DNA of 36,194 nucleotides from Deltaproteobacteria bacterium. Its GTDB lineage: Bacteria > Desulfobacterota_D > UBA1144 > Nemesobacterales > Nemesobacteraceae. This document shows, one piece after another, positions 1 through 36,194 of the stretch. The stretch lies in contig JAJCZR010000017.1 of NCBI GenBank assembly GCA_029262295.1, positions 1-36,194 on the forward strand. Reading direction: 5' to 3'. Each line of letters starts with the position of its first letter. Position 1 is the first letter of the stretch. The notes below the pieces were generated by a model. It searched no databases. It was given only the letters and a program-made list of their open reading frames with translations, and had not been told where the DNA came from. The position numbers and the translations under genes are program-made.

Positions 1-1
1 T

Positions 2-472
2 CGTGGCCTTTCAATGCCTCACTCGCCTAGAGTATATCAGGATAAACTCTGGGTTCTCGAATCAGGTATGGGAAGCCTTGCAGAAGTTGATCTTGAAAAC
101 AGAACCTGGAAGAAAATTGCCGAGATGCCGGGATTTACACGTGGAATTGATTTTTACGGCCCACTTGCTTTTATAGGGCTTTCGCAAGTAAGGGAAACCG
201 CAGTTTTCAGCGATTTTCCACTACTTGAAAAGCTTGAAGAAAGGACTTGCGGCGTGTGGGTTGTGAATATTCAAACAGGTGAGACTGTGGGTTTTCTAAG
301 GTTTGATTCAGGAGTGCATGAAATATTTGCAGTGCAGGTTCTTAGATGTACAAACTATCCTGAAGTGCTTGAATGGAATGATGATAAACTTTCTCATTCT
401 TATGTCCTCCCAGATGAAGCTCTAAAAGAAGTTGAGTTGGCAGTGCCGAAAGAGCAAAAAGAAGATACATGA
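2..472 (+). CDS. TIGR03032/DUF4915-family protein, C-terminal part (5' end outside window)
   Basis: The reading frame is open to the left edge and reads RGLSMPHSPR before continuing, so the ATG at 14 is internal and the gene begins outside the window. SMPHSPR, then VLESGMGSLAEVD, MPGFTRGIDF and FIGLSQVRE, match what I recall of the TIGR03032 (DUF4915) family: beta-propeller-like proteins of unknown function, where the equivalent segment reads LSMPHSPR...LWVL.SG.G. This family sometimes sits near tetratricopeptide or glycosylation genes, but no partner is visible here. The tail after about residue 135 is acidic and lysine-rich (PKEQKEDT) and is probably disordered. The gene is followed by a repeat-filled gap and then by convergent genes. 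Family assignment is from motif memory; function is unknown. Confidence 0.75.
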   Translation, partial: RGLSMPHSPRVYQDKLWVLESGMGSLAEVDLENRTWKKIAEMPGFTRGIDFYGPLAFIGLSQVRETAVFSDFPLLEKLEERTCGVWVVNIQTGETVGFLRFDSGVHEIFAVQVLRCTNYPEVLEWNDDKLSHSYVLPDEALKEVELAVPKEQKEDT

Positions 473-845
473 TTCAAGATACAAGATACAAGATGCAGGA
501 TTACCATATATACCCTCTCCACTCCGTGGGATAGGGATTAAGGGTGAGGGGGGATTAAACTAAAGATCCCACCTTGTCATACCTGAATGCATTAATCAGG
601 TATCTAAATTTTTAAACAATAGATTCCGTACACAGACATTACGGAATGACGGTAGTGAAAAATATTTAGTATTGTATCAATCTACTGAATCGTGAGATGT
701 AGTTAAATTTCTAGTCAAGATACTGGATACTGCATCACTTCGATCTTTCGACAAGCTCAAGACAGGCTGAGCTCAGGTACAAGTACAGGTAAATTTGGTA
801 TGACAGATGAATAGATCCTGAAATAAATTCAGGATGACAAAAGTA
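473..845. repeat. Intergenic stretch filled with short dispersed palindromic repeats
   Basis: No gene is visible in these 373 bases. Three hairpins are clear: ATACCTGA (579-586) with TCAGGTAT (596-603), ATTCCGTA (623-630) with TACGGAAT (640-647), and ATCCTGAA (815-822) with TTCAGGAT (828-835). The last two are followed by TGAC. Between them are a 'ttcgacaagctcaagacagg' type segment (about 748-767) and a 'ctctcc...gtgagggg' type segment (about 512-554). All are of the kind found scattered in multiple copies through many bacterial genomes. Related hairpins recur in this window at 5.9 and 22.6 kb. Confidence 0.65.
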
Positions 846-1310
846 TTAATCTTCTACTACTTCAAACTCTTTTTCTTCAAACTGGAAATTTTCTTCGTTT
901 ATATACCAAAGCCGGGCATTATCAAACTTTCCGTTTTGAATAGAAAAAATAATATATCCCCAAAAAGGTGAGGCAACTTCCCTGTCTGTCTCGGAAGGTT
1001 TTGAAGGATGGTCAGGATGTGAGTGATAAATCCCCAGAATTTCTAAACCATTTTCCCTTGCCCAATTGTCAGCTTCCATAAATCCTTTTGGATCAAGTTC
1101 AAATCTGTCTTTCATTCTACTTTTGTCTAAGTTCTTGTCGGACTTCCATTCGGTTTGAATACCATCTTCGTTTACAAGGTTTTTGCATTTTTTAAAATGA
1201 GAGATTTCGTTTCCTTTGCCGATCATAACCCCGCAGACTTCATAGGGATATCCCTGTTCAGAATCTGCAATCATTCCATCAAATGCAGTTTTTTGTATTT
1301 TTACCACCAT
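846..1310 (-). CDS. Mec-like JAMM (M67) metallopeptidase
   Basis: The 154-residue protein has a full JAMM zinc site: E24 in YPYEVCG, then H96-S-H98-P and S106-x-x-D109 in the HxHPx6SxxD arrangement. In this family two His and an Asp bind zinc and the Glu is catalytic. Bacterial members of this size (Mec+ in mycobacteria) cut the C-terminal amino acid from a ThiS/MoaD-type sulfur carrier after cysteine has been built on it. The start codon lies inside the end of cysM (10-nt overlap), so the two are translationally coupled, and the gene closes a TusA-like/CysM/JAMM set. No CysO-type carrier gene with a GG end is present nearby, so its substrate must lie elsewhere or differ. Family call is firm; the exact substrate is inferred. 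Confidence 0.85.
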   Translation of the reverse strand: MVVKIQKTAFDGMIADSEQGYPYEVCGVMIGKGNEISHFKKCKNLVNEDGIQTEWKSDKNLDKSRMKDRFELDPKGFMEADNWARENGLEILGIYHSHPDHPSKPSETDREVASPFWGYIIFSIQNGKFDNARLWYINEENFQFEEKEFEVVED

Positions 1311-2245
1311 AGACCATCACTCAAATATCTGAACCCAGCATCTGGAAGAACTGTTACAATCACTCCTTCATCAAGGGTTTTGGCTTTTTCGAGGGCCGCA
1401 TAAATGGCAGCTCCGCCCGAATGCCCAATAAAAATGCCTTCTGAATCAAGAAGCTCTTTCATTACCCTGTATGAGTTTTCAGTGCTTACAAACTCAACAA
1501 TATCGGCTTCTTGTTCTTTGTAAATTCCCGGCACGAGTGAAGTGGGCATGTGTTTCATACCTTCTAGTCCGTGAAGAGCTTCGGCAGGTTGAATTGCTAT
1601 CACTTCAATATCGGGATTTAGTTCCTTAAGTCTTCTGCTTGTTCCCATAAAAGTGCCGCTTGTGCCCAGCCCGGCAAGAAAGTGTGTGATTCTCCCGCCT
1701 GTTTGTTCCCAAATCTCAGGGGCAGTTGTTTCATAATGTGAACCCGGATTATGAGGATTGTTATACTGGTCGGGCATAAAGTATTTATCTGAATTTTCTT
1801 CTTTAAGTTTACGTGCATGCATGATAGCGCCGTCGGAACCTTCAAGCGGATCAGAATAAATAATAGTTGCACCGTAGGCTGCAAGTGCTTTTTTTCTCTC
1901 GATATTTACATTTAGTGGCATTACAAGCTCCACTTCATATTGTAGTGCAGCTCCGATCATCGCATAGGCGATTGCAGTGTTTCCGGAAGAAGAGTCCATT
2001 ATTATTTTATCTTTTGTGAGCTCCCCTGATTTAATTCCTTCGAAAATCATTTTTTTTGCAGGCCGGTCTTTTACAGAGCCCCCAGGATTAAACCACTCGG
2101 CTTTTGCATAAACTTCAACTTTGGGTGAAATGTCTTTAGTGATATTTGATAGCTTTACAAGCGGAGTATTCCCGATCAAATCCACTATGGATACGGCTCT
2201 TTTTCTTCTAGTATGTTGGGGTTTGTCTACAGAAGGTGATTGCAT
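1301..2245 (-). CDS. cysM: Cysteine synthase (CysM/CysK family), PLP-dependent
   Basis: The 314-residue fold-type II PLP enzyme has DLIGNTPLVKL near residues 22-32, the Schiff-base lysine K59 in NPGGSVKDR, the SSSGNT substrate loop near 85, and GLGTSGTFMG for the PLP phosphate. It makes cysteine from an activated serine (O-acetyl- or O-phosphoserine) plus sulfide or a sulfur carrier. Length is normal for the family. Its ATG overlaps the stop of the TusA-like gene by one base (TGATG), and its end overlaps the JAMM peptidase gene. In mycobacteria, a CysM beside a JAMM peptidase takes sulfur from a protein thiocarboxylate, so a carrier-dependent cysteine pathway is likely here too. The name cysM rather than cysK rests on this context. 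Confidence 0.85.
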   Translation of the reverse strand: MQSPSVDKPQHTRRKRAVSIVDLIGNTPLVKLSNITKDISPKVEVYAKAEWFNPGGSVKDRPAKKMIFEGIKSGELTKDKIIMDSSSGNTAIAYAMIGAALQYEVELVMPLNVNIERKKALAAYGATIIYSDPLEGSDGAIMHARKLKEENSDKYFMPDQYNNPHNPGSHYETTAPEIWEQTGGRITHFLAGLGTSGTFMGTSRRLKELNPDIEVIAIQPAEALHGLEGMKHMPTSLVPGIYKEQEADIVEFVSTENSYRVMKELLDSEGIFIGHSGGAAIYAALEKAKTLDEGVIVTVLPDAGFRYLSDGLWW

Positions 2246-2478
2246 CAGCAGCGTTCAATAACCACCTTGTAGTTTGAACCATCTTTGATGATTTCGAGCA
2301 CTTTATGACCTTCCTGCGTAACACTTTTTGGGAGGTTGGAAAGTGGTTCACCCTCGCAGAGCATTACCTCAAGGACTTCACCGGGGCTCATTTTTTCAAG
2401 TTTGAGCCTGGTTTTTACAAATGTCATGGGGCAAATGTCTGACGTAATATCAATTTGTTCTTTAACTTTTTCGCTCAT
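2245..2478 (-). CDS. TusA/SirA-like sulfur-relay protein
   Basis: The protein has 77 residues, the usual TusA size. It has DITSDICPMTFVKTRLKLEKM, where the TusA signature is a catalytic Cys in a CPxP-like motif; here the residues are C-P-M-T, so the second proline is absent while the Cys is kept. The middle segment (PGEVLEVMLCEGEPLSNLP) matches the TusA beta-alpha-beta fold. The protein ends in ERC, so a second Cys is at the extreme C terminus. It is first in a coupled set with cysM and the JAMM peptidase, which suggests it delivers sulfur to CysM, perhaps in place of a CysO-type carrier. The family is clear; the direct link to CysM is inference. Confidence 0.82.
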   Translation of the reverse strand: MSEKVKEQIDITSDICPMTFVKTRLKLEKMSPGEVLEVMLCEGEPLSNLPKSVTQEGHKVLEIIKDGSNYKVVIERC

Positions 2479-2530
2479 AATCTTTGATTAATTATAAGGC
2501 TAACACAGTAAATTACTTACTCAAAGCCGC

Positions 2531-2689
2531 TTATTTTTCATCATCTTCAATAATTTCAGCATCAATTATATTGGCTTCATCATCATTCGGTTTGTCTTCT
2601 TTATTAAGTGCTTTGTTCTCACCCAGTCTTTTTCCGACAGTGTATGCAAAATATGCTGTAATTCCAATAATTATTAGTAGTTTAATCAT
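2531..2689 (-). CDS. 52-aa membrane-anchored micro-protein coupled to purQ
   Basis: On the minus strand an ATG at 2689 shares one base with the purQ stop (TAATG), and the frame closes with TAA at 2531. The product begins MIKLLIIIGITAYFAYTVGK, a single hydrophobic helix of about 16 residues, followed by a charged tail rich in Asp and Glu and ending EIIEDDEK. The coupling to purQ and the amphipathic layout (helix, basic KRLGENK, acidic tail) argue that it is a real gene. I do not recognise a family. It sits between purQ and the sulfur genes and could be a small scaffold or membrane tether. The ORF is too short for most gene callers. Confidence 0.6.
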   Translation of the reverse strand: MIKLLIIIGITAYFAYTVGKRLGENKALNKEDKPNDDEANIIDAEIIEDDEK

Positions 2690-3384
2690 TAGTTTTTTGT
2701 TTCAATCCAGTTAATAACAGATTCAAATATTTTTCTGCCATCATCCGAGCCCACTATCTTTTCAAAACTCCTTTCAGGGTGGGGCATCATCCCAAGCACA
2801 TTACCGTTTTGATTTGAAATGCCTGCAATGTTATCGGTGGAACCATTCGGGTTAGAGTTACCCGTTGTATTACTATTTGAATCACTATATCTAAACACAA
2901 CCTGAGATTGAATATCTTTCAGGTTTTCATCTGAAATAAAAAAATTACCTTCCCCGTTTGCAACTGGGATTTTTAGGGTTTCATTTTCAGTAAGGTTATA
3001 AGTGAAAGGAGTATTTGTATTTTCGACTCGTGCATTTATCCATTTGCAGACAAATTTAAGTGAAGAGTTGTGAAGGAAAGATCCGGGAAGAAGACCTGAT
3101 TCCACAAGTATTTGAAATCCGTTACATATTCCAATTACTGGCGTGCCTTTCTCAGCCATTTCAGCCACAGAATTCATAACCGGAGAAAAACGTGCTATTG
3201 CTCCTGTTCTCAAATAATCACCGTAAGAAAATCCACCGGGAATCACTATACAATCAATTCCGTTTAGATCTGTATCTTCATGCCAGATAAAATTACAATT
3301 TTGATTGAGGACTTTTTTTATTGCGTAGTAACAATCGTGATCGCAGTTGGATCCGGGAAATAAAACCACTCCGAAATTTGCCAT
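2689..3384 (-). CDS. purQ: Phosphoribosylformylglycinamidine synthase, glutaminase subunit
   Basis: PurQ supplies ammonia from glutamine to PurL in the fourth step of purine synthesis. The 231-residue protein shows the class I glutamine amidotransferase triad: nucleophile C87 in VIGICNGFQ, and H202 and E204 in PHPER. FPGSNCD at the N terminus and PGGFSYGDYLR near 49-59 are PurQ-specific. A short Ser/Asn/Thr-rich stretch (about residues 163-182) precedes the conserved NIAGI segment and looks like a slightly expanded surface loop. PurS lies one base upstream and purL is not in the window. A micro-protein gene is coupled to the stop. Confidence 0.95.
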   Translation of the reverse strand: MANFGVVLFPGSNCDHDCYYAIKKVLNQNCNFIWHEDTDLNGIDCIVIPGGFSYGDYLRTGAIARFSPVMNSVAEMAEKGTPVIGICNGFQILVESGLLPGSFLHNSSLKFVCKWINARVENTNTPFTYNLTENETLKIPVANGEGNFFISDENLKDIQSQVVFRYSDSNSNTTGNSNPNGSTDNIAGISNQNGNVLGMMPHPERSFEKIVGSDDGRKIFESVINWIETKN

Positions 3385-3385
3385 T

Positions 3386-3640
3386 CTAGTTTTCCAAAAC
3401 TTCCAGTGAATAATCTTCTATTACGGGGTTAGAAAGGAGTTTCTTGCACATCTCATTCGCTTTACTTCTTGCTGAATCTTCGGATTCATCACTTATTTTA
3501 ATCTCGATGAGCTTCCCAACCCTTGCGTCTGATACCTCATCGAAACCAAGGTTTTTTAATGCACCTAAAACTGCTTTTCCCTGAGGATCAAGCACAACGG
3601 ATTTTAATTTAACTTCAATTTTTACAGTAAAATTTTTCAT
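3386..3640 (-). CDS. purS: Phosphoribosylformylglycinamidine synthase subunit PurS
   Basis: The 84-residue protein fits PurS, the small dimeric subunit that joins PurQ to the small form of PurL. It starts with the PurS-type beta strand FTVKIEVKLKSVVLDPQGKA, followed by ALKNLGFDEVSDARVGKLIEI. Organisms with PurS use the three-part FGAM synthase, so a short PurL is expected elsewhere. The gene ends one base before purQ, and parB ends 33 bases upstream, so purSQ may be read from the parAB promoter. Confidence 0.92.
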   Translation of the reverse strand: MKNFTVKIEVKLKSVVLDPQGKAVLGALKNLGFDEVSDARVGKLIEIKISDESEDSARSKANEMCKKLLSNPVIEDYSLEVLEN

Positions 3641-3673
3641 GTCAAAATATTAAAAAGGATGGATTTGATGATA

Positions 3674-4552
3674 TTACCTGCTTCGGCTTATCATTCCAAT
3701 AAGCCTGTCGAGCTCCTCGGTAGAGTAGTACTCAATTTCTATTGTTCCTTTGTCACCTTTGTTTTTGATTTTTACTTTTGTGCCTAAAGATCTTGTGAGC
3801 TCTTCCACTATTTCTTCAATAAAATAATCTGTGTTTTCATTTTGAGTTTTAGATTTAATAGCAGGTTTTTTTTCGTTATTTCCACTAATAATACTCTTTA
3901 TTAGCTCTTCTGTTTTTCTTACAGATAGATTTTTCTTGATTATCTCATCAAGCACTTTGTCTGATTCGTTATCCGAATCAAGAGAAAGAAGTGCCCTTGC
4001 ATGTCCAGCACTAATCTCTTTTGAGTTGAGCGCCCTTTTTGCATTATCGCTTAGCTTTAAAAGCCTTATTTGATTGGTAATTGTTGAGCGGTTTTTTCCA
4101 ATCTTTTTTGAAACTTCTTCATGTGTATAGTTAAATTCTTCAATTAGCTGATTATAAGCCTCAGCTTCTTCCATGGGATTTAGATCTTCCCTTTGAAGGT
4201 TTTCAATTAGTGCGAGCTGAAGAACTGTGCTTTCTGTAACCTCCTTTATTATTACAGGTAGCTCTTTTATCCCCGCCTTCTGGGATGCCCTCCATCTTCT
4301 TTCGCCTGCTATTATCTCGTATTCACTACCTTTTCTTCTTACGACTAAAGGTTGTATTATCCCGTTTTCCTTTATTGAGTTCGAAAGTTCATCTAAAGAT
4401 TCTTCATCAAACGTTTTTCTGGGTTGAAGTTTGTTGGGTTTGATAAGATGGATATCAAGAGATGTATAATCCTTGTTTTCTGATGGTGAATCAGCTTTTT
4501 TTTCTTTTGGAATAAGTGCATCAAGCCCCTTGCCTAGTGTACGTTTTTTCAA
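3674..4552 (-). CDS. parB: Chromosome-partition protein ParB (Spo0J), CTPase
   Basis: ParB binds parS sites near the origin and spreads on DNA as a CTP-dependent clamp. The 292-residue protein has the N-terminal ParB/Srx domain with IKPNKLQPRKTF, the CTP-binding motif GERRWRA and ENLQRED. A helix-turn-helix follows (YTHEEVSKKIGKNRSTITNQIRLLKL), then SAGHARALLSL, a charged linker (about 210-240) and a C-terminal dimerisation region. The first 20 residues include KKRTLGKGLDALIP, the typical ParA-contact segment. Its start overlaps the parA stop by four bases. I saw no parS-like 16-mer palindrome in the window, although sites may lie beyond it. Confidence 0.95.
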   Translation of the reverse strand: MKKRTLGKGLDALIPKEKKADSPSENKDYTSLDIHLIKPNKLQPRKTFDEESLDELSNSIKENGIIQPLVVRRKGSEYEIIAGERRWRASQKAGIKELPVIIKEVTESTVLQLALIENLQREDLNPMEEAEAYNQLIEEFNYTHEEVSKKIGKNRSTITNQIRLLKLSDNAKRALNSKEISAGHARALLSLDSDNESDKVLDEIIKKNLSVRKTEELIKSIISGNNEKKPAIKSKTQNENTDYFIEEIVEELTRSLGTKVKIKNKGDKGTIEIEYYSTEELDRLIGMISRSR

Positions 4553-5337
4553 ATTACTTCTCCTGAATTTCTCTCAAGCAGTTCATTTGCCAAAGCCATA
4601 TAGTTATTTGCCCCGGGAGATTTAATATCATAAAGAATAAGCGGTTTGCCATAGCTTGGCGATTCTGCAAGTTTTACGTTTCTTGTGACAACTGTTTCGA
4701 ACACTTCAGTATTAAAATAATTTTTTACCTCGTTTGCAACTGAGTGGCATATATTGTTTCTCGAATCAAACATTGTTAGCAGATAACCCTCAATTTGAAG
4801 CTGCGGGTTTAACCTTTGCCTTATAAGTGAGATTGTTCTTTGAAGCTCACCCAGCCCTTCGAGTGCATAATATTCGCACTGTACAGGAATTAGCACTGAA
4901 TCTGATGCCGTGAGGGCATTCACAGTTAAAAGGCTTAACGATGGTGGGCAGTCAATAAGAATATAATCAAACTTTTCTTTGACTGTTTCAATTGCCTGTT
5001 TAAGCCTCCACTCCCTTTCTTCAAACTGGATTAGCTCAACTTCCGCTCCGGTAAGTTCTGAATTGGAAGGGGAAACATATAAAAAACCATTTAATAAACC
5101 TGGATATACATTCTTAATTGTTTCTTCAAGAGAGGCTTCTCCGAGAATCACATTATAAATGCTCAATTCAAGCTCTTCTTTATCCACACCAACGCCGCTT
5201 GATGCATTTCCCTGAGGATCAAAGTCTATGAAAAGGGTTTTTTTATGAGCCGCCGCTAAAGATGCGGAAAGGTTTACTACAGTGGTTGTTTTGCCAACAC
5301 CACCCTTTTGATTAACAACGCAGATTACTTTTGCCAT
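4549..5337 (-). CDS. parA: Chromosome-partition ATPase ParA (Soj)
   Basis: The 262-residue protein begins VICVVNQKGGVGKTTTVVNLS, with the deviant Walker A box KGGVGKT of ParA/MinD ATPases. It continues with DFDPQGNASSGVG (Walker A') and YILIDCPPSLSLLTVNAL (Walker B), and ends with PVQCEYYALEGL and the region LTMFDSR. These mark the chromosomal Soj type that works with ParB in origin segregation. It is the first gene of the leftward run that continues with parB, purS and purQ. Divergent pgpA begins 85 bases away, so both promoters should lie in 5338-5422. Confidence 0.95.
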   Translation of the reverse strand: MAKVICVVNQKGGVGKTTTVVNLSASLAAAHKKTLFIDFDPQGNASSGVGVDKEELELSIYNVILGEASLEETIKNVYPGLLNGFLYVSPSNSELTGAEVELIQFEEREWRLKQAIETVKEKFDYILIDCPPSLSLLTVNALTASDSVLIPVQCEYYALEGLGELQRTISLIRQRLNPQLQIEGYLLTMFDSRNNICHSVANEVKNYFNTEVFETVVTRNVKLAESPSYGKPLILYDIKSPGANNYMALANELLERNSGEVI

Positions 5338-5422
5338 TAGCAGATCAGAAAATGATAAACTTGGTTATAGTATCAGTCAATAGATTATAGACGGTTTTGC
5401 AGAATAACTCAGGTATTGATTC

Positions 5423-5878
5423 TTGATTACTAAAATTAGCACACTCTTAAGCACGTTCTTTTATTTGGGAAAAAGCCCTTTTGCCCCTGGCACAGTGGGC
5501 ACTTTGGGTGGAATAGTCCTTTATTATCTTTTAGTTCAGTCGGGCAGCCTCGTTTTTTATTCTGTTTTCACTTTCCTTTTTATAATCATTTCTTTTTTTG
5601 TTTCTAATAAATCTATTGAAATTTTAGGCGAGGATGATCCTGGAGAGATTGTAATTGATGAAGTCTGCGGCTTTTTGGTCTCAATGTTTATGATCCCTTT
5701 TGGTTTGACCAATGTGATACTCGGATTTTTCCTTTTCAGGTTTTTTGATATTTTAAAACCGTTTCCTGTGAGAAAATTTGAAAAACTTCCAAAAGGATAT
5801 GGCGTTGTTATGGATGATGTGGCAGCCGGAGTTTATACAAATATAGTGCTTCATATTTTAAATTATTTTTGGGTTTGA
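5423..5878 (+). CDS. pgpA: Phosphatidylglycerophosphatase A
   Basis: PgpA removes phosphate from phosphatidylglycerol phosphate to make phosphatidylglycerol in the inner membrane. The 151-residue protein has FYLGKSPFAPGTVGTLGG near the N terminus, DDPGEIVIDEVCGFLV (the acidic PgpA motif) and FRFFDILKPFPVRKFEKLPKGYGVVMDDVAAGV. These are the conserved blocks of the family, and several hydrophobic helices lie between them. The start must be the TTG at 5423: an in-frame TGA lies at 5417-5419, and an AGG sits about nine bases upstream of the TTG. It is followed by a repeat-rich gap and cinA. Confidence 0.92.
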   Translation: MITKISTLLSTFFYLGKSPFAPGTVGTLGGIVLYYLLVQSGSLVFYSVFTFLFIIISFFVSNKSIEILGEDDPGEIVIDEVCGFLVSMFMIPFGLTNVILGFFLFRFFDILKPFPVRKFEKLPKGYGVVMDDVAAGVYTNIVLHILNYFWV

Positions 5879-5880
5879 AG

Positions 5881-6040
5881 TTTTTTTGTCATACCGTGCT
5901 TGACACGGTATCCAGAATGATGGGAAAGAGGAACAATTACCAAAGACATTTGTACTGTAGCAATAAAGTGAATTTAAAGCTGTATTGAAAATCCAAGTCA
6001 AAATCCTGGATTCCAAATTTAATTTGGAATGACAGTTGTT
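5881..6040. repeat. Two dispersed palindromic repeats between pgpA and cinA
   Basis: The 197-base gap before cinA holds two hairpins. ATACCGTG (5891-5898), loop CTTGA, CACGGTAT (5904-5911) is followed by CCAGAATGATGGGAAAG. ATTCCAAATT (6010-6019), one base, AATTTGGAAT (6021-6030) is followed by GACAG. The first has the same frame as the hairpin at 22587-22607 (GTCAT, stem, CTTGA, stem, CCAG-ATGATGGGAAAG), so the two are members of one family with co-varying stems. No gene is seen here. Confidence 0.7.
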
Positions 6041-6075
6041 ATTGTTTTTTCCGCAAATAGTTAAAATTAAAAGTT

Positions 6076-7317
6076 ATGAGCATAGAAATAATCTCCACAG
6101 GAAATGAGATAATGGCTGGCCTTACGCTTGATACAAATTTCAACTGGGCTGCGTCGCTTTTAACATCAAAAGGAATCACAGTTGGATATCATACATCTGT
6201 TTCGGATAATAAGGATCATCTTATTTCTTCTTTTAAGATTGCATCAAAGAGGGCTAAAGCTGTGATTGTAACAGGTGGTCTTGGACCGACTGAAGATGAT
6301 CTTTCCTCAATTTCAGCATCAGAATTTCTTTCCTCTGAACTTGTTTTTAATCAGCAGGTTCATAACTCAATATGCGAAAAATTAAAAAGCAGAGGCAGAG
6401 AGCCTAATGAAAACCATAAAAAACAGGCAATGTTTCCCGAAGCTGCTGAGACTATAGAGAATAAAGTCGGCACTGCCTGGGGTTTTAAATTTGAGGTGGA
6501 TGGCACATGGTTTTATTTTCTTCCAGGAGTTCCAAGGGAGTTTAAACCGATGTTCACTGAAATGGTGTTGCCTGAACTGGAATCAGCTCTGGATAAAAAT
6601 GAAGCCACATCATCAAAAATGCTAAAAACTTTTGGTCTGGGTGAGTCGGAAGTGGCCAGGAGGCTGAGTGGATTGAAATTGGATGGAGTGGATCTCGGCT
6701 ACAGGCTTAAATTCCCGGAGGTGCATTTAAGACTTGTTACTTCGGGTAATTCTGAACCTGAGGTTGAGAAGAAATTTCATAGTTCAATAGATCTAATTTC
6801 GGGTGAACTTGGTGAGTATTTGTTCTCAACCGATGAAAAAACGCTTGAAGAAGCAACTGCTGAGCTTCTTTTGAAAAAGAAAATAACCATTGCCACTGCT
6901 GAATCCTGCACCGGTGGGCTGCTTGCAAGCCGCCTCACAGATATCCCCGGCAGCTCTGCATATTTTCTAAGGGGAGTTATTACATATAGCAACGAGGCAA
7001 AAGTGGAAATGCTTCGTGTTTCAGAAAAAGATTTGGGAAAATATGGTGCTGTAAGCAGCCAGGTTGTAGAGCAGATGGCAGAAGAGGTAAGAAAACTTTC
7101 AGGTAGTGATATAGGAATTGGAATATCCGGTATTGCAGGGCCTGGAGGCGGCACACCCGCGAAGCCTGTAGGCACTGTTTACATAGGTTTTAGCCATAAA
7201 GATAAAGGCGTTTTTTCAAAAAAATACAACTTCCAGGGTTTAAGGTTTGAGATTAAAACGATATCTTCAAGTGCGGCTATTGATCTGGTTAGAAAATTTT
7301 GTTTGAATGATGTATAA
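6076..7317 (+). CDS. cinA: CinA: molybdopterin-binding-like domain plus NMN amidohydrolase domain
   Basis: The 413-residue protein has the standard two-domain CinA build. The N-terminal MoCF-like domain (about 1-170) contains IISTGNEIMAG, VTGGLGPTEDD and FLPGVPREF. The C-terminal PncC domain (about 255-410) contains TAESCTGGLLASRLTDIPGS, GVITYSNEAK, YGAVS and GISGIAGPGGG. The C-terminal domain deamidates nicotinamide mononucleotide in pyridine-nucleotide recycling; the N-terminal domain of some homologues acts on ADP-ribose. It lies 11 bases upstream of recA, a common pairing, and the two are probably co-transcribed. No strong ribosome-binding site is seen before the ATG. Confidence 0.94.
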   Translation: MSIEIISTGNEIMAGLTLDTNFNWAASLLTSKGITVGYHTSVSDNKDHLISSFKIASKRAKAVIVTGGLGPTEDDLSSISASEFLSSELVFNQQVHNSICEKLKSRGREPNENHKKQAMFPEAAETIENKVGTAWGFKFEVDGTWFYFLPGVPREFKPMFTEMVLPELESALDKNEATSSKMLKTFGLGESEVARRLSGLKLDGVDLGYRLKFPEVHLRLVTSGNSEPEVEKKFHSSIDLISGELGEYLFSTDEKTLEEATAELLLKKKITIATAESCTGGLLASRLTDIPGSSAYFLRGVITYSNEAKVEMLRVSEKDLGKYGAVSSQVVEQMAEEVRKLSGSDIGIGISGIAGPGGGTPAKPVGTVYIGFSHKDKGVFSKKYNFQGLRFEIKTISSSAAIDLVRKFCLNDV

Positions 7318-7328
7318 TTAATTAGATT

Positions 7329-8408
7329 ATGGCTGAAAATAAAACTAAAAAAGACGATAAAGATAAAAGTATTGAACTTGCAATTTCTTCTATAGAAAAG
7401 CAGTTTGGAAAAGGCTCTATCATGCGCCTTGGATCCGGTTATTCAATACCTGAAATTTCGGTAATACCCTCAGGCTCTTTGGGCATTGATATTGCACTTG
7501 GCGTGGGAGGGCTTCCCAGGGGAAGGATAGTGGAAGTCTACGGCCCTGAGGCATCGGGAAAGACCACTGTGGCTCTTCATGCCATAGCTGAGACTCAAAA
7601 AAATGGCGGTGTGGCCGCATTTGTAGATGCTGAACATGCACTTGATCCTTCTTATGCAAGAAAACTTGGTATTAAGGTAGACGATCTTTTAATATCACAG
7701 CCTGATTTCGGAGAGCAGGCACTTGAGATTGTTGATACACTTGTTAGAAGTGGTGCCCTTGATGTGATTGTACTCGACTCAGTTGCAGCGCTAACTCCAA
7801 GAGCTGAAATAGAAGGTGAGATGGGTGACACGCATGTGGGGCTTCAGGCAAGATTAATGTCGCAGGCACTTAGAAAATTAACTGCAAATGTAAGCCGCTC
7901 AAAAACAATTGTAATATTTATAAATCAGACAAGAATGAAAATTGGTGTCCCTTCGTATATGAACCCTGAAACAACCACTGGTGGTACTGCACTAAGATTT
8001 TATTCATCAGTGAGAATGGAGATTAGAAGAACTGGATCTGTAAAAGACGGAGATCAGATAGTGGGTAACAGGGTAAGGGCAAAACTTGTTAAAAATAAAG
8101 TTGCCCCGCCTTTCAGACAAGCAGAGTTTGATATTGTTTTTGGAGAGGGTATTTCACAACTTGGCGAGCTTGTTGACCTTGGTGTTAATTACAATGTTGT
8201 TGATAAAAGTGGCACCTGGTTTTCTTATGAAGATGAGAGGCTGGGACAGGGGCGTGAAAATTCAAAGACATTTTTATCCGAAAATCCTGAGATTGCTGAA
8301 AAAATAAAAAATAAAATTATTGAAGAAGCAGGTTTGGTTAGAAATGATAATTCGAATTTGGTTAAAAATGATAATTCGAATGAAGAAAAAGAGGATGGGG
8401 GTGAGTAA
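7329..8408 (+). CDS. recA: Recombinase RecA
   Basis: RecA coats single-stranded DNA, drives homologous pairing and triggers self-cleavage of LexA/UmuD-type proteins. The 359-residue protein has Walker [10 protein letters not shown], the block VDAEHALDP, Walker B-like [10 protein letters not shown], the L1 loop ([20 protein letters not shown]) and the L2 loop ([10 protein letters not shown]...[10 protein letters not shown]). The C-terminal tail contains a short tandem duplication: NDNSN occurs twice, from 'aaatgataattcgaat' at 8342 and again at 8366. It then turns acidic (NEEKEDGGE), as is usual for RecA tails. The stop shares a base with the pilT start (TAATG). I saw no LexA-box-like palindrome upstream of cinA or recA. 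Confidence 0.98.
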
Positions 8409-9526
8409 TGGCCGATTTAGATTTTGATAAAATACTTAAGGCTGGTCTTAAAATTGGTGCATCAGATATACACTTAAAAGTGCATAAGACTCCTGTATTT
8501 CGTATTGATGGAAAACTTGTGCAGCTAAAAGATGCCCCAACTGTTAAAAACGAAGAATTAAGCGAAATTGCCAGGTCGATAATGACAGATTGGCAGATAG
8601 AAGAATTTGAAAAAAATCTTGATATGGACCTTGCATATAGTATCCCGGGAGTGTCGCGTTTCAGGGTAAACATCTTTCATCAAAGAGGTTCTATATCTAT
8701 GGCGATAAGGGCAGTGCCAACTGTGATTAAATCCTTTGAGAGTTTGAACCTTCCTCCGGTAATTGAAAAAATTGCCAATGAAGAAAGAGGACTGGTTATT
8801 GTTACCGGCACTACTGGTAGTGGTAAATCAACAACTCTTGCTTCAATAATTGATTATATAAACAGAAAACAAGCTAAACATATTATCACAATTGAAGATC
8901 CTATTGAATACCTACAAAGCGACAATCTTAGCTATATAAACCAGCGTGAAATGGGAATTGATACAAGATCATTCCATAGATCCATACGTGCTGCAATGAG
9001 GGAAGACCCGGATATTATTTTAGTGGGTGAGCTTCGTGATCTTGAAACCATGGAAACCTGTCTTGCTGCTGCTGAGACTGGTCACCTCGTATTCACAACG
9101 CTTCACACCCTTGATGCTCAGGAAACCATAAACCGTATGCTCACAGTTTTTCCTGCCCATCAACATAATCAGGTCAGGTTTCAGCTGGCCCAGGTGTTAA
9201 AAGCTATACTTTCTCAAAGGCTTATTCCCACTGCCGATGGAAATGGCAGGGTGCCTGCTGTGGAAGTTCTTATTGCAACATCAAGGATAAAAGATTTAAT
9301 CTCTGATTCTGAAAGAACAAAAGAAATAACCATGGCGATTAATGAAGGTAACCTTCACTATGGTATGCAGACTTTTGATCAGTGCCTTTTTGATCTTTAT
9401 AACCGTGAACTCATTACTTACGATGAAGCAATGAGGCAGGCAACAAATAAAGATGACCTTGCACTTAGAATCCAGGGTGTAACTTCTGGTTCTGTATCCA
9501 TCGATAGCTATGAAGTAGGAAGCTGA
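8408..9526 (+). CDS. pilT: Type IV pilus retraction ATPase PilT
   Basis: PilT is the hexameric ATPase that retracts type IV pili. The 372-residue protein shows Walker A GTTGSGKST near residue 137, IITIEDPIEYL (Asp box), EDPDIILVGELRDLETMETCL (Walker B) and TGHLVFTTLHT (His box). The C-terminal AIRAVPT/QRLIP pattern and INRMLTVFP place it with PilT rather than the assembly ATPase PilB. It is coupled to recA by a TAATG junction, and no other pilus gene is in the window. PilU is an alternative, because the two are similar in length and motifs. Confidence 0.92.
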   Translation: MADLDFDKILKAGLKIGASDIHLKVHKTPVFRIDGKLVQLKDAPTVKNEELSEIARSIMTDWQIEEFEKNLDMDLAYSIPGVSRFRVNIFHQRGSISMAIRAVPTVIKSFESLNLPPVIEKIANEERGLVIVTGTTGSGKSTTLASIIDYINRKQAKHIITIEDPIEYLQSDNLSYINQREMGIDTRSFHRSIRAAMREDPDIILVGELRDLETMETCLAAAETGHLVFTTLHTLDAQETINRMLTVFPAHQHNQVRFQLAQVLKAILSQRLIPTADGNGRVPAVEVLIATSRIKDLISDSERTKEITMAINEGNLHYGMQTFDQCLFDLYNRELITYDEAMRQATNKDDLALRIQGVTSGSVSIDSYEVGS

Positions 9527-9544
9527 TATTCATATCCAAATTCA

Positions 9545-10228
9545 ATGCTGATCCTTGGAATCGAAACATCCACTTTTGCTGGAAGCCTTGCCCTAATCAA
9601 AGATGATTTTACACTTTGTGAATACAACTTTAATTTTGGTCCAAAACACAATGAAAAAGTTGTACCTGCAATAAAATGGTTGCTAAAAGAGGCAAATGTT
9701 AAAAAGGAAGATCTCTATGGTGTTTCTGTAGCATCGGGGCCTGGTTCTTTCACATCACTAAGAGTAGGTATTTCGACAGCTAAAGCTTTAGCTTTTTCGC
9801 TAGGAATTAAACTAACATCTGTTTCTTCCCTTGAAGTGCTTGCTTCAAATATAGTTGCCACTGAATACCAAATATGTCCGATCATAAATGCTAAAAAAAA
9901 TGAAGTTTACTATGCTTTTTTCAACAATAAGGATGAATTAGGGAGAATTGGGGATGATTCTTTTATTTCGCCAGAGGGATTATGTGAAAAGATTAAAGAA
10001 AAAACAGTATTTTTGGGTGACGGATTAATAGAATATGAAGAATTAATAAAAGAAAGGTTAGGCAGCGATGCCTTGTTTGCACCATCAAACCTAAATACTG
10101 CCAGGGCTTCACACTGTGCTCTTCTTGGAAGAGATAAATTTTTAAGGAATGAGTTTGATGATTTTACGACCCTTGTTCCAAATTATCTGCGTAAGTCCGA
10201 AGCTGAAATAAAACATGGTTTAAAATAA
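9545..10228 (+). CDS. tsaB: TsaB, partner subunit of the tRNA t6A-synthesis complex
   Basis: The 227-residue protein begins ILGIETSTFAGSLAL and has GPKHNEKVVPAIKWLL, then VASGPGSFTSLRVGISTAKALAF, the ASKHA-fold hallmark of TsaB. With TsaD and TsaE it helps place threonylcarbamoyl on A37 of ANN-decoding tRNAs. TsaB lacks the metal-binding histidines of TsaD and acts as a scaffold. It follows pilT by 18 bases and ends the cinA-recA-pilT-tsaB run. Confidence 0.93.
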   Translation: MLILGIETSTFAGSLALIKDDFTLCEYNFNFGPKHNEKVVPAIKWLLKEANVKKEDLYGVSVASGPGSFTSLRVGISTAKALAFSLGIKLTSVSSLEVLASNIVATEYQICPIINAKKNEVYYAFFNNKDELGRIGDDSFISPEGLCEKIKEKTVFLGDGLIEYEELIKERLGSDALFAPSNLNTARASHCALLGRDKFLRNEFDDFTTLVPNYLRKSEAEIKHGLK

Positions 10229-10243
10229 GTTTCTAGATAAGAC

Positions 10244-10271
10244 TTGAAGTTGGTAAATAGAGTGATAAATT
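10244..10271 (+). promoter_or_regulatory. Possible sigma-70 promoter for the ilv operon
   Basis: TTGAAG (10244-10249) is followed after 16 bases by TAAATT (10266-10271), about 40 bases ahead of ilvB. This is a fair but not strong match to the consensus. The gap of 82 bases after tsaB is the obvious place for an ilv promoter. No leader peptide, T-box or terminator-like hairpin is seen. Confidence 0.3.
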
Positions 10272-10310
10272 TACCTTTTCTAATAAATAAGTAATAACGG
10301 GAGTTTTGTA

Positions 10311-12014
10311 ATGGCAAGAATGTTGGGAGCACAGATGTTTTTTGAAACACTATTACATCAGGGAGTTGATATAATCTTTGGACTTCCAGGTGGATATGTG
10401 CTCAAAGTCTATGATGTAATGACTGGTTATGAAGACAGAATCAAGCACGTTCTTGCAAGGCATGAGCAGGCTGCAACTCATATGGCTGATGGTTATGCAA
10501 GAGTCTCGGGGAAACCTGGAGTAGTGCTATGTACTTCCGGCCCTGCTGCAACCAATACAGTTACAGGTATTGCTACTGCACAAATGGATTCTTCTGCAAT
10601 TGTTGTTTTCACGGGTCAGGTACCCACTCTTTATCTTGGAAGTGATGCGTTTCAGGAAGCAGATCATATTGGTATCACAATGCCATGTACAAAACATAAC
10701 TATCTTGTTAGAAAAACAGTAGATTTACCTAAAACTATGCTTGAGGCTTTTCATATCGCATCAACCGGTAGGCCAGGCCCGGTTCTAGTTGATATGCCTA
10801 AAGATGTTTTGATTGGCGAAGATGAACTTAAGATACCAAAACAGATAAGCTTAAGAGGATATAAACCAAATTTAAAGGGTAATTCCGGGCAGATAAAAAA
10901 GGCTGTTGATCTTCTTTTAAAAGCTGAACGACCTGTAATTTTTTGTGGTGGCGGGGTTATTTGTGCCAATGCCACAAAAGATCTCAAAAAGTTTGTTAAA
11001 AAACTTAAGATACCAGTTTGCTGCACCCTAATGGGTTTAGGTGCATATCCTGCAGATGACCCGCTTTATGTAAATTTTCTGGGCATGCATGGTTCTTATG
11101 CCGCAAATATGACTATTCATGAGTCCGATCTTGTTGTATCAATAGGTGCCAGGTTTGATGACAGGGCAACCGGTGGCAGGTTTGATGAGTTTGCCCCGAA
11201 TGCCGAGATTATTCATATAGATATAGACCCAGCTACAATTGATAAAAATATTCATGTTCACTGCCCGATTGTAGGTGATGCCAAGATTGTATTAAACCAG
11301 CTAATGGATGCACTTCCGGCAAAGATTAAGTTAGATAGAAAACAGTGGCTTTCACAAATTAAAGAGTGGGATGAAAAACATCCGCTTCTTCCTAACCAAA
11401 ATGACCACAGGATTAAAACCACATACACTATTGATCTTCTCTCAAAGTTGGCAGATGATGATGCAATAATTGTATCTGACGTAGGTCAGCATCAGATGTG
11501 GCTTGCACAGTTTTATAAATTTAAACATCCAAGGACCTGGATCAATTCAGGAGGCCTTGGTACTATGGGATTTAGCCTTCCGGCTGCAATGGGCGCCAAG
11601 TTTGCAGCACCCAACAGGCAGGTAATATCAGTTTGCGGTGATGGAAGTTTCCAGATGAATTTTCAGGAGCTTGCTACTGCAGTTGAAAACGATATGGATT
11701 TGAAAATTATTGTTTTCAATAATGGTTTTCATGGGATGGTAAGGCAGTGGCAAACAATGTTTTTTGACAGTAATTACTCTGCATCAAAATTTGGTGTGCT
11801 CCCTGATTTTGTGAAGCTTGCCGAATCCTTTGGAGCTACTGGTCTTAAAGCTGAAAAACCAGACGAACTTGAATCAACCCTAAAAGAAGGGCTAAGTACA
11901 GATGGAGTTGTACTCATTGAAATTGTTGTAGATCATGAAGAAATGGTATACCCGATGATCTCTCCAGGTGGTGCAATGAACGATATGATCCTTCAGCCTG
12001 TCGATGTCGCTTAA
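10311..12014 (+). CDS. ilvB: Acetolactate synthase, catalytic (large) subunit
   Basis: The enzyme joins two pyruvates (or pyruvate and 2-oxobutyrate) in branched-chain amino-acid synthesis, using thiamine diphosphate and FAD. The 567-residue protein has the catalytic Glu E52 in LARHEQAATHMADGYAR, the FAD/substrate loop AFQEAD, SIGARFDDRATG and the ThDP motif GDGSFQMNFQEL. Length is typical. It opens the run ilvB-ilvN-ilvC-psd-pssA, and GGGAG about seven bases ahead of the ATG is a good ribosome-binding site. Confidence 0.95.
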   Translation: MARMLGAQMFFETLLHQGVDIIFGLPGGYVLKVYDVMTGYEDRIKHVLARHEQAATHMADGYARVSGKPGVVLCTSGPAATNTVTGIATAQMDSSAIVVFTGQVPTLYLGSDAFQEADHIGITMPCTKHNYLVRKTVDLPKTMLEAFHIASTGRPGPVLVDMPKDVLIGEDELKIPKQISLRGYKPNLKGNSGQIKKAVDLLLKAERPVIFCGGGVICANATKDLKKFVKKLKIPVCCTLMGLGAYPADDPLYVNFLGMHGSYAANMTIHESDLVVSIGARFDDRATGGRFDEFAPNAEIIHIDIDPATIDKNIHVHCPIVGDAKIVLNQLMDALPAKIKLDRKQWLSQIKEWDEKHPLLPNQNDHRIKTTYTIDLLSKLADDDAIIVSDVGQHQMWLAQFYKFKHPRTWINSGGLGTMGFSLPAAMGAKFAAPNRQVISVCGDGSFQMNFQELATAVENDMDLKIIVFNNGFHGMVRQWQTMFFDSNYSASKFGVLPDFVKLAESFGATGLKAEKPDELESTLKEGLSTDGVVLIEIVVDHEEMVYPMISPGGAMNDMILQPVDVA

Positions 12015-12106
12015 CCCTGATTTAACAAATCAGTTCTAATTGGTATTATTATCCCTTCATTTATTACTCGAAGACCAATTGAGATGGAGTCGGAGGAAAA
12101 TATATT

Positions 12107-12595
12107 TTGAGACACACTATATCTATACTTGTTGATAATGAGTCTGGAGTTCTCTCGAGGATTGCAGGGCTTTTCAGTGCAAGAGGGTTTAATATTGAAA
12201 GCCTTAACGTCGCACCAACCCATGATCCTGATACTTCAAGAATAACCCTTGTTACGAGCGGTGATGAGTATGTTATTCAACAGATAATAAAACGATTTAA
12301 CAATATGGTGAATGTAATTAAGGTTACTGACCTTAATGAGCTTATAAGGGTTGAAAGGGAGATGGTCTTGATAAAAGTGGACGCTCCAAAAGATTCCAGA
12401 GATGAGATATTTAGAATTGCTGAAGTGTTTAGGGCAAAAGTGGTTGATCTTAGCAACAAAACTTACACACTTGAGCTTACAGGTGATGTTGATAAAGTGA
12501 GTGGTTTTATTGAGATGCTGGCCCAGTTTGGAATTAAGGAAATTGCCAGAACTGGCACAGTTGCTATGGCAAGGGAAAATAAAAAAAATAAGTGA
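12107..12595 (+). CDS. ilvN: Acetolactate synthase, regulatory (small) subunit
   Basis: The 162-residue protein starts RHTISILVDNESGVLSRIAGLFSARGFNIESL, the ACT domain that binds valine for feedback control of IlvB, followed by the C-terminal domain (about 85-160). There is no ATG near the conserved N terminus. The TTG at 12107, with GGAGG at 12092-12096, is the start that gives the standard MRHTIS opening. It is 92 bases behind ilvB and 9 bases ahead of ilvC. Confidence 0.95.
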   Translation: MRHTISILVDNESGVLSRIAGLFSARGFNIESLNVAPTHDPDTSRITLVTSGDEYVIQQIIKRFNNMVNVIKVTDLNELIRVEREMVLIKVDAPKDSRDEIFRIAEVFRAKVVDLSNKTYTLELTGDVDKVSGFIEMLAQFGIKEIARTGTVAMARENKKNK

Positions 12596-13620
<1,025 letters not shown>

Positions 13621-13621
<1 letters not shown>

Positions 13622-14265
13622 TGGATATAAAAGTATTAAAAGTTGCTCGTGAGGGGCTTTCAACAATTTTTTTGTTAGGAGCCCTTGGCTGGTTACTTTC
13701 CCTCTTTGGTTTTCAATCATTATCATTCTTATTTTTTATTCTTACCCTTTTCACTTTATTCTTTTTTAGAAATCCCGACAGAAAAGTTGTTGAAGATGAA
13801 AAAGCCTTTATTTCCCCAGCAGATGGAAAGGTGATTGATATTTCCAATCAAACAGAAAAAGATCATCTTGATAAAGAGTGTCTCCGAATAAGTATTTTCT
13901 TGTCAATTCTTGATTGCCATATCAACAGGTTCCCTGTTTCAGGTAAGGTTTTAGGAACAAAGTATCATAGCGGCAAATTTGTTATGGCTTTTAACAAGCA
14001 CTCATCTGAATTAAATGAAAGATTATCAACATTTATAGAATCAAAAAGTGGTGTACAATTAGTAATTACGCAAGTTGCAGGATTTCTTGCACGAAGGATT
14101 GTATCAGATGCAAAACTTCATAGTGAATTTTCACAGGGCAATAAATTCGGGATGATAAAATTTGGGTCAAGGGTTGATCTTTATATTCCCACAGAATCAA
14201 ATGTGAGTGTAACTTTAGGGCAGAAAGTAAGAGCGGGGGAAACGGTACTGGCATGGGTAAACTAG
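13621..14265 (+). CDS. psd: Phosphatidylserine decarboxylase, short (archaeal-type related) form
   Basis: The 214-residue proenzyme has two N-terminal hydrophobic helices (about 14-50), FFRNPDR, SPADGKV, the CHINRFPVSGKV region and FGSRVD near residue 181. The GS pair there is the self-cleavage site that creates the pyruvoyl group. It makes phosphatidylethanolamine from phosphatidylserine in the inner membrane. It lies directly upstream of pssA, which makes the substrate, and overlaps it by 13 bases. Confidence 0.93.
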
Positions 14266-15071
14266 ATAAAGAAGATATAAAAGACAAGATAAAAAAAGAA
14301 AAACTTTTCCCTATAGTTCCGAATTTGCTTACAACTGCGGGCCTGATACTTGGTCTTGCATCGATTATGGCTTCTCTTGAAATAGTTATGCTCGAGGGTT
14401 ACAGCGATTTCTCATCCCCAGAGATATTCTCCAAGTTTTGGTGGGCATCAGCTTTTATAGGTTTTGCGGTTGTTATGGATATGTTTGATGGAAAAGTTGC
14501 AAGGGCACTTGGATCATCAAGTAGCTTTGGCACATCTTATGATTCACTTTCTGATCTTGTGTCATTTGGAGTTGCACCTTCGGTATTAATATATGTTTGG
14601 TGCCTTGTGAGTTTTGGAAAGATTGCTTTAATGGCACTTTTTTTCTATGTGGTTTGTGCAGCACTTCGTCTTGCCCGATTTAACATTCAATCAAAAAAAA
14701 CAGAAAAAAATAATTTTACTGGCCTTCCAAGCCCGATGGCTGCAGGTTTGATAATTGCCCCTATACTTCTTTTTTCTGAGTTTGATATAGTGCCCGGGGT
14801 CCGTATGGCGTTTTTATATCTTTTTGCAACCCCAATTTTGGGTTTAATAATGGTAAGTGATATTCCGTATAAAAAGTTTCCCGATTTTAGTAATGTTGGG
14901 CAGTTTAATGTTTTGGTAATTGGTGCCATTATCCTTACAGCAGTGATTACTAATCCCGGAATAATGGTTGCACTTGTGACTTCATCTTATTTTTTTCTTG
15001 GCCTTTCCATGTTTGTCTTTCATCAGATTAAAAAGAGAAGCGAGTCCAAAAAAAAGCAAGAAATTTTTTAA
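14253..15071 (+). CDS. pssA: CDP-diacylglycerol-serine O-phosphatidyltransferase
   Basis: The 272-residue membrane protein carries the CDP-alcohol phosphatidyltransferase signature D-G-x2-A-R-x8-G-x3-D-x3-D: DGKVAR, G in SSFG and the two Asp of YDSLSD. Helices lie at about 25-45, 68-85, 115-140, 160-180 and 215-260. The opening FPIVPNLLTTAGLILG is typical of PssA. It condenses CDP-diacylglycerol with serine to feed Psd. It closes the ilv-psd-pss run; the tail (KKRSESKKKQEIF) is basic. Confidence 0.93.
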   Translation: MGKLDKEDIKDKIKKEKLFPIVPNLLTTAGLILGLASIMASLEIVMLEGYSDFSSPEIFSKFWWASAFIGFAVVMDMFDGKVARALGSSSSFGTSYDSLSDLVSFGVAPSVLIYVWCLVSFGKIALMALFFYVVCAALRLARFNIQSKKTEKNNFTGLPSPMAAGLIIAPILLFSEFDIVPGVRMAFLYLFATPILGLIMVSDIPYKKFPDFSNVGQFNVLVIGAIILTAVITNPGIMVALVTSSYFFLGLSMFVFHQIKKRSESKKKQEIF

Positions 15072-15152
15072 TGGATGAGCCTGGATAGTTAGTTATCCTA
15101 TTAGCCAATTTCAATCCTAACATTCAACTAAAAAGGCGAGGTTTTAAAAATA

Positions 15153-17798
15153 ATGAAGTATTGTTTTAAAGTTTTTTTTCTTCTTATTCTAATACTTGAG
15201 GTGACCACTATGAACACTCTTTCAGACGATCTGAAAGATACAGAAAAGTATAAACTTGATAATGGCATGACTGTGATCCTTGAAGAAAACAGTTCTTCTC
15301 CTGTTGTGGCCGTGAATGTATGGGTGGGCACCGGAAGTGCTTGTGAGGAGCAAGGGGAGTATGGGCTTGCGCATGTGCATGAACATATGCTTTTTAAAGG
15401 TACAGAGAAAAGAGATGTTGGTGAGATTGCAAGGCTTGTCGAAGCAGGCGGGGGAGATATAAATGCTTTTACCTCTTTTGATGAGACTGTTTACTACGTT
15501 GTAAGCGCAAGCAGGTTTTTAAACACAACTCTGGATATACTGTCTGATGTTGTTGAGAATTCCACATTCGATCCAAATGAGCTTTCAAAAGAACTCGAAG
15601 TTGTGCTTGAAGAGATAAATAGGGGTGAAGATTCTCCCTCAAGGGTTTTAAGCCAGAAACTTTTTGCCACAGCTTATGATAAACATTCTTACAAACGTCC
15701 TGTAATAGGCACCAAAGAAAGTGTAAAGAGGTTTACAAGGGAAGGTATTTTAGAGTTTTATAAAAAATGGTATTCCCCTCAGAATATGATCCTTGTGGTA
15801 GTTGGGGATTTTGAAAGCGAGGATGTAAAGCAAACTATTCTCAATACTTTTGGCAAACTCCAAAAAAGGGATATACCCTCATGTGAAATTCCGATGGAGC
15901 CGCAACAAGAATCCATTAAAACATTTGTGCTAAACAAGGATATAAATGAAGGTTATTTCTCTTTGGGATATCACGTTACTTCAGCAAAGGATGAAGACAC
16001 TGCGATTATTGATGTTCTCTCCACAATTTTGGGCTCAGGTGAAAGCTCAAGACTTTACAGGGAAGTAAAAGAAGAAAAAGGCCTTGTAAACAATATTTAT
16101 TCTTATGCTTATACCCCCAAATATGACGGGATTTTTGTTGTAGGGGGCACAATAGATCCAGCAAAAACTTCAAAAGCTTATGAAGAAATTATTAGGCAGA
16201 TTGAAAGGCTCAAAACTGAGTTTGTTAGTGAACAGGAGATTGCAAGGGCAAAGGTTAATATTGAGAGCGATTCAATTTATACAAAAGAGACAATGCAGGG
16301 CCAAGCCCAAAAGCTTGGATTTTTTGAACTCAAAGCAGGTGATTACAAATATGAAAAAGAGTATCTAAACAGTATAAGAAATGTTACTCAAGAGGATATC
16401 TTAAGAGTGGCCAATAAGTATTTTACAACTGAAAACCTCACTGCCGGGATTCTTTTCCCCACAAATAATCAGGCTTTGAGCGAAGATGAGCTAAAAAACA
16501 TTATCTTAAGCAGTGAAAAAAAATACAAAAATGAGGCACTGACTGAAAAGCCTCAGAAAGAAAATACAGAAGTTAAAGAATTTGAGCTGGAGAATGGAAT
16601 AAAAGTTTTAATAAAAGAAAATCATTCAGTTCCACTTTTCTCTGCAAGGGCAGCTTTTCTTGGAGGGGTAAGGTTTGAAAATGATACAACAAATGGTATC
16701 TCAAGTTTTTTAAGCGGTATGTTCACAAGGGGCACAACTTCCAGATCAGCAGAGGAAATTGCAAATGAAATAGAATCTTTAGCAGGTGATATTGAAGGTA
16801 TATCGGGGAAAAACAGTATAGGAGTGGGAGTGGAATCACTTAGCCGTAACTTTGATAAAGCTATGGACATTTTTTCAGATGTAATCCTCAATCCATCTTT
16901 TACTGCTGAAGAGATAGAACGTGAAAGAAGGGAAGTACTCTCGGCAATCTCAAGGCAAAAAGATAATCTTTTAAAAAAAACCATAAACACTTTTCTTGAG
17001 ACACTTTTTACAAAACACCCTTATAAATACAGAACTATGGGTACTGAGCAAAATGTTAACTCTTTTCAAAAAAGTGATATTGAAGCTTTTTACAATAAGA
17101 TTGTAAGACCTGAAAATATGGTTATTTCGTTAGTGGGTGATATAAATACTGAAGATGTACTTGCGACTATTAAAAAAGCTTTTGGTGGTCTTCAAAAAGG
17201 AAGTTTTCAGAATATAGAGCTTCCTAAAGAGCCGCGGTCTAATGAAATAAGAAAAGTGGTGAAGCAGGAAAAAGATAAGGCACAGACACATATTATCTTG
17301 GGTTATCAGGCGCCAAGCATATATGATGAAGATCAGTATGCGTTTGAAGTAATGAACACCGTTCTTGCAGGGCAGGGTGGCAGGCTTTTTCTTGAACTCA
17401 GGGATAAAAAAAGCCTGGCTTACACAGTTACTTCATTTCAAAGCCCCGGCCTTGAAACCGGCTATTTTGGAGTTTATATTGGCACAGCTCCTGATAAAGA
17501 GGAAGAAGCCCTGAGCGGAATAAAGGATCAGCTTAAACTCTTAATTGAAAAGGGTATTACAGATGAAGAGCTTGACCGTGCAAAAAACTATATTGTTGGC
17601 ACTTACGAGATTGGCCTTCAAAAGAATTCATCTCAGGCAGCAAAGATAGTTTTTGATGAGCTCTACGGAATTGGCTGGGAAGAATACAATAAATATCCTC
17701 AAAAAATAATAGCTGTTACAAAAGAAGATGTTTTGAGAGTGGCAAAAAAATATATTGATCTTGATACTTACACCCTCACAATTGTAAAGCCCGAGTAA
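15153..17798 (+). CDS. Two-unit M16 zinc peptidase (pitrilysin/insulinase family), exported
   Basis: The 881-residue protein begins with a hydrophobic signal segment (about 4-18). It contains two complete M16 units, about 30-450 and 465-875. The first has the inverted zinc motif HVHEH (HxxEH) in GLAHVHEHMLFKGT, with the downstream Glu in EVVLEEINR. In the second unit the matching site reads GISSFLSGMFTRGT, so zinc ligands are lost and this half is structural, as in many fused M16 proteins. It probably degrades peptides in the periplasm. GGCGAGG precedes the ATG. It begins a four-gene run that ends at the terminator near 19.47 kb. Confidence 0.92.
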   Translation: MKYCFKVFFLLILILEVTTMNTLSDDLKDTEKYKLDNGMTVILEENSSSPVVAVNVWVGTGSACEEQGEYGLAHVHEHMLFKGTEKRDVGEIARLVEAGGGDINAFTSFDETVYYVVSASRFLNTTLDILSDVVENSTFDPNELSKELEVVLEEINRGEDSPSRVLSQKLFATAYDKHSYKRPVIGTKESVKRFTREGILEFYKKWYSPQNMILVVVGDFESEDVKQTILNTFGKLQKRDIPSCEIPMEPQQESIKTFVLNKDINEGYFSLGYHVTSAKDEDTAIIDVLSTILGSGESSRLYREVKEEKGLVNNIYSYAYTPKYDGIFVVGGTIDPAKTSKAYEEIIRQIERLKTEFVSEQEIARAKVNIESDSIYTKETMQGQAQKLGFFELKAGDYKYEKEYLNSIRNVTQEDILRVANKYFTTENLTAGILFPTNNQALSEDELKNIILSSEKKYKNEALTEKPQKENTEVKEFELENGIKVLIKENHSVPLFSARAAFLGGVRFENDTTNGISSFLSGMFTRGTTSRSAEEIANEIESLAGDIEGISGKNSIGVGVESLSRNFDKAMDIFSDVILNPSFTAEEIERERREVLSAISRQKDNLLKKTINTFLETLFTKHPYKYRTMGTEQNVNSFQKSDIEAFYNKIVRPENMVISLVGDINTEDVLATIKKAFGGLQKGSFQNIELPKEPRSNEIRKVVKQEKDKAQTHIILGYQAPSIYDEDQYAFEVMNTVLAGQGGRLFLELRDKKSLAYTVTSFQSPGLETGYFGVYIGTAPDKEEEALSGIKDQLKLLIEKGITDEELDRAKNYIVGTYEIGLQKNSSQAAKIVFDELYGIGWEEYNKYPQKIIAVTKEDVLRVAKKYIDLDTYTLTIVKPE

Positions 17799-17811
17799 AA
17801 TAGATTATTAA

Positions 17812-18528
17812 ATGGATTCCTATGAGACACTTGCAAGATTTTATGATCCCATTATGGGTGATCAGGAAGAATCTGCAAAATATGTACTTAGCCTGATCAG
17901 GAAAAATAACTCTAAAGCTAAAACTGTTTTAGAACTTGCCTGTGGCACGGGTGCATATCTCCAATATCTTTCCAAATATTATGATGTTGCAGGGCTTGAC
18001 AGCTCTTCAGCCATGCTCAGTGTTGCGAGAGAGAAGATACCGGGTTGCCCGCTTCTTCAAAATGATATGCTAGGTTTTGAGTTTGATGAGAAGTACGATT
18101 CAGTCATCTGTATGAACGATTCTGTAAATCATTTGTTGAAAATAGATGAGTGGAAAAAGCTTTTTTCCCAGGCCCATAAGCATCTTGATAAAAATGGTAT
18201 TTTTATTTTTGATATTAATACTGAAAAAAAACTAAAAAACCTTTCAGAAAACCCTCCGATTATTCATGAGTTTGGTGATAATATTTTTATTACGGACGTT
18301 ATAAAAAATCCTAAACAAATATTTGAATGGGATCTCAGGATATTTGAAAAGATTAGTGATCAAGATTACAAACTGCATGAACAAACTCTTTTGGAAAGGG
18401 CTGTGCAAATCGTAAAAATAAAAGAAATGTTGTCAAAGCATTTCAGGAAAATACAACTATTTGATTTCGACAATTCAATTGTTTCCAGAAAATCGGAGAG
18501 AATTTATTTTGTTGCAGTAAAAAAATAA
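17812..18528 (+). CDS. SAM-dependent methyltransferase, class I
   Basis: The 238-residue protein shows the SAM-binding motif I VLELACGTGAYLQYLS, an acidic motif II (VAGLDSSSAML) and motif IV-like YDSVICMNDSVNHL, the pattern of small class I methyltransferases. The opening YETLARFYDPIM is common in this group (Methyltransf_25/11 type). The substrate cannot be read from the sequence. It follows the M16 peptidase by 13 bases. Confidence 0.85.
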   Translation: MDSYETLARFYDPIMGDQEESAKYVLSLIRKNNSKAKTVLELACGTGAYLQYLSKYYDVAGLDSSSAMLSVAREKIPGCPLLQNDMLGFEFDEKYDSVICMNDSVNHLLKIDEWKKLFSQAHKHLDKNGIFIFDINTEKKLKNLSENPPIIHEFGDNIFITDVIKNPKQIFEWDLRIFEKISDQDYKLHEQTLLERAVQIVKIKEMLSKHFRKIQLFDFDNSIVSRKSERIYFVAVKK

Positions 18529-18538
18529 GGTTAACAAG

Positions 18539-18937
18539 TTGAAAAAGATAATAATTATATTCTTTTTATTTACATTGGTGTTTCTTTTAATATTTGCACC
18601 AAACTTAGTATGGATTTTTAATTCAACTGCAACAATTCATAATGCAGGAGGTTCAGAAATTACTTCTGTTGTGGTTTTTGTGGATGAAAAAGAAGTGAAA
18701 GTAGGCAATCTGGAACCAGGAGAGAAAAAGTTAATTTTTCTCCCTAAATCAGGTGATTCAACTTTCCGTGTGGTCTTTTCATATGGAAACAAATACTTAA
18801 ATGCTTGTAATGAATATGTAGAGGGTGAGATGTATCATGTGGAGGCGAAATTGGATTCACAAATTAATTCAAAATGTAGTGCTACTCTGCCTTTAACTTC
18901 GCAGTTGTTTGTATTAGAGTTTTTAAGAGGTTTATAG
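18539..18937 (+). CDS. Membrane-anchored protein with small extracytoplasmic domain, unknown
   Basis: I do not recognise this 132-residue protein. It has one N-terminal hydrophobic helix (about 4-25), then a beta-rich domain (ATIHNAGGSEITSVVVFVDEK...GNLEPGEKKLIFLPKSGDSTFRVVF) that resembles small immunoglobulin-like folds. Two cysteines (in LNACNEY and NSKCSAT) could form a disulfide outside the cytoplasm. The start is a TTG at 18539 with TAAGG upstream. It is 10 bases behind the methyltransferase and ends exactly where the sixA TTG begins, so it belongs to the same run. Confidence 0.65.
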   Translation: MKKIIIIFFLFTLVFLLIFAPNLVWIFNSTATIHNAGGSEITSVVVFVDEKEVKVGNLEPGEKKLIFLPKSGDSTFRVVFSYGNKYLNACNEYVEGEMYHVEAKLDSQINSKCSATLPLTSQLFVLEFLRGL

Positions 18938-19450
18938 TTGGCTAAAAGAATAATACTCTACAGACATGGTAAATCCGACTGGGGGGCACAGTATGGCTCT
19001 GATCATGACAGGCCTCTTGCTAAAAGAGGCATAGAATCTGCTGAGATAATGGGAAAACTTCTTGGAAACTCCAACCAGATTCCAGAGCTTGCGATTACTT
19101 CAACTGCTCTTAGGGCAAAGCAAACCCTTGAAATTTCAATTGAAAAGGGTGTTTGGACCTGTGAAGTGCAAGAGGATGAAGCTCTTTATTATTCAGGGCC
19201 TGATGAGATACTGGGGATTATAAATAAAATTAATAATGATTTCAGCAAAATTATATTAGTTGGACATGAACCTAAATGGACAACTCTTTGCACACGGATG
19301 ATCGGCGGCGGAGAGGTGCGTTTTCCAACTGCTTCAATGGCACGGATTGATTATGATGTGGATGATTGGGATGATATTGAATATGGATACGGTGAACTGA
19401 GGTGGCTTCAACAGCCTTCGTTTTTTACTAAAGGAAAATTTGATTTATAG
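18938..19450 (+). CDS. sixA: SixA-type phosphohistidine phosphatase (histidine phosphatase family)
   Basis: The 170-residue protein starts with IILYRHGKSDW, the RHG nucleophile motif of branch 1 histidine phosphatases, followed by DRPLAKRGIESAE. A second catalytic His lies in ILVGHEPKW. The small size and the DHDRPL motif match SixA, which removes phosphate from histidine of phosphorelay or PTS proteins. The start is a TTG directly after the preceding TAG stop, with GAGG a few bases upstream. It is the last gene before a strong terminator. Confidence 0.85.
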   Translation: MAKRIILYRHGKSDWGAQYGSDHDRPLAKRGIESAEIMGKLLGNSNQIPELAITSTALRAKQTLEISIEKGVWTCEVQEDEALYYSGPDEILGIINKINNDFSKIILVGHEPKWTTLCTRMIGGGEVRFPTASMARIDYDVDDWDDIEYGYGELRWLQQPSFFTKGKFDL

Positions 19451-19453
19451 ATT

Positions 19454-19490
19454 AAAGACCGGCTTTAAGTGAAAGCCGGTCTTTGTTTTT
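19454..19490. terminator. Bidirectional rho-independent terminator
   Basis: A perfect 13-bp stem, AAAGACCGGCTTT (19454-19466) and AAAGCCGGTCTTT (19472-19484), with a 5-base loop AAGTG, is followed by GTTTTTT on the plus strand. On the minus strand the A-rich flank gives a short U-run too. It sits between the convergent sixA and YHS-domain genes and should stop both. Confidence 0.92.
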
Positions 19491-19951
19491 TATAATTTCC
19501 CTGGGGATTTTCCTTTTATTCCATCCCACTTTTTATCGGCTGTCGCGATATTCTTTTGCAGCTCTGCTTCCCATTTTTCCTGAATTTCTTTGTTTAAATT
19601 GAGATACAGTTTTCCATCTATAACTTTTGAAACTTCTGGGTCACCTATAAACTTTTTGCCCAAAGATGCTCCGTAAGCACACCATCCACCATATTCTGGT
19701 AGATATTTATTTGGATTCTTTGTGAAAGTTTCTTTGTTTTCTTCACTTGAGAAAAGATAGTTTACACCGTCATGTTCCACTACGAATGCTCCTGTGCCTT
19801 CTTTCGGGCCGCTTTCCTCATGATATGAAACAAGATCATATCCTCCGGCACCTACTGTGCTATATACCTGCTTCCCGGCATTTGCTATACCTGTTCCTAA
19901 TATAATTGAAAAAACAAAAAATAAAGCGATGATCATTTTAGATTTATTCAT
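19490..19951 (-). CDS. Exported YHS-domain protein
   Basis: The likely start is the ATG at 19951 (MNKSKMII), because AGGAGGTG sits nine bases upstream; a longer frame from GTG at 19963 would begin inside that ribosome-binding site. The product (about 153 residues) has a signal peptide ending near ANAGK. A YHS domain follows: GGYDLVSYHEESGPKEG, FVVEHDGVNYLFSSEENKETFTKNPNKYLPEYGGWCAYG. YHS domains are thought to bind metals and are common in periplasmic and copper-related proteins, though this subgroup's role is unknown. An ECF sigma gene lies upstream on the same strand, 71 bases away, and may control it. Confidence 0.85.
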   Translation of the reverse strand: MNKSKMIIALFFVFSIILGTGIANAGKQVYSTVGAGGYDLVSYHEESGPKEGTGAFVVEHDGVNYLFSSEENKETFTKNPNKYLPEYGGWCAYGASLGKKFIGDPEVSKVIDGKLYLNLNKEIQEKWEAELQKNIATADKKWDGIKGKSPGKL

Positions 19952-20022
19952 GAATATTTGCACCTCCTAAAGTTATTTAGTATTTTTAGTGGCACTTTTA
20001 TGCAGAAAGGATTCAAAAATTA

Positions 20023-20619
20023 TCAGTAACTATCAATAGTTTTTTTCTGAATAAGGTTTCTGAGTTTTATAATACCCAGCCTTAAACGTGTCTTTACGGT
20101 ACCAACAGGCACATTCAATTTCATGGCAGCTTCAGTATGTGTGAAACCTTCAAAATAAACAACATTTATAACGCTTTTTTGTTTCTGAGGGAGTTTGTTG
20201 ATAGCCTTTCTTATCAGTTGGTTTTTTCTATCTTGTAGAATAAGTACATTCGAATTCTCTGAAGCAGATTCAACTTTTTGTTGTTCAATATCAGATGTTT
20301 TTTGCTTATATCTCAATCTTCTGAGTTTATCCAGAGCTTTGTTGCGGGCAATTGTCATTACCCAGGTTGAAAAAGATGCCAGCTTTGGATTGTATTTGTC
20401 AGCTTTATTCCAGATCTGAAAAAATACTTCCTGTACGACCTCCTCTGATTCACCCCGGTCTTTCACTATCAGGTAAACAAAATTAAGTAAGTATTTGTTA
20501 TATCTTGAATATATTTCTATAAATGCGAGTTCTTCTTTCTCAGATATTTCTGTTATAAGTTGAGTGTCGGACAGGTGAGTAATCTCGTTATCAGTTTCTA
20601 TTTTGCAATGGCTCTGCAT
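20023..20619 (-). CDS. ECF-type RNA polymerase sigma factor (SigK-like)
   Basis: The 198-residue protein has sigma region 2 (AFIEIYSRYNKYLLNFVYLIVKDRGESEEVVQEVFFQIWNKA, then FSTWVMTIARNKALDKLRR). Region 4 has a helix-turn-helix (LPQKQKSVINVVYFEGFTHTEAAMKLNVPVGTVKTRLRLGI). This order and the absence of regions 1 and 3 mark an ECF sigma factor. No anti-sigma gene adjoins it, unusual for SigK-like factors; the downstream YHS-protein gene is the nearest candidate target. The HxlR regulator is divergent. Confidence 0.9.
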   Translation of the reverse strand: MQSHCKIETDNEITHLSDTQLITEISEKEELAFIEIYSRYNKYLLNFVYLIVKDRGESEEVVQEVFFQIWNKADKYNPKLASFSTWVMTIARNKALDKLRRLRYKQKTSDIEQQKVESASENSNVLILQDRKNQLIRKAINKLPQKQKSVINVVYFEGFTHTEAAMKLNVPVGTVKTRLRLGIIKLRNLIQKKTIDSY

Positions 20620-20686
20620 ATTATATACAATCCTTTAATATATGAATTATAAAGATTTATTCTTTACCCATTTAGTTAGTTGCGTA

Positions 20687-20700
20687 CAAAAGTACTTTTG
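20687..20700. promoter_or_regulatory. Palindromic operator candidate between sigma factor and HxlR genes
   Basis: CAAAAGTACTTTTG is a perfect 14-bp palindrome in the 208-base divergent gap. It overlaps TTGACT (20698-20703), a possible -35 element for the HxlR gene. HxlR regulators bind short palindromes of this size and often control themselves or a divergent gene. The link is inferred from position and symmetry. Confidence 0.4.
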
Positions 20701-20827
20701 ACTCAAAATATGCATCAATAAATTTAATTTGATATATGGCGTGCTTTATATAGTATTATCGAAAAAATATAACAATATCAATAAGTTACAAAACTATTGC
20801 CTGGTTACTTAAAGGATACTTGCCGAC

Positions 20828-21181
20828 ATGAAAGATACTCTTGTAAACTTTTGCCAAAATAAATTAAGTCATACAGAAGAAATCACATTATCAATTATTT
20901 GCGGGAAGTGGAAGTTCAGAATATTGTATAGACTTATAGAAGGTTCCAAACGTTTTAATGAGTTAAAAAAATCATTAAACGGGATATCTGCCAGAACTTT
21001 AACCACTCAGTTAGAAGAACTGGAAAATCATAAAGTAATTGTCAGGGTTGTTTCTACAACCAAACCCCTAAAGGTTGAGTACTCCTTTTCAAAAAGAGGT
21101 AAGACACTAATTCCGATATTAAATGAGCTTGCTGAATGGGGAACAAACCACTGTGAAGAAGCGCAGAAGAACTCAAAGTGA
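20828..21181 (+). CDS. HxlR-family winged-helix transcription regulator
   Basis: The 117-residue protein has the HxlR core: IICGKWKFRILYRLIEGSKRFNELKKSLNGISARTLTTQLEELE, then KPLKVEYSFSKRGKTLIPILNELAEWG. Cys9 lies at the position of the conserved N-terminal cysteine that senses oxidants or electrophiles in several HxlR proteins (YodB, HypR), and a second Cys is at 25. The protein may therefore be redox-responsive. It is divergent from the ECF sigma gene, with a 14-bp palindrome between them. The target is not known. Confidence 0.88.
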   Translation: MKDTLVNFCQNKLSHTEEITLSIICGKWKFRILYRLIEGSKRFNELKKSLNGISARTLTTQLEELENHKVIVRVVSTTKPLKVEYSFSKRGKTLIPILNELAEWGTNHCEEAQKNSK

Positions 21182-21192
21182 AGCCAGTTTAG

Positions 21193-21618
21193 TCAAACAG
21201 TGAAAATGGAGTAAATAACCACACCCCATATTTCTGTATCTGAAGCCATTGTTACCTTTTTGCCTCTGGATGTTTCGAAGAAAGTTTCCAGGTCTTTTTT
21301 AATCTTTATCCTTGATATATATAGCTCACCCTTGTGGGCGGCCACAACTATATCCATGTTTTTTGGATCTTTATCCCTATCCACTATAAGGAGGCTTCCC
21401 GGTATTATTTCATTATTTACCGATGAACTCTTTTCCACTTTCATAAAATAAGTGGAGGTAGGGTTACTTATCAAAAGTGTATTAAGATCTATCTTTTCTT
21501 CTATGAAATCTTCAAAAGGAAAGGGACTTCCAGCCTGGATCTTTGAAAGAAGCACCGGGATCACTTTTGCCTTATTCTCATTATCGTTGCTGTAGAGCTT
21601 ATACTCATTTATCTTCAT
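21193..21618 (-). CDS. UmuD-like S24 protein with catalytic lysine replaced
   Basis: Residues from the ATG at 21618 (MKINEYKLYS, 141 residues) align with E. coli UmuD without gaps over the centre. An A29-G30 pair sits at the self-cleavage site, then FPFEDFIEEKIDLNTLLI, TSTYF, PGSLLIVD and MDIVVAAHKGELYISRI. The serine at the catalytic position (UmuD S60) is kept as S65, although its surrounding SGDSM is changed to KSSSV. The lysine (UmuD K97, in VKKL) is replaced by S102. The start is set by GGAG about 12 bases upstream; a longer frame back to 21699 lies wholly within mscS. It overlaps mscS by 14 bases, and no umuC is beside it. Homology is clear; activity is doubtful. Confidence 0.8.
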   Translation of the reverse strand: MKINEYKLYSNDNENKAKVIPVLLSKIQAGSPFPFEDFIEEKIDLNTLLISNPTSTYFMKVEKSSSVNNEIIPGSLLIVDRDKDPKNMDIVVAAHKGELYISRIKIKKDLETFFETSRGKKVTMASDTEIWGVVIYSIFTV

Positions 21619-22516
21619 TCTTTTTTTCTTCTCCAAGTGAGTAAAAACGTGTTGTCGGGTATGCAAGATCAAGGTCGTTATGCTTACCAAACTCTTCAAG
21701 AATGGCTTCCCATATCTCCTGTTCTGCCCCTCTTCTTACTCTCGGGCGTACTATGTATCTGATGGTTAACATTATTCCACTGTCTTTCACAGTTGTATAA
21801 ACAATAGGTGTAAGTTTACTGAAATAGATCATATATTTCATTGCAGCGCGGCGTACCTGCTCTTCAGCCCCATCAGAAAGTACCTCTGCTTTTTCATGGG
21901 CAATTTCTATGAGAATATCTTTTGCCTTTTTCCAATTGCTTTCAAAGGTTACAAGCACGGGTATTTCATGCCAAACATAGTCAAATCCGATCTGGTAGTT
22001 GGCCATGTGTTCTCTTAGCACCTTGCTGTTGGGAATATGGATTACCCTTCCGGTGCTTTGGTCTGCATTAACCCAGTTGCCGACCTCGACCATGCTGAAC
22101 TGAAAGAGCCTTATATCAATAATGTCGCCCTTTACTCCGCCTATTTCTATTCTGTCGCCAAGGCAAAAGGGTTTTCGCCATATAATAAAAAACCAACCCG
22201 TAATGTTTGCAATAGTGTCACTCATGGCTATTGCGAGGCCCGCACTTGCAAGACCTATCAAAGTTGATACGGAACTAATGCCCCTTATCCATACCGCACC
22301 AATTGATATAACCAGTACGACTCCGTATATATACAGAACGAAGCGTCTCCAGTTATAGAGGTTTTTTACATCACTCACCCTTTTTCTAACTATATAGTTT
22401 GCAATTCTCTTGAGTATGAAGAGCAATACAATGATGATGAAAGATAGTATGAGTTTGCGGTAAATCTCGGGCGTCATCTGAATATAATCGGAAATAAAAT
22501 CCGTAATAAATTCCAT
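21605..22516 (-). CDS. MscS-family mechanosensitive channel
   Basis: The 303-residue protein has three predicted helices (about 18-42, 58-82 and 84-110). The last is the glycine/alanine-rich pore helix, STLIGLASAGLAIAMSDTIANI, followed by the beta domain start FIIWRKPFCLGDRIEIGGVKGDIIDIRLF and the IHIPNSKV motif. This is the standard MscS build, which releases solutes on osmotic downshock. The last codons overlap the UmuD-like gene. The upstream 260 bases hold repeats rather than a clear promoter. Confidence 0.9.
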   Translation of the reverse strand: MEFITDFISDYIQMTPEIYRKLILSFIIIVLLFILKRIANYIVRKRVSDVKNLYNWRRFVLYIYGVVLVISIGAVWIRGISSVSTLIGLASAGLAIAMSDTIANITGWFFIIWRKPFCLGDRIEIGGVKGDIIDIRLFQFSMVEVGNWVNADQSTGRVIHIPNSKVLREHMANYQIGFDYVWHEIPVLVTFESNWKKAKDILIEIAHEKAEVLSDGAEEQVRRAAMKYMIYFSKLTPIVYTTVKDSGIMLTIRYIVRPRVRRGAEQEIWEAILEEFGKHNDLDLAYPTTRFYSLGEEKKNEDK

Positions 22517-22579
22517 ACGGAGAAAATTTAACTATTTTGGGAATGGAGTAAAGAAATTAGGGGGATTTGGTTTACATCC

Positions 22580-22770
22580 ATATGTCATCCCAGACTTGAT
22601 CTGGGATCCAGGATGATGGGAAAGCGTTATTAAAACCTTATATTTATGTTGTTTATGACTACGAATTGTCTCTCCCTTGATGGGAGAGAATTAAAGTGAG
22701 GGTGATAAAAGAAATTTTTTGGACCCTCATCCTTTATCCTTCTCCCACTGTTGTGCGGGAGAAGGGAATT
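22580..22770. repeat. Dispersed hairpin repeats between mscS and small-protein gene
   Basis: ATCCCAGA (22587-22594), CTTGA, TCTGGGAT (22600-22607) is followed by CCAGGATGATGGGAAAG, the same plan as the repeat at 5891-5911. Further on, CTCTCCCTTGATGGGAGAG (about 22671-22689) is a stem-loop followed by GTGAGGGTG. About 50 bases later, CTTCTCCC...GGGAGAAG forms another hairpin (about 22740-22765), preceded by the inverted form ACCCTCATCC. The gap (22517-22778) holds no gene that I can see. Confidence 0.65.
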
Positions 22771-22778
22771 TAATCTTT

Positions 22779-23009
22779 TTAATGAATAGTATTATCCGGA
22801 ATCATGACCATGCCCCATAATGAGAGCATGATTTTGTTAATTTCTGTCAATTCGGGTTTTTTCCCTGATAATAGAGACTGGTTGTATGATTTTGCAAAGT
22901 GATCAAAATCGTCAAATGTTATTTCAACCGGTAATTTTTTAGAGTCTTCAAATTCAATATAAAAACCGTTTTCTTTTTGGGTTGCAGTGTAATTTAAATT
23001 GTTTCCCAT
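22779..23009 (-). CDS. Small hypothetical protein, 76 aa
   Basis: I do not recognise the family. The ATG at 23009 is preceded by GAGGTG about seven bases upstream, which supports expression. The product is soluble and acidic in the middle (FEDSKKLPVEITFDDFDHFAKSYNQ), with a hydrophobic C-terminal part (INKIMLSLWGMVMIP). There is no cysteine and no signal peptide. It is divergent from the lipoprotein cyclase gene and shares a 61-base gap with it. Confidence 0.6.
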   Translation of the reverse strand: MGNNLNYTATQKENGFYIEFEDSKKLPVEITFDDFDHFAKSYNQSLLSGKKPELTEINKIMLSLWGMVMIPDNTIH

Positions 23010-23070
23010 TTTGTTTCACCTCGATTGTGTAATATAATCATCAAAAAACCAATTAAAAGGAATTTTTTCC

Positions 23071-23868
23071 ATGAATAATTATTTAAAACTCCTATGTTTT
23101 TCGATGATTTTATTTTCATTTGGTTGCACGCATCAAACTAATACTCTTTTCACAGAAGGCAAGTGGATTGATCTTACACATGACTTTTCAGAAGAAACTA
23201 TATACTGGCCAACTGCTGAAGGCTTTAAATTAAAAACCGATTATGAAGGTATAACTGAAAAAGGTTATTACTACTCAGCTTATAGTTACTGTTCAGCAGA
23301 GCATGGCGGAACACACCTTGATGCCCCGATCCATTTTTACAAAGGCAGAAACACTGTTGATGAGATACCAGTTTCCCAACTTATAGGAGAGGCAATTGTT
23401 GTAGATGTATCTGAAACTGCATTGGCCAATCCCGACTACCAAGTAAGTGTGGCAGATTTTGAGAAATGGGAAGCTTCAAATGGCAAAATACCTGACAGTT
23501 CAATTGTTCTTCTTAGAACAGGTTATGGAAAGTTCTGGCCCGACAGGGTGAAATACATGGGTACTGATAAAAGAGGTCCCGAAGCGGTAAAAGACCTTCA
23601 TTTCCCGGGGCTTCATCCCGATGCAGCAAAGTGGCTTACTGAAAACAGAAAAATAAATGCAATTGGGCTTGATACACCGAGTATAGATTATGGCCAGTCT
23701 ACTCATTTTGAAAGCCATCAAATATTATTTGAGCATAATGTTCCTGCCTTTGAAAATGTGGCCAATCTTGAAAAGCTCCCTGTGAAAGGTGCATTTGTGG
23801 TTGCGCTTCCGATGAAGATTAAAGGCGGAAGTGGTGGGCCACTTCGGATTGTGGCTTATATCAAGTGA
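23071..23868 (+). CDS. Cyclase-family (kynurenine-formamidase-like) lipoprotein
   Basis: The 265-residue protein has a lipoprotein signal with FSFGC19, so it is probably anchored to a membrane from the periplasm. The cyclase (PF04199-type) fold follows: WIDLTHDFSEETIYWP, the metal-binding HGGTHLDAPIHF (H-G-x-x-H-x-D-A-P), VLLRTGYGKFW, FPGLHPDAAKWL and IGLDTPSIDYG. Family members are metal-dependent amidohydrolases such as kynurenine formamidase, but exported forms have unknown substrates. Isolated from other metabolic genes, it stands just upstream of the tRNA-Lys island and so marks the edge of the core chromosome. Confidence 0.85.
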   Translation: MNNYLKLLCFSMILFSFGCTHQTNTLFTEGKWIDLTHDFSEETIYWPTAEGFKLKTDYEGITEKGYYYSAYSYCSAEHGGTHLDAPIHFYKGRNTVDEIPVSQLIGEAIVVDVSETALANPDYQVSVADFEKWEASNGKIPDSSIVLLRTGYGKFWPDRVKYMGTDKRGPEAVKDLHFPGLHPDAAKWLTENRKINAIGLDTPSIDYGQSTHFESHQILFEHNVPAFENVANLEKLPVKGAFVVALPMKIKGGSGGPLRIVAYIK

Positions 23869-23892
23869 TTATGTTTTATGCTAAGTTTTCGA

Positions 23893-23898
23893 TATAAT
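23893..23898 (+). promoter_or_regulatory. Probable -10 element of tRNA-Lys
   Basis: TATAAT at 23893-23898 lies 19 bases before the mature tRNA start, a suitable distance for a short 5' leader. No convincing -35 box is seen at 16-18 bases upstream. Confidence 0.4.
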
Positions 23899-23916
23899 TA
23901 AAAAGATACAGTCTTT

Positions 23917-23990
23917 GGGCTGTTAGCTCAGCCTGGTAGAGCATCTGACTCTTAATCAGCCGGTCGTAGGTTCGAATCCTACACAGCCCA
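23917..23990 (+). tRNA. tRNA-Lys (anticodon CTT)
   Basis: The cloverleaf is complete. The acceptor GGGCTGT pairs with ACAGCCC. The D arm is GCTC-AGCCTGGTA-GAGC. The anticodon arm is TCTGA-CTCTTAA-TCAGC (anticodon CTT at 34-36, reading AAG) with a T-C mismatch at the top of the stem. The T arm is GTAGG-TTCGAAT-CCTAC, with discriminator A. No CCA is encoded. The segment from the anticodon loop to the 3' end is the unit that recurs three more times downstream, so this gene is the insertion target of the following island. Confidence 0.95.
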
Positions 23991-24002
23991 CTTTATACAA
24001 AA

Positions 24003-24368
24003 TCAGGCGAAAAAAACTTCCTGCGGAGCCTCATCTTTTCTCAATCTGCTAATTTTCACGGTAACTTTCCTGTTTAGCTTGTTCAAAAAGCCAAAAAGTC
24101 TTTCCTGGGAAAATTTGTGATATTTACCGCTCATCAGCTTTGATACTTCTGCCTGGTCAATCCCCAGAAGATCAGAAATTTCGCGCTGTTTCAGTTTCTT
24201 CTTATCCAGAATCATGCGCACAGAATGACCCAGTTTTGCACGTGTTAAAAGCTCTTCTGGTTCATCAAGCCCAAGATCGGCAAAAACATTTGGGCTGCCG
24301 GTCGTGTGTTCATGAACGGCATCATGAATTTTTACAGTATCTTTCTTACTTTTCTTTCTTGCTGGCAT
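24003..24368 (-). CDS. HTH antitoxin (HigA-like, XRE family)
   Basis: The 121-residue protein has a helix-turn-helix at about 60-85 (LKQREISDLLGIDQAEVSKLMSGKYHKFS) of the type seen in XRE antitoxins paired with gp49/HigB toxins. The N terminus is basic and flexible (MPARKKSKKDT). Its start lies inside the toxin gene (23-base overlap), so it is translated second; toxin-before-antitoxin order is typical of HigBA. It probably neutralises the toxin and represses the operon. It ends 12 bases from the tRNA-Lys 3' end. Confidence 0.82.
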   Translation of the reverse strand: MPARKKSKKDTVKIHDAVHEHTTGSPNVFADLGLDEPEELLTRAKLGHSVRMILDKKKLKQREISDLLGIDQAEVSKLMSGKYHKFSQERLFGFLNKLNRKVTVKISRLRKDEAPQEVFFA

Positions 24369-24732
24369 TATTCGCTTTCTCCAGTTCTACCGCTTGTTTG
24401 TAGCGGGATTTAATTAATTCTATGTCCTTTTGTGGCGTTTTAATTCCTTTTTTTGCCTTCTTTATAAAAGCACATAAAGCATAAATATTTGTCCCAATCT
24501 TTACGGTATACAGGGTTCGGTAGGTGTTTGTATTAAACCTTTTTTTAATTTCATAAACACCTTTGCCAACACCTTTAAAAAACTCTGCATCAGGCGGCGT
24601 GACACCCTTTTGAACGTCATATAGTGCGACACCAATATCTTTCCTGACCTCTTGAGGAAAGCCTTTTACCTTATCCAGTGTATCACCCATCCATTGAATG
24701 GGTCTTACATTTTTTTCCTTGTCTTCCGGCAA
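24346..24732 (-). CDS. gp49/HigB-family toxin (RelE-like mRNA interferase)
   Basis: The 128-residue protein has the gp49/HigB pattern: IQWMGDTLDKVKGFPQEVRKDIGVALYDVQKG, FKGVGKGVYEIKKRFNTNTYRTLYTVKIGTNIYALCAFIKKAKKGIKTPQKDIELIKSRY. Members of this group cut mRNA on the ribosome. The start is a TTG at 24732 with GGAGA about eight bases upstream. It is coupled to the HTH antitoxin gene by overlap. This type II pair is the whole gene content of the first cassette behind tRNA-Lys, where it may act as an addiction module that keeps the island. Confidence 0.82.
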   Translation of the reverse strand: MPEDKEKNVRPIQWMGDTLDKVKGFPQEVRKDIGVALYDVQKGVTPPDAEFFKGVGKGVYEIKKRFNTNTYRTLYTVKIGTNIYALCAFIKKAKKGIKTPQKDIELIKSRYKQAVELEKANNASKKEK

Positions 24733-25002
24733 TCTGTATCTCCATTATATGAGTAAATAGTCATAAAGTCAACAATTTATTTGACTGATCAGATTGATAT
24801 AATGCCAACGATACTTGATTCTGTGGTAAAATTATAGAAAATTTTTTTACGTTACCAATTACGTTACCATATCTGATCCAAGCCAATACCAATTGGTGCT
24901 AGATGTTGTAAACCTGGATATGAATTTAGTTCAATGTTTGCAGTATCTTATACAATCATATACAAGTATATGCCAAAGGGGCCAAAACAGGTTTTAAATC
25001 AA
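24733..25002. other. Non-coding end of cassette A with repeats near the att copy
   Basis: No gene is seen in these 270 bases. They hold a direct repeat TTACGTTACCA (near 24848 and 24859), the palindrome ACCAATTGGT near 24888, TATACAATCATATACAAGTATA near 24950, and CCAAAGGGGCCAAAA just before the tRNA copy. Clusters of short repeats next to a tRNA attachment copy are what recombinase arm sites would look like, but this reading is only a suggestion. The toxin promoter should be in the left part. Confidence 0.35.
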
Positions 25003-25043
25003 TCTTAATCAGCCGGTCGTAGGTTCGAATCCTACACAGCCCA
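25003..25043 (+). repeat. att-like copy of tRNA-Lys 3' part (perfect, 41 nt)
   Basis: These 41 bases are identical to 23950-23990 of tRNA-Lys, from the anticodon loop to the discriminator base. Sequence on either side does not match the tRNA locus, so identity starts sharply in the anticodon loop, a known crossover position for tRNA-targeting tyrosine recombinases. It bounds cassette A on the right. Confidence 0.9.
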
Positions 25044-25286
25044 TATTATAAAGTAAAAAGTACAGACCTGACCCTTCTCAACGTTTTGAAATCTCTTGAT
25101 ATCAAGGTCTAAATTATTAATTTCGTGATCCAATTTCTCAATCGTGAAATTAGTCCCAAATATGATTTTTTCGTATATATTCCATAGCAATAAAAAGTTT
25201 TTTATTTCGTCAAAATCTTTTGTCGAATATTCAGTTCCAAATTTTTCATTTGTCCATTCAATAATACTTTTATTATTAGTTGTCAT
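25032..25286 (-). pseudogene. Probable truncated ORF ending in the att repeat
   Basis: This 84-residue minus-strand frame begins MTTNNKSIIEWTNEKFGTEY and has FLLLWNIYEKIIFGTNFTIEKLDHEINN, which faintly resembles the start of HEPN-like helical proteins. The last 14 or so codons (VCTFYFIIWAV) run through the inverted repeat at 25050-25072 and into the tRNA copy, where the stop happens to fall. A protein tail made of repeat sequence indicates that the original 3' end was lost when the cassette junction formed. Function is unknown; the HEPN resemblance is weak. Confidence 0.5.
25050..25072 (+). repeat. Inverted-repeat partner, left (23 nt, contains AGTACAGACCTGAC)
   Basis: These 23 bases match the reverse complement of 27081-27103 with one mismatch. 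The copy lies six bases inside the tRNA fragment at 25003-25043. Together the two copies enclose cassettes B and C. Confidence 0.8.
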
Positions 25287-25306
25287 GTTCTATCCTGATC
25301 TAAAAA

Positions 25307-25804
25307 TTAATCCAATTTAAAAATGTATAGGGCTGCAATTGAAGCAATGTGTTTTTTTGTTATTTTAAAGTTATCAGGAAAGCAGATTATATAATCTGCA
25401 GAATTCTTTTTTTTTGTAATATAAATATTTTTTTTAGTATTCAAATCTAGATAAGAAGTTGTAGTGAGATTGATTGAAATATCTGAGCCTAGCTTATGAG
25501 AAAAATAAATATTTCTTGTAGAATCTGTTGCTTGAGTTGAGATGTTTATATTACAAAAAGATGATATACCTTCATGTAAATAAATATCAGTTGTATCTAA
25601 ACTTAGCATTGAAGAAGTTGTAGTGAAATTGATTGAAATATCTGTGTCTAGCACTAGCCTATGAGTAAAATAAATATCAGTTGTATCTGCTTGTAATACA
25701 TTTATCATTGGAGATGAAGTGAAATAGACTTCTCCTGCATAAATGGCATTAGTGTGAATTGCGGATAAAAGAATAAAGAATATTATTATATATGATTTTG
25801 TCAT
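25307..25804 (-). CDS. Exported protein with internal repeats, unknown
   Basis: I do not recognise this 165-residue protein. It begins with a signal peptide (MTKSYIIIFFILLSAIHTNA, cleavage near IYAGE). It then carries diverged repeats of a TTDIYFTHRL/TDISINFTTTSS type: DTTDIYFTHRLVLDTDISIN, DTTDIYLHEGI and TRNIYFSHKLGSDISINLTT. The repeats are visible in DNA too (near 25456-25530 and 25617-25690), so they arose by duplication. The C-terminal part (KKNIYITKKKNSADYIICFPDNFKITKKHIASIAALYIF) is basic with a hydrophobic end. Base composition is markedly AT-rich compared with core genes. It could be a beta-solenoid-like surface or host-interaction protein. Confidence 0.55.
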   Translation of the reverse strand: MTKSYIIIFFILLSAIHTNAIYAGEVYFTSSPMINVLQADTTDIYFTHRLVLDTDISINFTTTSSMLSLDTTDIYLHEGISSFCNINISTQATDSTRNIYFSHKLGSDISINLTTTSYLDLNTKKNIYITKKKNSADYIICFPDNFKITKKHIASIAALYIFKLD

Positions 25805-25971
25805 TTTTATTTCGATAGTAAATGTTTAAAATGCTGATTTCAAAGGGTAGATTGTAATTTATAACTTTTATTAATTTCAGTCAACCTATAGTCTACCCAT
25901 TTTGTAGCTAGGTTAGTTAAATTAGTTGTATTTATGAGTTATAATATCCTGTAAATACACAATATTTTAGG

Positions 25972-26038
25972 TAGCTCAGCCTGTTAGAGCATCTGACTCT
26001 TAATCATTCGGTTGCAGGTTCGAATCCTACACAGCCGA
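25972..26038 (+). pseudogene. Pseudo-tRNA-Lys fragment (61/67 identity), att-like copy
   Basis: From the D arm to the 3' end this matches 23924-23990 of tRNA-Lys without gaps, with six differences: one in the D loop, two next to the anticodon stem, two in the variable/T-arm region and one in the acceptor. The 5' acceptor strand is missing (TATTTTAG precedes it), and one T-stem pair is broken, so it cannot be a working tRNA. It is longer and more diverged than the other copies, which suggests it came from another strain's or an element-borne tRNA. It separates cassettes B and C. Confidence 0.8.
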
Positions 26039-26065
26039 TGTTTTTTATAATAGGGTAAAGTCCCA

Positions 26066-26191
26066 CTAATTTCGAAGATATTTTCTAAGTGCAGATATAA
26101 CTAAATATGCAACATATACCAAGATAATAAATCCAAGTATTGGCCCTCCAGCAAAAATTAAGAAATTTACAATCAATCCAAAAGTATCCAT
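26066..26191 (-). CDS. 41-aa single-helix membrane peptide
   Basis: The ATG at 26191 has a strong ribosome-binding site (AAAGGAG, about nine bases upstream on the minus strand). The frame of 41 codons ends at TAG 26066. The product opens MDTFGLIVNFLIFAGGP, continues as one long hydrophobic segment (about 5-34) and ends in basic ALRKYLRN. Size and shape fit a small membrane peptide, such as a type I toxin or a holin-like or regulatory peptide, but no antisense RNA was identified. The excellent Shine-Dalgarno sequence is the main evidence that it is real. Confidence 0.6.
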   Translation of the reverse strand: MDTFGLIVNFLIFAGGPILGFIILVYVAYLVISALRKYLRN

Positions 26192-26355
26192 AAAAAATAT
26201 CTCCTTTAAAATTTATATTTTATTGCTGATTATAGCAATGTAAAGAATTAGGTTTCCGATGTATCTAAGTAAGATTCTTGATCCTTAGAGTAAATTATAA
26301 GAGAATTATGTTAACAAAATCAAGGCTTTATTAATGTAAAACAAAGGAGGATCAA

Positions 26356-27027
26356 ATGACATTATATTCATATTGTTTACTTTATGATTCAGGTGCTGCT
26401 CCAAATCCCTATTGGAATATCTGTACATTAGTAATTTGTAAACCACAGATTAGACGTGTGGCAAAAGTTGGAGATTGGGTAGTTGGCTTGGGTTCAAAAA
26501 ATTCCGAATTAGGAAATATTTCCAATAAAGTAATATATGCCATGAAAATTACACAAAAACTAACCATGCAAGAGTATGATAGATACTGCTTGAGTAAATT
26601 AACTGGAAAAATCCCAGACTGGCAGAGTAATGATTATCGAAAGCGTGTTGGAGACTGCATTTACGATTATTCATTATCTAAAAAATATCCATTACAAAGA
26701 GAAGGGGTTCATGATGAAACTAATAGTGATACAGATCTAAAAGGTGAATATGCGTTACTTTCAAATCACTTTTGGTATTTTGGGAAAAACCCAGAATTGT
26801 TGCCGAATAATTTATTAAATATAAGTCATTCTTCTCCAGGGCATAAATCAAAAGCTAACACTTCATTCACTACTCAATTTGTTCATTGGATTGAAAGTAA
26901 AAAAAAGATAATTGGTGAACCAGAATTAAAAAGCAAATTAATGGACAAACAAGATTGTAGAGGTGCTTGTGCGTATATAGATAAGGTAGGAAATGAAAAT
27001 GATGAGATAGAAGTTGAAAACCGGTGA
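26356..27027 (+). CDS. Nmad2-like (nucleotide modification associated domain 2) protein
   Basis: The 223-residue protein begins LYSYCLLYDSGAAPNPYWNICTLVICKPQIRRVAKVGDWVVGLGS, then VIYAMKITQKLTMQEYDRYC, GDCIYDY and LLSNHFWYFGKNP. These blocks match my recollection of the Nmad2 domain, described by comparative genomics around phage and bacterial DNA-modification genes. A long C-terminal part (about 150-223) is charged. AAAGGAGG five bases upstream is a near-perfect ribosome-binding site. Alone in its cassette with a 41-aa membrane peptide, it may be a solitary defence or nucleic-acid-recognition protein. The domain name is from memory and the role is not established. Confidence 0.7.
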   Translation: MTLYSYCLLYDSGAAPNPYWNICTLVICKPQIRRVAKVGDWVVGLGSKNSELGNISNKVIYAMKITQKLTMQEYDRYCLSKLTGKIPDWQSNDYRKRVGDCIYDYSLSKKYPLQREGVHDETNSDTDLKGEYALLSNHFWYFGKNPELLPNNLLNISHSSPGHKSKANTSFTTQFVHWIESKKKIIGEPELKSKLMDKQDCRGACAYIDKVGNENDEIEVENR

Positions 27028-27080
27028 AATTACTGAACTTTTTGTCAAATATACAGTAAATTCAGGGTCATAAATTCAGA

Positions 27081-27103
27081 GTCAGGTCTGTACTTTGTAC
27101 TTT
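27081..27103 (-). repeat. Inverted-repeat partner, right (23 nt)
   Basis: GTCAGGTCTGTACTTT and the next seven bases are the reverse complement of 25050-25072 with one mismatch. The copy lies 39 bases before the tRNA fragment at 27143. The surrounding gap (27028-27142) shows no gene. Confidence 0.8.
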
Positions 27104-27142
27104 TGCCTATGATATTAATTTATGTGCTGACAAATTTCCCTC

Positions 27143-27183
27143 TCTTAATCAGTCGGTCGTAGGTTCGAATCCTACACAGCCCA
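27143..27183 (+). repeat. att-like copy of tRNA-Lys 3' part (40/41)
   Basis: This matches tRNA-Lys 23950-23990 with one C-to-T change in the segment after the anticodon stem. It separates the Nmad2 cassette from the HTH/Fic cassette. The 12 bases ACAGCCCATAAT at its right edge (27176-27187) reappear at 28379-28390. Confidence 0.9.
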
Positions 27184-27233
27184 TAATAATTACTTTTAAG
27201 AACTTACCCTTTCCCCAATTTTCTTGCCTTGCA

Positions 27234-27270
27234 AACTTATAAGTTGACATTTAATTTCATAAAGTATACT
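27234..27270 (+). promoter_or_regulatory. Promoter and operator-like palindrome of the HTH/Fic pair
   Basis: TTGACA (27244-27249) and TATACT (27265-27270) are good -35 and -10 matches but with a short 15-base spacer. AACTTATAAGTT (27234-27245), a perfect 12-bp palindrome, overlaps the -35 box. AGTATAC at 27263-27269 recurs at 27308-27314 just before the start codon. This is the pattern expected for autoregulation by the HTH protein. Confidence 0.5.
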
Positions 27271-27315
27271 GTTAAGTAAACAAATCAAAGTTTAATGTAA
27301 ACTTGAGAGTATACA

Positions 27316-27792
27316 ATGAATATTGTAAAACATATAGCAAGAGAACAATGTGCCCAACTTGTAAATGAAGCAGCACAACGTATAGGAATGCTGCAAAAGC
27401 CGAAAGAGAGTTGGATTACAATTGTTAGAAAAGCACTTGGTATGTCTGGAGCACAGTTAGCAAGGCGATTAAATGTTACGCGCGGACATATATCAAAAAC
27501 AGAGAAAGCGGAATTGTCAGGAAGTGTAACAATTAAAACAATGGACAATATGGCTCGAGGTATGAATTGCCGGTTTGTTTATGCAATTGTACCAGAAAAA
27601 AGTGTGGAAGATATATTAAAAGAAAGAGCTGAGGCAAGAGCTAAAAATATGGTTGAGAAAGCTGCTTTGCAAGGAGCAATGGAAAATCAGGGATTATCAA
27701 AAGACCAAATGATTAAAGAGATTGAACGCCTCAAAAATGAATTGCTAAGAGAAATGCCTTCAGATTTTTGGAATGATTTTGAAGTCGAATGA
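27316..27792 (+). CDS. Mobile mystery protein A-type HTH regulator
   Basis: The 158-residue protein has an XRE helix-turn-helix at about 40-65 (KALGMSGAQLARRLNVTRGHISKTEKAELSG) preceded by MLQKPKESWITIVRKALG. A long charged helical tail follows (EDILKERAEARAKNMVEKAALQGAMENQ). This matches the family annotated as 'mobile mystery protein A' (TIGR02612), which travels with a Fic-domain partner. The last four bases overlap the fic start (ATGA). It probably acts as antitoxin and repressor. Confidence 0.82.
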   Translation: MNIVKHIAREQCAQLVNEAAQRIGMLQKPKESWITIVRKALGMSGAQLARRLNVTRGHISKTEKAELSGSVTIKTMDNMARGMNCRFVYAIVPEKSVEDILKERAEARAKNMVEKAALQGAMENQGLSKDQMIKEIERLKNELLREMPSDFWNDFEVE

Positions 27793-28388
27793 TTAATTAT
27801 CCAGAAGGGGTCACGCCCATTGATCCAGATGAAACTGAAGGATTGAAGCATAAACATGTTTCTACTAGGGAAGAACTTGATCAGCTGGAACAAGCAAATG
27901 TTCAGGCAGGTATGATCTGGTTATCTCGCAGCCGTCGAAAAGACATATTAAGTGAGGGCTTTGTTCGGGAGCTTCACAAACGCTTATTTGGAGAGGTATG
28001 GAAATGGGCTGGAATTTTTCGAATTACAACTAAAAATATTGGTGTTGATGTTGAGCAAATAGGAGTTCAATTAAAAATTCTTTTGGATGATGTAAATTAC
28101 TGGATCGAAAACAAGACTTACAGCTCAAAAGAAATAGCAGTCAGATTTCATCACAGACTGGTAAAAATTCATCTGTTTCCAAATGGTAATGGACGTCATG
28201 CAAGAATAATGGCAGATGCTATATTGGAAAAACTTTTTAAGCAACCACCAATAGGTTGGGCTGGGGGGCAGGATTTAGAGGAAATTAACGATAGGCGTAA
28301 AGAGTATATTCGTGCACTTCAAGCTGCAGATAATGAGAATTATAAACCACTATTTGAATTTGCAGATTTAAAGAAAAACAGCCCATAA
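27789..28388 (+). CDS. Mobile mystery protein B-type Fic/DOC enzyme
   Basis: The 199-residue protein has an intact Fic motif, HHRLVKIHLFPNGNGRHARI (HxFxPxGNGR-like), with catalytic His and the anion-binding GNGR. It begins NYPEGVTPIDPDETEGLKHKH and has LWLSRSRR/FGEVWKWAGIFR, the pattern of 'mobile mystery protein B' (TIGR02613). Fic enzymes usually transfer AMP or another nucleotide group to a target protein. No inhibitory (S/T)xxxE(G/N) motif is obvious, so control by the partner HTH protein is likely. The final residues KKNSP are encoded by sequence that matches the tRNA 3' end, so the gene's stop lies in the att remnant. Confidence 0.85.
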   Translation: MINYPEGVTPIDPDETEGLKHKHVSTREELDQLEQANVQAGMIWLSRSRRKDILSEGFVRELHKRLFGEVWKWAGIFRITTKNIGVDVEQIGVQLKILLDDVNYWIENKTYSSKEIAVRFHHRLVKIHLFPNGNGRHARIMADAILEKLFKQPPIGWAGGQDLEEINDRRKEYIRALQAADNENYKPLFEFADLKKNSP

Positions 28389-28390
28389 TT
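28379..28390 (+). repeat. 12-nt att remnant at the right end of the island
   Basis: ACAGCCCATAAT is identical to 27176-27187, the tRNA acceptor end plus cassette junction. It lies across the last codons and stop of the fic gene, marking the right boundary of cassette D. Beyond it the redox operon begins. The short length makes chance possible, but the position is exact. Confidence 0.6.
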
Positions 28391-28476
28391 TTACTAAAAA
28401 TTTTTCTTATTCTACTTTTTTCTATATATTTATATTCAACAAGCTTAATCAAAAATTTATCCAGGGGGAGTAAATT

Positions 28477-30870
28477 ATTTTAGATGTATTGATTGTTGGT
28501 GCAGGACCGGCAGGGCTTAGTGCTGCGGCCAGAGCTTCAAAACAAAACCTTAACTACCTTGTGCTCGAAAAAGGTGCCATTGGAAATACCCTCGACTACC
28601 ATTACCAGCAAAGAAAATTTGTAATGTCTCAACCTGCGGAGATCCCGATTAGATCTGATATTCCTTTTGAAGAAGGCAGCAGGGAATCTGTTCTGGAAAG
28701 TTGGAACCATTATGTAAAGAAAAATAAACTGAAAATAAATGAAAATGAGTCAGTCGTCGATATCACAAAAAACCAGGAAATATTCCGCGTAAAAACTGAT
28801 AAATCAGAGTATGAAGCTAAAAATGTGGTTTTAGCTGTTGGAAAACTGGGTAATTCCAGAGAGATTAAAGCAGAGGGGGCTAATCTTGATTTTATTTTCG
28901 ATCGTCTCGTAGATCCCGATGAATATAATGAAAAGAACATACTTGTCGTCGGAGGGGGAGACAGTGCTGTTGAATTGGCGCTCTCACTTTGTGGGAAGAA
29001 TAAGGTCTTTATCTCATATAGAAATACCGAATTTTTCAGGGTCAACCCCGAGCTACTTAATAAAGTTAACGAAGCTATAAGTTCAAATAGTCTAAGGGTA
29101 TTTTTTAACTCAGCTATAAAGCACTTTGAGCCTGGTTTTTCAACTATAAGCCTTGAAGACAGGGATCTCAGAATATCCACAGACGCTGTGTTTGTGAAGA
29201 TAGGTGCTGAAGTCCCAAGGCCATTTCTTGAAAAAGCGGGGGTAAAATTTTACTCAGAAGATACTTCATCTTCACCTATTGCCGATGACAGGTTTCAAAC
29301 TGAGACACCCGGGCTATATGTAATTGGCTCAGTTTGCGGTGAAAAAGATCTAATCAAAAAATCCCTTAACGATGGATACGAAGTAATTGAATATATCTGT
29401 GGCAATAACCTTGAGCAGGTTGATACTCCGCTACTTAGAAAAAAACTTGAGGCTGTGCCCGGCCATTCCTTAGATCAAAAAATAGAATATATATCCTCAA
29501 AGCTTCCATTGTTTCTGGGAGTGGAGAGGTCGACTCTAAGGGATTTGCTCATCAAGTCGGATGTGAGGGTTTATAAAAAAGGTGATTTTGTGTTTCATGC
29601 AGGAGATTACTCTACCTCAATTTTTAATATGTTAGAGGGAAAAGTGCAGGTCCTTTATGAAGGTGAAAAAGAGAGCGATATCTTTTTGGACCAAGGCAAG
29701 TTTTTCGGTGAGATAGCCCTTTTTGCGGATAAAAGAAGGACATCTTCAATAAGGGCAGTGAAGGAATCTGTTCTTATTGAAACGCCAAGAAGGGCATTTT
29801 TGAAAATTGTGAAAACCGTGCCCTCTGTTAAAAAAACCATTGATGAAGTATTTACCTTAAATACCCTTCAAACCACTTTTTCAATTCCACAAATAAGCGA
29901 TGCCGACAGGAATATTGCCGCCAAATTACAAGTCGAGTCTTTTAAAAAAGGCGAACAAATATATGATGAAGGCGAGGCTGCTGATTCCCTTTACATTTTG
30001 AGGAAAGGATCGGTAAGAACCAGTAAAAAAAATAATGAAGGCAAAGAGAATATTATCAACTACATTCATTGCGGCGATTATTTCGGAGTGGATGCACTAA
30101 TTGACAGCACTGATATAAGGGTGGCCAAAGTTACCGCCTCTGCTTTGACTGAGGTGATAAAAATACCCGCAGAAGACTTTAAATTATTTATAAATAATTA
30201 TCCCGAGCTGCAAAGTGAGCTACAATCACAGGCCGAAAGAAGGGTAATAAGGGCATCAACATTTATTGGCCTTACAGATGAGAACAGAGATAATTCACAG
30301 TTCATCTCGGATTATATAAAGCACGGTGTGATTGATAGCACTGATGTGCTGATAATAGATGAAAAAAAATGCACAAGATGTGATAACTGTGTTAAAGCAT
30401 GCGAGTCGACTCACAATGGTCAGACGCGGCTTGACAGGATACCGGGCCCCAGTTTTTCAGGTATTCACGTGCCGGTTGCCTGCAGGCACTGTGAAGGAGC
30501 TCCGTGCCTTCAGGATTGCCCTCCGGGTGATGCAATATTCAGGGCCTCTGACGGTGCAATAAAAATTGACGAAGAAAAATGTATAGGATGTGGTAACTGT
30601 GCTTCTTTTTGTCCATATGGAGTGGTATTTATGGTTGAAAAAAAGGAAAAACCGACTCTTTTGAAAGGAACATGGCAGGATGCAATAAACCTTTTCAAAC
30701 TTGGCCTTAATAAAAAAACATATACAGAAGCGGTGAAGGGAATAGCCGTAAAGTGTGATCTCTGTGAGAATATCTCCGGCGGCCCTGCATGCGTGAGTAG
30801 CTGTCCGACCGGGGCAGCTATCAGAGTGGGTAAAGATTATTTTGAGAATTTTGAAAAACCAGATGAGTAG
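28477..30870 (+). CDS. FAD/NAD(P)H oxidoreductase with two cNMP-binding domains and four Fe-S clusters
   Basis: Counting from the TTG at 28489, the domains are as follows. An FAD-binding domain has VGAGPAGLSAA (3-13), and an NAD(P)H-binding site has NILVVGGGDSAVELAL near 150; there is no thioredoxin-reductase CxxC. A cyclic-nucleotide-binding domain spans about 345-455, with FFGEIALFADKRRTSSIRA as the phosphate cassette. A second, degenerate one spans about 465-580 (YFGVDALIDSTDIRVAKV). A ferredoxin part at about 615-780 has cysteine sets CTRCDNCVKAC, CRHCEGAPCLQDC, CIGCGNCASFC and CDLCENISGGPACVSSC, as in NrfC/HybA-type proteins. Spacing from GGGGGAG (28464-28470) favours an ATT start at 28477, giving the usual LDVLIVGAGPAG opening. 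It is first in an operon with a cytochrome b-like gene and a multiheme gene. Confidence 0.85.
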   Translation: MLDVLIVGAGPAGLSAAARASKQNLNYLVLEKGAIGNTLDYHYQQRKFVMSQPAEIPIRSDIPFEEGSRESVLESWNHYVKKNKLKINENESVVDITKNQEIFRVKTDKSEYEAKNVVLAVGKLGNSREIKAEGANLDFIFDRLVDPDEYNEKNILVVGGGDSAVELALSLCGKNKVFISYRNTEFFRVNPELLNKVNEAISSNSLRVFFNSAIKHFEPGFSTISLEDRDLRISTDAVFVKIGAEVPRPFLEKAGVKFYSEDTSSSPIADDRFQTETPGLYVIGSVCGEKDLIKKSLNDGYEVIEYICGNNLEQVDTPLLRKKLEAVPGHSLDQKIEYISSKLPLFLGVERSTLRDLLIKSDVRVYKKGDFVFHAGDYSTSIFNMLEGKVQVLYEGEKESDIFLDQGKFFGEIALFADKRRTSSIRAVKESVLIETPRRAFLKIVKTVPSVKKTIDEVFTLNTLQTTFSIPQISDADRNIAAKLQVESFKKGEQIYDEGEAADSLYILRKGSVRTSKKNNEGKENIINYIHCGDYFGVDALIDSTDIRVAKVTASALTEVIKIPAEDFKLFINNYPELQSELQSQAERRVIRASTFIGLTDENRDNSQFISDYIKHGVIDSTDVLIIDEKKCTRCDNCVKACESTHNGQTRLDRIPGPSFSGIHVPVACRHCEGAPCLQDCPPGDAIFRASDGAIKIDEEKCIGCGNCASFCPYGVVFMVEKKEKPTLLKGTWQDAINLFKLGLNKKTYTEAVKGIAVKCDLCENISGGPACVSSCPTGAAIRVGKDYFENFEKPDE

Positions 30871-30878
30871 ATTGTTTG

Positions 30879-31730
30879 ATGAGAAAAAATGAAACAATAA
30901 TAAGCCTTAGAGGTTCTCTCTGGCTTAAGATATCAATTGCTGTATTTATAGCATTGGTAATCTCTTACTTTTTTTACAGAATTTCTGAACCAAGACCCGG
31001 AGGAGGCACTACATTTGGGCTTGTTTATGGATTTATTGGTCTTGGTATATTTGCGCTTCTTATGTATTTTGGGGTTAGGAAAAGATCTTATGTAAACAAT
31101 TTCGGAACCCTTAAAGACTGGCTTAGTTTTCATATATATTTCGGCGTGATAATGATAATTATTACCGCAATGCATGCCGGATTTGACTTTGGTTTTTCAA
31201 TTCATTCACTTGCTTTTTACATAATGATAATTGTGGTTGTAAGCGGAATTGTGGGGACCCACTTTTATCTTAATCTTCCAGCTGATCTTGAAAAATATGG
31301 CGATGAAATTAGCTTCGCGTTTGCCGATAGTGAAATGAATACTCTTATTAATCGGATTAAAAGTGTTTCCAAGGAGAAATCCGCTGTATTTCAAAAAAGA
31401 GCAGAGATGATTATTGCATCAGGTATGCCCGGAAAAAACGAAGCCTTCTGGATAATGTTTAGAAAAAAATACGGGGTTCCCACTGAATCTGAATATTTTG
31501 AAAGTATTAAAGATGATGTAGTAAACATTCCCAAAGAGGAGAGCGAAGATTTTCAAAAGCTCACGGTACTGGCCCTTCAAAAATTTGATTTCCAGAGAAG
31601 ATTTTTAAATCAGATTAAAATAAAAAACAAACTACGAATATGGCTTGTTCTTCACCTGCCATTATCAATAGTTTTGTCTTTTGTGATATTAATTCATATT
31701 TTGATAGTTGTTTACTACAATGGAATCTAA
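30879..31730 (+). CDS. Cytochrome b-like integral membrane protein
   Basis: The protein has about 283 residues with five predicted helices: near 16-34, 47-66, 85-104, 110-133 and 258-282. Histidines inside or at the ends of helices could bind two b haems: WLSFHIYFG, ITAMHAGFD, IHSLAFY, GTHFY, VLHLPLS and ILIHILIV. A soluble charged region (about 140-250) interrupts helices 4 and 5. This resembles cytochrome b561 or ferric-reductase-like electron carriers, but no exact family is recognised. The ATG at 30879 is chosen over the TTG just before it. It is 8 bases behind the Fe-S flavoprotein gene and 24 bases ahead of the multiheme gene, so it is the probable membrane link between them. Confidence 0.7.
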   Translation: MRKNETIISLRGSLWLKISIAVFIALVISYFFYRISEPRPGGGTTFGLVYGFIGLGIFALLMYFGVRKRSYVNNFGTLKDWLSFHIYFGVIMIIITAMHAGFDFGFSIHSLAFYIMIIVVVSGIVGTHFYLNLPADLEKYGDEISFAFADSEMNTLINRIKSVSKEKSAVFQKRAEMIIASGMPGKNEAFWIMFRKKYGVPTESEYFESIKDDVVNIPKEESEDFQKLTVLALQKFDFQRRFLNQIKIKNKLRIWLVLHLPLSIVLSFVILIHILIVVYYNGI

Positions 31731-31754
31731 ATACTTTTGAGTTAAATAAAAATT

Positions 31755-33368
31755 ATGCCTTTTGAAATTACAGTAAAAAGATATCTTGCGTCTGAGTCGG
31801 CTGAAGAGATAAAAACTTTTAAATTCAACAGCTCTGTTATCTCAATTGGCTCTGATGCCAACAGGGCGATTTATCTTGAAGAAAAAGAGATTGAAGTAAA
31901 TCACGCATCAATAGAACTGGATGACAGTGGCTGCTTTATTGTTCCATCCGGCAAAACCTATTTAAATAAAGATCAGGTTACAAACAAGTCGAGGCTTAAA
32001 AATAATGACCTGATTGAGATTGGTAAATATAAAATTACTGTTTTAATGCCGGGCGATCCGGATAAAAGTTCATCAATAATAATCAATGTTGAAGAAGATG
32101 TTGATGTTTCTAAAATTAATAAGGAAAGTGAGGATAAATATGAAAAAGTTGAGTATTTTTCAAGATATAATCTCGTAAAAAGCATTTTCAATGTAAGGGT
32201 TTTTACCCTTTTGTTCCTTTTGTTGTTTATAGCAGGTTTTTATTTTATGACAAAAGGTGAAAATGAAAAAGCATTGTCACCCGGGCCACTTTCTGATGCC
32301 CACAGCCTTTTTGAAAATGACTGTAAAAAATGCCATGTAGATTCGTGGAACTCTTTTTCGGAATTATCAGATGATAACCTGAGGGCTAACCACCCCTGTC
32401 TGAGCTGCCATAATGTAAATGTTCATAATGATAATGAGCGTTTTACCCCCAACTGTGTTAGTTGCCATAAAGAGCACAACGATAATATAAATCTTTCGCA
32501 AACCTATAATAAATTTTGCATAAAATGCCATAGTGACCTTACTGTAAAAGGTGGGTCAAAATCCGTTAATTATCATAATAAGATTATTGATTTTGAATCT
32601 ACTCATCCTGAATTTGCGGTGACCCGGGCAGGGGAAAAGTATAAAGATATCAGGATCCGGCTTGATAATAAAAAAGAGCTGATTGATACAACTCCAATTA
32701 AATTAAATCATAAAGTTCATTTAGCTGATGATCTGAGAGGCCCTGGTGAAATAGAAAAATTAAGCTGCGATTCCTGTCATCAAATTAGTGAGAAAGGTGA
32801 TTACACAGTTGAAATTACTTATGAAAAAGATTGTGAAAGGTGTCATAGCCTTGATGTGTATTTTGATTATGGCAATTTAAAAATACCTCATGGAGATCCG
32901 AAGATTATAAGGGAGTTTTTAAGACAAAAAATCAGTACAGAAGCAATCGGCGGTTTTAAGGGCACTACCTCAGAGCTTAGAAAATTTGTTGATACAAAGT
33001 TAAAAGAGTCTGAAAAAATCCTTTATTCGACAGTAAAGTGTTCTGAGTGCCATATTTCCGAGTATGGGCAAGGTAAATTGCCAGTGATTGAAAAGCCAAA
33101 CATTCCATCAAGATGGCTTTCACATGGAAAGTTTAACCATGCCCTTCATACAAATACTTTGAGACTATCCTGCACTTCTTGTCATGAGGTAAGTGGAAGT
33201 GAGAAGACTACAGATATACTTTTGCCATCAATTGATACATGTAAACAGTGCCATTCAGAATCTAAAGGTGCCACAAGCGACTGTGTGCTTTGCCATGATT
33301 ACCATAAAAATAGCGAACTTAAATTTCTGGAAGATAATAAAACCATAAAGCAGATTGTGGATAAATAA
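31755..33368 (+). CDS. FHA-domain, single-helix, ten-haem c-type cytochrome
   Basis: The 537-residue protein has an N-terminal FHA-like domain (about 5-100: SSVISIGSDANRAIYL, VNHASIELDD, LKNNDLIEIGKY) and a linker. One transmembrane helix spans about 148-166 (RVFTLLFLLLFIAGFYFM), and the rest is a cytochrome region with ten CXXCH motifs: CKKCH (190), CLSCH, CVSCH, CIKCH, CDSCH, CERCH, CSECH, CTSCH, CKQCH, CVLCH. With the FHA part in the cytoplasm, the haems lie in the periplasm. The FHA Arg of the usual GR motif is Ser here (GS), and the Ser before His is Asn. It is last in the operon; its stop is one base from that of the convergent lipoprotein gene. Confidence 0.88.
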   Translation: MPFEITVKRYLASESAEEIKTFKFNSSVISIGSDANRAIYLEEKEIEVNHASIELDDSGCFIVPSGKTYLNKDQVTNKSRLKNNDLIEIGKYKITVLMPGDPDKSSSIIINVEEDVDVSKINKESEDKYEKVEYFSRYNLVKSIFNVRVFTLLFLLLFIAGFYFMTKGENEKALSPGPLSDAHSLFENDCKKCHVDSWNSFSELSDDNLRANHPCLSCHNVNVHNDNERFTPNCVSCHKEHNDNINLSQTYNKFCIKCHSDLTVKGGSKSVNYHNKIIDFESTHPEFAVTRAGEKYKDIRIRLDNKKELIDTTPIKLNHKVHLADDLRGPGEIEKLSCDSCHQISEKGDYTVEITYEKDCERCHSLDVYFDYGNLKIPHGDPKIIREFLRQKISTEAIGGFKGTTSELRKFVDTKLKESEKILYSTVKCSECHISEYGQGKLPVIEKPNIPSRWLSHGKFNHALHTNTLRLSCTSCHEVSGSEKTTDILLPSIDTCKQCHSESKGATSDCVLCHDYHKNSELKFLEDNKTIKQIVDK

Positions 33369-33369
33369 T

Positions 33370-35235
33370 TTATTGATCGGAAATTTCAGGGTTTCTTGGA
33401 AAACGAACAAATGGAAGCCTTACCCCTCTTACAAAAACTGTGTCTGAACGTATCTCAGGAGGCGCTTCAAAACCCACACTTCCCATTGCGGCAACCAGAT
33501 CGTCCTGATCTATACCATCACCACTAACTCCCACTCCTCCGACTAATACACCATTTTTAAAAAGCGGCACACTTCCCGCAAATATTTGTATTCCATTACC
33601 AAGCCCGGTAAGTCCGGTACAAGTTCCAAGCAGTGGTGCCTGCTCACCAGCCAGTATGCTTAAGAGGTTTGTAATAACAAGATCGAGCTGAAGGCCAACA
33701 TTAAAGGGGCTCCATATTGAAATATCCTTTGAAAATGGCCCGGCCTCTGTGCCATCTATACCATCCGGCAAAAAAGGACGGTTTAAAAATCCTGCCCCCC
33801 TGTCGCTAAATGCAACTGAACCGTCAAGCCCAAGCCCATCTGTTTCGGCATTTACAAGATACTTTGATAAAAACGCTCTTTCCAAAGCGGCATTTGAAAG
33901 TTCACTGCCTGCTATTTCATTACTAAAAAAAGCGGCTGTCCTGGCCTTTTGTGCCGACACATCAAAGCCAAAAAAAGGGGCATCGGGCGTGCCGAAGTAT
34001 CCAAGCACCACTCCATTTGAATCGACCACTGTTATATTTACCTGGGCAAAACTCCCGGCTGGCTGGCGTATTGCGGCGCGGGTATTTACTGCCTGTTCCA
34101 TTGCCTGGCCCAGTATGGTTTCAACTTCGCCTGCTGTGAGTCCACCCGGTGTATCGCTGCTTTGAAAAGGAAAACGGTTGTTGCCTTCAGAGTCTACTGC
34201 CACTCTTCCCTCGATTCCCCTGATAGTTGCACTTGCAAACCCATAATCAGGGTTGGGCGTGTCTCTCAGGGTACCATCAAATAAAACTGTGTCGGTTACA
34301 GGCGCCGCTCCTTCAATCCTGACTTCAATAACTTCACCCGGAAGGGAACCGAAAGGTATAAGTTCTCTATCCGGTGGTTCAATACGATTGTTTATAAAGG
34401 GTAGCCTGAAACCATCTAATAGAATTGTATCTGCATTTAAAAATCCGGGAGATTCAAAACCTCTTATCCCTGCTGCAGCAATTAATTCTTCTAAAGGTTG
34501 GGAATCACCAAATGGATCCTGAGCTAGTGAGTATCTTGCTTCTTCAACTTCAATTTCTCCGACTGTAAAATTCTCTAAAACACCTTCAATCCCGATTCCT
34601 CCGACAGGTTCACCGTCTTTGTAAAGGGGCAATCCGCCAGGGTCTGCTGCAAGGCCCAATGGAAGCGGGGAGTTGCTTATAATATCCGAGCATGCAAGGC
34701 TTGAGAACTGCACTCCAAATAATGGACCACTTGGTAAAAAACTTATTCCAGGTGGGCGGTGTTCCTGAATAATATGGGAAGTGGTAAGAGTGGAAAATGC
34801 ATTTCCGGAAGTTGATAATATGGCAGCAGTGGCAGCTTTTGATACTGCAGCCAGTTCAGGTGGTATAACCATCGTCTCAATAATTCCGGGAAGATTGAGC
34901 CCGGTGAGCTCAAGCCCTCTTTCATCTTCTGGCAGTTCTGCAATAACATCGGTATTCTGCGAACCTATAACCACGGTTTCTGTAGTCCCATCCATTTTAA
35001 AAGCCCCAAGCACATTGCCACCGCGATCAACAACTGCTATCGAAACCGCCTCACCCCGGTTTACTGCTTCACTGACTGCCTGTTGTATTATTAACCTCAC
35101 ATCTTCAGCTGTAAGCGGGTTTGAGCTTGCGAATGATCCGCTGTTTGAACTTTCGACCGGGGCAGATTCTTCACTTCCGGCACATCCGATTATTATTAAG
35201 TTGAGGCAAATTATAAGAAGGATTTTTATGTTCAT
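33370..35235 (-). CDS. Lipoprotein with two GlcG/HbpS-like haem-binding domains
   Basis: The 621-residue protein begins with a lipoprotein signal ending IIIGC18. Two related domains follow: one from about 42 (LTAEDVRLIIQQAVSEAVNRGEAVSIAVVDRGGNVLG, with GGLPLYKDGEPVGGIGIEG at its end) and one from about 363 (TAGEVETILGQAMEQAVN, VNITVVDSNGVVLGYF, GSVPLFKNGVLVGGVGVSG). These are GlcG/PduO/HbpS-type folds, known in HbpS to bind haem or iron. Each ends with a similar segment, SPGFLNADTILLDGFRLPF and PPEIRSDTVFVRGVRLPF, so the whole unit is duplicated. It faces the ten-haem cytochrome gene tail to tail and is divergent from the barrel gene, which suggests a shared extracytoplasmic haem or electron-transfer role. 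Confidence 0.78.
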   Translation of the reverse strand: MNIKILLIICLNLIIIGCAGSEESAPVESSNSGSFASSNPLTAEDVRLIIQQAVSEAVNRGEAVSIAVVDRGGNVLGAFKMDGTTETVVIGSQNTDVIAELPEDERGLELTGLNLPGIIETMVIPPELAAVSKAATAAILSTSGNAFSTLTTSHIIQEHRPPGISFLPSGPLFGVQFSSLACSDIISNSPLPLGLAADPGGLPLYKDGEPVGGIGIEGVLENFTVGEIEVEEARYSLAQDPFGDSQPLEELIAAAGIRGFESPGFLNADTILLDGFRLPFINNRIEPPDRELIPFGSLPGEVIEVRIEGAAPVTDTVLFDGTLRDTPNPDYGFASATIRGIEGRVAVDSEGNNRFPFQSSDTPGGLTAGEVETILGQAMEQAVNTRAAIRQPAGSFAQVNITVVDSNGVVLGYFGTPDAPFFGFDVSAQKARTAAFFSNEIAGSELSNAALERAFLSKYLVNAETDGLGLDGSVAFSDRGAGFLNRPFLPDGIDGTEAGPFSKDISIWSPFNVGLQLDLVITNLLSILAGEQAPLLGTCTGLTGLGNGIQIFAGSVPLFKNGVLVGGVGVSGDGIDQDDLVAAMGSVGFEAPPEIRSDTVFVRGVRLPFVRFPRNPEISDQ

Positions 35236-35346
35236 CTAACTTTTTATTTTATATTATTTCGTAGATTGGTTAGTATTGAATATATCTAGTTTTTATCCTT
35301 ATTAATAGTGGCTATTATAGATTAATATTTATTCGGGGGAATAAGG

Positions 35347-36194
35347 TTGGGTAATAGATTCAAGTTACTGTTAAGCTTATCAGTATTATTAATAATCAAT
35401 TTTTCAATAGGTATAGCCACTTCAGAAGAGTTACCCCGAAGGGATACAAATTCAGATCCAACCGGAAGTAAAACCAACAAAGCGGGCCCGGATACCCTTA
35501 TTGAAGATCTCCCCAGACGTTCCGGTGCCCCCGATTCATCTGAAAGATCCCCACTTGAAGATACTTTAGAGGCAATAAGCCCTGATTTTATAACTCCAAG
35601 ATCCAACAGGTGGAGGCTTCCCTCACAAAAGCTTAATTTTTTAAACCCATATAGTCAGAACATTCTAAAAGGTGATTTTCCAATTATTGGTGATGATATA
35701 TTCCTTATCTTTACCGGAATAAGTGATTCCCTGTTTGAATTCAGGGAGATACCGGTACCAACTAATATCAGTTCTGCCGATCCTGGAAGCCCCGGATTTT
35801 TTGGCGGTGATGATCAGTACTTTTTAAGGCAAAATTTCTTTTTCAGGTTTGAACTCCTTCAGGGTGACACTGCTTTCAAACCTCCGAGCTGGATATTTGT
35901 GGCAAACATCGCTTTCAATGTGCCTGAATATTTAAACGCTGAAGAGACGGGGGTTGTGGATATTGATATTGAAGAGGGGACAAGCAGGGCCACTTATGAC
36001 GTTGCTCTCCAGGAGCTATTTTTTGAGTATCACCTTGCTGATATAAGTAAAAGATATGATTTTATTTCAGCTCGTATTGGTATACAGCCATTTAATGCTG
36101 ATTTTAGAGGGTTTTTGTCGCTGGATGCAAATCTGGGAGTAAGGCTTCTTGGAAACTTTAATAATAATCATTATCAGTATAATCTGGCGTTTTT
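35347..36194 (+). CDS. Probable outer-membrane beta-barrel protein, N-terminal part (runs off window)
   Basis: The frame is open from the TTG at 35347 to the window end (about 282 codons). GGGGGA (35335-35340) six bases upstream supports this start. A signal segment comes first (KLLLSLSVLLIINFSIGIA), then a Pro/Ser/Asp-rich stretch to about 90. A region with alternating hydrophobic strands follows: NPYSQNILKGDFPIIGDDIFLIFTG, SLFEFREIPVPT, FFFRFELLQGD, ELFFEYHLADI, YDFISARIGIQPFNADFRGF. I recall similar uncharacterised proteins (NPYNQNVLKGD...) in myxobacteria and relatives. It is divergent from the haem-binding lipoprotein and could be a porin-like partner of the multiheme cytochrome. Confidence 0.65.
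   Translation, partial: MGNRFKLLLSLSVLLIINFSIGIATSEELPRRDTNSDPTGSKTNKAGPDTLIEDLPRRSGAPDSSERSPLEDTLEAISPDFITPRSNRWRLPSQKLNFLNPYSQNILKGDFPIIGDDIFLIFTGISDSLFEFREIPVPTNISSADPGSPGFFGGDDQYFLRQNFFFRFELLQGDTAFKPPSWIFVANIAFNVPEYLNAEETGVVDIDIEEGTSRATYDVALQELFFEYHLADISKRYDFISARIGIQPFNADFRGFLSLDANLGVRLLGNFNNNHYQYNLAF

Follow-up and report, generated by a model that had tools for sequence, protein, structure and literature searches.

A cassette with Nmad2 and small membrane-peptide genes in a tRNA-Lys(CTT) array of a deltaproteobacterial genome

An Nmad2 gene and the short gene of a hydrophobic peptide, encoded side by side in the genome of a deltaproteobacterium (assembly GCA_029262295.1), probably form a single cassette within a flexible genomic island of the additive type, which grew at tRNA-Lys(CTT) by serial integration; Nmad2 would be a PUA-like reader of a modified base, and the peptide an independent small membrane protein. 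The window referred to below is the whole stretch of DNA that was analysed (36,194 nt; contig JAJCZR010000017.1, positions 1-36,194). An earlier note, made from the sequence of the window alone, had presented the two genes as a cassette with a lone Nmad2 protein. The term cassette is appropriate for a unit bounded by repeats of the tRNA 3' end, but a functional unit of Nmad2 plus peptide is not supported (such a peptide gene is found at 1/24 loci); Nmad2 is alone in respect of gene partners, but the bounds of its cassette, which are copies of the 3' part of tRNA-Lys, had been overlooked.

The tRNA-Lys(CTT) array

The array comprises the following features.

23917-23991, plus: intact tRNA-Lys(CTT), the presumed integration target (ARAGORN; Rfam RF00005, 70.3 bits)
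23992-25002: cassette A, 1.01 kb, HigB/HigA-like; borders taken from the tRNA tail copies
24003-24368, minus: HTH_37 (HigA-type) gene of cassette A (PF13744, E 5e-19)
24346-24732, minus: Gp49-like (HigB-type) gene of cassette A (PF05973, E 4.4e-20)
25003-25043, plus: tail copy of tRNA-Lys, tRNA positions 34-74, 100% identical (blastn)
25032-25286, minus: 84-aa ORF of cassette B, with its last codons and stop inside the tail copy at 25003-25043
25044-25971: cassette B, 0.93 kb, two small genes; Pfam gave no match above the cut-off
25307-25804, minus: 165-aa ORF of cassette B, with a signal-peptide-like start and internal repeats
25972-26036, plus: longer, decayed copy of tRNA-Lys, tRNA positions 8-72, 92% identical (33.6 bits); left border of the Nmad2 cassette
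Between the copies at 25972-26036 and 27142-27183: cassette C, 1.10 kb, Nmad2 and peptide
26066-26191, minus: gene of a probable single-span membrane peptide with a basic C-terminus (41 aa, ATG; ORF, ribosome-binding site, shuffles)
26356-27027, plus: gene of the Nmad2 (PF18753) protein (223 aa, ATG; ORF list, profile match)
27142-27183, plus: tail copy of tRNA-Lys, tRNA positions 33-74, 98% identical (blastn); right border of the Nmad2 cassette
27316-27792, plus: mobile mystery protein A (HTH; TIGR02612, 153.6 bits)
27789-28388, plus: mobile mystery protein B (Fic; TIGR02613, 276.3 bits)

A repeat search of the window returned four related 80-nt stretches (at 23924, 24977, 25972 and 27117), and the 20-nt core of the tail occurs four times, where none is expected; 0 of 100 shuffles contained any near match. 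All three tail copies lie in the orientation of tRNA-Lys (plus strand), each separated from the one before by about 1 kb with unrelated genes, and the two short copies (41-42 nt) start in the anticodon loop, as the anticodon is located at tRNA position 35. The array thus has the arrangement by which tRNA islands are recognized: an intact tRNA comes first, 3' fragments of it lie behind it in its own orientation, and foreign genes occupy the intervals. The G+C content of cassettes B and C is 0.27-0.33, compared with about 0.38-0.42 in neighbouring host genes. The copy at 25972-26036, at which no tRNA was called by ARAGORN, keeps most of the 5' half of the tRNA and is not a plain displaced tail, which counts against simple serial integration.

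In cassette B, the stop of the 84-aa ORF lies within the tRNA tail copy, and its C-terminus was therefore set by the insertion. The product of the 165-aa ORF contains several near-identical internal repeats and matched no family. Furthermore, a 26-nt inverted-repeat motif, which occurs in two of 57 genomes of the phylum, was observed at 25050-25075 and 27078-27103; its two ends in the window are single, each within 40 nt of a tRNA tail copy. The same motif forms a 144-bp MITE-like element on contig C30 of genome G000 (L073; 6752-6777 and 6870-6895). The repeats at 25050 and 27078 are doubtful as transposon ends of the cassette, the related C30 pair being 144 bp apart and in opposite orientation, and viral matches to the repeat core were discarded for having nothing in common but the pattern itself.

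Other tRNAs of the genome were surveyed (38 Rfam matches; 30 loci examined, i.e. the window locus and 29 others), and a tail copy as long as those of the window was found behind none of the 29 other loci; the other repeats were a cross-match of two neighbouring complete tRNAs and trivial 12-nt palindromes. For tRNA-Ser(GCT), a 17-nt exact repeat of its 3' end lies 49 nt downstream of the gene (L057, 1638-1654) and is possibly another small or decayed insertion site.

For 13 genomes of the same family (another genus), tRNA-Leu(TAG) is located about 63-73 nt after tRNA-Lys in all 13, mscS precedes tRNA-Lys in 12 (the contig ends there in L008), and no repeated tRNA-Lys tail was found in the stretches examined. 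Judged by gene order, the locus of these relatives looks like the empty site, with a right flank that is not syntenic with the window. A gene at 23071-23868 (plus strand), presumably cyclase-like, lies between mscS and tRNA-Lys in the window and adjoins tRNA-Lys in the 12 same-family loci for which mscS was seen. The same att tail was found neither among the matches listed for 60 relatives nor, by exact pattern, in viral contigs.

No tail copy was found beyond 28388, to the right of the mobile mystery genes; a fifth copy at 28377-28388 was considered but not counted, with 12 nt matching the tail copy at 27183 and the sequence flanking it, and only 8 nt matching the tRNA itself. The island has no definable right end, because this tail is lacking, tRNA-Leu(TAG) was not found in the assembly, and the ApbE gene, which adjoins tRNA-Leu(TAG) in a relative, sits on another contig in this genome. 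Mobile mystery A/B pairs in relatives have tRNA-Gln or tRNA-Gly nearby in 8 of 12 loci (L111-L118), i.e. tRNA-Gln(CTG) about 200-350 nt downstream (five loci) or tRNA-Gly(CCC) about 1.1-1.3 kb away (three loci); these pairs were rejected as tail-bounded cassettes, with no repeated tails present at the loci examined.

Origin of the array

The most likely origin of the array, as its repeat pattern suggests, is serial site-specific integration at an att site in the anticodon loop. Circular DNA would have been inserted several times at one place by a tyrosine recombinase that uses att sites of this type, each insertion restoring tRNA-Lys and leaving a displaced tail; the recombinase would have acted in trans or been lost since, and the Nmad2 and peptide genes would have arrived as, or been trimmed to, a single cassette. 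With two tails still 98-100% identical to the tRNA, some or all of the array is recent. No integrase gene was found in the window, and the whole assembly contains only two tyrosine recombinases (PF00589; on contigs C50 and C69), whose frames of 298 and 299 codons we take to fit the lengths of XerC and XerD, a lack that counts against serial integration.

The array is a precedented kind of island. In the sections of the Islander study drawn on here (PMC4383910), the anticodon loop is a standard attP class (site A; 2083 islands), and tandem tDNA islands have, like the window, an intact tRNA and displaced 3' fragments in the same orientation. Further precedents are described in the sections used of two other papers: 'additive' islands of Methylophilaceae with direct repeats of the terminal 20 nt of tRNA-Lys(ctt), sizes of 330 bp to 42 kb and 1-63 CDS (PMC10872708), and fGI1 of 'Ca. 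Actinomarinales' with small cassettes at tRNAs and a tell-tale direct repeat (PMC7771536). The former include fGI-2 of 'Ca. Methylopumilus', in which small cassettes are stacked at tRNA-Lys(ctt) with direct repeats of the tRNA end as in the window; fGI1 resembles the window in its small cassettes beside a tRNA, marked by direct repeats. In contrast to these additive islands, the window is from another phylum, and its repeats are 41-65 nt long rather than 20 nt as in Methylophilaceae; as far as those sections describe the additive islands of both papers, the window differs from them in its three successive, near-equal units of about 1 kb and in the Nmad2 cargo. Islander, according to the same sections, rejects candidates without an integrase or of less than 2 kb and lists only four tandems of three or more (PMC4383910); the window array, whose units do not each hold an integrase, would fail this filter, for which an integrase per candidate and at least 2 kb are required. 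The unusual trait of the array is its near-equal, integrase-free units of about 1 kb.

A tentative alternative is that the array represents decayed islands which lost their integrases by deletion, the peptide gene being a remnant or else coding for an ordinary small membrane protein. The decayed tRNA copy, the lack of a recombinase nearby, and the 84-aa ORF that stops within a tail copy are in line with such decay; however, the Nmad2 frame is intact and has the strongest ribosome-binding site of the scored set, the near-identity of two tails to the tRNA points to recent additions, and random deletion would not predict three near-equal units (0.93-1.10 kb).

The Nmad2 protein and its relatives

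The assignment of the 223-aa protein as Nmad2-like was borne out in the profile search, in which residues 2-190 matched positions 3-194 of the 200 of PF18753 (E 5.8e-60; 202.7 bits, cut-off 26.1). The 41-aa reading frame was also present on the opposite strand as had been described, and the two genes diverge from a common 164-nt region. When 36 starts were scored against the anti-Shine-Dalgarno sequence, the ribosome-binding site of Nmad2 ranked first (-11.6 kcal/mol) and that of the peptide fourth (-8.7 kcal/mol), in agreement with their description as near-perfect; an energy of -8.9 kcal/mol is attained by 0.9% of the 655 plus-strand ATGs in the window. No PADLOC model matched the Nmad2 protein or the peptide.

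Among the 57 genomes of the phylum, Nmad2 is found only in this genome and in one other (G022); no match was obtained in phage records or in 17 genomes of another phylum, the latter comparison being uninformative. No relative with a solved structure was detected by sequence up to E 10, and a literature search on 'Nmad2' returned nothing relevant. The 24 Nmad2 loci compared are those of the window, G022, two named genomes (a Bathyarchaeota MAG and Amphibacillus marinus), four viral contigs and 16 plasmids. A ThsB-type TIR gene is located directly upstream of Nmad2 in 13 of these loci, seven by hmmscan (L024, L067, L086, L136, L137, L139, L140) and six by record annotation (L065, L068, L069, L138, L141, L142); in five further loci (L087, L088, L133, L134, L135) the upstream gene is similar in length and matches no Pfam family, that of L088 being weakly ThsB-like in PADLOC, and six have neither type (the window, L022, L023, L085, L066, L143). 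MazG-like and UDG-like genes are often found downstream. The observation that Nmad2 of the window stands without its usual partners is therefore correct: no TIR gene was found in its neighbourhood, which holds no TIR-linked gene set.

When a tree was built from the 24 proteins, that of the window grouped with L022, L023 and L085 (support 96/95), all without TIR; L143 and L066 are on long branches and of unsure placement. At the G022 locus (L022; L027, 8996-10889), a 158-aa gene and an Nmad3 gene (PF18754, E 3.2e-20) come after Nmad2, and McrB/McrC-like as well as DNA-methyltransferase-like genes (named from their translations) are located about 5 kb away. Nmad2 of L023 has a short gene on one side and an HNH gene on the other; that of L085 is preceded by a C39-peptidase-like gene (E 4e-4, narrowly missing the cut-off) and surrounded by phage-like genes.

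A recurrent set of TIR(ThsB), Nmad2, MazG_C-like and UDG-like genes was observed on plasmids and one viral contig (L065, L069, L086, L138, L141; the MazG-UDG pair is divergent in L141), often adjoining CBASS, TIR or SIR2 genes, and looks like a TIR-armed nucleotide-modification defence system. The Nmad2 proteins of these sets (L065, L069, L086, L138) are 30-34% identical to that of the window (blastp) and have the Pfam family and conserved N-terminal residues in common with it; in contrast, the window protein belongs to another clade (support 96/95), and its gene is without neighbours of the TIR, MazG or UDG kind.

The structure of Nmad2 was modelled from an alignment of seven sequences (pLDDT 77, pTM 0.78; last 31 residues disordered). 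The best Foldseek match of the model was the ASCH protein of Zymomonas (E 8.1e-3), other matches being MJECL36, THYN1 with 5mC DNA, YTH domains and the N-terminal domain of McrB, with none at E 0.001 or better; VIA-align gave YTHDC1 as its best match (Z 7.8, rmsd 3.6 over 130 residues), besides YTHDF2, MJECL36 (Z 6.9), ASCH (6.8) and McrB (6.7), with no Z reaching 8, the caution line of the tool itself. The best Foldseek rows and all placeable VIA-align rows among the matches listed are ASCH, EVE, THYN1, YTH or McrB N-terminal domains, which we take together as PUA-like. Because neither of these two levels was reached, the PUA-like fold is a prediction of moderate confidence, strengthened by the consistency of the match list. 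The predicted fold is like that of PUA-like readers of modified bases (ASCH, EVE, YTH, McrB N-terminal domain), though at a sequence identity of only about 4-11% in the VIA-align rows. Most likely, Nmad2 would bind a modified base in nucleic acid, the role of a reader being the best supported by the model, and the 'sensor' of the earlier note is plausible as far as the predicted fold is concerned. A putative function in defence or counter-defence, like that of other cargo of such islands, is plausible as well. In the sections used of the DefensePredictor paper (PMC13092281), NMAD appears among the predicted defence domains and the figure abbreviations for validated systems; it carries no number there and is therefore not tied to Nmad2. 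The window protein adds to the family a clade free of TIR, whose best model points to a reader of modified bases.

The 41-residue peptide and the meaning of the cassette

The peptide ORF is probably a real gene despite having no detectable relative, because of its strong ribosome-binding site and its rarity in shuffles: when the 319-nt stretch 26037-26355 was shuffled with its dinucleotides preserved, a comparable hydrophobic ORF (at least 30 aa, ribosome-binding site of that class) appeared in one of 5000 shuffles, and in 15 of 2000 under looser criteria. Searches of the 57 phylum genomes returned nothing better than E 0.03 apart from the peptide itself, matches of E 0.03 and worse being judged chance hits of hydrophobic segments; no relatives were found in plasmids or in phages. 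The neighbourhoods of the 24 Nmad2 loci (700 nt on each side) were surveyed for hydrophobic ORFs of 30-60 codons, with ORFs of at least 100 aa as proxy for coding sequences. Only the window has such an intergenic ORF with a usable ribosome-binding site (1/24); a single further candidate, at L068, is fully intergenic, with a ribosome-binding-site energy of -1.7, and the remaining candidates overlap longer ORFs. Nmad2 plus peptide as a conserved pair was rejected on the basis of this survey and the peptide searches, an outcome that the earlier note itself had named as speaking against the pair. The peptide is most likely a small membrane protein in its own right, with a toxin-like character at most.

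That the peptide is a type I toxin with an antisense RNA, in an addiction module merely sharing the cassette, is unlikely. Type I toxins are small hydrophobic peptides that are silenced by antisense RNA, and the peptide has their short, hydrophobic single span (41 aa; maximum 19-residue hydropathy 2.46) as well as a basic C-terminus; further, the 3' end of the peptide ORF itself is predicted to sequester the Shine-Dalgarno sequence, and cassette A and the mobile mystery genes are likewise addiction-like. This pairing is weak, however, being equalled by 476 of 5000 codon-permuted and 118 of 5000 codon-redrawn controls, the fold z-score of the peptide mRNA is -1.1, there is no Rfam match in the cassette except the tRNA copy, and promoter-like sites are no commoner than in shuffles. 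The signs of an antisense RNA or of a special structure of the peptide mRNA were not significant.

The minimal anti-phage unit proposed in the earlier note, with Nmad2 as sensor of modified phage nucleic acid and the peptide as membrane-disrupting effector, is very improbable: the two genes do share one att-bounded cassette and a common upstream region with strong ribosome-binding sites, the predicted fold of Nmad2 is reader-like, and the peptide is hydrophobic with a basic tail, but the micro-ORF is not conserved beside homologues, being absent also from the three closest Nmad2 relatives (L022, L023, L085), relatives of the peptide were found in none of the phylum genomes, plasmids and phages searched, the divergent genes form no operon, and PADLOC gave no match.

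A bolder and rather doubtful reading is that the tRNA-Lys site is an integron-like platform, at which a recombinase in trans would capture integrase-free cassettes of about 1 kb, with the 41-nt copy of the tRNA 3' part as sole mobility signal and with one defence or addiction module in each (HigBA, Nmad2 plus peptide, HTH-Fic); if so, island finders for which an integrase and a length of 2 kb or more are compulsory would not see such cassettes. With serial integration at tRNA-Lys(CTT) as the preferred reading, the guess of a two-gene defence unit becomes a testable statement on how single small modules get collected, and if integrase-free units of 1 kb with tRNA tails are common, surveys that filter on integrase and length would overlook a class of gene transfer.

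Follow-up and report, generated by a model that had tools for sequence, protein, structure and literature searches.

The closest described counterparts of the locus considered here are insertions that accumulate at the 3' ends of target genes. In streptococci, cis-mobilizable elements (CIMEs) accrete at tRNA-Lys(CTT) or at the 3' ends of other genes, have a classical size of 1.2-13 kb and carry cargo genes, and 215 of them have been reported at tRNA-Lys(CTT) in S. agalactiae (PMC7563491). The ssrA islands of Dehalococcoides lie in tandem downstream of an RNA gene and are bounded by 20-bp direct repeats of its 3' end; a serine recombinase is present in 16 of these islands, and 15 have no integration module (PMC3146451).

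The locus lies in a 36,194-nucleotide stretch of contig JAJCZR010000017.1 (assembly GCA_029262295.1, a member of the Nemesobacteraceae), called the window below and analysed over its full length. Downstream of tRNA-Lys(CTT) follow, in order, a HigBA-like cassette, a cassette of unknown type, an Nmad2 cassette and a cassette with the mobile mystery genes mobA and mobB (the latter a fic gene), with tRNA-Lys fragments of 41-67 bp between them (Table 1). Each of these four cassettes is a single operon, and two are toxin-antitoxin-like. The initial annotation had taken mobA-mobB as the element; the pair does belong, as one cassette, to an insertion that lies at the 3' end of a tRNA gene, but the element is larger and comprises four cassettes in tandem.

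Integrons and pdif arrays are also built from small single-operon cassettes, often toxin-antitoxin modules, that have no recombinase of their own and are bounded by attC or dif-like sites. The array in the window resembles them in its small, recombinase-less, single-operon cassettes and departs from them in its boundaries, which are tRNA 3' fragments. From its att repeats and gene content it looks like a set of accreted, integrase-less insertions of the CIME kind: the repeats come from one target gene (the tRNA-Lys and r2 to r4 for cassettes 1-3, with 12 bp only on the right side of cassette 4), and no integrase, relaxase or transfer gene occurs among the ORF families of the cassettes. As in CIMEs (PMC7563491), the insertions are integrase-less and tandem, and their att repeats derive from the 3' end of the target. 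Unlike CIMEs, they are accompanied in the window by neither a partner ICE or IME nor a relaxase or integrase gene, no integrase or resolvase was found in the genome, and each cassette consists of one operon in about 1 kb. With the ssrA islands the array shares tandem inserts behind an RNA gene and direct repeats of its 3' end; it differs in having tRNA-Lys as the target, repeats of 41-67 bp and no recombinase.

Table 1. Features of the tRNA-Lys(CTT) array, with positions in the window
Feature	Position	Strand	Evidence and remarks
Complete tRNA-Lys(CTT), which anchors the array	23917..23991	+	ARAGORN; Rfam tRNA 70.3 bits
Cassette 1	24003..24732	-	HTH_37 antitoxin-like 24003-24368 (PF13744) and Gp49/HigB-like toxin 24346-24732 (PF05973), Pfam
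r2, tRNA-Lys 3' repeat	25003..25043	+	41/41 identical; starts at anticodon loop
Cassette 2	25307..25804	-	ORF of 165 aa, internally repetitive, no family; extra 84-aa ORF at 25032-25286
r3, degenerate tRNA-Lys repeat	25972..26038	+	From D arm, nearly whole tRNA; 92% over 65 bp; Rfam tRNA 33.6 bits, model 8-63
Cassette 3, Nmad2 protein	26356..27027	+	Pfam PF18753, E 6e-60
r4, tRNA-Lys 3' repeat, left edge of cassette 4	27142..27183	+	41/42 identical (98%); starts at anticodon loop
mobA, mobile mystery protein A (HTH)	27316..27792	+	TIGR02612 153.6 bits, cut-off 122.6
mobB, mobile mystery protein B (Fic)	27789..28388	+	TIGR02613 276.3 bits, cut-off 124.4; Pfam Fic; IHLFPNGNGRHAR motif
r5, right 12-bp copy	28378..28389	+	8 bases of tRNA 3' end + TAAT; encodes fic end

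The tRNA-Lys array and its setting in the genome

The four tRNA-Lys copies are in register, and none occurs elsewhere in the genome. The anticodon loop, at which r2 and r4 begin, is often where tRNA-specific integrases make their crossover. Decay does not rise strictly with distance from the intact gene, since r3 has decayed further than r4. The recurrence of one tRNA in an assembly of 83 contigs might also reflect duplication or an assembly error around a single gene, but such an origin is very improbable, as the contents of the four intervals are unrelated, the repeats differ in extent and sequence (100%, 92% and 98% identity), and tRNA-Gly(GCC) has a fragment of the same kind among other neighbours. 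That fragment, an orphan 48-bp 3' portion starting at the anticodon arm (C61:4650-4697, L192), has, in the same genome, a DnaG-like primase gene on one side and a RelE/HTH pair on the other, with the intact tRNA-Gly(GCC) at the end of contig C15, and its presence supports insertion at tRNA 3' ends as the mode also at tRNA-Lys.

Among related genomes from this family and order, tRNA-Leu(TAG) follows tRNA-Lys(CTT) at about 4-75 bp with nothing inserted, and relative to the family the array is therefore an insertion. The exception is G020, in which 14.3 kb separates the two tRNAs; this interval was rejected as a comparable array because it holds ordinary genes and no tRNA fragments. tRNA-Leu(TAG) does not follow the array in the window and was not found in the assembly, where the match obtained was tRNA-Leu(CAG), so that the ancestral right flank is not recognisable and the sequence from 28390 onward may not belong to it. 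Adenosine deaminase was dropped as a marker of this flank, as it was not found in the organism's own genome.

A Pfam search of the genome found two tyrosine recombinases, identified by NCBIfam as XerD and XerC with scores above the cut-off, and a genome-wide search for serine recombinases and resolvases found none. Together with the ORF families, these searches agree with the absence of a mover from the mobA-mobB cassette, although with the assembly in 83 contigs an integrase could lie in a gap. No match to the tRNA-Lys att pattern was obtained in viral contigs, and no intact related element was found.

Two further features of the array were recorded. The 165-aa ORF of cassette 2 has a likely signal peptide, and its internal repeats resemble TTDIYFTHRL. 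The sequence AAAGTACAGACCTGACCC occurs in inverted copies around cassettes 2 and 3, at 25050-25075, just inside r2, and at 27078-27103, just before r4, and C30:6753-6894 of the same genome (G000) has it again as an inverted pair spanning about 140 bp; it is perhaps a REP- or MITE-like element.

The 12-bp repeat and the end of fic

A 12-bp repeat with its right copy over the last codons and stop of fic had been described from this DNA, and exact copies of ACAGCCCATAAT are indeed present at 27176-27187 and at the end of fic, where the codons read AAC AGC CCA TAA with the stop codon at 28386-28388. The left copy had been placed at the acceptor end of a tRNA; it is tRNA-derived, but at 27176 there is no tRNA gene, only the orphan 42-nt fragment r4, whose last 8 bases followed by TAAT make up the copy and which lies 3.2 kb downstream of the intact gene. 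If one mismatch is permitted, a third site appears at 25036, inside another tRNA fragment (mean of 0.25 matches in shuffles of the window).

The 12-bp repeat, though short, is real in the sense that it exceeds chance expectation. Apart from the array itself, the 36 kb contain a 3'-anchored tRNA suffix of at least 7 bases at the fic stop only, and among 3,536 sham windows of 120 nt such a suffix occurred in just 11 overlapping ones, all of which cover 28378-28385 itself. Under a Markov model the probability of a suffix of at least 8 bases within 60 bp of the fic stop is 0.0011, and that of the 12-mer is 0.00025. It is unlikely that the end of fic resembles the tRNA end by coincidence and that the pair merely resides downstream of the array: the match comprises just 8 tRNA bases plus TAAT, the C-termini of the family are variable, and a broader shuffle test for any repeat linking the region upstream of mobA to the fic end gave only p ~0.01-0.02, but the tRNA suffix falls at the very position at which the next repeat of the array would be expected, and mobA-mobB is sporadic in the phylum, with TIGR02613 over its cut-off in 15 of 58 genomes.

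The genes between the two copies are adjacent, joined by an ATGA overlap, and their products both score above the curated cut-offs, which places them in the mobile mystery A/B pair. To judge from the family, mobB is likely a toxin of the Fic type whose partner is an HTH protein; PADLOC matches to Fic-type candidates (PDC-S04) were to weak relatives only. FicTA modules likewise combine a Fic protein bearing an HxFxNGNGR-type motif with a small partner in an overlapping operon, but the partner in the window is an HTH protein of TIGR02612, and its role is a predicted one. The heptamer AGTATAC occurs on the + strand of the window at 27263 and 27308 only, both upstream of mobA and the second just before its ATG, and this pair is a possible operator.

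mobA-mobB in other genomes

Had the stop codon marked the end of a minimal mobile unit, as the initial annotation proposed, the stop region should recurrently match a local target. In about 98 mobA-mobB loci besides this one, the fic stop carried no tRNA match, and not one mobB protein among the 98 others has KNSP as its C-terminus, so that the KKNSP-ending homologue away from any tRNA, named beforehand as counter-evidence, did not turn up either. The coincidence with the stop codon is thus particular to the window. The mobB of G010 (L015) ends in FADIK, and that of the window in FADLK-KNSP, which means that the extra residues start beside the repeat. KNSP is not in itself diagnostic of a fusion, since mobB C-termini vary widely in length, with at least 6 residues past the conserved Phe in 21 of 95.

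A general link between mobA-mobB and tRNA genes was ruled out, as an adjacent tRNA was present in 1 of 80 loci from other bacteria, that of Methylophaga (L077). Otherwise adjacency is limited to tRNA-Gly loci, with fic about 1.05-1.2 kb upstream of the tRNA, and to a single orthologous site in the sister genus, where six genomes have mobA-mobB directly 3' of tRNA-Gln(CTG). No tRNA-Gln fragment was found at the fic ends of these six loci; in G006 and G007 tRNA-Gln(CTG) is present with little before the conserved downstream sequence. Three of the tRNA-Gln loci (L020, L022 and L038) have about 480 bp of extra sequence after mobB, at the end of which stands a copy similar to the fic stop region, and on a Mariprofundaceae contig (L088) 47 bp from the mobB 3' end are repeated (139-185 and 1412-1458), one copy being upstream of mobA and apparently the remnant of a former mobB. 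As att sites of the kind envisaged these repeats were rejected, since they are either fic 3' ends held in common or what is left of another mobB.

Of 61 testable loci, which come from diverse bacteria, 8 have mobA-mobB between tight direct repeats (31-143 bp, 76-96% identity), as against 1 of 90 sham intervals drawn from the ends of the same loci (L115 was left out of these counts as an indexing artefact), and the pair therefore recurs in small repeat-bounded inserts. Several of the flanking repeats derive from the 3' ends of host genes and one from a tRNA. In this last case, L077, the cassette holds mobA and mobB only, and the 53-bp repeat consists of 26 bp upstream of tRNA-Arg(CCT) and the 5' part of that tRNA, its right copy beginning 57 bp past the fic stop. 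In L074 (Mem_trans) and L120 (TsaD-family) the left copy is the 3' end of the gene, which is intact, and the right copy a fragment, the insert of L120 also containing a PIN-domain ORF; L128 has its right copy where a Competence-family gene ends. Among that part of the ORFs between repeats that was scanned, none recombinase-like was noticed. Where the flanking repeats are closest, in five inserts, the right one starts 15-75 bp past the fic stop. The idea of the pair as a small repeat-bounded insert thus gains from its enrichment between tight repeats and from L077 as a second integrase-less case at a tRNA, but a boundary on the stop codon does not recur.

These comparisons bear on whether the 12-bp copy at the end of fic is the true attR of a minimal unit, produced by a short crossover within the acceptor end (ACAGCCCATAAT), with a promoter and two genes forming the complete element and the gene end doubling as att. 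The exact match runs 4 bases past the tRNA end, as it specifically does in r4, mobA-mobB is the sole cargo, and the small inserts found elsewhere offer a precedent; even so, this origin seems doubtful, since the remaining repeats of the array span 41-67 bp and in the other delimited cassettes the fic stop lies outside the repeats, L088, with its remnant of another mobB, excepted. A wider form of the idea, in which mobA-mobB is a minimal integrase-less mobile cassette that has been caught repeatedly, in bacteria at large, at the 3' ends of tRNAs and genes by a recombinase acting in trans (the host Xer system or another), its att being able to overlap the end of its own gene, strikes us as decidedly unlikely.

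Proposed origin of the array and its meaning

The account that we favour, and hold to be moderately probable, is that integrase-less insertions accreted in tandem at the 3' end of tRNA-Lys(CTT), with cassette 4 ending in a truncated attR or at a short crossover. Each incoming element would have recombined at the tRNA, with r2 and r4 starting in the anticodon loop, and each insertion would have restored the tRNA and moved the older 3' fragments downstream; mobA-mobB is the outermost cassette and, by position, probably the oldest. The recombinase may have worked in trans, or may have departed together with a larger element that was once present. On its right, cassette 4 would have ended in a tRNA 3' fragment (attR), and a deletion may then have fused fic with the final 8 bases of that fragment, which would now supply the residues SP, part of the N and the stop codon; the other option is a shorter crossover at the acceptor end for this cassette. 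A small deletion in the window would explain both the FADIK ending in G010 and the placement of right repeats 15-75 bp past the stop elsewhere. The right 12-bp copy is thus probably a truncated attR fused to fic, rather than the boundary of a minimal mobile unit.

In the context of the mobile mystery family, the pair gains a concrete setting, in that it can be the sole cargo of small recombinase-less inserts between direct repeats that stem from tRNA or host-gene sequence, and since these inserts have no recombinase the mover of mobA-mobB is to be sought in trans. A second gain is an array of toxin-antitoxin-like cassettes, one operon apiece, anchored at a tRNA gene; its host genome has no tyrosine recombinases other than XerC and XerD.
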